Shown: in pieces, positions 1 through 64,000 of the stretch
How positions within the stretch are numbered: position 1 is the first letter of the stretch
How the letters are laid out: every line of letters begins with the position of its first letter
DNA from: Microbulbifer sp. THAF38
GTDB lineage: Bacteria > Pseudomonadota > Gammaproteobacteria > Pseudomonadales > Cellvibrionaceae
Assembly (NCBI RefSeq): GCF_009363535.1
Contig: NZ_CP045369.1
Location: 4,619,452-4,683,451 of the forward strand
Direction: 5' to 3'
Length of the DNA stretch: 64,000 nucleotides
Program-made: the position numbers and the translations under genes
Notes under the pieces: generated by a model
Databases searched by the model: none
The model's input: the letters and a program-made list of their open reading frames with translations, nothing else
What the model was told of the DNA's origin: nothing

Positions 1-207
1 ATCGTCAAAAATCAGCCAGGCACCCAGTAGTAAAAGTGCCGGTAAACCACACCAAAGCGCGGTAAATAAACCGTGATAGCTGGGCAGTGAGGCCAGATTA
101 CGCAGGCCTCCGCGGCTGCGCGCTGCACTCAGTGCACGACTAAAGCCGGTACCGTAGGCCACTAAAATCAACAGCAGCAAAAGGGCGAACAGTGTGGGGG
201 TTTGCAT
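1..207 (-). CDS. pstC: Phosphate ABC transporter permease PstC, N-terminal part (runs off window)
   Basis: Only the first 69 codons are inside the window; the gene continues beyond base 1. The translation begins MQTPTLFALLLLLILVAY, one hydrophobic helix, then a basic loop (SRALSAARSRGG) and a second helix containing ALWCGLPALLLL. This is the N-terminal signature of the long PstC variant (about 700 residues or more) of marine gammaproteobacteria. PstC pairs with PstA as the inner-membrane channel of the PstSCAB high-affinity phosphate importer. It lies directly downstream of pstS on the same strand, separated by a terminator hairpin. The call rests on this short N-terminus plus the pstS neighbour. 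Confidence 0.82.
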   Translation of the reverse strand, partial: MQTPTLFALLLLLILVAYGTGFSRALSAARSRGGLRNLASLPSYHGLFTALWCGLPALLLLGAWLIFDD

Positions 208-279
208 TGAGTTACCGTGCTAAAAATGTCGATGTCGGCATTATCCCGACTTTTCCCTGTGTTTCCACTTGGCTTTCAT

Positions 280-311
280 AAAAACGGCCAAGCCCTCTCG
301 AGCTTGGCCGT
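280..311 (-). terminator. Intercistronic Rho-independent terminator between pstS and pstC
   Basis: A perfect 10-bp stem (ACGGCCAAGC / GCTTGGCCGT, 284-311) with an 8-base loop is followed on the minus strand by a T run (280-284). It sits 35 bases after the pstS stop codon and before the pstC start. Partial read-through would make binding protein in excess over permease, as is usual in binding-protein operons. Confidence 0.8.
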
Positions 312-345
312 CAATTCCCTTTGACTGTACTACTCCAGGATAAAT

Positions 346-1398
346 TTACTTCGCAGCAAGATTGCTCAGGGCATTCAGCTTGCGAACGTCAGTAGCAATT
401 TTCTGGCGTTTCTCTTGGGGCAGCGGGATCATACCTTTGTCAGTCAGGTAACCTTCATCACCCCAGGCGCGCTCATTGGTGAACTCTGCCAGGAACTGCT
501 TGATACCCGGTACTACGTCGGCATGTGCCTTCTTCACGTAAATAAACAGCGGGCGGGAAACCGGGTAGCTCTGATCTGCGATAGAGTCGAAAGTCGGAGC
601 CTGCCCTTCGATCATAGAGCCTTGTACTTTATCGGCATTCTGGTCGAGGAAGCTGAAACCAAAGATGCCCAGGGCATTCGGATTGGCAACCAACTTGTTG
701 ACGATCAGGTTGTCGTTCTCACCGGCTTCAACATAAGCGCCGTCTTCGCGTACGTTGTGACAGATCGCCTTGTAAGCGCTCTTGTCTTTTTTCTTCATGG
801 CTGCGATCCAATCGAACTTCTTACAGCCACCTTCCATTGCCAATTCGGCAAAGGCATCACGGGTACCGGAAGTGGGGGGCGGACCCAGAACTTCGATTTT
901 GGTGTTGGGCAGCGCAGGGTTTACGTCTTTCCAGGTCTTGTAAGGATTGGCAACCAGAGTCTCGGAACCGTTCGGGTTCGGTACTTCTTTAGCCAGCGCC
1001 AGGAAGATGTCCTTGCGGGAAAGCTTGAAAGGAGTCGCTTTCTTAGCATTCGCCAACACGATGCCGTCGTAGCCGATTTGTACTTCCACAACATCAACGC
1101 CGTTGCCGTTACACATCTCCAGCTCAGACTGCTTAATGCGGCGAGAGGCACCGGTGATGTCCGCAGTGCTTTCACCAACGCCCTGGCAGAACAGCTTCAT
1201 GCCGCCGCCAGTACCTGTGGATTCGACTACCGGAGTTTTGAACTGGGTAGCACGGCTGAAACGCTCCGCCACAGTGGTGGTAAATGGGTAAACAGTGGAG
1301 GAACCAACAACGCTGATGTAGTCGCGCGCCGCCAGAGCCACCTGAGAAGTGGCGAGGGTCAATGCCGCCAAGGAAGTAGCCAGAATTCGCTTGTTCAT
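346..1398 (-). CDS. pstS: Periplasmic phosphate-binding protein PstS
   Basis: Substrate-binding component of the PstSCAB phosphate importer, 350 residues, acting in the periplasm. The first 23 residues form a Sec signal peptide ending in ALA before ARDYISVVG. Phosphate-loop motifs are visible: GSSTVYPF near residue 32, STGTGGG near 60, and PTSGTRDAF near 173. Length is normal for the family. The ATG has a GGAG ribosome binding site 9-12 bases upstream. A four-half-site Pho box lies about 55 bases upstream of the start, so PhoB activation under phosphate starvation is expected. pstC follows after a terminator. Confidence 0.95.
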   Translation of the reverse strand: MNKRILATSLAALTLATSQVALAARDYISVVGSSTVYPFTTTVAERFSRATQFKTPVVESTGTGGGMKLFCQGVGESTADITGASRRIKQSELEMCNGNGVDVVEVQIGYDGIVLANAKKATPFKLSRKDIFLALAKEVPNPNGSETLVANPYKTWKDVNPALPNTKIEVLGPPPTSGTRDAFAELAMEGGCKKFDWIAAMKKKDKSAYKAICHNVREDGAYVEAGENDNLIVNKLVANPNALGIFGFSFLDQNADKVQGSMIEGQAPTFDSIADQSYPVSRPLFIYVKKAHADVVPGIKQFLAEFTNERAWGDEGYLTDKGMIPLPQEKRQKIATDVRKLNALSNLAAK

Positions 1399-1435
1399 GT
1401 GTAACTCCGATGAGTGTTTTTTATTTCACGCGGCG

Positions 1436-1491
1436 ATGCTAGGAAGAACGGATGACGATTCTATGAATAAAACATGACAAAAAGATTACAA
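1436..1491 (-). promoter_or_regulatory. Double Pho box and -10 element of pstS
   Basis: Read on the minus strand, four 7-base half-sites occur at exact 11-base spacing: TTGTAAT, TTGTCAT, TATTCAT, TCGTCAT (1491 down to 1452), each separated by 4 A/T-rich bases. PhoB binds direct repeats of CTGTCAT-like heptamers at this spacing. A -10-like TAGCAT (1436-1441) lies 10 bases after the last half-site, the usual place when PhoB replaces a -35 element. The two half-sites farthest from the gene match best. Confidence 0.82.
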
Positions 1492-1581
1492 CCTGAAATT
1501 TGCCCCGCTGGTGCCCGGGCAGGCAAAGCGGTAACCTGCATGCAAACGAGATAACAATAAGATGTAAAGAGAGAAGCCCCC

Positions 1582-2154
1582 ATGCTATTTCTGATGCGTG
1601 GAGCGCGTGCACTGGAGAGTCTGTCCAGTCGCACCGGCCACCTGCTCGCCTGGTTTACCTGGGCCATGGTCCTACTGCAATCTTGCGTCGTAGCCCTACG
1701 CCACCTGTTTGACAGTGGCTCTATCGCGCTACAGGAATCCGTGATCTATCTACACGGTGCCGCCTTCATGCTGGGGCTGGCCTATGCCCTGCAAACCGAC
1801 GCCCATGTGCGTGTCGATGTCTTCTATCGGCGAATGGATCCCAAGGGCAAGGCTTGGGTTAACGCTGTCGGCTTTCTCTTATTTCTGCTGCCACTCTGTA
1901 CCCTTATGTTACTGGGCAGCTGGCATTTCGTTTTGAACAGTTGGTCAGTGCTTGAGGAGAGCGCCAATGCCGGCGGCCTTCCCGGTGTCTTCCTACTGAA
2001 AAGCCTGATTCCCCTCGCGGCAATAACCCTTGGTCTCGCGGGCAGCGCCCAATTTCTTCGCGCTTTATTACAGCTGATGGAGGTTTCTAGCCCGGCGAGC
2101 GAGGCTGTGGCGAAACCACATCTCCTCAAACAAGTGGAGGAAGCCGAAGCATGA
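1582..2154 (+). CDS. TRAP transporter small permease (DctQ family)
   Basis: Small integral membrane subunit of a tripartite ATP-independent periplasmic transporter, 190 residues with four predicted helices (about 21-41, 54-72, 92-114, 138-163). The motif ALQTDAHVRVDVFY is typical of DctQ proteins of the 2-oxoacid/mannitol/chloroaromatic group. The ATG follows a purine-rich AAAGAGAGAAG. It overlaps the large permease gene by 4 bases (ATGA), indicating translational coupling. The binding protein is not adjacent but lies at 5934-7061 on the other strand. The substrate is not certain. Confidence 0.9.
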   Translation: MLFLMRGARALESLSSRTGHLLAWFTWAMVLLQSCVVALRHLFDSGSIALQESVIYLHGAAFMLGLAYALQTDAHVRVDVFYRRMDPKGKAWVNAVGFLLFLLPLCTLMLLGSWHFVLNSWSVLEESANAGGLPGVFLLKSLIPLAAITLGLAGSAQFLRALLQLMEVSSPASEAVAKPHLLKQVEEAEA

Positions 2155-3515
2155 TCGAGCTGATACCACTACTGATGTTTGCCGCCGTCTGTGGGCTGTT
2201 GATGTTCGGCTACCCGGTGGCCTTCACCCTCGCCGGTATGGCCCTAATCACCGCCGGCCTGGGTATCGTGTATGGCGTTTTCGATGCAGAACTTCTGCGC
2301 GCCTTCCCCGACCGCCTCTACGGCATTATGCAAAACGGCACCCTGGTAGCCGTACCACTCTTTGTCCTAATGGGAGTGATTCTCGAGAGAGCCAAGATCG
2401 CCGAAGACTTACTGGTCAATCTGACTAAAGTATTTATGGGTGCACCGGCGGGTATGGCCATCTCCGTGGTAGTGGTCGGCGCACTTCTGGCGGCTAGTAC
2501 CGGTATTGTGGGTGCCACCGTGGTGACGATGGGATTGATGTCCCTGCCCACCATGTTGAAACAGGGCTACTCTCCCAAGCTCGCCACCGGCACTATCTGT
2601 GCCACCGGCACCCTCGGGCAAATCATCCCTCCATCAATTGCACTGGTTCTACTTGGGGATACTCTCTCCAACGCCTATCAGCAGGCACAGCTATCCGCGG
2701 GTATTTTTAATCCGAAGCCGGTCAGCGTTGGCGATCTGTTTATCGGCGCGATTATCCCTGGCCTAATGTTGGTTGCAGCCTACATTGTTTACCTATTGTT
2801 CGTGGCACGCCGTTCTCCGAGTAAGGCCGAGACCGCGCAGCGGCAACCTCTGGAAGTTTGGCCGCTACTGAGCAGCCTTTTTCCTCCAATCGCTCTGATG
2901 CTGTTAGTGCTGGGTTCCATTATTACCGGTGCCGCAACGCCTACAGAAGCCGCCGCCGTAGGTGCCCTGGGCGCCGGATTACTGGCTTACCGTCGCGGCG
3001 CTCTGCCTTGGACACAGGCGGGGGAGGTGGGTCGCAGCACTCTACAGGTAAGTGCAATGGTCTTTGCCATCCTTATTGGCGCCTCACTATTCTCTCTGGT
3101 CTTCCGCGGTTACGGCGGTGAAGAGTTAGTCACCAACATTTTCCACAACCTGCCCGGTGGTGTTGTCGGCGCAACTCTGTTGGTAATGCTGGTAATTTTT
3201 CTGCTCGGTTTTATTCTCGACTTTATCGAGATCACCTTTGTGGTGGTGCCCATCGTCGGGCCGGTACTGCTGGCAATGGGCTTAGATCCGGTATGGCTGG
3301 GTATCATGATCGCGATCAACCTGCAGACTTCCTTCCTTACGCCACCCTTTGGATTTGCATTGTTTTACCTTCGCGGTGTTGCGCCAAGTTCAGTGGCCAC
3401 TTCCGCTATCTATCGCGGCGTTATGCCATTTATCGCTATTCAGCTGCTGATATTGTGCCTCCTGGCGCTTTGGCCTGCTCTGGTGACTTGGCTGCCAGGG
3501 TTATTAACCGGTTAA
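2151..3515 (+). CDS. TRAP transporter large permease (DctM family)
   Basis: Large membrane subunit of the TRAP transporter, 454 residues, about 12 hydrophobic segments throughout. It uses an ion gradient to import the acid delivered by the periplasmic binding protein. Family motifs include GYPVAFTLAG near residue 20, the loop TGTLGQIIPPSIALVLLGD near 155-175, and LQTSFLTPPFGFALFYLRG near 392. Complete length for the TakM-like subgroup. Starts inside the end of the small permease gene. No obvious terminator follows; a thioesterase gene starts 131 bases downstream. Confidence 0.93.
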   Translation: MIELIPLLMFAAVCGLLMFGYPVAFTLAGMALITAGLGIVYGVFDAELLRAFPDRLYGIMQNGTLVAVPLFVLMGVILERAKIAEDLLVNLTKVFMGAPAGMAISVVVVGALLAASTGIVGATVVTMGLMSLPTMLKQGYSPKLATGTICATGTLGQIIPPSIALVLLGDTLSNAYQQAQLSAGIFNPKPVSVGDLFIGAIIPGLMLVAAYIVYLLFVARRSPSKAETAQRQPLEVWPLLSSLFPPIALMLLVLGSIITGAATPTEAAAVGALGAGLLAYRRGALPWTQAGEVGRSTLQVSAMVFAILIGASLFSLVFRGYGGEELVTNIFHNLPGGVVGATLLVMLVIFLLGFILDFIEITFVVVPIVGPVLLAMGLDPVWLGIMIAINLQTSFLTPPFGFALFYLRGVAPSSVATSAIYRGVMPFIAIQLLILCLLALWPALVTWLPGLLTG

Positions 3516-3584
3516 CACCGTGTATTGCCAAAGGATTAGAGGAAGCTTTTACAAAGGATGCTGGTCATTTACTGGACAATTTGT

Positions 3585-3592
3585 GCTAGAAT
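3585..3592 (+). promoter_or_regulatory. Extended -10 promoter element upstream of the thioesterase
   Basis: TGTGCTAGAAT contains an extended -10 (TGN-TAGAAT, -10 at 3587-3592) about 55 bases before the thioesterase start. No good -35 is visible at 16-18 bases, so this is a tentative call. Confidence 0.35.
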
Positions 3593-3646
3593 GCGCCACC
3601 TTCCCTCAGGTGGAAACCAATAACTCTAACAATCTGTGAGCAGTCG

Positions 3647-4045
3647 ATGTCCGCACTTTCAGCCCTTGATGAAAACCCGCAACCAACAGGCACGCTTACC
3701 CTGCAAACCCTGGCTATGCCCCGTGATACCAACCCCCAGGGAGACGTATTCGCCGGTTGGCTGATGTCGCAGATGGACCTCGCTGGAGCAATTCTGGCCC
3801 AAAGCATCGCACGCGGCAGGGTAACTACCGTCGCAGTAGGCAGTATGGTGTTCTTACGCCCGGTTCCGGTTGGCTCAACAGTCAGCTGCTATGCCGAGGC
3901 TATCGAGGTGGGGCGTTCCTCTATTAGGACGATGGTTGAGGTATGGCTGACACGGGTGGATTCTGGTGAGCAGGTAAAAGTCACCGAAGGTGAGTTTGTT
4001 TTTGTCGCTATTGACGATAGAGGTCATACCAGGCCGCTGCCCTAG
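3647..4045 (+). CDS. yciA: Acyl-CoA thioesterase, YciA type
   Basis: Cytoplasmic hot-dog-fold acyl-CoA thioesterase that hydrolyses short to long acyl-CoA, 132 residues, the usual YciA length. The catalytic region MPRDTNPQGDVFAGWLMSQM (residues 24-43) carries the conserved Asn-x-x-Gly-Asp of the family. The later FLRPVPVGSTVSCYAE stretch matches the second conserved block. The ATG at 3647 precedes a standard N-terminus. It is co-oriented with the TRAP permeases but has its own candidate promoter. It ends at a hairpin shared with the convergent lipoprotein gene. Confidence 0.9.
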   Translation: MSALSALDENPQPTGTLTLQTLAMPRDTNPQGDVFAGWLMSQMDLAGAILAQSIARGRVTTVAVGSMVFLRPVPVGSTVSCYAEAIEVGRSSIRTMVEVWLTRVDSGEQVKVTEGEFVFVAIDDRGHTRPLP

Positions 4046-4053
4046 TATAGGGG

Positions 4054-4075
4054 TTGGGGGAGGCTCCTCCCCCAA
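4054..4075. terminator. Stem-loop between convergent genes (possible bidirectional terminator)
   Basis: TTGGGGGAGG-CT-CCTCCCCCAA is a perfect 10-bp inverted repeat placed between the stop codons of yciA (+) and the lipoprotein gene (-). Neither side has a clear T run, so it may act as a transcript-end stabiliser rather than a classic intrinsic terminator. Confidence 0.5.
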
Positions 4076-4082
4076 GAGTCTA

Positions 4083-4949
4083 CTAACTGACTGAACAGGT
4101 CTGCGCTTTCCTTTCAATTGGTACTGACTTCACCCAACCACGTAAGGTTCTAAAACTCATTCGATCACAACTCTCTGAAAGAATCCGGCCACGCTCATAG
4201 ACTTTCTTTCCACCAGAATAAAAACTTAACGTTTTTTCTTTGCTATCTAACTTGTGCTCTCCTGATAATTCTGTCTTCATCACAACTAGTGAATCAACAA
4301 ATAACTTGATGCTCAATTCATTAAGAGCTGCGACTGGTATTACATTTGATTTGTCTTCGTTTACAGGAGAAGAAACAACCTCAATCAGATTTTGATAGGC
4401 GGGATTTTCTCTATTATTTTTCTCGAAAATTGATACAGAATTCTTTAGCGTCAAGGTACTTCTGTCTTGCGAGAGAAAGAACATGGGGTAGGATTGAACA
4501 ATCCAGGGATCGCTGTTTTCTGCCTCCCAAACATTGAATGCAATATTTTTTTGCTGAAAATCAACTACTGCAGCTTTTGTAAGATTCGCTGCAGTAAAAG
4601 TCGCGATAGCTTCTCGATAGAGATCTAAGATCTTGTCAGCCTCTTCCTGCTCAGCCTTTTTTTTACTATCTCCTGCAGCTCCTACAATTAAAGCATGAGC
4701 AAGAATAGAGCCCGCAAAAGCTCCAGGAGTCACACCTATATATGCCATTTGACCATGATTTACATCAAGGTTGTCATAATTAACCTGTCCACGGAATGGA
4801 GGGATCTCAAATTCTTCCACTTTGATTGCTATCGCGGAATTTGCAGGAATGCTAATGGGCTGATTAACATATTCAACATATGGGGAAGTTTTATTACTAG
4901 CACACCCTACAACTAACACACATAAGACAAATAATATTTGATATTTCAT
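4083..4949 (-). CDS. Putative lipoprotein, unknown function (288 aa)
   Basis: Not recognised. The start is placed at 4949 because this gives a type II signal peptide, MKYQILFVLCVLVVGCAS, with a lipobox VVGC; a longer in-frame version begins 16 codons earlier. The mature protein has a Gly/Ala-rich hydrophobic stretch near residues 75-95 (TPGAFAGSILAHALIVGAAG), then a charged region, and a mixed alpha/beta C-terminus with an SESCDRM motif. It follows a second lipoprotein gene by 87 bases and the two are probably co-transcribed. Base composition is clearly more A/T-rich than the flanking transporter genes, suggesting acquisition. Function cannot be inferred from sequence alone. Confidence 0.7.
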   Translation of the reverse strand: MKYQILFVLCVLVVGCASNKTSPYVEYVNQPISIPANSAIAIKVEEFEIPPFRGQVNYDNLDVNHGQMAYIGVTPGAFAGSILAHALIVGAAGDSKKKAEQEEADKILDLYREAIATFTAANLTKAAVVDFQQKNIAFNVWEAENSDPWIVQSYPMFFLSQDRSTLTLKNSVSIFEKNNRENPAYQNLIEVVSSPVNEDKSNVIPVAALNELSIKLFVDSLVVMKTELSGEHKLDSKEKTLSFYSGGKKVYERGRILSESCDRMSFRTLRGWVKSVPIERKAQTCSVS

Positions 4950-5036
4950 TTTAATTCTTGAAAAAACAGTCTTTACGAATTTAAGCTTGGGCGTCAATAA
5001 ACATATTAACGCCCAATAGACACAGAGAATTAAGAC

Positions 5037-5741
5037 TTACTGAATAGCTTTTTCTGTACCAAAAGAGGAAATTAGGATTTCTTTCCCTTCTGCAATCGCC
5101 TGATAATAAGCATTTGTTAGGGCAGGAAAATTTGGAGACTCATCCCATTCATTAGCAGCCGCTTTGAGGACTTTTACGGGACGATACCATTCATAGGTAT
5201 TATCTGACAGATCCACTAAATAACCTAAAGCTTCAAAGTATCCCTTGGGCTCACTAGTAGGTATATAACTTGAGTAAGTTCTAAGCATACCCACTGCATT
5301 GAAATCTAACACCAAAAGATGACTAATATTATATTGCGCTGCAAAATGTGAAAAATCTCTCTTAGTAGAATTAGGAGCCTCAGATTTATGCTTAGGCAAC
5401 CTGCGCAAATTGAGCTCCTGAGGAATTTCTATCACTTCAATATCTTTAGATTGAAGAAGTTCGTTCACATCGACAGCGATGACCATTACGTCATCTATCG
5501 AGAGTGATTCGGTATGCTTACTAAGTGAAGAATTCGCCACTTCAGCAGCTGCTAAGCACAGCAAACAACTTGCACCAGGAAGATATACATCTGGTGTTGG
5601 TGCCGAAGATATTATTATCCCCACACGCTTTTCTTGTTGTTGCCAAAATCTTTGATCAGGCTCAACAGGTAGTTGCGGCGCCCCCGCACAACCAGAAAGA
5701 AATACTACCCCCAAAACAAAAAGGCTAAAAACTCTAAACAT
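5037..5741 (-). CDS. Putative lipoprotein, unknown function (234 aa)
   Basis: Not recognised. MFRVFSLFVLGVVFLSGCAG is a clear lipoprotein signal peptide (lipobox LSGC, Cys18). The mature part contains a short Cys-rich segment, GASCLLCLAAAEVA (residues 56-69), then a mixed fold with AAQYNISHLLVLDFNAVG near 139-156. That block resembles the core strand of proteins that report nucleotide- or copper-independent outer-membrane assembly lipoproteins, but this is too weak for a family call. First gene of an A/T-rich two-gene lipoprotein unit (with 4083-4949) lying between the TRAP permease and binding-protein genes. Confidence 0.72.
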   Translation of the reverse strand: MFRVFSLFVLGVVFLSGCAGAPQLPVEPDQRFWQQQEKRVGIIISSAPTPDVYLPGASCLLCLAAAEVANSSLSKHTESLSIDDVMVIAVDVNELLQSKDIEVIEIPQELNLRRLPKHKSEAPNSTKRDFSHFAAQYNISHLLVLDFNAVGMLRTYSSYIPTSEPKGYFEALGYLVDLSDNTYEWYRPVKVLKAAANEWDESPNFPALTNAYYQAIAEGKEILISSFGTEKAIQ

Positions 5742-5933
5742 TTATAACTCCCCAGTCATATTTTCTTTAGTCAGATAAAAAAGCCGCGGCATTATTATGT
5801 AAATATTGACGAAAAAAAAGACAAAAGGGATAAAATATAAGCGACCCGCTGGTTTCTCTTTCTTATAATAAAAAAGCGGGAGATGTCATGGAAAGCCAAT
5901 ATTCACTTACCCTGACCTCGAAGTGGTTCAAAG

Positions 5934-7061
5934 TTAATTTAACTCCCGAGCCTGGTAATAAGCCTCTTCACTAATCTGGTGATAGGGCCGCACATCACGC
6001 TCAAAGTCCTTAAAAGCTTTATAAATACGCGCAAATTCCGGGTCCTTATTGGCAGTCTCCTGCATAATCTGTGAATTGATTTTCTTCAGGTGTGAAAGTA
6101 CATCATCTGGCAGGCGCCTAACCTTTACCCCGTGTGTTTCCACCAGCTCTCGCAGGGCGCGGTTATTACGCGCGGTGTACTCATCCAACATATCCTGGTT
6201 TGCTTCACGGGCTGCGACCCTCACAATGACTTGCAGGTCTTTGGGTAATTTCTCAAAGGCTTTTTTGTTGACGATAAATTCCATCATCGAGCCGGGCTCA
6301 TGCCAACCGGGGTAGTAGTAATATTCGGCAACTTGGTGGAAACCAAAAGCGAGATCGTTGTAGGGGCCGACCCATTCAGTCGCATCGATTACGCCAGTTT
6401 GCAAAGCTGTATAAAGTTCGCCACCGGGGATCGTCACAGCGGTACCACCGGCCCGATTTAAAACTTCACCTCCCAGGCCAGGAATACGCATTTTTAGGCC
6501 CTGCAAATCCTCAACGGAATTAATCGGCTTATTAAACCAACCCGCCATCTGTACCCCGGTGGAGCCTCCGGCCAGGGGGATCAAATTGAACGGTTCATAA
6601 ATCTCCGTCCAGAGCTCTAAACCGCCACCGTGATGCAGCCAGCCATTCATTTCCTGGGCGTTTAAACCAAAAGGCACTGCGGTAAAAAACTGAGCCGCTG
6701 GAATCTTGCCTTTCCAATAATAGGCGGCACCGTGCCCCATCTGTGCAGCGCCCTCAGATACCGCGCCAAAAATACCCAGTGCCGGTACCAGCTCGCCGGC
6801 ACCATAAACTTTTATTTTGAGACGGCCGGACGACATCTTCTCAACATTTTTTGCGAAGCGTTCCGGTGCCTGGCCGAGCCCTGGAAAATTTTTTGGCCAG
6901 GTGGTAACCAGCTTCCACTCGAACAGCTCTTTGTTGTCCGTATCAGAAAAGTGTTGTGTAGGCCCCTGTGCCGCACGGGAAGTGACCAGTGCAGCAAAGG
7001 TAATAACCAGCAGGGCGATGAGGCCCAAAATAATAGCGGGATACCAGTTAACTTTTTTCAT
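5934..7061 (-). CDS. TRAP transporter substrate-binding protein (DctP family, TakP-like)
   Basis: Periplasmic binding component of a TRAP transporter, 375 residues. The N-terminal helix WYPAIILGLIALLVITFAALV lacks an obvious cleavage site and may stay as a membrane anchor. Family features: FEWKLVTTWPKNFPGLG near residue 48, KMRIPGLGGEVLNRAGG near 191, and ALQTGVIDATEWVGPYND near 218-235. The last block matches the 2-oxoacid-binding site of TakP from Rhodobacter. Likely partner of the permeases at 1582-3515, although oppositely oriented and 2.4 kb away. Substrate by analogy is a 2-oxo or other small monocarboxylic acid. Confidence 0.92.
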   Translation of the reverse strand: MKKVNWYPAIILGLIALLVITFAALVTSRAAQGPTQHFSDTDNKELFEWKLVTTWPKNFPGLGQAPERFAKNVEKMSSGRLKIKVYGAGELVPALGIFGAVSEGAAQMGHGAAYYWKGKIPAAQFFTAVPFGLNAQEMNGWLHHGGGLELWTEIYEPFNLIPLAGGSTGVQMAGWFNKPINSVEDLQGLKMRIPGLGGEVLNRAGGTAVTIPGGELYTALQTGVIDATEWVGPYNDLAFGFHQVAEYYYYPGWHEPGSMMEFIVNKKAFEKLPKDLQVIVRVAAREANQDMLDEYTARNNRALRELVETHGVKVRRLPDDVLSHLKKINSQIMQETANKDPEFARIYKAFKDFERDVRPYHQISEEAYYQARELN

Positions 7062-7194
7062 CGCTTTTAATTATCTTTTTTATGGCGCAGACCATCGATT
7101 AATGATCTTTTTTTAATATTCGAGACCTTGGCAAAAACCAAAACCACTGTAGAAAAATATCTTTAATGTGGCCCGGTTTTTACCAAAGCTAAAT

Positions 7195-9399
7195 CTATAG
7201 GGGCTGCAACTTAGCCATAGCCACCACCAGCCATTTACTACCGGCATCATCGAAATTGACCTGCACCCGCGCACGTGGACCATTGCCTTCGAACTGTACT
7301 ACGGTGCCTTCGCCAAACCTTGCATGCTCCACTCGACCGCCCAGGGCCAGTGGTGGCAGGTCATCGAAGTCCGGGGCCGGATCAGAGAACTGACCCACCT
7401 TACCGTAGTCCGCCTGATAGAGTGGTCGGGAAATTTCAGTTTTCAGGCGCACTTCGTGTACCAGGTTCGCAGGAATCTCACCGATAAAACGAGACGGGCT
7501 GTTATAGGTCTCGCTGCCAAACAGGCGACGGTTTTCCGCGTAGGTGATATACAGCTTGCGCATGGCGCGGGTAATACCCACGTAGCAGAGGCGTCGCTCT
7601 TCCTCCATGCGGCCGGGTTCTTGCGCGGACATTTTGTGCGGGAACAAGTTTTCCTCCACACCCGCCATAAATACCAGGGGAAACTCCAGGCCCTTGGCGG
7701 AGTGTAGAGTCATCAGCTGGACCGCATCTTCAAACTCATCCGCTTGGCCTTCACCGGCATCGAGGGCAGCACTGTCGAGGAACTGGTTAAGAAGAGGTAT
7801 TTCCTCCTCATCTTCCTCACCCTCGGGAAGGTCCACACCGGTAAAAGAGCGACAAGCAGTCACTAGCTCCTGCAAGTTTTCCACCCGGGTCTGGCCCTTC
7901 TCACCTTTTTCTTTACCGTGGAATTCCAGCAGGCCGCTGGTTTCGATTACATCCTCGGCAATGGCGTCCAGCTCTTTATCTTCGGCATTTGCAGCCAGCT
8001 GGTTGATCAGATCCAGGAAGCTCTGCAAGGCATTACCGGCGCGCGCAGCGAGAACCCGCTGTTGCAACATCAGCTTGGCCGCCTGCCACAGAGAACAGCC
8101 CTGCTCGCGAGCAAAAGAGCGCACCATCTCCACCGTGCGCGCACCGATACCGCGCGTGGGGGTATTCACCACCCGCTCAAAGGCGGTGTCATCATTGCGG
8201 TTGCTGATCAGGCGCAGATAGGAAAGGGCATTTTTGATTTCCAGGCGGTCGTAGAAACGCTGGCCGCCGTAAATACGGTAAGGCACTTGCTCGCGCAGAA
8301 GGCCTTCTTCAAGTACCCGAGATTGGGCATTGGAGCGGTAGAGAATAGCGATACTGTCACGGCGGTTGCCATCGCGCACCCAGTCATTAATACGCTCGAC
8401 AATAAAGCGCGATTCATCCTGCTCGTTATAGGCGGCGTAGACGGCGATGGGCTCGCCCTCATCGCCCTTGGTCCACAGCTCCTTACCCAGGCGACCGCTG
8501 TTATTGGCGATCACCGCGTTGGCCGCGTTCAAAATGGTGGAGGTGGAACGATAATTTTGCTCCAGTCGCACCGTCTGCACTTCGCGCAAGTCTGTGGAAA
8601 AGTGCTGGATATTCTCGATCTTGGCGCCGCGCCAGCCGTAAATGGACTGGTCATCATCCCCCACGGCGGTGATGTGGCACTGCTCCCCAGCGAGCAGGCG
8701 CAGCCAGGCGTATTGGATGGTGTTGGTATCCTGGAACTCATCCACCAGGATAAAGGGGAAACGCCGACGGTAGTGGGCGAGAATAGCGTCGTTATTCAGC
8801 CAGAGCTCGTGGGCACGCAGCAGCAGCTCACCGAAGTCCACCAATCCACCACGCTGGCAGGCCTCTTCATAGGCGAAGTAGATGCGCACCATGGTCTGCA
8901 GCCAGGGATCGGCGCCGGCATTAATATATTGCGGGCGCAGGCCTTCGTCTTTCTGCGCACCAATCCACCACTGGGTCTCCCGCGGTGGCCACTTCTTATC
9001 GTCCAGGCCCAGATCTGTCTGCACCCGCTTGATCAAACGCAGCTGGTCGTCGGAATCCAGAATCTGGAAATTCTGCGGCAACTTGGCCTCTTGCCAGTGG
9101 GCCTTGAGTAGCCGATGGGCCAAACCGTGGAAGGTGCCCACCCACATACCGAAGGTATTCACCCCCAGCAGCTCCTCAATTCTGGCGCGCATCTCGCGGG
9201 CGGCCTTGTTGGTGAAGGTCACCGCCATAATGGAGTAGGGCGAGGCGCCCTCCACCTGCATCAGCCAGGCAATACGGTGCACCAGCACGCGGGTCTTGCC
9301 CGAGCCGGCACCGGCCAGAACCAATTGATTGCCTGGCGCGGCAGCTACCGCTTCGCGCTGGGCGTCGTTAAGGGGGTCTAAAATCTGAGATACGTCCAT
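7195..9399 (-). CDS. uvrD: DNA helicase II UvrD
   Basis: Superfamily 1A 3'-5' DNA helicase of nucleotide excision and mismatch repair, 734 residues. The ATG at 9399 gives the standard N-terminus MDVSQILDPLNDAQREAV; upstream in-frame codons look non-coding. Helicase motifs in order: AGAGSGKTRVL (Walker A), FTNKAAREM (Ia), VDEFQDTN (II), GDDDQSIYGWRGA (III), LEQNYRS (IV), LMTLHSAKGLEF (V) and VGITRAMRKLYITYA (VI). The C-terminus (about the last 50 residues) has the KVGQFSDP...VQVNFDDAGSKWL Tudor-like tail of UvrD. Monocistronic, divergent from hexR. Confidence 0.96.
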   Translation of the reverse strand: MDVSQILDPLNDAQREAVAAAPGNQLVLAGAGSGKTRVLVHRIAWLMQVEGASPYSIMAVTFTNKAAREMRARIEELLGVNTFGMWVGTFHGLAHRLLKAHWQEAKLPQNFQILDSDDQLRLIKRVQTDLGLDDKKWPPRETQWWIGAQKDEGLRPQYINAGADPWLQTMVRIYFAYEEACQRGGLVDFGELLLRAHELWLNNDAILAHYRRRFPFILVDEFQDTNTIQYAWLRLLAGEQCHITAVGDDDQSIYGWRGAKIENIQHFSTDLREVQTVRLEQNYRSTSTILNAANAVIANNSGRLGKELWTKGDEGEPIAVYAAYNEQDESRFIVERINDWVRDGNRRDSIAILYRSNAQSRVLEEGLLREQVPYRIYGGQRFYDRLEIKNALSYLRLISNRNDDTAFERVVNTPTRGIGARTVEMVRSFAREQGCSLWQAAKLMLQQRVLAARAGNALQSFLDLINQLAANAEDKELDAIAEDVIETSGLLEFHGKEKGEKGQTRVENLQELVTACRSFTGVDLPEGEEDEEEIPLLNQFLDSAALDAGEGQADEFEDAVQLMTLHSAKGLEFPLVFMAGVEENLFPHKMSAQEPGRMEEERRLCYVGITRAMRKLYITYAENRRLFGSETYNSPSRFIGEIPANLVHEVRLKTEISRPLYQADYGKVGQFSDPAPDFDDLPPLALGGRVEHARFGEGTVVQFEGNGPRARVQVNFDDAGSKWLVVAMAKLQPL

Positions 9400-9539
9400 G
9401 GGCGAAGATTGTACCAGAGCTGCTGTGCGAGACCTGTGTAAATAAACAGGATTTTGCCCCGGCTGACAATGCCAAGCCGCTCGCCAGCAGAGGGCGCAGC
9501 GGCTAAACTGCGGCATCTGGCATCAGAGAAGGTAGTCCT

Positions 9540-10394
9540 GTGAAACCGGCGGAAGTCACGCAAAAAATCAGCGAACAGCTGTCATCCATGCGCAAATCTG
9601 AGCGCAAGGTGGCGGAGTATATTCTCGCCAATCCCGACGAAATCATTCATATGCGTATCGTCGACTTGGCCACAGAGGCCCAGGTGAGCGAGCCCACCGT
9701 AGTGCGCTTTTGCCGTGCAGTGGGTTGTTCCGGCTTTCAGGAATTTAAGCTGAATCTGGCACAGCAACTGGCCTCAAGCCCCAGTTTCGGCCAGATTGCG
9801 GTGACTGAGACAGACACTATCGCCGAGTACAAACGCAAAGTATTCGACTCTACCGTAGATACCCTACTGAAGGTTCGCGACCGCATCGACGACCGCGCCC
9901 TGGAAGCCGCAGTGACCGCCATTGCCGCTTCCAAACGGGTAGAATTCTTTGGCTTCGGCGCCTCCGGTGCGGTAGCCGCCGATGCCCAGCACAAGTTCTT
10001 CCGCCTGCAGCTGGCCACCGCGGCCCATTCGGATCATCACATCCAAAATATGTCGGCCATGTCCATGCAGCCGGGCGATATCGTGGTGGCGATTTCGCAA
10101 AGTGGACGCACCAAGGCATTGCTGCGCTCCATGGGCATGGCGAAAGAGCAGGGCGCCCTAGTGGTTGGCCTCGCACCAAGCGGTTCACCGGTGGCACAGC
10201 AGGCCAGTATCCCGCTGGAAGTCGATGTGGAAGAGGATATCGAGATCTATACGCCGCTGTCCTCGCGGATCGCCCACCTGGTGGTGATCGATGTACTCGC
10301 CATTGGCGTTGCCCAGCGCAAAGGCCCCCAGTTGCAGGAACATTTATTGAAACTCAAACAGGGCCTGTACACATTGCGGGAAGACAAGCACTGA
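9540..10394 (+). CDS. hexR: RpiR-family regulator HexR
   Basis: Transcription regulator of central carbon metabolism; in gammaproteobacteria HexR represses glucose-catabolic and Entner-Doudoroff genes and is released by 2-keto-3-deoxy-6-phosphogluconate. 284 residues: N-terminal HTH_6 domain (KSERKVAEYILANP, then SEPTVVRFCRAVGCSGFQEFK) and a C-terminal SIS sugar-phosphate domain (GFGASGAVAADAQHKFFR; VAISQSGRTKALL). Starts with GTG at 9540, preceded by AGAAGG. Divergent from uvrD with 140 bases between. No glucose-catabolism gene adjoins it here, so it would act in trans. Confidence 0.88.
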   Translation: MKPAEVTQKISEQLSSMRKSERKVAEYILANPDEIIHMRIVDLATEAQVSEPTVVRFCRAVGCSGFQEFKLNLAQQLASSPSFGQIAVTETDTIAEYKRKVFDSTVDTLLKVRDRIDDRALEAAVTAIAASKRVEFFGFGASGAVAADAQHKFFRLQLATAAHSDHHIQNMSAMSMQPGDIVVAISQSGRTKALLRSMGMAKEQGALVVGLAPSGSPVAQQASIPLEVDVEEDIEIYTPLSSRIAHLVVIDVLAIGVAQRKGPQLQEHLLKLKQGLYTLREDKH

Positions 10395-10508
10395 GGGAGC
10401 GGAATGCGGCACTAGATAAGGTGTCGCGCCCCCTCTACCATGCCTGCTGTATTCAGCGATCTATTGTCACCGCCAACAAGAGCCCCCAAATCGTCCCAGA
10501 GCAATTCC

Positions 10509-11768
10509 ATGACATCCACTGCTTTATCCGCTGAGCAAAAGGCACCGCGCTGGCTGGTGGTATGGCTGGCGGCTCTGGTCTCCCTGACGCCGTTTTCCAT
10601 CGACAGCTACTTGCCGGCCATACCGGCCATGGCCGGGGCGTTGGACACGGAGGTTGCGCGGGTTCAATACTCGGTTTCCAGTTTTTTATTGGGCTTTGCT
10701 CTCGGCCAGCTCTTCGGTGGGCCGCTCTCGGACCGCTGGGGAAGACGGTTGGTGGGCACTATCGGCCTGTGTATTTATATCGTCAGTTCGCTGCTGATCC
10801 TGTTTGCCGATCATGTAGACCAATTGATCATCCTGCGTTTTTTGCAGGCAGTAGGTGGGGGTTTTGCTACGGTGATTTGCGCGGCCATCGTGCGCGATCT
10901 GCACAGTGGGCGTGAGGCCGCCAAAATTATCTCCATGATCAGTACTATCATGCTGATCGCCCCCATGATTGCCCCGGTCATTGGCTCGCTACTGCTGACG
11001 CTGGGAGGCTGGCAAAGCATTTTTGTGTTTCTGTTGCTGTACGCCATCGCCATGCTGGTACTGGTGCGCTTACTGCTACCGGAAACCGTTTCGCGTTTCA
11101 CCCGCGCACGACGCCAGTTGATGCCACTGGCCTCACTGGTCTCCACCTATGGCCAGGTTTTACGTAACCGCCGCGCCCTCGGGTTTCTCGCTACTCAGGC
11201 CTGTGTTAGTGGCTCGATGTTTATCTACATCACCACCGCGCCCTTTGTATTTATGGATTACTTCAATGTCAGTCCCAGCCACTTCCCGCTGTTTTTTGGC
11301 ACCTGTATTTTGGGGCTCATCTGTATGGTGCAGGTCAACATCCGCCTGCTCAACCTGTTCCAGCCACGCAATATTTTGCTGATCGGCGTTACCTTGCAGA
11401 TGCTCGGCTGTGGCTTGTTATTACTGGGTACTATGACGGGGATCCGAGAGTTAATCCTGTGGATGGTGCCGCTGGTGCTGGTGATGAGCTGTATCGGGAT
11501 TACCGGGCCCAACGCCGCCGCCTGTTACCTGGAGTTTTTCCCCAAGATCAGTGGCAGCGCTAACGCCCTCTATGGGGCCACAATATTTATCACCGGCGGT
11601 GTGCTCGGCGGGCTGGTGAGTAGTCTGCACACAGGCACACTGGTTCCCATCGCCGGGTCCATGTTCGCCTGCGCCGTGGTAGCCCTGTTCTCCTCACTGG
11701 TCATCGCTCAGGCGCGCAACCCAATAGAATCGGATATACCGATTACCAGGCGCATCACTCCGCGCTGA
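10509..11768 (+). CDS. Bcr/CflA-family MFS drug exporter
   Basis: Inner-membrane major facilitator, 419 residues from the ATG at 10509 (an in-frame ATG at 10440 would add 23 unlikely residues). Twelve hydrophobic segments. The motif LSDRWGRRLVG after helix 2 is MFS motif A, and STPF-like LTPFSIDSYLPAIPAMA in helix 1 is diagnostic of the Bcr/CflA (DHA1) group. Bcr/CflA proteins export bicyclomycin, chloramphenicol, sulfonamides or cysteine by proton antiport; the real substrate here is unknown. It follows hexR by 114 bases and may be cotranscribed. Convergent with the glutathione transferase gene. Confidence 0.9.
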   Translation: MTSTALSAEQKAPRWLVVWLAALVSLTPFSIDSYLPAIPAMAGALDTEVARVQYSVSSFLLGFALGQLFGGPLSDRWGRRLVGTIGLCIYIVSSLLILFADHVDQLIILRFLQAVGGGFATVICAAIVRDLHSGREAAKIISMISTIMLIAPMIAPVIGSLLLTLGGWQSIFVFLLLYAIAMLVLVRLLLPETVSRFTRARRQLMPLASLVSTYGQVLRNRRALGFLATQACVSGSMFIYITTAPFVFMDYFNVSPSHFPLFFGTCILGLICMVQVNIRLLNLFQPRNILLIGVTLQMLGCGLLLLGTMTGIRELILWMVPLVLVMSCIGITGPNAAACYLEFFPKISGSANALYGATIFITGGVLGGLVSSLHTGTLVPIAGSMFACAVVALFSSLVIAQARNPIESDIPITRRITPR

Positions 11769-11783
11769 TACATACCTTCGAAA

Positions 11784-12389
11784 TCAAGCTGCCTGGCTTT
11801 TTTCTTCTTGCAGAGCCTGCTGAACCGCCGGGCGCATTTCCATACGCTGCTGAAAAGCCTGCAGCCGGGGCCAGCGCGACATATCGAAATGCAGAGCCTT
11901 GAGCCAGCGGATAATGACATAAAGGTAGGTATCCGCCACAGATAGGGCGTCCCCCAATAGGAAATCGCTCTGCAACTGCTCTTCGACATAATCCATCCGA
12001 CGCAGAATCTTTTCTTGAGCCTTTTTCTTCTCCTCCTCTGAGCCGTTCCAAAATAATGGCAGGAAACATTTATGGACTTCTGCACTGAGGAAATTCAGCC
12101 ACTCCAACATGCGGTAGTGATCCAGAGTGCCCACCGGTGGTGCCAAGTCGGCGTCGGGCTTTTGCTCGGCGAGAAACTGCATGATTGCAGCGCCCTCAGT
12201 GAGTAACTCACCGCCCTCTAACTGAAGGGCTGGCACATAGCCTTTGGGGTTGACCCTGTGGAAATCATCACCATTTTCCAGGGTGTGCGTCTTCAGATCC
12301 ACTTTGCAAAGATCCAGATCAATGCCCGCCTCTAGGGCGACAATATGTGGAGATAGGGAGCAGGCTCCAGGCGCGTAAAAGAGTTTCAC
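11784..12389 (-). CDS. Glutathione S-transferase, beta class
   Basis: Cytoplasmic glutathione transferase, 201 residues. The start is the GTG at 12389, preceded at optimal distance by a strong GGGAGGA; this gives the standard beta-class N-terminus MKLFYAPGACSLSPHI. Cys10, the beta-class mixed-disulfide residue, is present. The thioredoxin-like domain includes GYVPALQLEGGELLTEG (cis-Pro and the Glu-Gly glutathione-binding turn). The helical C-terminal domain contains LSVADTYLYVIIRW, the N-capping box motif. Same strand as the downstream-read doxX gene, but with a gap of 167 bases. Confidence 0.92.
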   Translation of the reverse strand: MKLFYAPGACSLSPHIVALEAGIDLDLCKVDLKTHTLENGDDFHRVNPKGYVPALQLEGGELLTEGAAIMQFLAEQKPDADLAPPVGTLDHYRMLEWLNFLSAEVHKCFLPLFWNGSEEEKKKAQEKILRRMDYVEEQLQSDFLLGDALSVADTYLYVIIRWLKALHFDMSRWPRLQAFQQRMEMRPAVQQALQEEKSQAA

Positions 12390-12556
12390 GGTGATCCTCC
12401 CGAATGGATTGCGCGGCATCAGGCAGTCGCGGCAAAAGGCAGTATAGGTGCGCATTTGCAAAGTGCTCGGCACAAGTGCCGAATAGGGTCGACGAATGCC
12501 TGAGGTAGCCTCGGTAAGCCGCAAATCCCGCCCTAACCCATTCAGTCTATTTGGCG

Positions 12557-12955
12557 CTATTTTTTGCGAATCCAGTGATCCAGACTGAAGCGACCGGCCC
12601 CGGCACAGGCGAGGATCAGGAAGCCTCCGGCGATGGTGATGTTTTTCATAAAGCTCGTCATTTCACCGGGATCACCGGGGGAATAATGCACCATCCAGGC
12701 ACTGGCCAGGCAGAAAAGAAAAAGGATCACCGCGGAGAAGCGGGTAAAGAACCCCAGTAATATCGCCAGCCCTCCAAGCAACTCCACAATAATCACCAGG
12801 GGAAGCAGTAGCGCGGGTATCCCCATGGACACCATAAAGGCCTCGGTCATTTTGTAACCGCCTATTTTGTTCCACCCAGCAAAAATAAATATCAGGGACA
12901 TCAACACCCGCCCGACCAGTTTGGAGGTATCACATAACAATGGATGATTTGCCAC
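12557..12955 (-). CDS. DoxX-family membrane protein
   Basis: Small inner-membrane protein of the DoxX/DUF417-like superfamily, 132 residues, four predicted helices. The N-terminal motif LVGRVLMSLIFIFAGWNKIG is the DoxX signature, followed by IPALLLPLVIIVELLGGLAILLGFFTR. Family members have been linked to thiol or redox stress and to quinone reactions, but the specific role of this one is unknown. The glutathione transferase gene downstream on the same strand fits a redox-stress context; that link is inference. Confidence 0.9.
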   Translation of the reverse strand: MANHPLLCDTSKLVGRVLMSLIFIFAGWNKIGGYKMTEAFMVSMGIPALLLPLVIIVELLGGLAILLGFFTRFSAVILFLFCLASAWMVHYSPGDPGEMTSFMKNITIAGGFLILACAGAGRFSLDHWIRKK

Positions 12956-13406
12956 GACTTCCTCTCTTGCACTTTTGCATTTGGTTTTACCAGATGCCTC
13001 CAGTGTAGTTGGGAAGCTACGCCTGAATGGAGGCTATGCCGAAAGCAATGAATTCAACGGAGAGAAACTTGCTCCGCAATAGATAGTCAGACGAACCAGA
13101 AATAAACGAATGGCAGTTTCGGCAGGCGCGAAAAAGCTGTTGTGGATATAAATCAAAAATGCGGTTGTGCCGCACCGAGGAGCCGTTACAATTGCGCGCC
13201 CCCAACCAGGGCGCAACCGGCGGTATCCACACCAGACACCCCTGTGCCCAGAGCCCTGTCAGGGAAACTCGAGCGGGCCCCTGCGCGACTACAATAACGG
13301 CACGCTCAGCAATTGATAATTTCGCCCCAAAAAAGCGCTGTAAGCCGCTGCTTTTGAGGGCTGGGCAGAGCCCCGCAATTCTTATCCCCTGGAGTCCACG
13401 CACGGC
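12956..13406. other. 451-bp intergenic region with structured leader for the antiporter gene
   Basis: No gene seen. The half next to the antiporter start contains several short hairpins on the plus strand: GCGG-TTGTG-CCGC (about 13161-13173), TTGCGC(G)CCC...GGGCGCAA with one bulged base (13193-13216), and CCCT-GTC-AGGG (about 13253-13263). This suggests a long structured 5' leader, but no known riboswitch consensus was recognised. Confidence 0.35.
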
Positions 13407-14714
13407 ATGGAAGTCTATTACACCTTTTGTTTTCTTGCCGCGGTGTCGGTCTTTCTCGGCTTCCTAAACCAGTATGTGCTGCGCGCACAAACCACCATTG
13501 CAATCACGGCTGGAGCCCTGGCGCTGTCACTCATTGTTACCGGCCTGGGCAAATTGGGGGTGGTGGAGTTGCGCACCTGGGCGGACCAGTTGCTGCCGTT
13601 GCTCAATTTGGAGGATATCCTGCTCAAAGGGATGCTGGGTTTCCTGCTCTTCGCCGGCAGTTTGCATATCGACCTGTTGGAACTGCGCAACCAAAAATTG
13701 GAAATTGGCCTGCTGGCGATCGTCGGTACCCTGATTTCCACTTTTGTGGTGGGTGCCCTGCTGTACTGGTTCCTGATGTTGATCAACATGCCGGTGGCTT
13801 TCATCTATTGCCTGTTATTCGGTGCGCTAATCTCCCCCACCGACCCCATCGCCGTGCTGGCCATCATGAAAAACCTCAAAGCGCCTGAGCAGGTCTCCAT
13901 CCAGGTGGAGGGGGAATCTCTGTTCAACGATGGCTTTGGCATCGTGGTGTTTGCAGTAATTTATGCCGTGGCTTTCGAGGGAGGCCAGCCAACGGTTCCT
14001 GCAGTGGCAGAGCTGTTCGCATTGGAAGCGGTGGGTGGCATTTTGCTCGGCCTGATTATCGGTGGACTGTTTCACTGGTTGATCTGCTGCACCGATGACC
14101 ACAGCCTGGAACTGTTACTCACCCTGGTCATTCCCACGGCGGGATTCTCTCTAGCCAATATCCTCGGTGTCTCCGGCGCCCTGGCGATGGTGGTAAGCGG
14201 CATTATCATCGGGAACTTCACCCGCGAGCGCGGCTTTTCCCGGGTGAGCCAACACGAATTGGATAACTTCTGGAATATCACCGAAGACTTCCTCAACGGC
14301 TTGCTATTCCTGTTGGTGGGACTGTTCCTGATCACCATCGATTTGCGCCCGGCGGACTACTTGCTGATGGTCGCAGGCATTGTGATCGTGCTGTTGGCAC
14401 GGGTAATGGCGGTGGGAGTGCCCTTCCTGTATTTAAAAAGGCGACGTCGCTATCACCCCTATACCAACCGGATACTGATCTGGGGTGGTCTCAAAGGTGG
14501 CCTGGCACTGGCTCTGGCAATGTCTATTCCCTCGGGCAGCGCTTACGTTCAGGGGCAGGATCTGCGTTACCTGTGGGTGGTCATGACCTATGGCGTGGTG
14601 CTCTTTTCTATTGTGATACAGGGCTCTACCATAGCGCCATTAATACGCCGCAGCCGCGAATTTGCCGAACCGGAAAGCGCGTCCGCCAGCGATCACCAAC
14701 ACACCATAAAATAG
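13407..14714 (+). CDS. Cation/proton antiporter, CPA1 family (NhaP-like)
   Basis: Inner-membrane Na+(or K+)/H+ exchanger, 435 residues, about 12 hydrophobic segments. The ion-binding motifs of CPA1 are present: ISPTDPIAVLAIMKNLKAP near residue 140 (unwound helix 4) and VEGESLFNDGFGIVVF near 168 (the ND pair of helix 5). A conserved basic helix near the end (ILIWGGLKGGLALALA) is also typical. It has no regulatory C-terminal domain. Eleven bases separate it from the following CPA2 gene, so the two probably form an operon for pH and salt homeostasis. Confidence 0.92.
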   Translation: MEVYYTFCFLAAVSVFLGFLNQYVLRAQTTIAITAGALALSLIVTGLGKLGVVELRTWADQLLPLLNLEDILLKGMLGFLLFAGSLHIDLLELRNQKLEIGLLAIVGTLISTFVVGALLYWFLMLINMPVAFIYCLLFGALISPTDPIAVLAIMKNLKAPEQVSIQVEGESLFNDGFGIVVFAVIYAVAFEGGQPTVPAVAELFALEAVGGILLGLIIGGLFHWLICCTDDHSLELLLTLVIPTAGFSLANILGVSGALAMVVSGIIIGNFTRERGFSRVSQHELDNFWNITEDFLNGLLFLLVGLFLITIDLRPADYLLMVAGIVIVLLARVMAVGVPFLYLKRRRRYHPYTNRILIWGGLKGGLALALAMSIPSGSAYVQGQDLRYLWVVMTYGVVLFSIVIQGSTIAPLIRRSREFAEPESASASDHQHTIK

Positions 14715-14727
14715 CGATAATCGATTG

Positions 14728-16584
14728 ATGGAACACTCAAACTTCCTTGTTGAAGCGGTCATATTTATGGGAGCCGCGGTTATCGCCGTGCCTATTGCCA
14801 CACGTTTGGGATTGGGTTCCGTACTCGGATACCTGCTCGCCGGGGTAGCTATAGGGCCCAGCGCATTGGGCCTGGTAGGGGATGCCAGCGACGAAATGCA
14901 TGTGGCTGAATTCGGCGTAGCGCTGATGCTGTTTTTGATCGGCCTGGAGATGCAGCCTAAAAAGTTGTGGCAAATGCGTGGCGCCATTCTCGGCACCGGC
15001 AGCGCCCAACTGCTACTAACCGCCGCCGCCGTAGCCGGTATAGCGCTGTGGTTTTTCAATATGGGTTGGCCCACGGCTGTAGCGATCGGCTTGATTCTGG
15101 CCCTGTCATCCACCGCCATTGTATTGCAGTCACTCAGTGAGAAAGGACTCCTCAAGACCCAAGGCGGACGCAGTGCCTTTGCGGTGCTATTGCTACAGGA
15201 TATCGCTGTAATTCCCATTCTCGCCCTGCTGCCATTACTCGCGGGCACTACCGCCGAGTCCCACGCTGGCGATTTGGAGGGCTGGGGGTATGCCGCTGCA
15301 GTTATCGGCACCATTGCCGCTTTCGCCATCACCGGCCGCTACCTATTGGGCCCTCTGTTGCGTCTGGTCGCCGGCAGCCAAGTGCGCGAAATGTTTACTG
15401 TTACTGCCTTGTTAATTGTCTTCGGTGCAGCAGCGGTAATGAGCTGGCTTGATCTCTCGCCCGCTCTAGGCACCTTCCTAGCCGGAGTCCTGTTGGCGGA
15501 AAGTGAGTTTCGCCACGAGCTGGAAGCGGATATTGAACCCTTCAAAGGGTTGCTGTTGGGGCTTTTCTTTATCGCCGTGGGCGCCAGTCTAAACTTCGCG
15601 CAAATCGCACAGAATCCGTTGCTGTTGTTCGGCCTGGTGGTGGCGCTGGTATTGGTGAAATTTGCCGTTCTATTTCTACTGGCCCGTTTTTTGCGCATGT
15701 CCAAAGGGGAGGACTGGCTGTTCGCTCTATCCCTGGCTCAGGCAGGGGAGTTTGGCTTTGTACTGGTGTCTTTTTCCATTCAAATCCAGGTGCTCGACGC
15801 CGAGGTGAGCAGCCTGCTCGTGGCATTGATTGCCCTGACAATGGCGCTCACACCGATATTACTGCTGGTATTTGAAAAATTTATCCAACCGCGTTTTCTA
15901 ATCGGCCCTGAAGTCCCACAGGCAGTCGAGCACGAAACACCAATGGATTCCAATTCACCGGTCATCATTATCGGTTATGGTCGCTTCGGCCAGATCACCG
16001 GACGCCTGCTCAATGCCTGCGGTTTTAGCACCACCCTGCTGGAGCGCAACGCTGAACAGCTGGATCTGGTGCGTCGCTATGGCATTGAGGCCTATTACGG
16101 CGATGCCACGCGGGAAGACCTGTTGCGTGCCGCCGGCGCCGCCAATGCGCGTCTGGTGATTCTCACCCTGAGCGACCAGGCCGCGTCCCTGGAGATTGTC
16201 GCGCAGCTGCAAAAACACTTTCCGCACCTGAAGATTCTCGCGCGGGCACGCAGCCGCATGCATCAATACGCACTGATGGAGGCCGGAGTAAAATATATTT
16301 TCCGCGAGACCATAGACCCGGCCCTGGCGATTGGCGAGAAGGCCCTGGAACTTTTGGGACTCACCCCCTTACAGGCGCGTCGCGCAGCACGTAAGTTTAA
16401 ACAGCACGACCAGCGTATGCTGGAGGCTCTTTTCCCCTACTGGCGCGACGAAGCGCAACATATCGCCCAGAGTCGTATTTATCGCGAGCAACTCCTGCAA
16501 GCCCTGCAGGAAGACCGTCGTGACAAGGATCTGCATCTGGATCATTACTGGGAAGAGGCCAAACTGGAAACAGAAAAGCCCTAA
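14728..16584 (+). CDS. KefB/KefC-type K+/H+ antiporter with RCK domain (CPA2 family)
   Basis: Monovalent cation:proton antiporter-2, 618 residues from the ATG at 14728 (a TTG one codon earlier is less likely). About residues 1-390 form the 12-helix CPA2 domain, with LSSTAIVLQSLSEKG and LLQDIAVIPILALLP, the hallmark helix 4-5 motifs. From about residue 410 a TrkA-N/RCK domain begins with the nucleotide-binding glycine motif IIGYGRFGQITG, acidic residue LLERN, and GDATREDLLRAAGA. In Kef proteins this domain gates K+ efflux in response to glutathione adducts. No KefF/KefG ancillary gene is adjacent, so glutathione control is uncertain. Confidence 0.9.
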   Translation: MEHSNFLVEAVIFMGAAVIAVPIATRLGLGSVLGYLLAGVAIGPSALGLVGDASDEMHVAEFGVALMLFLIGLEMQPKKLWQMRGAILGTGSAQLLLTAAAVAGIALWFFNMGWPTAVAIGLILALSSTAIVLQSLSEKGLLKTQGGRSAFAVLLLQDIAVIPILALLPLLAGTTAESHAGDLEGWGYAAAVIGTIAAFAITGRYLLGPLLRLVAGSQVREMFTVTALLIVFGAAAVMSWLDLSPALGTFLAGVLLAESEFRHELEADIEPFKGLLLGLFFIAVGASLNFAQIAQNPLLLFGLVVALVLVKFAVLFLLARFLRMSKGEDWLFALSLAQAGEFGFVLVSFSIQIQVLDAEVSSLLVALIALTMALTPILLLVFEKFIQPRFLIGPEVPQAVEHETPMDSNSPVIIIGYGRFGQITGRLLNACGFSTTLLERNAEQLDLVRRYGIEAYYGDATREDLLRAAGAANARLVILTLSDQAASLEIVAQLQKHFPHLKILARARSRMHQYALMEAGVKYIFRETIDPALAIGEKALELLGLTPLQARRAARKFKQHDQRMLEALFPYWRDEAQHIAQSRIYREQLLQALQEDRRDKDLHLDHYWEEAKLETEKP

Positions 16585-16680
16585 AGAATTTTGGCTAAGC
16601 ACTTAGCATCAAGAAAAATCTGTTAAGTAAAACTATGTATTGGCAGAGAACATTCTCAGCGAGTCGGATTTAATCGCTAC

Positions 16681-17046
16681 CTATTGGCGGCCATCAGCGG
16701 GATTGTGATCGAGTACAGCGATCACAGCCCGGCCTGGTGTGAGAGTTTCGCTCACATGGCCCTTTCCGCATAAATCTTTGGCCAATAAAATATCACCAGC
16801 TCTAAAAGTATGCTGCTCACCGGAACTCGTGGTTATTTTTACCTCTCCGGCCAAGTAAAAAATAAACTGCGCTCGTGGCGCGCAGTGCCAATCAAACACC
16901 CGATGCTCATCAAATTCACGAAAAAATAATTGTCGCACCTGAAAGGGTTCAGAATAGTCTCCAAGAGGTTCGTGGATTTTGGATGCTATTTTTTGCTTTT
17001 TAAAAGTAGATACACCATCCACACTCAGCAGCTCTATATATTCCAT
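16681..17046 (-). CDS. Small cupin-domain protein
   Basis: 121 residues; a single small beta-barrel cupin is suggested by EHRVFDWHCAPRAQFIFYLAGEV and the turn motif FRAGDILLAKDLCGKGHVS. The first half has WHxAPxxQ in place of the classic G-x5-HxH, and one His (H103 region, GKGHVS) sits in the second cupin motif, so one metal ligand set may be partial. Function not known. It stands alone between two antiporter genes, convergent with the kef-like gene, and same strand as the antiporter at 17110. Confidence 0.8.
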   Translation of the reverse strand: MEYIELLSVDGVSTFKKQKIASKIHEPLGDYSEPFQVRQLFFREFDEHRVFDWHCAPRAQFIFYLAGEVKITTSSGEQHTFRAGDILLAKDLCGKGHVSETLTPGRAVIAVLDHNPADGRQ

Positions 17047-17109
17047 ATATCTACACCTGAATCGCGATCATTGATCTATATAAGCCATAGAAATATTTCT
17101 GCCCATAGT

Positions 17110-18729
17110 CTATTCCTTGGAAATTAAACTGGCCTCAACCAGGTCTACTTCTAGTACTAACTTTCGGTGCAACTCATCATCAATTTCCCTGTGCACACGC
17201 AAATCAAAAAGGCGTTGCCGCTCGGCGGCAAGTGCCGCCAGACGAAAATTTCGCTCCACGCGTGCGCGTATCCATATGGTCTCACTAGTTTCATCATCAC
17301 CATTAATTATGCGTCGACGGTATATTTCCAGCAGGTGATCAATCGCTTCATAAGCAATCTCTTTGTTTTTCCAGCGCCCGTCTATTTCTTTACGAAGACT
17401 GATCAGCCGTTGCTCCGCGGCTTTGGCAGCAGAAACCCTGGCCCCTTTCTCATCACCGATCGCCGCCAGGAGAGGAGTATCTGGTATATGCCTGAGCAAA
17501 AAGGGCAGGAATACACTAGCGACAAGCAGTGAAATCAGAATCACTCCCATAGCAATTGCCAGCGCCGCATCACGACCCGGCAGGGGTGAACCATCGGGTA
17601 TTAGCAGGGGCAGAGAAAATGCCCCGGCCAGGGTGATTGCCCCACGCACTCCGGCCACACTCAAAATACTAACCAAAGTAAATTGGGTCGAAAGAGAAGG
17701 AATATTTCGACGAAAACGTGATAGGTAAAGCGACACCCATACCCAAACAAAGCGCAGTAACATTAGGACAAAAAATATAGCCAGGATATACAGCGACATC
17801 ATTGCGAGCCCAACATCGTGGGCCCAGCTGGTATCGGAATCTATAAGCCGAACCAACTGTTCGCCCAAAAGCACGAAAATAATGCCATCAAGCACAATTT
17901 GCACCGTACTCCACACCGCGTGACGATCCATGCGGGTGGTGGATTTTTCCGAACCGTGAAGGCTGGTGTAATGCGTGGCAAACCCCGCAGTCGCGGCAGC
18001 GAGGATCCCCGATACACCAACACTCTGAGCGGCCTGGTAAGCAGCAAAAGGAACCAGCAGGCTTACCAAAATCTGAATAGCCGTATCTTCACCACTGAGA
18101 TGGACCAGCCAGCGCAACAGATAACCGCAAATAAAAGCCACTCCCGCGCCAATGACTACTCCGCCTATAGCAACCCAAAAAAACCCAGTCACCGCTTGTG
18201 AAAAAGAAAAACTACCTGTCAAAGCCGCAGCCAAAGCAATGCGAAAAATATCCAGCCCAGAGGCATCATTAAATAGCGATTCTCCAGCAAGAATATGTTC
18301 CAGTCTCGGCGGAATATTGTTGCCCCCTTGCACGACAGATACTGCTACAGGGTCCGTAGGTGCGAGTATTGCCGCTAAAGCGAAGGCCATGGCAACCGGC
18401 ATAATCGGTAACAACCAAGTAATGAAAAAACCCATTCCCACAACAGTAAAAATCACCAATCCCACAGCCAGAGTTAGGATTGAACCCAAGTCTCTAAAGA
18501 AGGCCCCCTTGGGAATACGCCAGCCCGCCAGAAAAAGTAATGGCGGAATAAAAAGCAGAAAAAATATTTCCGGGTCTAAGGGTATTCTTATGCCAAATAC
18601 AGATCCCAGTAGAACACCACCCAGGATTTGAATAAGAGGTAGGGGAATCGGAAAAGGCAAAACACGCGCGACAATCAAGCTGAGCGCCACTACCAGCAGT
18701 AACAGCAGTGCAACAACGAGATAATGCAT
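17110..18729 (-). CDS. Na+/H+ antiporter, CPA1 family, with cytoplasmic C-terminal domain
   Basis: Inner-membrane sodium/proton exchanger, 539 residues. The ATG at 18729 is chosen because it begins at the first membrane helix (MHYLVVALLLLLVVALS); an upstream GTG/ATG at 18774 adds 15 polar residues. Motifs: FLLFIPPLLFLAGWRIP (residues about 51-67), APTDPVAVSVVQGG, GESLFNDASGLDIFRIALA, and GVRGAITLAGAFSLP in a late helix. The last 130 residues are helical, charged and cytoplasmic (YEAIDHLLEIYRRRI...), as in the TIGR00831/YjcE subgroup. Third antiporter within 5.5 kb. Confidence 0.9.
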   Translation of the reverse strand: MHYLVVALLLLLVVALSLIVARVLPFPIPLPLIQILGGVLLGSVFGIRIPLDPEIFFLLFIPPLLFLAGWRIPKGAFFRDLGSILTLAVGLVIFTVVGMGFFITWLLPIMPVAMAFALAAILAPTDPVAVSVVQGGNNIPPRLEHILAGESLFNDASGLDIFRIALAAALTGSFSFSQAVTGFFWVAIGGVVIGAGVAFICGYLLRWLVHLSGEDTAIQILVSLLVPFAAYQAAQSVGVSGILAAATAGFATHYTSLHGSEKSTTRMDRHAVWSTVQIVLDGIIFVLLGEQLVRLIDSDTSWAHDVGLAMMSLYILAIFFVLMLLRFVWVWVSLYLSRFRRNIPSLSTQFTLVSILSVAGVRGAITLAGAFSLPLLIPDGSPLPGRDAALAIAMGVILISLLVASVFLPFLLRHIPDTPLLAAIGDEKGARVSAAKAAEQRLISLRKEIDGRWKNKEIAYEAIDHLLEIYRRRIINGDDETSETIWIRARVERNFRLAALAAERQRLFDLRVHREIDDELHRKLVLEVDLVEASLISKE

Positions 18730-19295
18730 CGCCCACTTATATTCCTGTGAAAGACCGCACACCGCAGTTTTCAACCCGAATTATCGGGTCAGTTATTCGG
18801 CCAGTATAGGAAATAAGTTTTCCGGGTAATGAAATAAAGCGAAAGTCAATACAAGGAAATATTAGTAGCGCCTGTTTAATGTCACAGGTGCCAAAGCATC
18901 AGACTGTATGCTTTTAAGCAAATTTTCCGCATTTATCTCACCAAACTTTTGGCCCAGAGTGGTTTAATTATTCCTTTATCAATCAATTCCGACGGCCCAT
19001 TTAGCAATTTATGTTGCGTCTCCATATCCTCTTTTTCAAAGAGTGAACGCGAAAAAATAAACTCCCAGAGGTACTTTTCTGCTAAAACGCCAATAGATCC
19101 AGATTTTCAAGATTATCAATGGGGGCAGTTTTTCTTTGCGGCTCAATACACTTTACGACTTCCGCCAGATGATCTTCGTTGTTAGTCAAACTAACCACGT
19201 AGTCCACCAGAAATACTGGCGCTCGCAAGCTCCTCTCTCAGTGGCTTGCGGTGATTAATAACATAGTGCACTCCCAGATTTTTTAGCCATTGGAT

Positions 19296-19322
19296 CCTAG
19301 ATTCTCACAATAACCGACACAC
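19296..19322 (+). repeat. Left terminal inverted repeat of the IS30-family element
   Basis: CCTAGATTCTCACAATAACC and the following GACACAC; the last seven bases and the first eight are identical to the complement of the right end. Confidence 0.88.
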
Positions 19323-19391
19323 TTGGCGATAGCGAAGGAGGCCAGCTGGTTGTAGGCTAGTAAGCTTCCACACAAACAAGCCAGGAACCTC

Positions 19392-20339
19392 ATGGGAACC
19401 CGTACCAACCAGCTGACCTTGAAAGAACGATACCAGATTGAGGTCCTTAATGGGCAGAACTATTCAGCCCGAGCCATTGGACTACGCCTCAATAGATCCA
19501 ATAAGACTATCTCTCGTGAGCTTGGTCGTTACAGCCCTTACTGTGCCGAGAGTGCCCACCGTCAGGCACTGCAACGACGGCACGGAGCTATTAAACATAC
19601 CAAGCTCGACTTTGCCATGCAGGTACAAATCGACCACCAGCTGAAAAATGCAAGTCCTGAACAAATCGCTGGGCGAATGCAGCTTGAGAGGTGTGCGAAA
19701 ACGGTTAGTTGTTCAACAATTTACCGCTGGGTCAGTCGACTTAACTGGAGGTCACGTCTGCCAAGGAAAGCCAAACCTTATCAGAAACGGGCAGGTTCCG
19801 AGGCAGGCGTAAAGCTTATTCCAGAGCGCATAGATATTGATCAAAGACCTGCGATTGTCGATGAAAACACTGAGATCGGTCACTGGGAAGGCGATACAGT
19901 TTATGGTCAAGATGGCTATCTGGTGACACTGGTTGAACGAGTTTCCAAATTATTGCTCACTCGCAGAGTCCCAAATAAGAGCAAGAAAACAGTGAGCCGG
20001 GCGATCAAGCAAATGTTGAAGCCATATCAGGCCATCTGTAAAACCATCACCTTCGATAATGGAGGAGAATTTGCAGATCATCAATCGATTGCGCAGAAGC
20101 TAGGATGCAGAATATATTTTGCGAAACCTTACCACTCTTGGGAACGCGGGCTGAACGAAAACACTAATGGCCTTTTGAGGCGCTTCTTCCCAAAAGGAGT
20201 GGAAATTGGCAAGATACCAAAAAGCCGTATTGATGACGCAGTGTTTCGAATCAATACTCGACCTAGGAAAGTACTAAATTACTTGAGCCCGCTGGAATTT
20301 TTGGCGGGTAAACGTGTGTCACTTATGTTGGCAATCTAG
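19392..20339 (+). CDS. IS30-family transposase
   Basis: DDE transposase, 315 residues, complete. N-terminal helix-turn-helix (LTLKERYQIEVLNGQNYSAR; IGLRLNRSNKTISRELGRY) binds the terminal repeats. The catalytic triad region of IS30 is visible: IGHWEGDTVYG (first Asp, near residue 170), ITFDNGGEFADH (second Asp, near 223), and the Glu in HSWERGLNENTNGLLRRFFPKG (near 255). The C-terminus LAGKRVSLMLAI runs into the right inverted repeat. No frameshift or stop is present. Confidence 0.96.
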   Translation: MGTRTNQLTLKERYQIEVLNGQNYSARAIGLRLNRSNKTISRELGRYSPYCAESAHRQALQRRHGAIKHTKLDFAMQVQIDHQLKNASPEQIAGRMQLERCAKTVSCSTIYRWVSRLNWRSRLPRKAKPYQKRAGSEAGVKLIPERIDIDQRPAIVDENTEIGHWEGDTVYGQDGYLVTLVERVSKLLLTRRVPNKSKKTVSRAIKQMLKPYQAICKTITFDNGGEFADHQSIAQKLGCRIYFAKPYHSWERGLNENTNGLLRRFFPKGVEIGKIPKSRIDDAVFRINTRPRKVLNYLSPLEFLAGKRVSLMLAI

Positions 20340-20340
20340 G
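20314..20340 (-). repeat. Right terminal inverted repeat of the IS30-family element
   Basis: Read on the minus strand it starts CCTAGATTGCCAACATAAGT and continues GACACAC, the counterpart of the left end. It overlaps the last codons of the transposase gene. Confidence 0.88.
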
Positions 20341-20986
20341 GATGGTCTCGGTATACGAAGCGCTATCGATGACTGTGAGATCAGTCAAACGGTGGACTAA
20401 TTGAATCAGAGTGGCCGCCACGCCACCAGCAGCATCGATTACCAAACCCAATCACAAGATAGAAATTTGTCACAGGCTCTCTTATCGATTGACGCTTGCC
20501 AACTATCGAATAGCAATCCCCAAAGGTGATGTCGGTGAGAGGCAAGGCCGCAGACTCAGTATCGCTGAGGCACTTTGGCGTAAATCCAGTAATTGGTTCA
20601 TCGACCTGCTGGCACTGCGCATTACTACATGAGCGGGAAATACCCCCCGCGTACTAAACCCGATCACCCACAGAGAGCTGGCTTACATCGGCGCCAATTG
20701 CTTTGATTAGCCCAGTGACATCTAAGCCGAGAACTTTTCATTGTCCCTATCAGCGCTTCTAAGCAGCCTCAACTCTTTTACACACCTTGGTACCCACAGG
20801 ATTGACCGAAACTGCATGTACTTCTACCAATAAGTCACGGCCTGAGATCTGGATTATCAGCAGGGAAATACCTTGTAGGGAATGCTCATAAGAAATAGGG
20901 AAGGATTGTTGATAACCTATGACCTCCATCATGAAATAGCTTCCCTTGTACACAGTTTAAAAGGAGTTGGGTCATTTGAAGGGTGG

Positions 20987-21120
20987 TTATCCACAGAAAT
21001 ACACGTTTGAACATGAAAGGGAATTTAAAGATTAGCTAAAAGACGAAACTTTGAATAACTTTCAATTAACTTATCCACTGTGAAAAATCACAGCTCGGGC
21101 AAATTGAAGTCTGTGGAAAA
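20987..21120. repeat. Cluster of four DnaA-box-like 9-mers
   Basis: Perfect TTATCCACA at 20987-20995; TTATCCACT at 21071-21079; TTTTTCACA on the minus strand at 21079-21087; TTTTCCACA on the minus strand at 21112-21120. Three of four fit TTWTNCACA exactly. The DNA between the first two is A/T-rich. It fills most of the 234-bp gap between the dehydrogenase pseudogene and the hydrolase gene. Confidence 0.6.
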
Positions 21121-21187
21121 CCATTAGGAAATAGTCGAGCCCCCTAAAGGGTTCCTCCATGCTGCAGCTTTATAGGTTTGTGCCCAA

Positions 21188-22036
21188 TCAGCTATCTAGA
21201 AAATCCCGCAGCAGAGTATTGAACCTTTGAGGTGCTTCGAGAAATAAAAAGTGACTGCCACCATCTTCGGCCTCGATAATTTCCAGGCGAGAACCTCTGA
21301 TTTGCTGATGAATCCACTGCTGGCATTCCACCGGGTGAGGGCTGGCACGACCGAAGGCAATCAGGGTGGGCTTTTTAATATGGGGGATAAAGTCACGCCA
21401 ATCACGGGTGACATTATCGATAAAGAGCCGTGCTGCCAGGTCGCGTGGAAACTGCAGATTGACCGCAATTAGCTCCTTCCTCTGCCTCGGGGTCATCGCA
21501 GGAGTCACCATAGACATCAGTATGTTGCGGGTGGCTTCCTCCGCTTTGGAACTGCGCAACTGGCCCGTGAACTCAAAGAGTTGTTCGGCCGTGAGAATTG
21601 CGCCTGCCTCCAGTCGCTCTTGCTCAGACCAATAGGGCTGGGCCAGTAGGGCGGCGGGCTCATCGATAAAAACCAGTTTGGAAACCCCTGCATCGCCAAA
21701 CATTTCCAGGTAGCTCCAGATCACCGAAGCACCAGCCGAGTGACCAAGCAAATAGAGAGGTTGGGGAGCCAGGGCGCTAATTATCTCCTGCAGGTCCTTC
21801 GCCAACCGGGCGATACGGTAGCCGTGCAGGGGTTTGTCCGACAGACCGTGACCGCGCATATCCAGAGCAATCACCCGATAGCGATCACTCAAGCCAGAGA
21901 GCTGGCACTTGAACAGGGCCGCCCCCTGCGACCAGCCGTGCAGGATCAGCAGGGTGGGACCAGCCCCGGCACTCAGAAAGCTGAGCCTCACTCCATCGGA
22001 TGTGGTGAAGTTAAAGCGCTCTGCGGGTTTACTCAT
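21188..22036 (-). CDS. Alpha/beta-hydrolase fold protein
   Basis: 282 residues, no signal peptide, so cytoplasmic. Canonical alpha/beta hydrolase: oxyanion-hole HGWSQGAALF (residue about 33), DMRGHGLSDKP (about 58), nucleophile elbow GHSAGA (Ser near residue 98), catalytic acid candidate in LIAFGRASPHP (near 225), and a His in EDGGSHFLFLEAP near residue 263. Similar to the BioH/esterase/haloperoxidase group; substrate not predictable. The upstream gap holds repeated AAGTATGA motifs. It is the first intact gene right of the IS30-disrupted locus. Confidence 0.88.
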   Translation of the reverse strand: MSKPAERFNFTTSDGVRLSFLSAGAGPTLLILHGWSQGAALFKCQLSGLSDRYRVIALDMRGHGLSDKPLHGYRIARLAKDLQEIISALAPQPLYLLGHSAGASVIWSYLEMFGDAGVSKLVFIDEPAALLAQPYWSEQERLEAGAILTAEQLFEFTGQLRSSKAEEATRNILMSMVTPAMTPRQRKELIAVNLQFPRDLAARLFIDNVTRDWRDFIPHIKKPTLIAFGRASPHPVECQQWIHQQIRGSRLEIIEAEDGGSHFLFLEAPQRFNTLLRDFLDS

Positions 22037-22059
22037 AAGCTGTAAGTTAACAATAATGT

Positions 22060-22190
22060 TTCATACTTTCACCAAGCTAACTTATTGATTTTACAAGGGT
22101 AGGTTTTTCGCAAAAAAGTTAAAGAATCATACTTTCCGTTTGTGATATGCATGTTCATCTTAAAAACCTGACAATAAATTATCATACTTT
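22060..22190 (-). repeat. Three direct copies of an AAAGTATGA motif upstream of the hydrolase gene
   Basis: On the minus strand the motif occurs at 22069-22060, 22135-22126 and 22190-22181 (the last two extended to AAAGTATGAT). Two more copies appear near 32127-32136 and 32149-32155, at the other end of the accessory region. The role is unknown; operator sites or remnants of a repeat are possible. The rest of the 22037-22389 gap holds no recognisable gene. Confidence 0.4.
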
Positions 22191-22389
22191 TAATATTGAG
22201 AACCTCTTTGCATGTACGGATGCTGGCCCGACTCCCATAGGTTGTTGAGATCTTCGCTAGCTGAATCCATTATCAGTTACTAGGGCTATAAGCTCAGTGC
22301 CTCCCAGATCCCCCGTTGGACGAAACGCAGGCATTGATAACCATGATTTGTATCTTAGTACTCTTCATGCACCATCATTTGTGATAAGT

Positions 22390-22420
22390 GTGAGTCATAG
22401 ACTGAGCTTCTATGACTCAC
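22390..22420. promoter_or_regulatory. Perfect 12-bp inverted repeat, candidate operator of the XRE gene
   Basis: GTGAGTCATAGA (22390-22401) and TCTATGACTCAC (22409-22420) are exact inverted copies with a 7-base spacer. A third copy, TGAGTCATAGA, lies at 22436-22446 and overlaps the ATG of the XRE gene. Such symmetry just upstream of an XRE regulator suggests autoregulation. Confidence 0.6.
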
Positions 22421-22434
22421 TTTAAGGGTGCTTT

Positions 22435-22749
22435 ATGAGTCATAGATGCAAAAAGCCTCCATCGCTCTATACACAGAAGGAACTGGCAGAAGAGATCGGC
22501 GCGACGCGACGGGTCATTGCCTATTACGAGACCGAGAGCGAACACCTGCTGGTAGACCTGGCGCAGGCCCTAAAGGTCAGCACGGACGAGCTACTCGGTG
22601 TAAAGCCTGTGAAGAAGATCAAGCAGCCAGATTCCAGATTGCTGCGACGGATACAGCAGATTGAGAAGCTGGACGCCGCCACCAAGCGGCAGGTGATTCA
22701 GGTGATCGATACGTTTATCGAGAATGCCAAGCTGAAGAAGCAGGCTTGA
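22435..22749 (+). CDS. XRE-type helix-turn-helix regulator, probably N-terminally altered
   Basis: 104 residues. The DNA-binding helices are TQKELAEEIGATRRVIAYYE (residues about 14-33), followed by LAQALKVSTDELLGVKPVKK and a helical tail ending RQVIQVIDTFIENAKLKKQA. In relatives the domain begins with about ten more residues of helix 1, and a PPAD-like stretch normally follows TESEH; here helix 1 is replaced by MSHRCKKPPSL and the latter is missing. The gene may therefore be a decaying or non-functional copy. It ends in a strong terminator and neighbours an orphan RHS cassette. Confidence 0.75.
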   Translation: MSHRCKKPPSLYTQKELAEEIGATRRVIAYYETESEHLLVDLAQALKVSTDELLGVKPVKKIKQPDSRLLRRIQQIEKLDAATKRQVIQVIDTFIENAKLKKQA

Positions 22750-22763
22750 TAGGCTATAACGAC

Positions 22764-22795
22764 AAAACCCCGGCAGGGTAACCTGCCGGGGTTTT
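22764..22795. terminator. Strong terminator after the XRE gene
   Basis: Perfect 14-bp stem AAAACCCCGGCAGG - GTAA - CCTGCCGGGGTTTT. The A run and T run flank the stem, so it can end transcription in both directions: the XRE gene (+) and the small membrane-protein gene (-). Confidence 0.9.
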
Positions 22796-22822
22796 GATAA
22801 TTTTAATTCTTGGGAAAGAAGG

Positions 22823-23131
22823 TTATCTGCTGCGTTTCCCAAAGAATTTCTTAGGTGTTGGTTTTGCTATGAGGGGAGCAAAAAATAACCGTATTAATAA
22901 AACCAACACAATACAAACCGCCAATGGAACTACTGTTAAAAAGTAAAAAGAAACATATACCGATAATAGAACTGCTGCACCTTCCAAAGTCAGATAAAGC
23001 AATTTTGAAAATCCTGCAATCAGATAATTCGTGCCACAACTTAAACATCTAGCACCATCACCAGTCAGGCCAGCCAATGCAGCCATCAGTGGAATTTTAT
23101 ACTTCTTGCACGTTCTACAATATGCACCCAT
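22823..23131 (-). CDS. Small two-TM zinc-ribbon protein (cxxc_20_cxxc type), copy 2
   Basis: 102 residues. N-terminal C-R-T-C and C-L-S-C pairs (Cys5/Cys8 and Cys29/Cys32) are separated by exactly 20 residues, followed by two hydrophobic helices (about 44-64 and 66-86) and a basic tail (KPTPKKFFGKRSR). This is the layout of the TIGR04104-like cxxc_20_cxxc small membrane proteins. Same architecture as the product of 24099-24398; both begin C-x2-C-K-K and have Gly-Asp before the second pair. It lies 65 bases downstream of the orphan RHS tip on the same strand, the position of an immunity gene. That role is inference. Confidence 0.75.
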   Translation of the reverse strand: MGAYCRTCKKYKIPLMAALAGLTGDGARCLSCGTNYLIAGFSKLLYLTLEGAAVLLSVYVSFYFLTVVPLAVCIVLVLLIRLFFAPLIAKPTPKKFFGKRSR

Positions 23132-23196
23132 TTATAAAACCCACTAATTTTGACCAGAGAGAAAAGTGTTAGCAATATTACCCAACCTGCGTTCTG

Positions 23197-23697
23197 CTAA
23201 ACTCGTACCGCGGCATCTGAAATCTGCGGTAATATCGGTCGAGTATAATCAACAGTGGAAACATTCAAATTTAGTTCTGAAGCTAGGGATTCAATGCCAT
23301 AGTACACATCCCCCATACCAGCTACGATTCCAAGTGATGGCCCAGCCCCAGCACCACCTATGGCAACACCACTTACAAGTCCTGCAAGTTGACGACCAGC
23401 TATAGTCTCTCCACTTTCTAACAACTTATTACCACCCGTCTTAATTTGCTTTTGATTTGCATGTAACGCAATTCCCAATGCTTCCCCAAGCAGCATATGC
23501 TCCACTGTATTCGCCTGAACAGCTTCTCCTGCACCAGCTCCTCCTAGGATTCTGTTCTCATGCCGAGTGTATCTATACAAACCTCTAAAAAAGGAGCCCA
23601 CTCCACGGAAAAAGCTTCCGCCACCCTTTTGTGCAAAGACATCACCCCGAGGCCAGTCGTACCTTATCTTTCCATTTTCCCTAGCGCAATCAGCGAG
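23197..23697 (-). pseudogene. Orphan RHS C-terminal tip fragment
   Basis: An open frame of 166 codons with no good start (only an internal GTG at 23601), bounded upstream by a stop at 23698-23700. It begins with DCARENGKIRYDWPRGDVFA and QKGGGSFFRGVGSFFRG, then RYTRHENRILGG and Gly-rich hydrophobic stretches (AGRQLAGLVSGVAIGGAGAG). The AQKG and AGRQLA blocks are found in the same order in the tip of the large RHS protein. It therefore looks like a displaced tip left after recombination at the RHS locus. If the GTG is used, a 134-residue protein could still be made. Confidence 0.6.
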
Positions 23698-23862
23698 TTA
23701 ACAACCATTTTTCCCGGCGCCACTGGCTCTTCACCATTTTTTTGCCCCGACGCGAGTTTTACCTTAGCCGGATGTTTTTCCAGAGGCAACGGCGCTTTCT
23801 GTTTAGCCGCGCAGGCGCTGGTGCGCATGACCGCCGACCGGCGGCTAAATGCAGGGGCTGCC

Positions 23863-24021
23863 CCTACAGAGGAAAGCCCCATCCGCAACGAAGTGCTATT
23901 TAAGCGCTTCAAGCTACTGGAGACTTTTGATGATCAAGACAAGGACACGGTGATTCGGGTGATCGATGCGATTATCGCCCAGCGTCAGGTGGAACATGCT
24001 ATGCGGCCATTGGAGCGCTAA
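23863..24021 (+). pseudogene. C-terminal remnant of a second XRE-type regulator
   Basis: PTEESPIRNEVLFKRFKLLE followed by TFDDQDKDTVIRVIDAIIAQ and HAMRPLER is the C-terminal helical tail typical of XRE regulators that accompany RHS loci. The HTH domain is absent: the upstream frame encodes unrelated sequence antisense to the orphan RHS tip. Compare the tail of the gene at 22435-22749 (RQVIQVIDTFIE), which has the same D-x-x-x-K/R-x-x-V-I-x-V-I-D spacing. The segment 23698-23862 has no recognised gene. Confidence 0.55.
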
Positions 24022-24098
24022 CTACTGGTAGTTAGCGCTCTACTTTAGGCGCTCAGGATTCACCCCCCACCAATCATCCTGGTCAAATAAATTTATAC

Positions 24099-24398
24099 TC
24101 ATTTATTAGCTTTTGATTCTAATGGACTGATATACGCCAAAAGAAAAAAAACTATCACCATCAATATTAAGGTAATGACCAGGGAGTAAATAAAACCTAC
24201 AACCCCCCAGAAAATCAGAATAAAACTTGGCAATAATGTTGCCATCAATATAGAAACAAACAATCTCATTAGTGATGGGATAGCTGCTCTTCGCCCACAG
24301 TTAGGGCAATTCATTAGGCTATCCCCCAGAAGTTTTGCTTTGAGAGAAATTGTGAACGTTCTTTTTTTACAGTTTGGACACCGGCTAAATAGAGACAT
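24099..24398 (-). CDS. Small two-TM zinc-ribbon protein (cxxc_20_cxxc type), copy 1; candidate RHS immunity
   Basis: 99 residues from the ATG at 24398, whose AAGG ribosome binding site overlaps the stop codon of the RHS gene; only nine bases lie between stop and start, so translation is probably coupled. C-P-N-C (Cys7/Cys10) and C-P-N-C-G (Cys31/Cys34) are exactly 20 residues apart, followed by two long hydrophobic helices (about 44-66 and 69-90). Same layout as the protein at 22823-23131. Position directly behind a polymorphic toxin suggests an immunity protein in the inner membrane. That is inference; the cxxc_20_cxxc family has no established role. Confidence 0.78.
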   Translation of the reverse strand: MSLFSRCPNCKKRTFTISLKAKLLGDSLMNCPNCGRRAAIPSLMRLFVSILMATLLPSFILIFWGVVGFIYSLVITLILMVIVFFLLAYISPLESKANK

Positions 24399-24407
24399 CA
24401 ATCAACC

Positions 24408-27400
24408 TTATTTTCCTGAAATAGCACCCGACATTAAAGACACAGGATCTCTAACGCCTTGGTCAAATAAATTAAGCCCTCGACCAAAACCAGAGACGGT
24501 TGTAGCAGAACCTGTAAGCCCTCCCCACAATGTCCCTTTCTTTAAAAGCCCCCGAGGCCCATATCTCATCACTAAGCCAACCATGGCACCCTGTGCAAGT
24601 TGTCTGCCAGCAAAATAAGCTTTATTGCTTGAAATTGTATCGAATACAGCATTATTAACTTCCGAACGGAAGTTAACCATTTCTCCGTTAAGTTCTATCT
24701 CGGCGCTGGAATAGTATAAAGCTCCAGCAGCACTTAGCGCTTGGTCTGCAAGCAACGCATGCGCCTTCTCTTCAGGCCCAAAGTCACCATTCAAAGCTCG
24801 ATAATGCCAACGTACCCGAAATAAATCCTCGAAGAGCCCTTCAGCCCCACTTCGCATAAGTTGGAGGGTAGATGGCCCCTTTTGTGCAGCTCCACCGCCA
24901 CCGATACTACCAGAAATTAATGAGCGGGAATTTACACTTACCATTGCCGCACTATTAGCGTCTAAGCCTCCATAAAGCCTCGCACTATCAATTTTATCAG
25001 GATCTAAACTATCAAGGACATCTCGCAATGAACGTGTTCCTGCATGATGTACAAGACCGTATTTTACGCCATCAATAACCTCACTAGTTCTTGTTGGGCT
25101 TAGAAAGACTAAACCACCCTTACTTGGGGCTGGCGGGTTCCATCTTCCTGTAACGGTTACCTCTTCAACAGGGCCCGACTCTGCGGTATCGTCCTTCTCT
25201 TGCGGCCTCTCATCCCATGCCGCATAACCACTGGGATCAGTAAAACTCAACGGGTTATTAAACACATAGCTATAGCGGTTCCAGCTCTGGCTATAGGTCG
25301 GTGCCTGCACAATGGGATCGGGACTGAGAAAGCGGCCCAGTGTGGGGTCGTAGATACGCCCATTCATATGGATCAGGCCGGTTCTGTCCAGGTGCTCGTG
25401 GCCGGTGTAGCCGCGCTTGGTGGTGAGGCCTTGTACTGCCAGCAGTTCCTGTAGTTGTTGCTGGCCCAGGTCTCCGCTCCAGTCCCCTTGGCGGCGACTG
25501 CCGTCCGGGTTAAAGGCGAGATTTAAGATCTCCAGCCCGGCTTCATCGGTGATTTTCTCAACGGAGCCCAGATGGTCCCGGTGCAGGTATTGGTATTCGC
25601 CGCTGGTGCCGGTGAGGTCCCTAATAGCGATATGCTGAACACTGCTGGCCAGTGCGGTTTTTTCGATAGTGAGAATGCTGGCATCTGCGGGGATCTGTTC
25701 CTCGTAGCTGCCCACAATAAAGGCCTTTTCGGTTTTGAGCTGGCCACCTTCCATCCAGCTGCTTTCGCGATAGAAGCGCTGGCCATCCGGTCCATAGTGG
25801 AAGCGGTCTCTGGCGGTCGGTGTGCTATCGCTTTGACTGCTGCCCAGCACAATTTCCGTGGCCAGTTGGCGCGCATTCCAACTGATCCATTTGTCGTCAC
25901 CGCTGGCGGCGTCGTAGTGTTCAATAGCGCCGTTGGCATCGTAGTGCAGGCTGTGGGAGATGCCGTTAATGGTGACACTACTGACCGCATTGGGACCGGC
26001 ATTGCCGAACTCACCGTACTGGTAGCCGCTGACCTGGGTGTCGTTGCTGACACTGGAGGTCTTGGCGAGGATATTGCCGAGCTTGTCGTACTGGGTGCTG
26101 AGCACGCGGTCACCACCGACTTGCATGGTGGCGTGGCGCAGGCGATTGAGACCGTCGTAGCTAAAGTCTTCCTGCTTTTGCAGTGCCTGGGAGGCGTTGT
26201 AGGTGAGGCGACTTTGCAGGGTGCCGTTGGAGCGCCAGCGGTATTCGTTATTTTGTACCTGACCGCCACCAGTGTTGATAGTTTGCAGGCGCCCGGTATC
26301 GGGATCGTAAGTGCGATTGGTGATCAGGCCGTTGCCGTAGCTCTCCTGCTCTACCTGACCCCAGGCGTTGATGCTGTCAAAGGTTTGCAGGGAATTGTTG
26401 CCGGCTGCATCGCTGCTGAGGCTCTGCATATAACCGCGCGCGTTATAGTGGTAGTGGGCTTCGACATTGTTGGGGTAAACCACTTTGTTGGTGCGCCCGT
26501 AGCTATCGTAACCGTACTGGTGTTGGTAATTACGGCTGGCACCAGCGGCTAGTAACTGGGTGCGGATACTGTCCAGCTTGCTGTCGGAACGGTAGATGTA
26601 CTCCTCAAAAAACACCTGTGAGCCGTTTTCGGTATAACTGCGGCTAAGCAGGCCGCCCTTTGCATTCACGGCATCGTATTGCCATTGGGCCAGGCCCTGG
26701 GCATCTTGCTGCTCCAGCAGACGACCCAGCTGGTCGTACAGGTAGGTAATGCTCTGGCCTTTGTTATCGGTCTGCCGCTGCAGCTCGCCAAAGGCGTTGT
26801 AACTACTGGAGACGGAGCCCAGGTTGGCATCGGTCATGCTGGTGCGGAAGCCGGCATAGTCGAAGACAAAACTGGATTCGATATTGCGGCTGCCCCCGTT
26901 AACCAACACGGTTTTTGGTAAGCCACTGCCGTAGTAGGTGTACTCTGTCGTTACCGCTTCGCCGGTGGCGTCATCGATCGTGCGCGCCAGGTCGCCATTT
27001 AGGTCGTAGTAGCTCTCCTGCACCTGGGTGTTGTTACCACTCCCCCCCACTACCGATTCCGTTACGCTGACTTTAACCTGCTTGCCACTGTTGCCCGTCG
27101 CTACGCTGTAATCAATATCCACCGTGCCGCCACCGGCTTTCTCTATATAGTCGAGGCGGTTACGCAAGTCATATTTGTAATTGGTAATCGGTTTGTAACC
27201 ATCGACCGCTGCGTTACCTTGGGCAAAGAAAGGGGCCGTCTCCATATTAAGCCGCCCGAGAGGATCGTACTTGTATTCGCGGCGGGAGACGTTGTTACCG
27301 AAGAAATCCTCTACATCCTGCTGTACCAAACGGCCCAGTTGGTCGTAATAGTATTCCGAGGTGGGGGTAATTGCCGAGCTGGTCTGTACCCAGTAAGGCA

Positions 27401-30400
27401 CTTCGATACTGTCAACAACGGGGCAATTAGCGAAACAGAAGTTGTACTGGGTGCTGAATGCCACTCCATCGGCATTGGTGCTGCTAATCTCGCGGCCAAA
27501 AGGATCGTATTGAATACTGCTGGACTGGAGATTCGCATCGGTCACCTGAGTGATGCTGCCAAAGCGGTGGTCGTAGTCCATGGTAATGGTGTGACCCAAG
27601 ATATTACTCAGGCTAGTCGGGTAGCGCCGATCGGAGAAGGCGCCGTTCACCTGGGTGCTGCGCGTTTGCGTGCTAGAGCCATTAATTGTGGCATCGACCT
27701 TGCCGGTGGCGCTTTCACTGGTCACATTGCCGTAGTCATCGTAATCATAGGTGACCACCATCTGGTATTTGGCATCACCGGGATACTGGGTAGCCGTATG
27801 CACCTTATTCGTGTTGCCATAAGGGGTCATGGCGCTACTGGACTGTTGATCTGGGCTGCCGCTGGTATCGCCACTAAAGTGACGCTGTTCCTGGGCACTG
27901 GGGAAGCCGATCAGCCAATTGCCGCTGACGCGGTTTTCCAGCAGCGTGGTGCTCTCCACACTGCGCTGGGTATCGCCGTAATTACTGGCCGGCAGCACCT
28001 CACCCCAAATACTCTGGGAGTCGTTGATCTGGGCAGTTTTCATTACACGGCTGGTACTTACACTACCGCTTAACAGATCACCCGCGTCGCCATAAGAGAT
28101 AGCCTGGGGTGCGTTATCGTTGACTATATACCCAAGTGTTTGCCCTCCCTCTAACTGGGTGTCCAAGCTTTGCGCCATATAGGGGTAGTAGGTCTTGCTA
28201 TCACCGGCATGGAGCTCAAGGGCATCGTAACTAAAGCGCTGGTTAGTGAGCAGTTCGCCAAACTGATAGTTGTTAAAATACTGAACCTGCCGCGCCACCT
28301 TGCCAAAGTAAGGGAAGTCCTGACGGAACTGGCGGTAGGTGACGATATTGGCTTCGGGATCGTAAATGCGCTGGGCGTGATAACCGAGGAAGCCCCAGCC
28401 TTTGTCACTGCTCAGGCCGACACCCTGATAAGCGTACTTGGTAGTATGCCAGCCTAGCCTGTAGCCGTTGGAGCGTTCCACCTTGGTCACTACCGTGCGG
28501 TAATCCCCGTTTACTGCCCGGCTGGTAGGGCTTGTGTCGGGAATAGTCACCATCGAACCAAAGAGGGTGGTGCCTTCATCAAAGCGACCGACTTCCTCTT
28601 CGCCGGGGTTATCGGAGATACGTTCCAGCGTAAATTTGGTTTGGGCGCCGAGGCCATTGGTGACCGTTTCAATGCCGGTTTCAAAGTCATCCGGGTTGGC
28701 AGAGTCGGTAAATTTCCAAGTAAATTCCAGCGGTTTCAGGCACTGACGACCGGTACCATTTTCATCATAAGCACACAGCTGTACCTGCTTGAGGCGGCGA
28801 TAATGGGCCTGCTCGGGATCGGCGGGCTCCTCTTCGGAGATCAGCTTGTATTCCCGCTGCAGTTTGCCGTCCAAGTGCACGCGGATATGGTGCAACAGCA
28901 CCAGCTGTTCCTGCTGGATTTCCTGCAGGGGCACTGGCGGTGCATCGGTACGGGTACCGTACTGGAATTCTATTTTTGCATCGCCCTGGTTGCCGTAGGT
29001 AATTTCCAGGGGATAGTTAATACCCTCGATAAGATCGCGATGATATTTATAGGCCATCGTATTGCCGAAGGCATCGGTAACTTTATTCAGGCTCCAGGCA
29101 AAGTGCGAAGTATCTTCCCCTCGCAGGCTACTATCCGCCGTTGCTCCATACTCATTGATTGAGCCATTGGGGTTTTTGACTTTGAACCAGATCTTACCGG
29201 CACTATTTTTCTGTAACTCAATCAGGCGGAAGCTATCGCGCAAGGTGCGATACTGGGCGCCCCCTTGCCAGTGAGTACCAGAGGCCAAAACTAAAGGCTC
29301 ACCATCCAAACACAGTGAATCCGCGTCAGTCAGTCGAACTCTATCGCTATTGGGCCTATTCACCACACAGCGGCGAATACTGCTCAACCCGCCCAATCGC
29401 CAACCATAACCGAGGGTATCTTCCGGCAGGGCTTGCGTCATACGCTTCTGGAAACGGGCACTGGTGTAATGCAGGGATAAATTGGGTTGCAAGCCATTGA
29501 CGCCGGGCGCCGGCTGCAGGGGGACATTAATAATGGCATTACCGGTGGCACTGACATCGGCACTATATGGCAAGGTGCCCGGTGTAGTTGCTTGCTCGGT
29601 GGTGACCGCTGGAGCTTCGTCTGTATTGGCCAGACTATGCACTTTGATCCAGGGGCTTAGTACCGAAGCACAATTATCCGCAAAATCAATACAGGCAGTC
29701 AGCTTATATTGGTAGGTACCAGGTTGGCTGCCGCCATCGAAGAAACTGGTTCCAGTGGTGCTGGCTAAGACCGTTAGCCAGCAGTTACCATCAGATTTTT
29801 CCGTACACCCACTTTCATCTTCTCCCTTACGAATGCGCTCCAGTTTATAGACACTCGCCCCAACATCTTTCCAGGTGATGGTTTGGTCCAGTTTAAAAAA
29901 CTGCGTGGGATGATTATCAGAAAACTCAGGCTCTGGCGGTGTGGGGGGGCTCAATCGTTTTGTTGTGGACCAGGGGCCACAGCCGGAACGGTTACAAGCC
30001 CTAACCCGAAATTCATAGTCGCTCGCAGTGATATCTTTGCCTGTGGTGGCCTTACTGATATTCACTAATATAGAGGTGGGCTTAGTGGTAAAAACATCAC
30101 TAAAACCACTGCCGTTTACATTCCATTCCAGGTCATAGTTAAGCACCGGATCGGAGGGATCAGGATTACCGACAGAATTCCACTTTAGTTGGAAACTAGG
30201 CCCTGGTAGCGTACTGCCACCCGGCTCCTGCCAGCCACTAACCTGGCCGGGGTAATGTTTAACATAGAGGGTGGAAGAGTAGCGCCAGCCGCTGTATTGA
30301 TAAAGGCTTCCGGCCTTACCATAGGCGCGTACTCGATATCGATACTTGCCGGTGGGCATAGTGCCCGTTGTGGTGGGTAACGATCTGCTTCGAGTGCCGC

Positions 30401-30971
30401 TACTTACTTTGGGACAGCTGCTCTCAGATTGCCAGCTGCCATTAGTTTCCTGACACCACTGGTAGCCAGAGGCTGCAGGTCCTCCGCTGGGAGCACCCCA
30501 ATTAATTGTATATTTTCCATTGGTATCAGTACTTCCGCTCTCTACAGAAGAAAACGTTAGCGATGAGGGCGTATTGGGTTTAAGTGCAACATTAACATCA
30601 TGATAACCTGTCACATATTTTTCAAAATCCCACTCTTCACAACGCCCACTCAACCTATTCCAAAATAAACAAATCTTAAACCAGGCGGTATAACTATAAG
30701 ACCCAGTGGATGAAACAGTAATCGACTTACTGCTTACAGTATTCCCTATGTCCCCGATATAAATATCCCTAACTTTCCTCCCATCCTTATTCTCAGTAAT
30801 GTAATGAACTACCCCCTGCCAAGTCAGAGTAAATTTTCCATCGGAATCTGTTGAAGGTCCGGTTAGAGTGTCTATACCATTTAAGGGAGCTGAGATACTT
30901 ACATTTGGTACAAAAGTAAAAATACCAGCTATAAAAACCAGTAAAAAATAAGCAGTAAGTCTAAAGCGCAT
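24408..30971 (-). CDS. RHS/YD-repeat polymorphic toxin protein, secreted
   Basis: About 2187 residues. The ATG at 30971 follows AAGGTGG and gives a Sec signal peptide (MRFRLTAYFLLVFIAGIFTF, ending near VSISA). Residues about 100-470 contain fibronectin-III-like repeats (GKYRYRVRAYGKAGS, SDYEFRVRACNRSGCGPW). From about 490 a SpvB/TcdB-type start (SADVSATGNAIINVPLQPA) leads into many YD repeats (YDYDDYGNVTSE, YYDQLGRLVQQD). The RHS core ends with NRYSYVFNNPLSFTDPSGY near residue 1916. The last 270 residues are a distinct tip with an EEVTVTGRW linker, then Gly-rich hydrophobic segments ending FGRGLNLFDQGVRDP. The core is G/C-rich while the tip and N-terminus are A/T-rich. The tip activity is not recognised. 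Confidence 0.9.
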   Translation of the reverse strand: MRFRLTAYFLLVFIAGIFTFVPNVSISAPLNGIDTLTGPSTDSDGKFTLTWQGVVHYITENKDGRKVRDIYIGDIGNTVSSKSITVSSTGSYSYTAWFKICLFWNRLSGRCEEWDFEKYVTGYHDVNVALKPNTPSSLTFSSVESGSTDTNGKYTINWGAPSGGPAASGYQWCQETNGSWQSESSCPKVSSGTRSRSLPTTTGTMPTGKYRYRVRAYGKAGSLYQYSGWRYSSTLYVKHYPGQVSGWQEPGGSTLPGPSFQLKWNSVGNPDPSDPVLNYDLEWNVNGSGFSDVFTTKPTSILVNISKATTGKDITASDYEFRVRACNRSGCGPWSTTKRLSPPTPPEPEFSDNHPTQFFKLDQTITWKDVGASVYKLERIRKGEDESGCTEKSDGNCWLTVLASTTGTSFFDGGSQPGTYQYKLTACIDFADNCASVLSPWIKVHSLANTDEAPAVTTEQATTPGTLPYSADVSATGNAIINVPLQPAPGVNGLQPNLSLHYTSARFQKRMTQALPEDTLGYGWRLGGLSSIRRCVVNRPNSDRVRLTDADSLCLDGEPLVLASGTHWQGGAQYRTLRDSFRLIELQKNSAGKIWFKVKNPNGSINEYGATADSSLRGEDTSHFAWSLNKVTDAFGNTMAYKYHRDLIEGINYPLEITYGNQGDAKIEFQYGTRTDAPPVPLQEIQQEQLVLLHHIRVHLDGKLQREYKLISEEEPADPEQAHYRRLKQVQLCAYDENGTGRQCLKPLEFTWKFTDSANPDDFETGIETVTNGLGAQTKFTLERISDNPGEEEVGRFDEGTTLFGSMVTIPDTSPTSRAVNGDYRTVVTKVERSNGYRLGWHTTKYAYQGVGLSSDKGWGFLGYHAQRIYDPEANIVTYRQFRQDFPYFGKVARQVQYFNNYQFGELLTNQRFSYDALELHAGDSKTYYPYMAQSLDTQLEGGQTLGYIVNDNAPQAISYGDAGDLLSGSVSTSRVMKTAQINDSQSIWGEVLPASNYGDTQRSVESTTLLENRVSGNWLIGFPSAQEQRHFSGDTSGSPDQQSSSAMTPYGNTNKVHTATQYPGDAKYQMVVTYDYDDYGNVTSESATGKVDATINGSSTQTRSTQVNGAFSDRRYPTSLSNILGHTITMDYDHRFGSITQVTDANLQSSSIQYDPFGREISSTNADGVAFSTQYNFCFANCPVVDSIEVPYWVQTSSAITPTSEYYYDQLGRLVQQDVEDFFGNNVSRREYKYDPLGRLNMETAPFFAQGNAAVDGYKPITNYKYDLRNRLDYIEKAGGGTVDIDYSVATGNSGKQVKVSVTESVVGGSGNNTQVQESYYDLNGDLARTIDDATGEAVTTEYTYYGSGLPKTVLVNGGSRNIESSFVFDYAGFRTSMTDANLGSVSSSYNAFGELQRQTDNKGQSITYLYDQLGRLLEQQDAQGLAQWQYDAVNAKGGLLSRSYTENGSQVFFEEYIYRSDSKLDSIRTQLLAAGASRNYQHQYGYDSYGRTNKVVYPNNVEAHYHYNARGYMQSLSSDAAGNNSLQTFDSINAWGQVEQESYGNGLITNRTYDPDTGRLQTINTGGGQVQNNEYRWRSNGTLQSRLTYNASQALQKQEDFSYDGLNRLRHATMQVGGDRVLSTQYDKLGNILAKTSSVSNDTQVSGYQYGEFGNAGPNAVSSVTINGISHSLHYDANGAIEHYDAASGDDKWISWNARQLATEIVLGSSQSDSTPTARDRFHYGPDGQRFYRESSWMEGGQLKTEKAFIVGSYEEQIPADASILTIEKTALASSVQHIAIRDLTGTSGEYQYLHRDHLGSVEKITDEAGLEILNLAFNPDGSRRQGDWSGDLGQQQLQELLAVQGLTTKRGYTGHEHLDRTGLIHMNGRIYDPTLGRFLSPDPIVQAPTYSQSWNRYSYVFNNPLSFTDPSGYAAWDERPQEKDDTAESGPVEEVTVTGRWNPPAPSKGGLVFLSPTRTSEVIDGVKYGLVHHAGTRSLRDVLDSLDPDKIDSARLYGGLDANSAAMVSVNSRSLISGSIGGGGAAQKGPSTLQLMRSGAEGLFEDLFRVRWHYRALNGDFGPEEKAHALLADQALSAAGALYYSSAEIELNGEMVNFRSEVNNAVFDTISSNKAYFAGRQLAQGAMVGLVMRYGPRGLLKKGTLWGGLTGSATTVSGFGRGLNLFDQGVRDPVSLMSGAISGK

Positions 30972-30994
30972 CCGTTCACCCACCTTAATTGGTA

Positions 30995-31028
30995 CCAAAA
31001 AACCAAAAAACCAAAAAACCAAAAAACC
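30995..31028 (-). repeat. Octanucleotide tandem repeat (GGTTTTTT)x4 upstream of the RHS gene
   Basis: On the plus strand CCAAAAAA is repeated exactly four times (30995-31026) plus CC. It begins 24 bases upstream of the RHS start codon, just before the ribosome binding site. The units are identical, and the length per unit (8) is not a multiple of three. Such tracts are prone to slipped-strand copy-number change, so expression of the RHS gene may be phase-variable through leader or promoter spacing. Confidence 0.85.
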
Positions 31029-32199
31029 TTCTAAAATAAGGTTTATGAAAAAATCGACGGAATTTTAAAATAAAATTAATAAAGTGCAAATAATTAATTA
31101 TTTTGAAAATTAAAAAATGTAATTCCTGACTTTCAGTCGCGCAAACAAAATAATTTCCAGAAAGAGAAAAAATTTTCTGAATAATTTATATTTTATATAT
31201 GCAGCAGCAAAATATTTATATCCTCTACACACGATGGTTATAGATCGTATTTCTAGCTCACAATACTGTGAGTGTTTGAGCGAGCAGGGTTAACTTACCC
31301 GTATTTCGATCCTACATGTCGATTACCTTCTTTACATCTCTTTCAATCCATGAATCTAATGCATCCTATTCATTTTTTATTTTATTATCTGGATGACTTA
31401 AGTACTCTCGTACGGAAGTATTTTCGGCGATATAACTTCGTTTCCAGTTCCTCGCATTCAAACCTTCATCCTTATAGGATGTCATCAGTTCATCTAAGAT
31501 ACCTAAATAAGTTAATTCTGTGTCTCCCGACCGAAAAAAGTTTAAAGGCTTTCAGATTCTTCTGTACCATCTTTTTTAGTTTTATTCGTAAATTCAATTT
31601 CCAGAACTTGAATAGAAGTTTTCTAATCTCTTGCAATTACTGCATGACAGTAGCGACGAGGACGATTATTGACTAGATATTGAGAACGGCAACGCATTTT
31701 AGGCTCATCACCTATCTTGCTCTCAACTTTCCGACTACTTATTTTGATTATAACCTTCTCAAATCAATGGTTGCTTCAGGGCCGAAAGGAAATTGTTCCC
31801 AAATGCCACTGAAAACGGCTTGCTAGCCGAATAGTAAAAAAGCCACCACTCTAGATCAGAAGTAAGTGGACTACACGATCATGTGTAAACACTAGCCGAC
31901 GATGGACCTCGCCCCTGGCCTCTTTTAGGGATATCCCGAACGGTCACAAGGGTTTGCAATCTTTGTCAAAGCCTTGGATACACTTTTCTTTTAAAGCCGC
32001 TTTAGAATGACAGGATCTAGGAGTTCAATGATTTCTTTGGGGTGGGGAATTAAGAAGGAAAAGCGTTTATTCATTTAAAGCATCCAAGCTACGCCTATTT
32101 CATTCAGCATAGCTCAGATTGCTGTAAAAGTATGATGCATTAATGTCTAGTATGATACTTTATTGTCAATTTACATAAGCCATCCATGGCCTTAAAGAA
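31029..32199. other. 1.17-kb A/T-rich gap between the RHS gene and glmS
   Basis: I see no credible gene. A 134-codon frame at 31272-31676 (+) is dominated by Phe/Leu/Ser and lacks a ribosome binding site and recognisable domain. The stretch next to the RHS gene (31029-31210) is extremely A/T-rich and probably holds its promoter. The end near glmS contains two AGTATGAT copies (32131 and 32150 region). The region lies just downstream of the glmS stop codon, where Tn7-like elements insert; no Tn7 end was recognised. Confidence 0.5.
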
Positions 32200-34029
32200 T
32201 TACTCCACAGTGACCGATTTAGCCAGGTTTCGCGGCTGATCCACATCGGTGCCTTTCAGCAGTGCCACATGATAGCTAAGCAGCTGCAGGGGCACTGTGT
32301 AGAGGATTGGTGCCAGGCTCTCTGGAGAGTCAGGCACTTCAATCACGGTGATTCCTTCCTCACTGGTGAAACCGGCCTTGGGGCTGGCGAATACAAACAG
32401 CTGGCCGCCGCGTGCGCGAACTTCCTGTAAATTGGACTTCAGCTTTTCCAGCAGCTCATCATTGGGAGCCACAACAATCACCGGCATATCCGCATCCACC
32501 AGGGCCAGCGGGCCATGCTTGAGCTCTCCGGCCGGGTAGGCTTCCGCGTGGATATAGGAGATTTCCTTGAGCTTTAATGCCCCCTCAAGGGCAATGGGAA
32601 ACTCAACACCGCGTCCGAGGAACAATGCATGGTTCTTCTCAGCAAAGGCCTCGCTGGTCAACTGAACCAGTTTATCGAGGCCGGTAAATTCCTCCATCAA
32701 CTGCGGCAACTGATGCAAAGCATCCACCAACTCTGCCTCGCGCTCACTAGGCAGCCCATTGGCCTTGCCCAGGGCAAGGCAGAACAGCTGCAGAGCCACC
32801 AATTGAGTGGTAAAAGCTTTGGTGGAAGCCACGCCAATTTCAGGGCCCGCCTCCGTCATCAGCGACAGCTCGGATTCTCGCACCAGGGAACTGTTGGGCA
32901 CATTGCAGATAGTCATAAAACCCAGGTAGCCGAGTTCTTTGGCCTGGCGTAATGCCGCCAGGGTATCCGCGGTCTCACCAGACTGGGAAATAGTCACGAA
33001 CAAGGTGCCGGGGCGCACAACCGTCTTGCGGTAGCGGATTTCACTGGCCACTTCCACCGAGCAGGGAACGCCCGCCCAGTCCTCCAGCCAGTAACGTGCA
33101 ACCATGCCCGCATGGTAACTGGTGCCACAGGCGACGATCTGCACCTGCTCAACCTTGGGCAAAATCTCTTGGGCGCGGCTACCCAGCGCTTGCGACAGTA
33201 CCGAGTGGTCTCCGATACGCCCAGCCAGGGTCGCCGCAACAACTTCAGGCTGCTCAAAGATTTCCTTTTGCATATAGTGGCGATAGTGACCCTTTTCGGC
33301 CACGTCATGGCCGGAGTCGAGCTTATGCACCGGGCGGCTAACTTCCTCTCCGCTCTTATCGCGGACCGAAATACCCGTGTGGCGCACCTCTGCCACATCA
33401 CCTTCTTCGAGAAAAATAAAGCGATCGGTCACCTGGCGCAAGGCCATCGGGTCCGAGGCGATAAAGTTTTCCTCAATGCCGACGCCCAGAACCAAAGGGC
33501 TACCGTAGCGCGCACAGGCCAGGACCTCAGGCTCCTCACTGCTGATCACGGCGAGGGCGTAGGCACCCTCCAACATTTTGGTCGCCTTGCTCACCGCATC
33601 CATTAAGCCCAGCCCCTCTCCACTGAGAGAGTGGATCAGGTGAACCACCACTTCGGTATCGGTATCCGAAGCAAACTCATAACCCTTGGCCTGCAACTCT
33701 TCGCGCAGTGCTTGGTGATTTTCGATAATACCGTTATGTACCAGAGCGATGTGTCCGGACATATGGGGATGGGCGTTTTCATCGGAAGGCACCCCGTGAG
33801 TCGCCCAGCGGGTATGGGCAATTCCCTGATGGCCCCCAGCGGGTTCTGCCTTCAATTTGGCTTCCAGGTCAGCAACCTTTCCCAAACTCTTGCGTAACTG
33901 TAACCGGCCATCATCACCGCGTAGACAGACGCCTGCAGAATCATAGCCCCGGTATTCCAGGCGACGCAGGCCCTCAAGAAGGATACCGGTCACATTGCGC
34001 TGGGCCAGTGCCCCAACAATTCCACACAT
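32200..34029 (-). CDS. glmS: Glutamine-fructose-6-phosphate aminotransferase (isomerizing)
   Basis: First committed step of UDP-GlcNAc synthesis: fructose-6-phosphate plus glutamine gives glucosamine-6-phosphate. 609 residues, normal length. N-terminal class II amidotransferase with Cys2 nucleophile ([12 protein letters not shown]), HTRWATHG and the GYDSAG motif; then two SIS isomerase domains ([49 protein letters not shown]). It ends with the conserved [12 protein letters not shown], the coding part of the Tn7 attachment site. A DeoR-type regulator is immediately upstream on the same strand. Confidence 0.98.
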
Positions 34030-34074
34030 ATCTTTCTCCTCGCAATTCCTAAAAGTCTTTTGTTTATTCTCTCG

Positions 34075-34851
34075 CTAACCGCCAGCCACCGAACTTGTGG
34101 ATGCGCAGATAACCCGCACCCCCAGCTTTTGCAATTGCTGGCGCGCGCTCTCCTCCAGCCCGGAATCTGTCACCAGTACATCCACTTGGCTCCAGGATAG
34201 TTCCAAATTGGGGATTCGCCTGCCGACCTTGCTGGACTCCGCTAATACCACTACTTCCCGTGCAACTTCCGCCATTACCCGGGAAAGACCTATCTGTTCG
34301 TTGAAGGTGCAGGTACCGCGCTCCAGGTCTATGCCATCGGCACCAATAAAAGCTCTGTCGAAGTCGTAATCACGCAATACCTGCTCTGCCACCTTGCCCT
34401 GAAAGGCTTCGAAGTGCGGGTCCCAGGTGCCGCCGGTCATCAACAGGGTTGGCTCGTTCTCCAACTCCCGTAGGGCGTTAGCCACGTGCAGGGAATTGGT
34501 CATCACCACCAGACCGCGCTTGCACTCCAACTCGGGGATCATGGCCGCTGTGGTGCGGCCATAGTCGATGACTATTCGATGATGGTCTGGGATTAGGGCT
34601 GCAGCGGCGCGGCTGATAGCGCGTTTAACTTCCGATGGACCTTCCTCCACAACCAATTCACGTGGTACCGGTATGGCACCACCTCGGCGACGCAGCAGCA
34701 GGCCGTGGTTTTCCATCGCGGTGAGGTCCTTTCGAATCGTAACTTCTGAAGTTTCGAAGCGCCGAGCCAATTCTTCGACACTCGCCTCTCCGGCCTCATT
34801 CAAAAGACTCATAATGCCATGGCGGCGCTGTTGTGTATTACGTTTTGACAT
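34075..34851 (-). CDS. glmR: DeoR/GlpR-family regulator GlmR
   Basis: 258 residues from the ATG at 34851 (a GTG two codons earlier is possible). N-terminal DeoR helix-turn-helix: ASVEELARRFETSEVTIRKD then ENHGLLLRRRGGAI. C-terminal sugar-phosphate sensor domain with IDYGRTTAAMIPEL, MTNSLHVANAL, and the family-typical FIGADGIDLERGTCTFNE and AESSKVGRR. It ends 45 bases before glmS and is probably in the same operon. In Pseudomonas the corresponding gene (glmR) sits between glmU and glmS and controls amino-sugar supply to the cell envelope. Confidence 0.88.
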   Translation of the reverse strand: MSKRNTQQRRHGIMSLLNEAGEASVEELARRFETSEVTIRKDLTAMENHGLLLRRRGGAIPVPRELVVEEGPSEVKRAISRAAAALIPDHHRIVIDYGRTTAAMIPELECKRGLVVMTNSLHVANALRELENEPTLLMTGGTWDPHFEAFQGKVAEQVLRDYDFDRAFIGADGIDLERGTCTFNEQIGLSRVMAEVAREVVVLAESSKVGRRIPNLELSWSQVDVLVTDSGLEESARQQLQKLGVRVICASTSSVAGG

Positions 34852-34861
34852 AACCACTTAA

Positions 34862-34882
34862 CTTTCGTTTCGAAACTTAAAG
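34862..34882. promoter_or_regulatory. Candidate operator upstream of glmR
   Basis: CTTTCGTTTCGAAACTTAAAG contains the perfect palindrome GTTTCGAAAC (34867-34876) and direct TTTCG repeats, the kind of sequence bound by DeoR/GlpR/AgaR-type regulators. It is 11 bases upstream of the glmR start, fitting autoregulation. Confidence 0.5.
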
Positions 34883-34987
34883 ATAGCAAAGTGAAAGATA
34901 AGTTCCCACACAGATTTCAAAAAAATGAAGGCCCGGCGGCCCAGCAGGATACGGGCAAGATAGATAGTGGCAGCTCTTAAACGGTAC

Positions 34988-36247
34988 TTAAGCTGAAAGG
35001 GCGGATAACATCGCCTTGAGAAAACGCGCCAACTCACCGCCGGTTACCGCGCGGTGATCCGCACTAATGGAGAGAGGCAGTAGGGGACGCATCGCCGGCC
35101 AGCGGTCTATCACCACGACGCCCTGGCAAACCCTGCCAGCACCGACAATCGCCACTGTTGGCGGCAGCACGACCGGTGTCGCGTAGCGACCGGCGATAGT
35201 GCCAAAATTGGATAAAAGAATGGTTGCACCCTGTAGGTCACTCTGGGCAATGCCGGTTTCCCGGGCCTGGTGTTTAAAATCGGCCACCTGGGCCATTAAT
35301 GATTTATCCGAGCGCGCAGCCACATCTTTCAGAACAGGGACAAATAGGCCGCGAGGAGAATCCACCGCCAATCCGATATTAACGGACTTCTGGGGCGTCA
35401 GCTGATCATCCTGGAAAAAAGCGTTAAGGGTTGGCTCGGCAATACAGGCAGACTGCACGGCGCGAATCAATTTCAACAGGGCCGGGGCGCTGCCCCACCA
35501 ACTGGATATATCCGCATCATCACACAGGGTAATCTGTGCCACCTGGTCCCGGGCACGACTCATGGATATACCCATGGCACGCCGTGCCGGTGTCATAATC
35601 TCTCCCGGCTCTGAGGTTTTTGCTACCTCCTTCACCGGCACTGGTGATTGTCTTTGCTCGGCGTTTTCCTCCACGGCACTAAATTTAGCCCCCGCAGCAG
35701 CGCGTACCTGTGCTGCAGTGACCAAAGCGCCATCCGTGGAGAGTTTTTCCAGCTCCACTCCCAGGCGGCGGGCCAAGGCGCGAACCGAAGGTGTTGCCAG
35801 CCGTTTGTGAGCCTCGCTGAAATCCTGCTCGACGCCGAGGACATCCTCTCCTTGCTCCAACTTGCCCACGACAGTCCCACTGTCGGCCCGCGCTTGATGA
35901 GGTGCCGACGCGCCGCACACTTTTTCCTCTTCAGGTTCAGTCGTGATGACGGCCTCTTTGGGAGATGTAACCTCAGCGGGCACCTCTGATGGCGATGCCT
36001 CTTGCGCACTACCTTCAGCGACAAAACCCACAAGGGGTTCGCCCACATTGACGGTTTGATCCGGCTGCGCGAAGAGTTTTTCAATCTTCCCCCCCCAAGG
36101 GGCGGGCACTTCCACTAGCGCTTTGGCGGTCTCGACAGTGACCAAGCTCTCGTGGGCGGCAATTTCATCTCCCTCGTGTACATGCCATTCCCGCACTACC
36201 GCATCGGGCAGGCCCTCACCGAGGTCCGGTAAAGTGAAAATTTTCAT
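34988..36247 (-). CDS. Dihydrolipoamide acyltransferase, E2 of a 2-oxoacid dehydrogenase complex
   Basis: 419 residues. One N-terminal lipoyl domain (LPDLGEGLPDAVVREWHVHE; lipoyl-lysine in VETAKALVEVPAP, near residue 42), a flexible linker rich in Glu/Pro/Ala, an E3-binding domain (ATPSVRALARRLGVELEKL near 150), and the C-terminal catalytic domain. The catalytic His motif reads DHRAVTGGELARF: the usual Asp of H-x-x-x-D-G is Thr. The start overlaps the E1-beta gene end by four bases. It transfers the acyl group made by E1 to CoA; likely substrates are pyruvate or branched-chain oxoacids. Confidence 0.92.
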   Translation of the reverse strand: MKIFTLPDLGEGLPDAVVREWHVHEGDEIAAHESLVTVETAKALVEVPAPWGGKIEKLFAQPDQTVNVGEPLVGFVAEGSAQEASPSEVPAEVTSPKEAVITTEPEEEKVCGASAPHQARADSGTVVGKLEQGEDVLGVEQDFSEAHKRLATPSVRALARRLGVELEKLSTDGALVTAAQVRAAAGAKFSAVEENAEQRQSPVPVKEVAKTSEPGEIMTPARRAMGISMSRARDQVAQITLCDDADISSWWGSAPALLKLIRAVQSACIAEPTLNAFFQDDQLTPQKSVNIGLAVDSPRGLFVPVLKDVAARSDKSLMAQVADFKHQARETGIAQSDLQGATILLSNFGTIAGRYATPVVLPPTVAIVGAGRVCQGVVVIDRWPAMRPLLPLSISADHRAVTGGELARFLKAMLSALSA

Positions 36248-37239
36248 GCCACCCCTCCACTGGCGTATTCGAGCACTTCGCGCACCGCTGTCATAATCCG
36301 CGGCACACCGGGTAGGTAGGCTTCCTCAAGCTGGAAGTAGGGCATCACCGTATCGAAGCCCGTTACTCTCTGTACCGGGGCGTGCAGCAGGTCGAAGGCG
36401 TATTCATTAATCTGCGTGGCCACTTCCGCGCCCAGGCCACAAAAGCGTGCGGCTTCATGTACCAAAACACAGCGATGGGTCTTTTCCAAAGAGTCGATAA
36501 TGGTGTGGATATCCAGGGGTTTTAGGGTGGCGAGATCTATCACCTCGGCTTCGATACCTTCAGTGGATAGCTGCTCGGCAACCTGTAGGGTTTCCTTTAA
36601 AGAGGCTCCCCAGGCGATCAGGGTGATATCGCTGCCCTCACGTAGGACAAAGGCTCGATCTAGAGGCAGTGCTTCACCATTATCGATCACTTCCTGGCGC
36701 ACCGCGCGGTAGATCCGCTTGGGTTCGAGGAAAACAACCGGATCGGGATCGCGAATCGCTGCCAACAACAGGCCGTAGGCTCGCGCCGGAGAGGAGGGCA
36801 CCACTAGGCGCAATCCGGGGATATGGGCGAACAGCGCCTCGGTGCTCTCAGAGTGGTGCTCCGGGGCATGGATACCACCGCCATAAGGTGCCCGGTAGAC
36901 AACGGAGCAGGACAGCCGCCCCCGGGTTCTGTTGCGGTATCGCGCTGCGTGGCTGAGGATTTGATCGAGGGCGGGGTAGATAAACCCCATAAACTGGAAC
37001 TCTGCCACCGGCCGCAGGCCTTGTGTGGCCATACCGATAGCAATCCCGGCGATCATATTTTCCGCCAGCGGTGTATCCAGTACTCGCTCACAGCCAAAGC
37101 GCGCTTGCAGGCCATCGGTGGCGCGAAATACACCACCGTTGAGTCCCACATCCTCACCGAATACCACCACCTTGGGGTCTCTTTGCATCTCAAAGGCGAG
37201 CGCCTGGGTAATCGCTTCCACCAGCGTGATTTGCGCCAT
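36244..37239 (-). CDS. 2-oxoacid dehydrogenase E1 component, beta subunit
   Basis: 331 residues, normal for the alpha2beta2 type. Contains VFGEDVGLNGGVFRATDGLQ (residues about 26-45), LDTPLAENMIAGIAIGMA, the conserved PYGGGIHAPEHHSES loop and a C-terminal transketolase-type domain (VIDLATLKPLDIHTI). Together with the alpha subunit it decarboxylates a 2-oxoacid using thiamine diphosphate. It overlaps the alpha gene by one base (TGATG) and the E2 gene by four, so the three are translated as one operon. Confidence 0.94.
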   Translation of the reverse strand: MAQITLVEAITQALAFEMQRDPKVVVFGEDVGLNGGVFRATDGLQARFGCERVLDTPLAENMIAGIAIGMATQGLRPVAEFQFMGFIYPALDQILSHAARYRNRTRGRLSCSVVYRAPYGGGIHAPEHHSESTEALFAHIPGLRLVVPSSPARAYGLLLAAIRDPDPVVFLEPKRIYRAVRQEVIDNGEALPLDRAFVLREGSDITLIAWGASLKETLQVAEQLSTEGIEAEVIDLATLKPLDIHTIIDSLEKTHRCVLVHEAARFCGLGAEVATQINEYAFDLLHAPVQRVTGFDTVMPYFQLEEAYLPGVPRIMTAVREVLEYASGGVA

Positions 37240-38330
37240 CAGCTGTCCCCTTGCAGTTGCTGGTATTGCTCGATAAAGGCCTCGGGCAATGTTTCATAGA
37301 GATGGTCAAAAATAGCCGTGGGCGCGTCCTGGGATTTTTGCCGATATGCACGAACGGCCTCCTCCAGGATCTCTTTCAACTCCCGCTGCAATTCCTCTTC
37401 TTGGGCATCTCCCCAGATCCCCAGCCCTTCCAAATAGGTTCTCAAGCGCCTCAGTGGCTCTTTGCTCCAAGCCTCCTTGAGCCCCTCTGGTGGCTGGTAG
37501 CGGCTGGCGTCATCGGCGGTGGTGTGATCACAGAGGCGATAAGTCACCGCCTCAATCAGTGAGGGGCCGCCGCCGGCATGGGCCTGCTGCAGCGCTTCTA
37601 AAACGGCTTGGTAAACAGCGATGACATCATTGCCATCCACTTGCAAACTGGGGATTCCCGCGGCAATCGCTTTCTGTGCAAGGGTTTTACAGGCAGTTTG
37701 CCCGGAGCGGGGCAGGGAAATCGCCCACTGGTTGTTATTGATCACCACCACCAACGGTAACTTCCAATCCCCCGCCAGGTTGATAGCTTCGTAGAAATCC
37801 CCTTTAGACGTGGCACCGTCACCGCCACTGGTAACCGCAGCGCGTATGGGCTCACCGAGTTGCTCGTGTTTATATTTGAGGGCAAAGGCAACGCCGGCGC
37901 CGTGCAGCATCTGTGTCGCTATAGGCACGCTTAGCGGCAGGTCTTCACGTGCATGGCGATAATTCTGGCCGCGCTCGTCCCCTCCCCAAATAGCGTAGAT
38001 TTCCTCTATGCGCACTCCGCGCTCCAAAAGGGCGCCGGTTTCCCGGTAGTTGGGACAGTAGATGTCTTCTTTTGCCATGGCGGCACCCACACCCACGCCG
38101 ATGGCCTCCTGTCCGAGGCTGGATGGGTAGGTGCCGAGCTGACCGGTACGCTGCATCTTCACCGCACGATCATCCACCACCCGCGCCAGGGTCATTTGCC
38201 GGTATAGGGCAACCAGAGTATCCGGGGTGGCGAAATCGGGCAGCGCCTGGGTGGTTTGTCCAGATTCATCCAGATACTGTAAAGAGGCGATATCGAAGCT
38301 GGCGAGCAGCTGCATTCTGGGCTTGTGCAT
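37239..38330 (-). CDS. pdhA: 2-oxoacid dehydrogenase E1 component, alpha subunit (pyruvate/branched-chain type)
   Basis: 363 residues from the ATG at 38330, preceded by AAAAGGA at nine bases; an in-frame upstream start is less likely. Thiamine-diphosphate motif GGDGATSKGDFYEAIN ending in VVINNNQWAIS near residues 170-200. The phosphorylation-loop region RYQPPEGLKEAWSKEPLRR is typical. First gene of the operon E1alpha-E1beta-E2; no E3 (dihydrolipoamide dehydrogenase) gene accompanies it, so a shared E3 elsewhere is needed. Both pyruvate and branched-chain oxoacid substrates are possible. Confidence 0.9.
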   Translation of the reverse strand: MHKPRMQLLASFDIASLQYLDESGQTTQALPDFATPDTLVALYRQMTLARVVDDRAVKMQRTGQLGTYPSSLGQEAIGVGVGAAMAKEDIYCPNYRETGALLERGVRIEEIYAIWGGDERGQNYRHAREDLPLSVPIATQMLHGAGVAFALKYKHEQLGEPIRAAVTSGGDGATSKGDFYEAINLAGDWKLPLVVVINNNQWAISLPRSGQTACKTLAQKAIAAGIPSLQVDGNDVIAVYQAVLEALQQAHAGGGPSLIEAVTYRLCDHTTADDASRYQPPEGLKEAWSKEPLRRLRTYLEGLGIWGDAQEEELQRELKEILEEAVRAYRQKSQDAPTAIFDHLYETLPEAFIEQYQQLQGDS

Positions 38331-38452
38331 CGGGCCATTCCTTTTGTTCCCGAAGCGCAAGTTTAATGGAAAGGAGGTATCCCACCGGGTGGGAGGAGTG
38401 AAATCCCGCCGGAATTCGATTTTCCAGCGGGTTTCATATCAAAATGGAAAAC

Positions 38453-39814
38453 CTAGTTTCGCTTTATCGGGCGCTCCCAGCCGGTGATATTACGCTGTTT
38501 GCCCCGGGCCACGGCCAGCTCCTCACTACCCACTTCCCGGGTGATGGTGGAACCCGCCCCGACGGTGGCACCACTGCCGACTTTCACCGGGGCAACCAGG
38601 GAGGTATTGGAACCGATAAAAGCCCCGTCACCAATTTCGGTGAGGGACTTATTCACACCATCGTAATTACAGGTGATGGTACCGGCACCGATATTCACCG
38701 AATCGCCCAGGACCGAATCCCCCACATAAGAGAGGTGATTGATCTTGCTACCGATACCCACTTTGGCTTTTTTGGTTTCGACAAAATTCCCCACCTTGGC
38801 ACCATTAGCCAGCTCGGTGCCGGGGCGCAGGCGGGCAAAAGGACCTATGGTGCAGGCTTCTCCCACATCGGCACCTTCAATGACCGAGTTAGCCTCCACA
38901 CGGGTGCCATCCGCTAAACGGCAGTTTTTTAGCAGGCAATTGGGGCCAATCTGCACGCCTTTACCCAGAGAAACCTTGCCTTCGAAGATGCAATTGATGT
39001 CGATAGCTACATCCGTATCGCATTCGAGATTGCCACGGATGTCGATTCGGGCCGGATCGAGCAGGGTCACCCCGGCATTCATCAGCGCCACAGCACGGGT
39101 GTGCTGCAGGGCACGCTCCATTTGCGCCTGCTGGGCGCGACTATTTACGCCGGCCACTTCCAGCGTGTCACTGGCACGCTCGCCGGTAACCGCAATTTCC
39201 TCGTTCACCGAGCGTGCAATGACATCGGTCAGGTAGTATTCGCCCTGGGCATTGTCACAAGACAACTCTGGCAGCCAACGTGCCAGCAAATCCGCTGGGG
39301 CCGCCAGAATGCCGGTGTTTACCTCGCGGATAGCCAGTGTATCAGCATCGGCATCCTTCTCTTCGACAATCGCCTGCACTCGGCCTGTATCGTCGCGCAC
39401 TATGCGCCCATAACCGGCCGGATTGGCCATTTCTACTGAGAGCAGGGCGGGGCCGTGATCTGCTGCCGACAACAGGGACTGCAAAGTGCCCGCCCTGACC
39501 AGTGGCACATCCCCATAGAGCACCAAGACGGTGGAGCCCTCGCGGAACTGGGGAATCGCCTGCGCCACAGCATGGCCAGTACCCAACTGTTCCGTCTGCT
39601 CAACAAATTTCACACCACTATCGGCAAAACGCTCCCGCACCTGATCCGCGCCGTGTCCGACAACCACGGTGATTTCAACGCCCTGCAACTGCCGCGCTGT
39701 CTCAATCACATGCCCCAACATGGGAATTCCGCCAATTGGGTGCAGTACTTTGGGCAGGTCAGATCGCATACGGGAGCCTTTGCCCGCGGCCAAAATCACA
39801 ACATCGATAGTCAT
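38453..39814 (-). CDS. glmU: Bifunctional UDP-N-acetylglucosamine pyrophosphorylase / glucosamine-1-phosphate N-acetyltransferase
   Basis: Last two steps of UDP-GlcNAc synthesis. 453 residues from the ATG at 39814 (an upstream frame adds 20 non-conserved residues). N-terminal nucleotidyltransferase: LAAGKGSRMRSDLPKVLHP, EQLGTGHAVAQA, LYGDVPLV, EVNTGI. C-terminal left-handed beta helix of hexapeptide repeats: IGPFARLRPGTEL, GNFVETKKAKVG, HLSYVGDSVLG, GAGTITCNYDGVNK. It is divergent from the propeller-amidohydrolase gene with 215 bases between. In Pseudomonas glmU directly follows atpC; here it is 7 kb away. Confidence 0.97.
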   Translation of the reverse strand: MTIDVVILAAGKGSRMRSDLPKVLHPIGGIPMLGHVIETARQLQGVEITVVVGHGADQVRERFADSGVKFVEQTEQLGTGHAVAQAIPQFREGSTVLVLYGDVPLVRAGTLQSLLSAADHGPALLSVEMANPAGYGRIVRDDTGRVQAIVEEKDADADTLAIREVNTGILAAPADLLARWLPELSCDNAQGEYYLTDVIARSVNEEIAVTGERASDTLEVAGVNSRAQQAQMERALQHTRAVALMNAGVTLLDPARIDIRGNLECDTDVAIDINCIFEGKVSLGKGVQIGPNCLLKNCRLADGTRVEANSVIEGADVGEACTIGPFARLRPGTELANGAKVGNFVETKKAKVGIGSKINHLSYVGDSVLGDSVNIGAGTITCNYDGVNKSLTEIGDGAFIGSNTSLVAPVKVGSGATVGAGSTITREVGSEELAVARGKQRNITGWERPIKRN

Positions 39815-40029
39815 ATTGGTTTGAAATCTCTCTAATTTCATAAATTTGGCAACATTGTGGCCACTAGCCCCCACTAACTCAACCCACCCCGGCAGCTTGG
39901 CGCTAGGCGCATTGCGATTGCCGCCAAACGGCGATACCGGTACTTTAGCGTCCTGAAAATCAATTCACTGCCCATTAAAACTGAACAGTAAGAACCAGCG
40001 CTGAAGAATGCGGTGGAGGGAAATTGTCC

Positions 40030-43000
40030 ATGAATGCGAACGAGCAAAAAAAACCACGGCGCCATCTATTGGCTCTGGCAGCACTGGCGCTGTCTTTGCC
40101 AGTAGGAGCTTTAGCGTCGACAGAGGAAATCTCAAAAGACCAGGAAGCACAGGAAGAGAAGCAGGAAGAAAAATCCTGGGATATCAACAAGCCGCCCTAC
40201 GAATTTAAACCGATCCAGTTGGACACCCGCGAGACCACCTGGAGCAACCTGGATATCAGCCCGGATGGCAAAACCATCCTGTTCGATATGCTCGGCGATA
40301 TCTACACAGTGCCGGTAGCAGGCGGCGAGGCGATAGCCCTAACCAATGAGATCGCCTGGAATATGCAGCCGCGCTTCAGCCCGGATGGCAAGAGCATCGT
40401 ATTTATCAGCGACCGCGATGGTGCCGACAATATCTGGTTGATGGACCGCAATGGTGAAAACTTTCGCCAGCTCACCACAGAGAAGGAAAACTTGCTGCAC
40501 TCACCCAACTGGAGCCCCGATGGCCAGTACCTGGTAGCGCGCAAAGGCTTTATGTCCGGGCGCAGTATCCCCGCCGGTGAAATCTGGATGTATCACTACG
40601 GTGGCGGTGAGGGGCGCCAACTGAAAGAGCGTATCGGTGGCGATATCGCGCAGAAGAACATTGCCGATCCGGCATTCTCCCCGGATGGACGCTATGTCTA
40701 TTACTCCATCGACACCACCCCTGGCACCGTATGGGAGTACAACAAAAACTCCACCCAGGAAATTTTTGCCATCAACCGCTACGACCTCCAGGACGGTGAA
40801 GAGGAAACCTTCATTTCCGGTCCCGGCGGTGCGGTGGCACCCGTACCCTCCCCGGATGGCAGTAAACTGGCCTTTATTCGCCGCCAGGACAATCGGACCT
40901 CCCTGTTCCTGAAAGACCTGGAAACCGGCTTGGAAACCCCGGTTTACGCAGGCCTCGAGCGGGACCTCCAGGAAATTTTCGGCCCCCATGGCAACTATGT
41001 GCAATACGATTGGATGCCCGATGGCGAGTCGCTGATCGTATGGACCGGCGGCAAATTCCTTCGCATCTCCATCAACGGGGACAGCGTCGCGCCAATTGAA
41101 GCCCATGTGAAGGTCGAGAAGCAGGTGGCCGATGCGGTGCGTTTCCCGGTGGAAGTGGCCCCGGAAACCTTCGATGTGAAGATGATTCGCTGGGCGCAAA
41201 AATCCCCCAACGGCAAGCAGGTCGCTTTCCAGGCATTGGGCAAGATTTATATCCAGGATATCGACAGTGGTGAGCGCCGTCGCCTGACCCGCCAGGGCGA
41301 CCACTTTGAGTTCTACCCCAGCTGGTCCCGCGATGGTCGCCAGATCACCTATGTCACCTGGGACGATCAAAAACTCGGTCATGTACGGGTGGTATCCGCA
41401 CGCAGCGGTCGCGGCAAAAACATCACCAAGCAGCCCGGCCTGTACGTAGAGCCGAGCTTCTCCCCCAGTGGTGACATCGTAGCCTACCGCCGCTTTACCG
41501 GTGGCTACTTGCTGAGCCCCGAGTACTCCTTGGAGCCGGGTATCTACCTGGCAGACGTCGACGGCGACTGGCAGCGCCGGGTCGTGAAGTCCGGCTATGA
41601 GCCGCACTTCGGCGCCAGCGAGGAGCGTATCTATTTCTCCGAGTACCAACACGCCGGCGGCGGCAAGCGCGTACTGAAAAGCACCAACCTGGAAGGCAAA
41701 GATGAGCGCGAGCACCTGCATGGCGCTGAGATCACCTCCTTCCGCCTATCCCCGAACGGCAAGTGGGTCGCCTTTACCCAGGACTTCAAAGCCTTTGTCG
41801 CGCCCTTTATGCACACCGGCAAGTCCGAGGTAATCGGCCCCGATAGCAAAGCGGTTAAAGTCTCCCAGGTATCCAAACGCGCCGGTGAATATCTACACTG
41901 GTCCGCCGATAGCGACACCTTGGGCTGGGCACACGGGCCCAAGCTGTTCGAGCGCGAATTAAAAGACGCCTTCGAATTTGTCGCCGGAGCCCCGAAGGAA
42001 CTGCCAGAGCCGGTTTCTGAAGGCATCGACCTGAGCTTTGAGCAGTCCTTCGACAATCAGGCAGATCTCGTTGCCCTCACCGGCGGCAAGGTCGTCACTA
42101 TGCGCGATGCGGAAAACACCCGTGAAATCATCGACAATGGTGTAGTTCTATTCCGGGGCAACCGCATTGTCGCGGTGGGGCCAGCTGCAGAAGTTGAAAT
42201 TCCGGCCGAGGCGAAGCGTATCGATATCACCGGCAAAACCGTATTGCCAGGGCTTATTGACGCTCATGCCCACGGTGCTCAGGGACGCGAAGAAATTATC
42301 CCGCAGCAAAACTGGAACCTGTTCTCCAGCCTGGCATTTGGCGTGACCACCATTCACGACCCCTCCAATGACAGCAGCGAGATCTTCTCCGCTGCAGAAA
42401 TGCAAAAGGCCGGCGTGATTACCGGACCGCGTATTTTCTCCACCGGCACCATCCTCTATGGCGCCAAAGGTCCAGGCTATAAAGCCAAAATCAACTCCCT
42501 GGAGGACGCCCAGTTCCACGTCAACCGCCTCAAGGAAATGGGCGCCATTTCGGTGAAGAGCTACAACCAGCCCCGCCGTGACCAGCGCCAGCAAGTGCTA
42601 CAGGCAGCCCGCGAGGCCGGCATTATGGTAGTGCCCGAGGGCGGCGGTAAGTACCAGCACAATATGAACATGATTGTGGATGGGCATACCGGTATCGAGC
42701 ACTCGCTGCCGATCGCCAATGTCTACGGCGATGTGGAGCAACTGTGGAGCCAAACCCAAGTGGGTTATACACCGACCTTTGTCGTGGCCTATGGCGGTCT
42801 CTGGGGTGAGGAGTACTGGTATGACCGCACCGAAGTGTGGAAAAACGAGCGCCTGACCCGCTTTACCCCGGACTTTATTGTTAACCCCCGCTCTATCCGT
42901 CGCCCCACTGCACCGGATGCCCACTACAACCACTTCAATGTGGCCCGCCAGGCCAAGCAGCTGCGCGACGAAGGTGTCACCGTACATATCGGCGCCCACG

Positions 43001-43380
43001 GACAGCGCGAAGGACTGGGAGCGCACTGGGAGATGTGGATGATGGAGCAGGGCGGCTTTACCCCCTGGGAGGCCTTCCGCGCCGGTACCATCGATGGTGC
43101 CCGTTACCTGGGTATGGATGGCGATATCGGCAGTATCGAGGCAGGTAAGCTCGCTGACCTGATCGTGATCGACGGCAACCCCCTGGATAACCTGCGCCTG
43201 TCGGAGAACATTACCTACACAGTGATCAATGGCCGCGTATTTGAGGCGGAAACCATGAATAAAATGGGTGCTGGCGAACGCCTGGCATTCTTCCATGAGC
43301 GCCTGCCTATCAGCGCTATGCCCGCTCCTACGGCGGAAGCGGTACAGGAGAAGATGGAGCGCCACCACTGGGTGCACTAG
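40030..43380 (+). CDS. Exported beta-propeller (PD40/TolB-like) amidohydrolase fusion
   Basis: About 1116 residues from the ATG at 40030 (TTG two codons earlier possible; GGAGGG precedes). Signal peptide ends near LPVGALAS, so periplasmic or exported. Residues about 60-640 carry repeated WD40-like PD40 blades, each with SPDGK-type motifs (ISPDGKTILF, FSPDGKSIVF, WSPDGQYLVA, LSPNGKWVAF). Residues about 690-1090 are a metal-dependent amidohydrolase: LIDAHAHGAQG metal ligands, ISVKSYN (candidate carboxylated Lys), GHTGIEHS, GTIDGARYLGMDGDIGSIEA. Likely a peptidase or dipeptide/amide hydrolase; substrate unknown. Confidence 0.92.
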   Translation: MNANEQKKPRRHLLALAALALSLPVGALASTEEISKDQEAQEEKQEEKSWDINKPPYEFKPIQLDTRETTWSNLDISPDGKTILFDMLGDIYTVPVAGGEAIALTNEIAWNMQPRFSPDGKSIVFISDRDGADNIWLMDRNGENFRQLTTEKENLLHSPNWSPDGQYLVARKGFMSGRSIPAGEIWMYHYGGGEGRQLKERIGGDIAQKNIADPAFSPDGRYVYYSIDTTPGTVWEYNKNSTQEIFAINRYDLQDGEEETFISGPGGAVAPVPSPDGSKLAFIRRQDNRTSLFLKDLETGLETPVYAGLERDLQEIFGPHGNYVQYDWMPDGESLIVWTGGKFLRISINGDSVAPIEAHVKVEKQVADAVRFPVEVAPETFDVKMIRWAQKSPNGKQVAFQALGKIYIQDIDSGERRRLTRQGDHFEFYPSWSRDGRQITYVTWDDQKLGHVRVVSARSGRGKNITKQPGLYVEPSFSPSGDIVAYRRFTGGYLLSPEYSLEPGIYLADVDGDWQRRVVKSGYEPHFGASEERIYFSEYQHAGGGKRVLKSTNLEGKDEREHLHGAEITSFRLSPNGKWVAFTQDFKAFVAPFMHTGKSEVIGPDSKAVKVSQVSKRAGEYLHWSADSDTLGWAHGPKLFERELKDAFEFVAGAPKELPEPVSEGIDLSFEQSFDNQADLVALTGGKVVTMRDAENTREIIDNGVVLFRGNRIVAVGPAAEVEIPAEAKRIDITGKTVLPGLIDAHAHGAQGREEIIPQQNWNLFSSLAFGVTTIHDPSNDSSEIFSAAEMQKAGVITGPRIFSTGTILYGAKGPGYKAKINSLEDAQFHVNRLKEMGAISVKSYNQPRRDQRQQVLQAAREAGIMVVPEGGGKYQHNMNMIVDGHTGIEHSLPIANVYGDVEQLWSQTQVGYTPTFVVAYGGLWGEEYWYDRTEVWKNERLTRFTPDFIVNPRSIRRPTAPDAHYNHFNVARQAKQLRDEGVTVHIGAHGQREGLGAHWEMWMMEQGGFTPWEAFRAGTIDGARYLGMDGDIGSIEAGKLADLIVIDGNPLDNLRLSENITYTVINGRVFEAETMNKMGAGERLAFFHERLPISAMPAPTAEAVQEKMERHHWVH

Positions 43381-43462
43381 AGCACAGACTGTGCCCCTAA
43401 CTCATAGCCCGGCAGTAACTGCCGGGCACTACTCCCATTGACCCTTGGGAATAACACATCGA

Positions 43463-44257
43463 CTAGGGCAGGTTATTGGTGATATATCCATATTTCAGCA
43501 GCCCCACAAATACCGCACCACCAAAGGTATTACCCAATGTGGCGATGACTTGAAATCGCAGTAGCTCTAACCAATCAACAACCCCCTCTCCACCAATCCA
43601 GGCACTAAAAATGGCTACGGCTCCCGCAATACAGTGGGGCAGACTTCCTAGGCCGATAACAAAGGTCACTATGGCAATAACAATGATTCGACCTATGGTG
43701 TCTGTACTGGATGAAACCAACCAACCGAGCAGCCCCATTAGCCAACCAGCCAGAATCGCCCCAAGAAACAGCGCCACATTACTATCGTCAATGAGCTTCT
43801 GCCCATAGTAATCAAACCCTTCCTGAGTAATGTTTTGACTGACCAGGGCATAACTCACCAGCATAAGCGCAAATATAAAAGCACCAGTCATATTGCCCAG
43901 ATAAATCAATCCCCAAATGCGCCCTAAATCTCGTAACCGTTGCCTTCCATCCACAACCGGAAGAATTGCCAGTGTCGTATGTTCAGTAAAAAGGTCTGTT
44001 CGACCGATAATGACCAGGATAAAACCAACGGGATAGCTCAACGACAACACAAGGTGTAAAGCTGGTTTTCCCAACTCCCCATAAAAACTACTAAACAGCG
44101 CCATCATCAAAAAAAAACTGAAGCCGATCTCCAACCCTGCGGCAACAGATGACAATAACAGCGAGCGACTCTCTCGTTCATATTCTTGCAGGCTGGCATC
44201 CATTTGCTCACGCAAGACAGCCCGCTCACTCTTAGGTTTATCGCTATCAATACTCAT
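43463..44257 (-). CDS. Formate/nitrite transporter (FNT) family channel, YfdC-like
   Basis: 264 residues, six helices as in FNT pentameric channels. A cytoplasmic N-terminal segment (about 40 residues) precedes helix 1. Motifs: SLSYPVGFILVIIGRTDLFTEHT (residues about 72-94), LGRIWGLIYLGNMTGAFIF, and GLGSLPHCIAGAVAIFSAW, where the His sits in the FNT pore position. The RTDLFTEHTTLAILPV signature is the YfdC subgroup, whose substrate has not been established. Convergent with the amidohydrolase gene. Confidence 0.9.
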   Translation of the reverse strand: MSIDSDKPKSERAVLREQMDASLQEYERESRSLLLSSVAAGLEIGFSFFLMMALFSSFYGELGKPALHLVLSLSYPVGFILVIIGRTDLFTEHTTLAILPVVDGRQRLRDLGRIWGLIYLGNMTGAFIFALMLVSYALVSQNITQEGFDYYGQKLIDDSNVALFLGAILAGWLMGLLGWLVSSSTDTIGRIIVIAIVTFVIGLGSLPHCIAGAVAIFSAWIGGEGVVDWLELLRFQVIATLGNTFGGAVFVGLLKYGYITNNLP

Positions 44258-44473
44258 TCAGTAAGAAGAAATAGATATATAGGCATCATATCGTGGAAAG
44301 AAACGTCGTATAGATAGAGTAGCTGCTTTGGAATTCAACGAGATTACTGACTAAAGCAGATGATGAATTGGCAGAGGCAAGAATAAATCCTGAGGCCTGA
44401 TCAACAATCAGAAAAAGATCATCTTCCACAGGTATATCAAATAAAGGTCATCGCGATTTAAAATCGCAACGAT

Positions 44474-44499
44474 AAAAAAGCCCTGCTAAGCAGGGCTTT
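44474..44499 (-). terminator. Rho-independent terminator of the glutathione transferase gene
   Basis: AAAGCCCTGC-TTA-GCAGGGCTTTTTT on the minus strand: 10-bp stem, 3-base loop and T run, 26 bases after the stop codon. The rest of the 44258-44473 gap holds nothing recognised. Confidence 0.9.
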
Positions 44500-44524
44500 A
44501 AAAAGTCACTAGGGTTACCTTCTG

Positions 44525-45157
44525 CTAGGCCTCGTCAACCTCTTTTAGAAGGGCTTGATCAAGAGCTTGCGCACGCTGAAAAGCCTCGCGTTTAGACAAG
44601 CGCTCCACATATTCCTGAAACTCTTTTCGCTTCTCAATAGTGCCAAATTCCATACCCCAGCCCAGTTGAGCGGCGATATAAACATCCGCAGCAGTAAATC
44701 GCTCACCTAGTATATAGGGGTTAGATTTTATCCATTCAGAGAGAGTATCCAGCGCCAATTGGTAGTTACCGTAACCAAGCATCATCTGGTTATCCGCGCT
44801 GGCTTCGTCACCAAAGATATTCTTGTTCACAATGGCCTGTTCCATGGGCCCAGCTGCAAAGAACATCCAGCGGTAATAGCTTGCTTTCTCATCATCACTC
44901 TTTGGCGCCAGTTCAGCATTACCAAAAACTTCTGACAGATAGACACAAATAGCCGCAGTTTCAGTAATGATTCTCTCACCGTGAATCAGAGTTGGCACCT
45001 TACCCATTGGATTAATCGCCAAGTATTTAGGCGTCTTCATGGGCTCACCGTACTCAAGTACTTCTGTGCGATACGATAAATCCAGCTCTTCCAACATCCA
45101 GCGCACTATACATCCACGTGACTGGGGGTTAGTGTATAAAGTCAAATTATTAGACAT
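44525..45157 (-). CDS. Glutathione S-transferase family protein
   Basis: 210 residues, cytoplasmic. N-terminal thioredoxin-like domain: LTLYTNPQSRGCIVRWMLEE with a Ser/Cys around the active-site position, then INPMGKVPTLIHGERIITET (cis-Pro and glutathione-binding Glu-Thr). C-terminal helical domain with GERFTAADVYIAAQLGW. Differs clearly from the beta-class enzyme at 11784. A strong terminator follows. Substrate not predictable. Confidence 0.9.
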   Translation of the reverse strand: MSNNLTLYTNPQSRGCIVRWMLEELDLSYRTEVLEYGEPMKTPKYLAINPMGKVPTLIHGERIITETAAICVYLSEVFGNAELAPKSDDEKASYYRWMFFAAGPMEQAIVNKNIFGDEASADNQMMLGYGNYQLALDTLSEWIKSNPYILGERFTAADVYIAAQLGWGMEFGTIEKRKEFQEYVERLSKREAFQRAQALDQALLKEVDEA

Positions 45158-45318
45158 GAATCTCTCCCTGAGAATAGGAGGTCACAGTTTAGGGGACTAT
45201 TAATTTTTTTCGAGAGTTTTTTGTGCCAATGGAAGATTAGTGACTAATATCTTCAATTAAATGAAGGGGGAGATGTAAAACTATTAAAAGATTATTACTT
45301 TCTTTTAACTCAACCCCA

Positions 45319-45753
45319 TTAGAGCCATTCCGCTAACTCCACAGTAATATATTCTGGTCCTTCAATATACACCAACTTTCTATGTAAGTACTCCATAATA
45401 TGACTGCGAATCTTAATACCATTTTTTCTCAAATGATCAACAGCCAACTCAATATTTTCGACCTTGAAGCAGAGATGGTTGTATCCAGGACGCGCTAGAT
45501 TCGATATTTTTGGATCGGAGAATATTTTTGGGTTTCTATAATGCAGCAATTGAATCTCAAACCTTGGTTCAGCGCCCTTTAACACCATGGTTAAGTGATC
45601 AGCTTCTATATCGGGTACATCCATATATTTGGCAACTTCCTCCCCTGAAATAACATCAGTTATTTTCAACTCAAAGTCGAGCAACTCAAAAAAATGCTTG
45701 CTTCTCTCTAAATCTGTAACTGCAATCGTGACGTGATCGGGATTTTTCACCAT
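45319..45753 (-). CDS. VOC superfamily (glyoxalase/dioxygenase fold) protein
   Basis: 144 residues forming one pair of beta-alpha-beta-beta-beta modules. HVTIAVTDLERSKHFFELL begins module one with a metal-ligand His (His7); NHLCFKVENIELAVDHLRKN begins module two with a second His; VYIEGPEYITVELAEWL supplies the terminal Glu ligand. These positions match metal-dependent glyoxalase I/dioxygenase-like proteins, but the substrate is unknown. It ends 161 bases before the glutathione transferase start. Confidence 0.88.
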   Translation of the reverse strand: MVKNPDHVTIAVTDLERSKHFFELLDFELKITDVISGEEVAKYMDVPDIEADHLTMVLKGAEPRFEIQLLHYRNPKIFSDPKISNLARPGYNHLCFKVENIELAVDHLRKNGIKIRSHIMEYLHRKLVYIEGPEYITVELAEWL

Positions 45754-45773
45754 CGGAAAACTCTCGTAATAAA

Positions 45774-46763
45774 TTATCTATCTCTGGATATTGCCCTACC
45801 CATTTTCTCATATTCATTGCGTAATACGGGTATATTTTCAATTCCAATATAAGTTTCTGTGTGCTCTACAAATCCTTTCCAGTGGAATGGGAAAACCACT
45901 TCTACTTTTGAGTGAGAAACCGCAAAATTGTAAGCCTGTCTAGCTCGTAAAAGAAGTTCCGTTACTGATAAAGTCTCGTAACCACTATTAGTTGTCTTGA
46001 ACCCTCTAGGAATTAAATAATATTTAGCATCCATGTGCTGGGTTTTATGCATCAATTTTTCAACAATCTTATTTTGAAAATTCACACCATAATAATAATC
46101 AACTCCAAATAAATTAAAATTTTCAGGAACAATTAACTGAAATCTCGCTTGACTCACCGTGTTATGTGTAAAAGTAATTGCCAACTTTGCCGTAGGGAAG
46201 TCTTTCTTTATCAGCGCTCCAATTTCTTCAAAGTAGAGTTTTAATTCTTTATCAGGCAAAGAAGAGCGTTGAAAAGGTTCATCCAGTGGATCAAAGGCGT
46301 AAATAATATCTTTAAAGGGCAGTAATTGATGCCTAGCTCTTTCCCACCGCTCTCGGTAATCTTCCTGTTTATTCTTGCCAAAATCCTTAAAAAAAATTGG
46401 AGCCAGTGCCACCCAGATCTTTAACCCGTGTCTCCTGGCGACCTCCATCAGGTCTATGTCAAAACACCAAACATCTACAAATGTAGAGAATTTTGCTACC
46501 TCTGGAATATCATCTTCATCCCAGCCCGAGTGATAAAAACCAAATTCTTTTAAATGACTCGGCACATGGTTCTTTTTAGGAACAATTCCTGTCACAAAAA
46601 TATTCCCTGGAATAATTATAGGCTTGGTCTCTCTGAGGTATTCAGCAGGAGTATGGTAGGTATAGAACTGAGAGTGGCTATCCATTGACCAGGACAGCAT
46701 AAGACACATCAAAAAAGCCGCAAGTTTTTGAAAAGAGGCCTGATACAACCTTATAAAAAACAT
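45774..46763 (-). CDS. Exported protein, possible glycoside-hydrolase-like TIM barrel
   Basis: 329 residues with an N-terminal hydrophobic signal (KLAAFLMCLMLSWSMDSHS). The body has alternating strands and helices: FVDVWCFDIDLMEVARRHGL then KIWVALAPIFF, IIYAFDPLDEPF (near residue 155), AKLAITFTHNTV, NLFGVDYYYG, VEVVFPFHWKGF. The spacing and the DEP motif at a strand end resemble the acid/base strand of clan A glycoside hydrolases (usually NEP). No family could be assigned, and the second catalytic Glu is unclear. Precedes the VOC gene by 20 bases, perhaps cotranscribed. Confidence 0.65.
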   Translation of the reverse strand: MFFIRLYQASFQKLAAFLMCLMLSWSMDSHSQFYTYHTPAEYLRETKPIIIPGNIFVTGIVPKKNHVPSHLKEFGFYHSGWDEDDIPEVAKFSTFVDVWCFDIDLMEVARRHGLKIWVALAPIFFKDFGKNKQEDYRERWERARHQLLPFKDIIYAFDPLDEPFQRSSLPDKELKLYFEEIGALIKKDFPTAKLAITFTHNTVSQARFQLIVPENFNLFGVDYYYGVNFQNKIVEKLMHKTQHMDAKYYLIPRGFKTTNSGYETLSVTELLLRARQAYNFAVSHSKVEVVFPFHWKGFVEHTETYIGIENIPVLRNEYEKMGRAISRDR

Positions 46764-46880
46764 AAATCAGCGCCATTTTTAATTGATGGAATACATTTAG
46801 CTTGATCAACCAACATCCAGTATAGAAAGGCGCGGAGATGAGATAGGGAGATTGTGGGGAAACAGCGTATTCAAGAAATA

Positions 46881-46909
46881 AAAAAAAAGCAGCCGAAGCT
46901 GCTTTTTTT
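46881..46909 (-). terminator. Rho-independent terminator of the atp operon
   Basis: GCAGC-TTCG-GCTGC with flanking A and T runs (minus-strand read), 38 bases beyond the atpC stop. UUCG tetraloop and eight Ts make it a strong site; it marks the end of the ATP synthase transcript. Confidence 0.93.
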
Positions 46910-46946
46910 GTCGCCAAAAACAGGCCTTACAAACTGTAAGAACTGC

Positions 46947-47366
46947 TTACTTGCCGGCCGCCTTGCGGATTGCCTGCAGGGTGCGCAGACGCGCCTCGGC
47001 TTCGGCCAGTTGGGCTGAGATACGCGCATAATCGACTTCAGAGGGCGCTTTGTGCAGGGCGTGTTCCGCTTCTTCGCGGGCCTTCTGCGCAGCTTCCTCA
47101 TCGATTTCACGCTCGGCTACATCCGCGAGGATGGTAACCATGTTCGGCTGAACTTCGGCGTAGCCACCGCTGACGAACAGTACTTCCTCTTCACCACCGG
47201 GCTTGATGATGCGTACCGGACCGGGCTTCAGGGCGGTTAGCAGTTGCGCGTGGCCGTAGGAGAGACCCAGCTCACCTTCGATACCACTCACAATCACCAT
47301 CTGCACCAGTCCGGAGAAGAGAGACTGCTCGGCGCTGACAATGTCACAATGTACTGTCATGGCCAT
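46947..47366 (-). CDS. atpC: F1Fo ATP synthase epsilon subunit
   Basis: Central-stalk subunit of F1, 139 residues, regulating ATPase activity. N-terminal beta sandwich ([59 protein letters not shown]) and C-terminal two-helix domain ([24 protein letters not shown]). Last gene of the operon, 18 bases after atpD, followed by a terminator. Confidence 0.97.
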
Positions 47367-47384
47367 AGTATATGCCTCTCTGGC

Positions 47385-48815
<1,431 letters not shown>

Positions 48816-48847
48816 CTAGGCTGACCATTACTGCTAGGGGCAGCGGA

Positions 48848-49708
48848 TTAAACCGCCGCCGCACCGCCGACAATTTCGGACAGTTCCTGGGTAATGGCCG
48901 CCTGGCGCGCCTTGTTGTAGACAAGCTGCAACTGATCGATCAGCTCACCGGCGTTATCGGTGGCGCTCTTCATCGCGATCATACGCGCTGCCTGCTCACA
49001 GGCTTTGTTTTCAACTACTGCCTGGTATACCTGAGACTCGATATAGCGAGCCAGCAATCCATCCAGCAATTCAACCGGATCCGGCTCGTAGAGGTAGTCC
49101 CACTCGTGCATGAGCTTTTCATCTTCGTCCTTCGGCAGCGGCAGCAATTGCTCGACCCGCGGCTTCTGCGACATGGTGTTGATAAACTCGTTGGATACCA
49201 GGAACAGGCGATCGATATCGCCTTCTGCGTAACGGTCCAGCATTACTTTTACTGAGCCAATCAGCCGGTTGGCCTGGGGCGCATCGCCCAGGTCGCGAAC
49301 CGCTGCGACAACCTTGCTGCCGATGGCATTGAAGAAACTGGCCGCCTTGTTACCTACCGCGCAGACTTCTACGTCAACGCCTTTTTCGGACCACGCCTGC
49401 ATCTCGCGGATAGCAGCTTTGAACATATTGACGTTCAGGCCGCCACAGAGACCGCGGTCAGTGGATACCAGGATAAAACCGACCCGCTTGGCCTCACGCT
49501 CCTGCAGGTAAATATGCTGGTACTCGGCCGAAGCGTTGGCGACGTGGCCGATCACTGCGCGTATGCGCTGGGCGTAGGGACGCCCCAGTGCCATGCGATC
49601 CTGAGCCCTGCGCATCTTACTGGCTGCAACCATTTCCATTGCGGCAGTAATTTTTTGCGTGCTCTTGATGCTGGCAATTTTTGTGCGTACTTCTTTTCCG
49701 CCTGCCAT
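48848..49708 (-). CDS. atpG: F1Fo ATP synthase gamma subunit
   Basis: Rotor shaft of F1, 286 residues. N-terminal helix [20 protein letters not shown] and C-terminal helix [20 protein letters not shown] form the coiled coil; [16 protein letters not shown] is the conserved Rossmann-like strand. Located 59 bases before atpD; ATG with AAGGT-like site upstream. Confidence 0.97.
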
Positions 49709-49785
49709 AGTGATTTACCTTGTTCGCTGGAAGTTAGATTCCGAAAGAGCGGCAATGCCGCTCTTTCGCGCTCTCCAGGGAGTTC

Positions 49786-51330
49786 TTACCAGCTGCTAGT
49801 AGCGACGAACTTCTCGATAGCCGCTTTGAAAGCTGCGTCGATTTCGTCGTTGTAGTTACCAGTCGCGTTCACTTTCTCCATCAGCTCTGCGTGTTCGCTG
49901 TTCATATAAGCGAGCAGGGCGGCTTCGAAATCGAGAACCTTGGCAACTTCTACTTCTTTCAGGTAACCCTTGTCAGCGGCGTAAACGGAAACAGCCATGT
50001 CCGCGATAGACAGCGGAGAGTACTGCTTCTGCTTCATCAGCTCGGTTACGCGCTCACCGTGATCCAGCTGGGCCTTGGTGGCTTCGTCCAGGTCAGAGGC
50101 AAACTGGGAGAATGCCGCCAGTTCGCGGTACTGGGCCAGAGCGGTACGGATACCACCGGACAGCTTTTTGATCACCTTGGTCTGCGCTGCACCACCTACA
50201 CGGGATACGGAGATACCCGGGTTGATCGCAGGGCGGATACCGGAGTTGAACAGATCGGTCTCGAGGAAGATCTGGCCATCGGTAATGGAAATCACGTTGG
50301 TCGGTACGAACGCGGATACGTCACCGGCCTGGGTTTCGATGATCGGCAGGGCGGTCAGAGAGCCGGTCTTGCCTTTCACTTCACCATTGGTGAACTTCTC
50401 TACGTAGTCGGCGTTTACACGCGCGGCGCGCTCCAGCAGACGGGAGTGCAAGTAGAAAACGTCACCGGGGTAGGCTTCACGTCCGGGCGGACGCTTCAGC
50501 AGCAGGGAGATCTGACGGTAGGCCCAAGCCTGCTTGGTCAGGTCATCGTATACAATCAGGGCGTCTTCACCGCGGTCGCGGAAGTACTCACCCATGGTAC
50601 AGCCGACGTAGGGAGCCAGGAACTGCATCGCTGCCGGATCGGCGGCGCCAGCGGCGACTACGATGGTGTGGTCCATAGCGCCGTGCTCTTCGAGCTTGCG
50701 CACTACGTTGGCAATAGAGGACTGCTTCTGGCCCACGGCAACGTAGATACACTTAACGCCGGTGCCTTTCTGGTTGATGATGGCGTCGATCGCCACAGCA
50801 GTCTTACCGATCTGGCGGTCACCGATGATCAGCTCACGCTGGCCACGGCCGATCGGGATCATGGTATCAACCGCTTTCAAACCGGTTTGTACAGGCTGGT
50901 CAACGGACTGACGGGCGATAACGCCGGGCGCTACCTTTTCTACCGCGTCGGTCAGCTTGTTGTTCAGCGGGCCCTTGCCGTCGATCGGGTTACCCAGCGC
51001 GTCTACAACGCGGCCGAGCAGTTCCGGACCAACCGGGGTTTCCAGGATACGGCCGGTACAACGACACTTCTGACCTTCGGCCAGAGATTTGTAGTCGCCC
51101 AGGATTACAGCACCAACGGAGTCGCGCTCCAGGTTCAGCGCCATACCGTAAACGCCGCCTTCGAACTCGATCATCTCACCGTACATCACGTCGGCCAGGC
51201 CGTGGATGCGGATGATGCCGTCGGATACGGAAACAATGGTGCCCTCATTTTGGGCTTCAGTGCTCACATCGAGATTTTCGATGCGGCTCTTGATGATTTC
51301 ACTGATCTCAGAGGGATTCAGTTGCTGCAT
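49786..51330 (-). CDS. atpA: F1Fo ATP synthase alpha subunit
   Basis: Non-catalytic nucleotide-binding subunit of F1, 514 residues. N-terminal [20 protein letters not shown]; Walker [16 protein letters not shown] (near residue 170); arginine finger region [18 protein letters not shown]-terminal [20 protein letters not shown]. Normal length and context within the operon. Confidence 0.98.
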
Positions 51331-51379
51331 GCTCTGTTCCTCAAGTCCCCCGCCGGCTGACGCCGACGGGGAGAGTAAT

Positions 51380-51916
51380 TTAGGAGTTCATCGCCTCGGC
51401 GAGCTTGGCCAGACGTCCGCGTACGGAACCGTCGATGACTGTATCACCGGCACGGATGATCGCGCCGCCCAGCAGGCTCTCGTCCACCGAGCTGTGCAGA
51501 TGTATTTCGCGTTCAAACTTCGCGCTGAGCTTCTGGCTCAGCGCTTGCGCCTGTGCATCGCTCAGGGCTTGCGCGGAAACAACTTCCACCTCGAGGGTGG
51601 CTTCCGCCTGCGCTTTCAGCTCTTCGAACAGCTCGGAAATTTCCGGCAGCAGCTGCAGGCGGTGGTTTTCCGCCAGCAACCGGATGAAGTTCTTTCCGTG
51701 CTCGCCGAGCTCGTCTGAACAGATCGACAGGAATTTATCTGCGCGCTCTTCACTGGTGAGCTGTGGGTTATCCAGCAGCTCACGCACTTTTTCGTTCTGG
51801 CTGACCGCCGCCGCGGTTTCCAGCGCAGCGCTCCAACCACCGAGGTTGGAGGCTTGCTGCGCATAGGCAAATGCGGCTTTAGCGTAGGGCCGGGCCAGTG
51901 TGCTGAGTTCCGCCAT
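51380..51916 (-). CDS. atpH: F1Fo ATP synthase delta subunit
   Basis: Peripheral-stalk subunit linking F1 to the b subunits, 178 residues. Begins [19 protein letters not shown], the conserved OSCP/delta start, and ends with [20 protein letters not shown], the family signature. The start is 12 bases after the atpF stop. Confidence 0.97.
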
Positions 51917-51928
51917 GGGGTTCCTCGC

Positions 51929-52399
51929 TTACAGCTCGGCTGCCAGTTTGTCGATCAGGTCGTCGTGCGCCTTAGCGTCGATATTGACCGCGAGAATCTT
52001 CTCCGCACCCAGGACAGACAGGTCTGCCACACGGCTGCGCAGTTGCTCTTTAGCGCGATTCACTTCTTGGTCGATCTCAGCTTTGGCCGCAGCTTTCAGG
52101 CGGTCGCCCTCAGCATGCGCAGACTGCTTTGCTTCATCGATGATCTGATTGGCGCGTTTGTTGGCGCCATCGATAATCTCGCTCGCCTGATCTTTGGCTT
52201 CTTTCAGCTGCTCGGCAGCTTTACGCTTGGCCAGTTCCAGGTCTTTCTGCGCGTGTTCGGCGTCAGCAAGACCATCTGCGATCTTTTTCTCACGCTCTTT
52301 CATCACGCCCAAAAGTGGCGGCCAAACAAACTTCCAGCAAAACCAGACGAAAAACAGGAATGTGATCGACTGGCCGATTAGAGTCAGGTTGATATTCAC
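51929..52399 (-). CDS. atpF: F1Fo ATP synthase b subunit
   Basis: Peripheral-stalk subunit, 156 residues. One N-terminal membrane helix ([20 protein letters not shown]) followed by a long charged helix ([20 protein letters not shown]...) that dimerises as a coiled coil. Typical length for the single-b gammaproteobacterial enzyme. Confidence 0.97.
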
Positions 52400-52451
52400 A
52401 CCGACACCTCTTGCTCTTTAAATAGGGTTAAGGGCAATTGGAACGGCGTAA

Positions 52452-52748
<297 letters not shown>

Positions 52749-52758
52749 TTAAAAAAAC

Positions 52759-53691
<933 letters not shown>

Positions 53692-53734
53692 TCAACAATC
53701 GTAAAAGTAAGAATTCTTTTTTCTTATCCGCCGG

Positions 53735-54097
53735 CTAGCGGACCATGCGCGCCACCATAATCCACTGCACGATTACACAGAGGACGTAGCTGATAAAAAG
53801 CGCTGCCGCATTCAGCGGCTTGACGGTGGCAAAAACTGCCGCAAAACCCGCCATGGTCAATATAAATTTGCCGGTTTCCGCGCGGTAGAAATTGCCTACC
53901 ACGCGATGGGCCGCGCGCGCACCGCTATCGCGAAAGGCGCGCCTGCCAAAATATGCTCCGGGCAGTGCGCACAGGGCACCACCAATAAATACAGAGAGCG
54001 CCGTCACCGGTTTGCCACTCAAGTGCAGTACCGCACTGGCCAGCGATACCAGCAGAAGCTGTACCGCGGCAATTCGTAATACCGGGGGTTTAGTCAT
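53735..54097 (-). CDS. atpI: ATP synthase subunit I
   Basis: Small accessory membrane protein at the head of the atp operon, 120 residues from the ATG at 54097 (an upstream frame adds 30 unlikely residues). Four hydrophobic segments: LRIAAVQLLLVSLASAVL, ALSVFIGGALCALPGAYFG, FILTMAGFAAVFATV, ALFISYVLCVIVQWIMVARM. AtpI assists c-ring assembly or Mg2+ supply in other bacteria. Fits the family by position and topology. Confidence 0.9.
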   Translation of the reverse strand: MTKPPVLRIAAVQLLLVSLASAVLHLSGKPVTALSVFIGGALCALPGAYFGRRAFRDSGARAAHRVVGNFYRAETGKFILTMAGFAAVFATVKPLNAAALFISYVLCVIVQWIMVARMVR

Positions 54098-54299
54098 AGA
54101 CGGGATAAGCCGACTTTTTTTGCGCTGTCCGCCCAAAATTTGGGCGTGCGAATTATGCTGCAACAGCATCGCCGATTCAACCGGCAAATGTCGTCAACTT
54201 ATTTGATTTTCGGGAGGTTTTGGGTGGAATGGCTCGGCGCAGTGAGTATTTGCCAACAGTTATTGCGCGCGCCACTAGGGCGCGCATTTCGCCAAGGCC

Positions 54300-55202
54300 T
54301 CAATCCTCGGCGTAACCCAGGTGGGCGAGGATTCCATCCAGCTCTTCCAGGTTGGTGAATTTCAGCACCAGGCGACCATTGCCCTTTTCGTTGTGATCGA
54401 TAGATACGGGCACACCGACCTTTTCCGCCAGGCGCTCGGTAAGACGGCGGATATTGGGATCGGGCTTGGGTTTTTCCGCTGCCGGGGTGGCCGGCTGTTG
54501 CAGGCGACGCACCAGCGCTTCTGTTTGTCGCACAGTGAGGCTGCGCTCGACAACCTGACGTGCGGCAGAACGCTGGGTGGCACCGGAGAGACCGAGCAGC
54601 GCCTTGGCGTGTCCCAGCTCCAGGTCGCCGCGCTCGAGAAAAGTACGCACTTCTTCACTGAGGCTCAACAAACGCAGTAGGTTGGTCACAGCGGTACGGG
54701 ATTTACCCACTGCATCGGCCACTTCCTGCTGGGTCAGCTTGAATTCATCCTGTAGGCGCTTGAGGGCTACGGCTTCCTCCACCGGGTTCAGGTCTTCGCG
54801 CTGAATATTCTCGATCAGCGCCATGGCGATAGCGGCTTCATCGGAGACACTGCGCACTATTGCCGGCACCTTTTCCAACCCGGCCAACTGGGCAGCGCGC
54901 CAGCGCCGTTCACCGGCGATAATCTCGTAACTCTGCTCACCAATGCCGCGTACGACAATCGGCTGCATAATGCCCTGGGCACGAATGGAGTCCGCCAGCT
55001 CCTGCAGGGATTCCTGTGGAAAATCCCGGCGCGGCTGATAGCGACCGCGCTGCAAAAACTCGATCGGTAGCTCTTTCAACACTCCATCGGCTACAGCAGC
55101 TTCAGTTTCCGTGTCACTGGTTACCTCGGCAATCGCGCTGCTGGCGTTATTGCTGATCAGGTGGGATAAACCCCGTCCCAGTCCTTTGCGCTTCGCGGCC
55201 AT
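54300..55202 (-). CDS. parB: Chromosome partitioning protein ParB
   Basis: 300 residues. N-terminal nuclease-like CTPase region with LQRGRYQPRRDF, GIMQPIVVR and GERRWRAAQLAGLEKVPAIV (Box motifs near residues 50-110); central HTH KLTQQEVADAVGKSRTAVTN that reads parS; C-terminal dimerisation domain (NGRLVLKFTNLEELDGIL). Downstream of parA with 12 bases between. With ParA it segregates newly replicated origins; consistent with the oriC-proximal location. No parS consensus was noticed nearby by eye. Confidence 0.97.
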   Translation of the reverse strand: MAAKRKGLGRGLSHLISNNASSAIAEVTSDTETEAAVADGVLKELPIEFLQRGRYQPRRDFPQESLQELADSIRAQGIMQPIVVRGIGEQSYEIIAGERRWRAAQLAGLEKVPAIVRSVSDEAAIAMALIENIQREDLNPVEEAVALKRLQDEFKLTQQEVADAVGKSRTAVTNLLRLLSLSEEVRTFLERGDLELGHAKALLGLSGATQRSAARQVVERSLTVRQTEALVRRLQQPATPAAEKPKPDPNIRRLTERLAEKVGVPVSIDHNEKGNGRLVLKFTNLEELDGILAHLGYAED

Positions 55203-55214
55203 AGTAATTACCCC

Positions 55215-56024
55215 TTATACCGCTTCCGCCACAGGGCGGGTTTTCTTGTTGGAAGATTGGCTGGCGGGATGGCGGCGATTGATTTCGCAAGCCAACGCCA
55301 GGTAAGCGATAGCCCCCTTAGAGTGGCGATCGTAATCCAACGCCGGTTTACCAAAACTGGGCGCTTCCGCCAGGCGCACATTACGCGGAATACAGGTGCG
55401 GTACAGACGATCGCCAAAGAACTCCTGCAACTGCGCCGACACCTCACTGGTGAGGCTGTTGCGCGGGTCGTACATGGTGCGCAGGATACCCTCGATTTTC
55501 AGGTCTGGATTGGCAGCCTGTTGAATCTGAGTGATGGTATCGACCAGCGCCGAAAGGCCTTCCAGCGCGTAGTATTCGCACTGCATAGGAATTAACACGC
55601 CGTGAGCCGCACAGAGGGCGTTCACTGTGAGCATATTCAAAGACGGCGGGCAGTCGATAACCACGTAATCGTAGCGACTGACGACTGTGGCAAGAGCATT
55701 GCGCAAACGGGACTCGCGCCCCTCCAGATTGAGTAACTCCACCTCTGCCGCAGACAAATCGCCGTTGCCGGGGATTAAATCAAACCCACTTTCTGTGGAG
55801 ACAATGACCTGCTCCACAGGCAATTCAGCGGCCAGCACATCGTAGCCGGACACCTGCAGGTCACTTTTATCCACACCACTGCCCATGGTGGCATTGCCCT
55901 GGGGATCCAGGTCGATCAGCAATACGCGCCGCTTGTTGGCAACCAAAGATGCGGCCAGGTTGACGCAGGTAGTGGTCTTACCAACCCCGCCTTTCTGGTT
56001 GGCCACAGCAAATATCTTGCTCAA
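55215..56024 (-). CDS. parA: Chromosome partitioning ATPase ParA (Soj)
   Basis: Walker-type DNA-binding ATPase of chromosome segregation, 269 residues. Deviant Walker A NQKGGVGKTTTCVNLAA (residues 9-25), Walker A' VLLIDLDPQGNATMGSG, Walker B YDYVVIDCPPSLNMLT, and VNTITQIQ-like VDTITQIQQAAN. Short N-terminus without HTH, as in chromosomal ParA. Operon with parB. Confidence 0.97.
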   Translation of the reverse strand: MSKIFAVANQKGGVGKTTTCVNLAASLVANKRRVLLIDLDPQGNATMGSGVDKSDLQVSGYDVLAAELPVEQVIVSTESGFDLIPGNGDLSAAEVELLNLEGRESRLRNALATVVSRYDYVVIDCPPSLNMLTVNALCAAHGVLIPMQCEYYALEGLSALVDTITQIQQAANPDLKIEGILRTMYDPRNSLTSEVSAQLQEFFGDRLYRTCIPRNVRLAEAPSFGKPALDYDRHSKGAIAYLALACEINRRHPASQSSNKKTRPVAEAV

Positions 56025-56150
56025 GATTCTTGTCCTTTGTTGTTTGCGGGTGCGATTGCCCCGACGCCGGTTCGGCTTCTGGCCACGGCTAATGAGCTCC
56101 CAGGAACGGGAAAGCTATATGGCGGGTGATAAACCCACCAAATTATTCAA

Positions 56151-56780
56151 TTATTCTGTGCGGCAGAGCTGGATCAGATGGCGCTCGCCGTCGCAACTGG
56201 GCACCGACAAACGGTGCACCTGCTCGACCTTAATGCCTTTTGGCAGAGCGCTCAACTCATCCTCCGGCAACTTGCCTTTCATGGCGTAAAAGCGACCAGC
56301 GGGAGCTAGCATATGCTCGCTGCCATTAACCATATCCTCAATGGAAGCAAAGGCGCGAGAGACTACACCAGCAAAAGGTTGCTCCGGCACAAAAGCCTCC
56401 ACCCGCTCATTGACCACGGTGACATTGGGCAGGGGCAGGGTGCTGGCCACCTGGAACAGGAAGCGGGTCTTTTTGCCGTTACTGTCGAGTAGGGTGATAG
56501 AGCGCTCGGGATGGACAATGGCCAGGGGGATGCCCGGCAGTCCACCTCCGCTGCCCACATCGATTAAGGGGCCCTCGCCACAGAGGTTTACCACACTGAG
56601 GCTGTCGATAATATGGCGCTCCAGCATCTGCTCCGGGTCGCGTATGGCAGACAGGTTGTAGGCACTGTTCCAGCGGGCAAACAGCGCTAGGTATTCCAGT
56701 AGCTGATCCTGCTGCCGGTCGCTCAGTACAACCGACATCTGAGCCGCTGCCTTGTGCAGGCGCGGGCGAAACTGTTCCAT
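56151..56780 (-). CDS. rsmG: 16S rRNA (guanine-527-N7)-methyltransferase RsmG
   Basis: Methylates G527 of 16S rRNA using SAM. 209 residues from the ATG at 56780; a TTG 15 codons upstream is an alternative. GidB domain: RWNSAYNLSAIRDPEQMLER (conserved), ligand motif LIDVGSGGGLPGIPLAIVHP (near residue 67), SRAFASIEDM. Standard position between mnmG and parA. Confidence 0.95.
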   Translation of the reverse strand: MEQFRPRLHKAAAQMSVVLSDRQQDQLLEYLALFARWNSAYNLSAIRDPEQMLERHIIDSLSVVNLCGEGPLIDVGSGGGLPGIPLAIVHPERSITLLDSNGKKTRFLFQVASTLPLPNVTVVNERVEAFVPEQPFAGVVSRAFASIEDMVNGSEHMLAPAGRFYAMKGKLPEDELSALPKGIKVEQVHRLSVPSCDGERHLIQLCRTE

Positions 56781-56868
56781 TGAGTGAGAAATGGGTCTAT
56801 CCCCCAGTATTCCCGCGAAATTCAAATCCCCCCGCAGGGTCTCGCGGGATACCCTGTGGAAAACCGAT

Positions 56869-58758
<1,890 letters not shown>

Positions 58759-59706
58759 AGTGGCTGCTACTGGTTACAACTTGGGGCGCACATTTTATAG
58801 TCAGTAAGACTCCTCAGCAATTGGCTTTATTCAAGCCGTTCAGGAAACCTGTGCCTCTGTCTTTCTCTCTCTTTCCAGAGCATCAACTTCTAATCGCTTG
58901 ACCCTCTTAGAGGGATGAATCTCAAAACGCTGTCTAGCTTTCTTAAATACTCTTATTAATGAATATATGTATATCTTAAAGAGTATTTTTTTATATTTGT
59001 TGTTTTTATTAGGCTGCGACCAATCCGGTATAAGCCTAAAAAAACCTTTAAAAACAACAGGTTATGGATATGAAAACCCTGCCGACAAACCCTTGGTGGA
59101 CACAGGGGTAACCGCGGTATGAGGCTGTGAAAACTTGGGACAACTTTGCCTCATCTACCGTTCTTAGGAAGTTATCATCATACCGTTGTTCTATTTTGCA
59201 GGTGCTTATCCCCTCTTTTGCCCACAGTCAGTTTTTTTCGACTAGTGCTTGTTGTGCTTTACCCGGAATTTCTGGGGGGGACCTGTGAGTAGTTGAGCAT
59301 AATGTATAAATCTGTGCATATACCCATTGGATCGGTGTGGGTTAATGGTGAGATAACTGCCAATAAGCTTATCCACGGGAAATCCCCGTGGACATGTATA
59401 ACTTCTTTCCCTCAATAGCCTTTTAAACAGTGGCTTAAAGCTTATTTCTTACCTATTTCGTGGAAAATATGCGGGAAAGCTGGGGATTAAATAGAACTTT
59501 TTTGGCAACCTAGGATAGATCTGGGCTCTTCCTGTGAGCAAGAGGTGTGGAACTTGTGCCTGAATGAGAATAAGGAAAATAAGAAGAAGGAAGAGTAGGG
59601 AGGTAGGATAGGGAAGAGAAGAGGACGCTATTTTCTAGCGTCCCAAATTGGATAAGTTGCGGGTTGAATACCTTTGAATCTATGCGTCTATTTACCGAAA
59701 CAGAAG
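58759..59706. other. 948-bp mnmG-mnmE intergenic region with A/T-rich tract and DnaA-box-like sites
   Basis: No gene is visible. An A/T-rich stretch (58955-59030) resembles a DNA-unwinding element. Near-consensus DnaA boxes (one mismatch each): TTATCCACG at 59369-59377, and on the minus strand ATATGCACA near 59312-59320 and GTTTTCACA near 59126-59134. TCCACGGG-AAATC-CCCGTGGA (59372-59392) is a perfect 8-bp inverted repeat. Another perfect 8-bp hairpin, GGACGCTA-TTTTC-TAGCGTCC (59623-59643), lies behind the mnmE stop. The mnmG promoter must be here. In E. coli oriC lies beside mnmG, but here oriC is expected at rpmH-dnaA. Confidence 0.45.
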
Positions 59707-59729
59707 CTACTTACCGATACAGAAGCTAC
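59692..59729 (-). repeat. 19-bp tandem duplication at the 3' end of mnmE
   Basis: TTACCGAAACAGAAGCTAC (59692-59710) is followed directly by TTACCGATACAGAAGCTAC (59711-59729), one mismatch. The right copy encodes the end of MnmE (SFCIGK) and the TAG stop is formed in the left copy. Confidence 0.85.
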
Positions 59730-61083
59730 CGAAAATCTTTCCGAGCAGCTCGTCCGCGCTCACTGTGCCGGTGATTTCCCCCAGTGCCTGCTGGGCCTGA
59801 CGCAAGTCTTCCGCAAGTAACTCACCGGCACCGTGACTGTGAAGCTGCTGGGAGCCTTGCTCGATAAAAGCGCGGGCCCGCTCAAGTGCCTCCAAATGCC
59901 TTCTCCGCGCGCTAAAGTTGCCTTCGGCAGCGCCACTGAAGCCGATAGACTGTTTTAAATGCTCCTTCAGCGCTTCGAGGCCCGCACCGGTCTTGGCGCT
60001 GATGGCGATTACCGGCACGCCTTCAGTGTGGGCTTGGAGTCCGGCACTGTAATCGCTGAGATCAATTTTATTCAGTACCAGTGTGAGCTTGTCTAAGTCC
60101 TGAAGCTGGTGGGTAAACTCCGGCCAGGCCTCTGCCGGGTCCAGTGAGTGGAGTTGCTCTGCATCCATTACCAGGAGCACGCGATCCGCCTGGTGAATCT
60201 CCTCCCAGGCCCGCTCGATTCCGATCTGCTCTACCTTGTCCGGCGCATCCCGCAGACCGGCGGTATCGGCGAACTGCAGGGGCATGCCGTCAATGTGGAT
60301 ATCTTCCCGCAAGATATCGCGGGTGGTGCCGGCGATATCGGTGACGATGGCGGTATCGCGCCCCGCGAGGGCATTGAGCAGACTCGACTTGCCGGCGTTG
60401 GGGCGCCCGGCAATGGCCACTCGCATACCCTCGCGCATAATGGCGCCCTGGCGCGCCTGGGCTTCCACACCAGTCATTTGCGCCAGTAGGGCCTGGATAT
60501 CCGCAGCCACCTTGCCATCGGCGAGAAAGTCGATCTCCTCTTCGGGAAAATCGATGGCGGCTTCCACATAGATACGCAGGTGGGTGAGACTTTCCACAAG
60601 GTCTTCGATCTTGTCGGAAAAAGCCCCTTGTAGTGAACGCATGGCGTTGCGTGCCGCTTGGGCACTACCGGCATCGATCAGATCGGCGATCGCTTCGGCT
60701 TGGGTGAGATCCATTTTATCGTTGAGGAAGGCGCGCTCGGAAAACTCACCGGGGCGTGCCTGGCGGGCCCCCAGTTCGATCGTTGCCTTTAGCAGTTGAT
60801 CGAGAATGACCGGGCCACCGTGACCTTGCAGTTCCACGACATCCTCTCCGGTAAAGGAGTTGGGGCCTGGAAAAAATAGGGCGAGCCCCTGGTCGATCAG
60901 CCGCTCATTGTGGCAAAAATCCCGGTAATGGGCATAGCGCGCTTTAAGAGGTTTTTCCCCGCATATTTGCTCGGCAATGGGCAGGGCTTTGGGGCCTGAG
61001 AGGCGGATTACACCGATACCACCGCGCCCCGGTGCGGTGGCGACGGCGGCGATGGTGTCACGATTAAGGCTTTGTTGTGTCAT
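59707..61083 (-). CDS. mnmE: tRNA modification GTPase MnmE (TrmE)
   Basis: GTPase partner of MnmG in wobble uridine modification, 458 residues. N-terminal tetrahydrofolate-binding domain ([20 protein letters not shown]), central helical domain, inserted Ras-like G domain: G1 [15 protein letters not shown]2 IAGTTRDI, G3 DTAGLRD, G4 NKID. The C-terminal CIGK motif with the catalytically needed Cys is intact. Lies 75 bases after yidC. Confidence 0.97.
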
Positions 61084-61158
61084 CGGCTGAGTGTACTCGA
61101 CATAACGGAAAAGGGCCGCAGTTGCGGCCCTTGTTGTTTGTGATCCGTGGATACTTGA

Positions 61159-62826
61159 TCAGTATTTTCCGGCATCCACCTGCTTGTTGATATACCAGGT
61201 TTGACCGATGGTGATCAGGTTGTTGGCGATCCAGTACAGGACCAGGCCAGCCGGGAACCAAAGGAAGAACACCGTCATCATCACCGGCATCAGCTGCATG
61301 ATACGGGCCTGGGTCGGGTCGGTGGGGGCCGGGTTTAGCTTCTGCATAAACCACATGGACAGGCCCATCAGTACCGGCAGAATGAAATAGGGGTCCTTCG
61401 CCGACAGGTCGTGAATCCAGAAGATCCAGGGCGCATGGCGCAGCTCTACGGTTTCGGTGAGCATCCAATAGAGGGCAATAAACACCGGCATCTGCAGCAG
61501 GATCGGCAGGCAGCCCCCCATGGGATTGATCTTCTCGCGGCGGTAGAGCTTCATGGTCTCTTCCGCCAACTTCTGACGATTGCCCTTGTACTGCTCCTGT
61601 AGCTTTTTCATCTGCGGCGCGAACTTGCGCATGCGCGCCATAGACTTGGTGCCTGCGGCGGACAGCGGCAGCAGCAGTGTCTTGATAAATACGGTGAGCA
61701 GGATAATCGCCCAGCCCCAGTTGCTGACGATATGTTCCTGGATAAAGTGCAGTACACGGAACAGCGGCTTGGCGATCCACCAGAGCCAGCCGTAGTCCAC
61801 GGTCAGGTCCAGGTAGGGAGAGATCTCCTCCAGACGGTAGACATCCTTGGGGCCGGCATAGAATGAAGCACTCAGCTCACCCTGGGTCGCGGCGGGAATT
61901 TGTACCGGCTGGGCGGTGAAGCCCATACGGAATAGTCCGTTGGATAGCTCGCGCAGCTCAAAAGTATTGCGCTCGTCCTGAGGGGGAATCCAGGCACTGA
62001 GGAAATAGTGCTGCACCATGGCTACCCAGCCGCCTTCAATGGTTTCTTTGGTGGGCTTCTCGGCGATTTCCTCAAAATCCTGCTTGAAGTAATTTTCTTC
62101 GTTGGTGTGCAGGGCAGCGCCGAGGAAGGGTGACATACCAAAACCGGTATCCGTCACCGGCTCACTGGCATCGCGCTTGATCTGGCCGAACATAGCGGCG
62201 GACCAGGGCTTGGCGCTGGTGTTATCCACCAAGTAGGCCACCTGGACAAGGTAGTCGCCACGCTTAAAGGTGTAACGCTTGGTGATATTTGCGCCTTCTT
62301 GCTGCAGGGTCAGGTCCACAACCAGCTGATCCTGGCCTTCGACCATGGCGTAGTTGGCCTTTTCAACTTTAAACAGGGGACGGCCGGCGGCGCTATCGGT
62401 GCCATTGTTACCGATCAAGCCACTCTGGGCGATATAGGTGTGGTAGCGGGTCTGGTTTAACAGGATCAGAGGCTGGTCCGGCGTATCCAATTTTTCCTGG
62501 AATTGCCGCAGGGCCACTTTAACGATATCTCCGCCACGAGGATCGATCAGAAGATCAAACACATCGGTGGTGACATGGATGAGTGTGCGCTCGCCGCCAT
62601 CGGTGCCTGTCTCTGCCGGCGCCTGGGACTCCAGTTGGGGCACATCGCCATTGCCGTTGTCGCTGGTCTGCGCCGGGATCTGGCTGCCGCTTTGTACATC
62701 GTTGTGTACTATGGTTTCGCGGTCGAGTTCAGGAGTGTGCTGCTCTTGAAATGCATTCCACTGGAAGATAAGTGCCAGGAGAACCGCGAGAATTCCACCA
62801 AGCAGCGTATAGCGTTGCCAATCCAT
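61159..62826 (-). CDS. yidC: Membrane protein insertase YidC
   Basis: Inserts and folds inner-membrane proteins with or without Sec. 555 residues from the ATG at 62826, AGG ribosome binding site eight bases away; the upstream frame overlaps yidD. N-terminal anchor (YTLLGGILAVLLALIFQW), large periplasmic P1 beta domain, then the conserved five-helix core: WAIILLTVFIKTLLLPLS, MGGCLPILLQMPVFIALYW, LPVLMGLSMWFMQKLNP, MTVFFLWFPAGLVLYWIANN. Confidence 0.97.
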   Translation of the reverse strand: MDWQRYTLLGGILAVLLALIFQWNAFQEQHTPELDRETIVHNDVQSGSQIPAQTSDNGNGDVPQLESQAPAETGTDGGERTLIHVTTDVFDLLIDPRGGDIVKVALRQFQEKLDTPDQPLILLNQTRYHTYIAQSGLIGNNGTDSAAGRPLFKVEKANYAMVEGQDQLVVDLTLQQEGANITKRYTFKRGDYLVQVAYLVDNTSAKPWSAAMFGQIKRDASEPVTDTGFGMSPFLGAALHTNEENYFKQDFEEIAEKPTKETIEGGWVAMVQHYFLSAWIPPQDERNTFELRELSNGLFRMGFTAQPVQIPAATQGELSASFYAGPKDVYRLEEISPYLDLTVDYGWLWWIAKPLFRVLHFIQEHIVSNWGWAIILLTVFIKTLLLPLSAAGTKSMARMRKFAPQMKKLQEQYKGNRQKLAEETMKLYRREKINPMGGCLPILLQMPVFIALYWMLTETVELRHAPWIFWIHDLSAKDPYFILPVLMGLSMWFMQKLNPAPTDPTQARIMQLMPVMMTVFFLWFPAGLVLYWIANNLITIGQTWYINKQVDAGKY

Positions 62827-62834
62827 CTTAATAC

Positions 62835-63068
62835 CTAGAGCGTGTTCTTGTGTTTGGTGGGGGGAACCGGGTCCAACCCACCTGGGTGCCAGGGGTGGCA
62901 TTTTATAAGGCGGCGCGCGGTTAAATAACCCCCTTTTAGGGCCCCGTGAGTCTCAATAGCCTCTTCGGAGTAGCGGGAGCAGGTTGGGTAAAAGCGGCAT
63001 TGGTTGCCTACCCAAGGGCTGGCCAGATAGCGATATACGTGTATCAGCTTGATCAGCAGCCACTTCAT
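62835..63068 (-). CDS. yidD: Membrane protein insertion efficiency factor YidD
   Basis: Small cytoplasmic-face protein that assists YidC, 77 residues. Diagnostic [15 protein letters not shown] and [16 protein letters not shown]. Overlaps the end of rnpA by four bases and precedes yidC by eight, the standard gammaproteobacterial arrangement. Confidence 0.95.
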
Positions 63069-63451
63069 GACTTCGATTGTGGCTGTTGCGCGCGCTTGGC
63101 CAGCTTGCGCCAGAGCTTGTTGAGTGTCTTTGCCAGTGCGGCCTTATCCAGATCTGCAACCCCAGGTCGCGCCAATACCACAGCATCCAGCGGCGGCAAC
63201 TGGTGTTGCTGCAGGCGGAAAGTTTCGCGGGTGATTCGCTTGATTCGATTGCGATCGGAGGCATTGCGCACGTGTTTCTTGGCGATTACCAGGCCGAGGC
63301 GCGGGTGTTCCAAGTCACTAGGGCAGGCGAGAATCAGAAGATGGGGATGCGCGGCGCGCACAAAGTTTTCATTGAAAACCTTGCGATACTGCGCCGCATT
63401 AAGCAGGCGCAGCGTCTTGGCAAATCCGAAGCTGCTACGCGCCTGCTGCAT
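63065..63451 (-). CDS. rnpA: Ribonuclease P protein component
   Basis: Protein cofactor of RNase P, 128 residues. Contains the RNR motif [19 protein letters not shown] and [15 protein letters not shown], which bind the precursor tRNA leader and catalytic RNA. Between rpmH and yidD; overlaps yidD by four bases (ATGA). Confidence 0.96.
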
Positions 63452-63477
63452 AAAAGAGGTCTCTAAAAGAAGAGAAA

Positions 63478-63612
63478 TTATGCAGACAGTACTTTGCGGC
63501 CTTTAGCGCGACGGCGGGCCAGGATTTTACGGCCGTTTTTAGTTGCCATACGAGCGCGGAAACCGTGTGTGCGTTTGCGCTTCAAGTTGCTGGGTTGAAA
63601 TGTGCGTTTCAT
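63478..63612 (-). CDS. rpmH: 50S ribosomal protein L34
   Basis: 44 residues: [20 protein letters not shown] then [20 protein letters not shown] and VLSA. Highly basic and textbook L34. Small size makes it easy to miss. First gene of the rpmH-rnpA-yidD-yidC operon, 26 bases before rnpA. A good promoter lies about 120 bases upstream. Confidence 0.98.
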
Positions 63613-63730
63613 AGTCTTGCTACCTGAGACTTTGTGTTCAAGATTTCTCGGGACCATCCCCGGCCGCGGCCTGGGCTCCGGTCCGGCACAGAGCCGGGGC
63701 AGACGGAGCTACGCGCTGCGAAGGCCGCGG

Positions 63731-63759
63731 ATTGTATAGAAAGGCAGCAGTGAAAGCAA
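63731..63759 (-). promoter_or_regulatory. Sigma-70 promoter of the rpmH operon
   Basis: On the minus strand -35 TTGCTT (63759-63754), spacer 17 bases, -10 TACAAT (63736-63731). About 120 bases upstream of the rpmH start, with a G/C-rich leader in between. Confidence 0.65.
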
Positions 63760-63779
63760 CGCACAGGCCGGGGAAATTC

Positions 63780-64000
63780 GGTTTGTTTATCACCTAAAGC
63801 ACGGCTTCCCATCACGTCAATTTAACAAGCCCTTGAGCTGCCTGAAATATTTGGCGATGCCCACCGATTGGCCCCAAGATATACACAGCATCCTGTGGAT
63901 AAGTGTGTCGATATGCGCGCTTCACCTGTCTAATTGTTGCGCAAATACCTGATTGCATGGACCTTTTTACTTAATTTTTTCAACAGATCGATGCTTTCTT
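63780..64000. other. Left edge of the chromosomal origin oriC (continues past window)
   Basis: Between rpmH and the expected dnaA. Contains a perfect DnaA box TTATCCACA (minus strand, 63894-63902) and ATATACACA (63879-63887, one mismatch), and A/T-rich DNA toward 64000 (ACTTAATTTTTTCAAC). In Pseudomonas the functional oriC lies between rpmH and dnaA, matching this place. dnaA itself is outside the window. Confidence 0.75.

Follow-up and report, generated by a model that had tools for sequence, protein, structure and literature searches.

A family of RHS toxin tips in Microbulbifer and the small CxxC membrane proteins encoded behind them: candidate toxin-immunity pairs

What are the small cysteine-rich proteins whose genes directly follow two RHS tips in the genome of Microbulbifer sp. 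THAF38? The window, the whole stretch of 64,000 nucleotides analyzed here, carries one such tip at the end of a long RHS gene and another as an orphan (Table 1). Immunity genes usually lie downstream of their toxin genes. A sequence-only reading had described two cassettes, each composed of a tip and a small protein in this order, and the reading frames confirm it: the first ATG of imm1 (24398) lies 9 bases past the RHS stop (24408), imm2 starts 65 bases past the stop of T2, and the T2 frame runs uninterrupted from 23700 down to the stop codon at 23197. We consider it probable that each tip and the gene behind it form a cognate toxin-immunity pair, in which the tip would perturb membranes and the partner would act as a membrane blocker, the window holding two diverged versions, RHS-borne and orphan.

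Table 1. Features of the locus (positions within the window)
Feature	Position	Strand	Description
RHS protein	24408-31022	-	2204 aa from listed TTG; tip T1 at C-terminal end
Tip T1	24411-24848	-	last 146 residues of RHS protein; YFAGRQLA motif, Gly-rich C-terminus; candidate toxin domain
imm1	24099-24401	-	100-aa frame; CxxC-x20-CxxC ribbon and two-helix hairpin; candidate immunity to T1
Spacer block A	23869-24046	+	C-terminal remnant of RstR-like HTH gene, convergent to imm1; spacer query positions 15-192
Spacer block B	23624-23865	-	leader DNA preceding orphan tip; spacer query positions 196-437
Orphan tip T2	23197-23700	-	leader LADCARENGKIRYDWPRGDVFAQKG, then tip with IAGRQLA; without RHS core
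imm2	22823-23131	-	102 aa, imm1-like layout; candidate immunity to T2
RstR-like HTH gene	22435-22749	+	past orphan cassette, convergent to imm2; HTH_3, NF041951 42.9 bits (cut-off 80)

The carrier of T1 has the make-up of an RHS polymorphic toxin, with repeats and core placed before a variable C-terminus. It possesses an N-terminal, hydrophobic leader of export type (judged by eye), the domains fn3 (276-353), SpvB (491-674) and RHS_repeat (Pfam, 52 bits), and an RHS core (1865-1932; TIGR03696, 68 bits, cut-off 32.5); no T6SS adaptor domain was detected in it by the Pfam domain search. Relatives of T1 occur at 71% identity in G106, 49% in G073, 28% in G093 and 26% in G086, and at 80% in protein P0002; protein relatives of T2 (P0003-P0005) are 76-83% identical. 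In G073 the first RHS bears another tip, and the T1-type tip sits on a displaced RHS whose sequence before the tip is the same. A swapped tip on a conserved carrier (the two RHS of G073) and a displaced orphan tip (T2) are thus both present, as in RHS toxins. The structure model of T1 is poor (pLDDT 50.9, pTM 0.38). Identity with O-antigen polymerase was rejected, as the match (E 0.002) is below cut-off and confined to 1 of 12 tip members.

The AGRQLA block that had been noticed in both tips is indeed common to T1 and T2. BLASTP gives no significant alignment between them (E 0.16) and a profile-profile comparison gives E 5e-4 at a probability of 32%, which suggests, and does not prove, that they are homologous members of one family. 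Recent duplication of a single cassette is rejected, because the partners are only 27% identical (BLASTP E 2e-4) and the tips are not significantly alignable. The spacer between the cassettes is itself repeated in the genus. Block A recurs with 91-96% identity in five further genomes of Microbulbifer, and its copy in G106 lies downstream of the imm1 relative. Block B precedes other orphan tips in six further genomes of the genus, at about 89-96% identity over 140-246 bases.

Both partners have the same layout, just as the sequence-only reading had it: two C-x2-C pairs separated by exactly 20 residues, KK following the first of them, and two hydrophobic segments. These segments cover residues 46-64 and 69-87 of imm1 (mean hydropathy 2.3 and 3.0) and 37-55 and 62-80 of imm2 (1.5 and 2.9). 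Of the 153 frames of 80-140 aa in the window, imm1 and imm2 are the sole carriers of CxxC-x20-CxxC, and CxxC pairs at any spacing of 17-25 occur in three; shuffled imm1 and imm2 contain CxxC-x17-25-CxxC in 32 and 156 of 200000 cases, respectively. The best family for both is TIGR04104 (cxxc_20_cxxc, NCBIfam), with 36.4 bits for imm1 (E 5e-9) and 15.4 bits for imm2 (E 0.018), neither of which reaches the curated cut-off of 45 bits; nine of the ten members of the partner alignment (A2) match this family at E<=1. Spacing of the CxxC pairs is 19-21 in 12 aligned partners, which were chosen by the CxxC pattern, and two or more hydrophobic segments are seen in all eight partners examined by hydropathy. 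The model of imm1 (mean pLDDT 79) contains short strands near both CxxC pairs and 22-residue helices at 42-63 and 69-90. The topology predicted from this model and from the hydropathy of the eight partners is that of two-TM immunities of the Imm-CdiI/Imm17 kind. Comparison of the partner model with solved structures returned 17 matches at E<=10, none of them at 0.001 (best E 3.2), and PADLOC gave no match for imm1, imm2 or the orphan tip.

The sequence-only reading had taken the small proteins for cognate partners of the tips, and had named in advance the genes behind homologous tips elsewhere as the place where this could fail. Searching by tip sequence at E<=0.001 recruited nine tips, including T1 and T2. 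T1 alone found five further tips (G106, G073, G141, G093 and G086), T2 alone one true tip (G023), and the combined T1+T2 profile added G103 (E 4e-6), G105 (E 0.013) and G108 (E 0.005). Matches lying mainly in the pre-tip stretch (L024, T1 search) or read as non-RHS loci (G002, G142 and G046, profile search) were dropped, and ten places matching only or mainly the shared leader in the T2 search were excluded as tips and used as a control. A gene for a CxxC membrane protein adjoins 9 of 9 tips at E<=0.001, and 10 of 11 when the two weaker tips are counted, so that the cognate-partner reading is supported. Spacing in these proteins is CxxC-x19-21-CxxC, and tip and partner genes either overlap slightly or are separated by up to 65 bases. 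The exception, G108, has a weak family tip followed by a membrane protein lacking the ribbon; either the ribbon is not essential, or this tip is not a member of the family. The partner accompanies the tip both on RHS genes (window, G073, G086, G023, G103) and in orphan position (window T2, G106, G093, G141).

Such proteins might also be a widespread small-protein type, found near RHS genes by chance or local duplication. Indeed, 11 of 16 imm1 matches in the family search adjoin no RHS gene and no tip of the family, and by tblastn all 24 TIGR04104 matches in other genomes of the class, as well as a second TIGR04104 copy in the own genome, are without RHS-like DNA in their locus of about 3 kb. 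The background around RHS genes was therefore counted in a census of the genus, comprising at least 143 RHS cores, of which 7 were dropped (piece after the core start <120 aa) and 136 used; seven further listed rows lie outside the 136, two running off the contig and five fetched later. Among the RHS cores listed, the partner stands at 4 of 5 family tips and at 1 of the 131 remaining ones (Fisher 1.8e-6, or 4.0e-5 when the window RHS is left out), the five family tips being already part of the profile used to call family membership. It was also found at none of the five tips fetched later, at none of six other RHS genes of the own genome, and within 600 bases at none of the ten orphan control cassettes with the same leader and other tips. 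Chance pairing is rejected by this census, given one partner in 131 other tips among the RHS cores listed against 10 of 11 family tips; the short gaps also argue against it, and the divergence of the two window cassettes speaks against local duplication. We regard this explanation as scarcely credible, and the association data support a new family of toxin-immunity pairs within the RHS type already known.

Similarities of tips and of partners are correlated (Mantel r 0.92, 3 of 5040 permutations, seven pairs; 3 of 720 without G086; rank version 0.42), a correlation which could alternatively stem from shared descent of whole cassettes. Tight linkage and co-divergence would look identical if the partner were a tip-specific chaperone or export adaptor that keeps the tip at the membrane until it is secreted. 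However, the partner stays by orphan tips that are not attached to an RHS carrier (window T2, G106, G093) and is encoded downstream of the tip, the usual position of immunities, and we judge the chaperone role very unlikely. The small zinc-ribbon, two-helix partner is probably an antidote protecting the producer.

What the tip does is suggested indirectly, by the genes that follow hydrophobic tips in the census. Both tips had been called glycine-rich and hydrophobic. The first attribute stands (15 Gly in the last 75 residues of T1, 12 in those of T2), and the second fits T2, whose best 19-aa window has hydropathy 1.53, better than T1, which is only weakly hydrophobic; a window of 1.0 is absent from the T1 and G106 tips, and G073 has a maximum of 1.23. 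Among the RHS cores listed in the census, followers with at least two TM segments stand behind 12 of 22 tips with an uncharged hydrophobic stretch and behind 13 of 114 others (p 2.3e-5), a link that ranges from p 1.9e-6 to 2.3e-3 over 48 settings. It holds with or without a glycine requirement, and is thus uninformative about glycine specifically. L182, the sole unrelated census tip with a CxxC partner among the RHS cores listed, carries an uncharged hydrophobic stretch. Gly-zipper motifs clearly exceed shuffles (shuffle fraction <0.05) in 1 of 12 tips (P0003), and in five of the twelve the final 80 residues lack a GxxxGxxxG-type motif. These motifs, the weak hydrophobicity of T1 and its poor model count against membrane attack. 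In the excerpt cited, immunity to membrane-depolarising toxins is described as usually a membrane protein (PMC12744356). From the census link, we infer that the tip likely attacks the membrane.

A real toxin-immunity pair could also have as its tip an enzyme whose substrate belongs to the membrane or envelope (a lipid or lipid-linked precursor), while the partner guards the membrane. The N-terminal half of T1-type tips is conserved and has charged and His residues, with H11 and GPE invariant in alignment A3; residues 11-70 of T1 are predicted as helices and a beta hairpin (block-mean pLDDT 61-74); and Lipocone toxins, according to the excerpt cited, have TM or lipoprotein immunities too (PMC12419801). 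On the other side, a known domain was looked for in the tip and rejected, nothing scoring above cut-off (Pfam searched with both tips, NCBIfam with T2 and the complete RHS protein), and sequence comparison with solved structures gave no match (best E 0.5). Two positions, R82 and G122, are invariant throughout the 12 tips, and both belong to the C-terminal half; the H and GPE of the N-terminal half are not retained by every member. An enzymatic tip appears unlikely to us, and a membrane-perturbing tip with a membrane blocker remains the preferred reading.

We propose that the RHS shell would export the tip from the producer cell, whereupon the released Gly-rich tip may insert into or perturb the inner membrane of a competitor, probably depolarising it. 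In the producer, the partner would be anchored in the inner membrane by its two-helix hairpin, with zinc ribbon and Lys/Arg-rich flanks predicted to face the cytoplasm, and would bind the tip it matches, either within the membrane or at it, and thereby block it. Orphan cassettes may retain old immunities and act as spare tips, swappable via the near-identical spacers. More tentatively, zinc-ribbon/two-TM proteins may be general inner-membrane immunities to membrane-active toxins, with a functional cytoplasmic ribbon; non-RHS copies, including those in repeat-flanked integron-like arrays, would then be an orphan stockpile of immunities against neighbours, a possibility we hold doubtful.

The T1-only profile A3 found the own genome alone among 341 genomes of the order at E<=0.001, without recovering T2, and in genome contigs it found only M. 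variabilis, on the same contig as G106. Across 350 genomes of the class, profile A7 matched, besides the own tips, seven places at E<=0.05. A single one (G763), interrupted by two stops, fell below 0.001, and none of the six inspected is an RHS tip with partner. Plasmids gave no match to T1 or T2, viral contigs none to T2, and the protein searches yielded 2, 4 and 8 matches, own proteins included, which come without genome context.

These results define an RHS toxin tip family that neither Pfam nor NCBIfam recognises above cut-off, and offer a testable function for a small-protein family known in profile libraries by its cysteine spacing only; a literature search on the name or accession of TIGR04104 found no paper in the library searched. 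The genus-wide link of hydrophobic tips and multi-TM followers provides a simple rule for finding more membrane-active RHS toxins. If the ribbon matters, the immunity would combine a cytoplasmic head that binds metal with a hairpin in the membrane, an architecture not described in the literature excerpts used here and lacking a solved relative in the fold comparison.

Among known systems, TIGR04104 is the best profile of the partners and shares their ribbon spacing, the match spanning ribbon and membrane part, but the partners score below its cut-off and the NCBIfam description goes no further than a putative zinc finger protein. Imm-CdiI and Imm17 are likewise small two-TM immunities of polymorphic toxins, although the excerpt of PMC3482391 mentions no CxxC ribbon and the partners have no such Pfam match. 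TelE and EsxX, Gly-zipper toxins of type VII secretion, have a Gly-rich, membrane-active C-terminus as well; in the excerpts cited they differ in their LXG carrier and in soluble DUF5085 proteins, which neutralise cytoplasmic TelE and EsxX (PMC10434224, PMC12744356), and Gly-zipper motifs in most tips of the present family stay within composition. CDI toxins of the EC93 group, likened here by description and not by sequence, pair a polymorphic toxin at the C-terminus, which dissipates the membrane potential, with hydrophobic membrane immunities, fast-diverging and cognate-specific; their carrier, however, is CdiA, the toxin is a predicted five-helix bundle, and the word zinc is absent from the paper cited (PMC11630599). 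Tse5/Tsi5 of Pseudomonas aeruginosa resembles the present system in its RHS shell, its membrane-acting, pore-forming tip of about 150 residues and its cognate immunity, as described in the excerpt of PMC10684867, and differs in delivery by T6SS; the carrier in the window bears fn3 and SpvB domains.

There is good support for the RHS tips studied here and the small membrane proteins encoded behind them as a candidate family of toxin-immunity pairs. The window RHS protein, ending in tip T1, carries fn3, SpvB and RHS repeats (Pfam domain search) and, judged by eye, a signal-peptide-like N-terminal leader. Its partner gene imm1 starts nine bases past the RHS end, and a 0.4-kb spacer separates imm1 from the orphan tip T2 with its own partner imm2. 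Sequence and hydropathy bear out the CxxC-x20-CxxC motif and two hydrophobic segments that the sequence-only reading ascribed to both imm1 and imm2. The best profile match of each, below its cut-off, is TIGR04104 (cxxc_20_cxxc), and the two are related to each other by BLASTP (27% identity, E 2e-4).

Features of the RHS tip cassettes in the window
Feature	Position	Strand	Basis or remark
RHS gene, T1 at its end	24408-31022	(-)	frame reading
C-terminal remnant of RstR-like HTH type	23878-24021		after imm1, convergent to it
Orphan tip T2	23197-23700	(-)	open frame reading
imm2	22823-23131	(-)	frame; starts 65 bases past T2
RstR-like HTH gene	22435-22749		after orphan cassette, convergent to imm2

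A terminator-like 34-base inverted repeat (94%) at 22763-22796 separates imm2 from the HTH gene convergent to it, and a transposase with rve and HTH_38 domains, presumably IS30-like, lies at 19392-20339, about 2.5 kb from imm2. Profile search places seven RHS cores above cut-off in the genome, where three VipB (PF05943) matches make a type VI system likely.

T1 and T2 show no significant relation by BLASTP, and a T1-only profile does not list T2 in their own genome. Profile comparison joins them over 73 columns (E 5e-4, probability 32%), and their alignment reveals a common N-terminal pattern F..L.RY..H...G..G.E, incomplete in some members, and a C-terminal one of AGR, GAG and AG.G. Common origin of the two tips is likely on these alignments.

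Across 144 genomes of the family Cellvibrionaceae, T1 alone recovered seven places: its own, five other tips (G106, from the same genus Microbulbifer; G073; G141, a broken orphan; G093; G086) and locus L024, which matches mainly in the pre-tip stretch and is not counted among the five. A CxxC frame lies 3' of all five; with imm1 as query, just three of these partners (G106, G073, G141) are recovered. T2 alone recovered twelve places, namely its own, ten matching only or mainly the leader, and G023 (E 4.6e-5), where the tip ends a 3727-aa RHS frame and the CxxC gene comes next in the same frame. Profile A6, built from both sets, adds G103 (E 4.2e-6; 2129-aa RHS) and G105 (E 0.013), both with a partner, and G108 (E 0.0048; 2385-aa RHS), followed by a membrane protein of up to 100 aa without CxxC. 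The unrelated followers that would have spoken against the proposed pairing are not the rule: counting the window's own two, each of the nine tips with E<=0.001 has a partner, as do 10 of 11 overall. Partners of family tips start between a small overlap with the tip and 65 bases behind it. The ribbonless protein behind the weak G108 tip (L093 1814-2113) is possibly a replacement immunity.

The CxxC follower is absent from the six other RHS genes of the genome, from five further RHS cores outside the census count and, within 600 bases of the tip end, from ten orphan cassettes with the same leader type and other tips. A genus census of 48 genomes, 41 of them with RHS cores, took 143 cores among the matches listed and used the 136 whose C-terminal piece was 120 aa or longer. 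Among these listed matches a CxxC frame follows five cores, at four of five family tips and one of 131 others; all five family tips were already part of profile A7, by which they were called, and the tip ranking next has E 0.088. The sole non-family case among them, L182 598-1215 in G103, is an unrelated tip whose hydrophobic stretch is rich in Gly (8 Gly in 24), and a CxxC-x19-CxxC protein comes behind it; in another genus, L010 holds a further unrelated tip with a CxxC partner.

The zinc-ribbon/two-TM protein type extends beyond the RHS pair, since tblastn found no RHS-like DNA in the loci of 24 TIGR04104 places elsewhere in the class and of a second copy in the same genome. In a distant genome (L059 589-1809), a CxxC membrane protein comes immediately after a 300-aa frame whose C-terminus is long and hydrophobic, neither having a Pfam match. 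Genes of a related subgroup (L012, L017, also L008) lie beside repeats of about 55-233 bases resembling integron cassettes; the repeat test covered L012 and L017, and L011 showed none.

Nucleotide comparison divides the spacer (window 23560-24060) into two conserved blocks. Block A, which runs on the opposite strand, is the C-terminal end of an RstR-like HTH gene. Its copies in G106, G093, G107, G092 and G108 are 91-96% identical over 98-178 bases, and others 86-90%; the one in G106 (L019) is downstream of the imm1 relative, at a distance of about 0.45 kb. Block B, a leader ending LADCARENGK, precedes other orphan tips at 89-96% identity over 140-246 bases (G093, G101, G106, G107, G108, G092), further matches being weaker (72-79%), and the tips behind it differ from one another. 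Conserved flanks around differing tips fit tip swapping by flank recombination, for which the spacer may be the site. RHS tip cassettes of different Microbulbifer species (L070, L068, L019, L027, L029, L034) share the two-block spacer at about 89-96% identity, and RstR-like HTH homologues also occur in RHS loci L190, L036, L206, L186 and L201. In a tandem array of G092 (C1:2364438-2377815; L192-L195, L201), a 2176-aa RHS frame stands with four displaced frames that carry RHS cores, and a further orphan tip comes after the array.

Tip and partner similarity are correlated over seven pairs (r 0.92, 3 of 5040 permutations; Spearman 0.42), also without the near-duplicate G086 (r 0.94, 3 of 720; Spearman 0.57), although common cassette descent can produce such a correlation. 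The window T1/imm1 pair and its G106 counterpart share 71% identity in the tips and 43-46% in the partners, hence the partner changes faster there; immunities of CDI ionophores are described as highly polymorphic (PMC11630599).

The imm1 model, built from 12 aligned partners (mean pLDDT 79, pTM 0.59), has short strands at both CxxC pairs with a short helix between them, and two 22-residue helices (42-63 and 69-90). It predicts a membrane hairpin that bears a small ribbon, and matches no solved structure (best E 3.2). Among the matches listed in the census (136 C-termini), followers with at least two TM segments stand behind 12 of 22 tips with an uncharged hydrophobic stretch vs 13 of 114 others (p 2.3e-5); the link holds over 48 settings (p 1.9e-6 to 2.3e-3), equally strong without a Gly requirement. 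An uncharged hydrophobic stretch in the tip together with a multi-TM follower may serve as a rule for recognising RHS toxins that act on membranes. Immunities to membrane-depolarising toxins are described as nearly always polytopic membrane proteins (PMC12744356). Partner architecture, census link and this published pattern together support membrane action. Against it, T1-type tips are only weakly hydrophobic, most tips contain Gly-zipper motifs no more often than shuffles do, and the T1 structure model has low confidence (pLDDT 50.9; residues 91-142 below 40 by block). Action of the tip by membrane insertion is favoured but unproven.

In the open PMC literature, the scope of the search, no paper mentions TIGR04104 or cxxc_20_cxxc, and only PMC12419801 combines the terms Rhs, toxin, immunity protein and zinc ribbon. 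The immunity architecture of the candidate family is unusual. Two-TM immunities are represented by Imm-CdiI and Imm17 in the account of Zhang et al. 2012 (PMC3482391). The zinc ribbon described in PMC12419801 belongs to a protein with a single TM segment from the two-gene Skillet-2 system and not to an RHS immunity.
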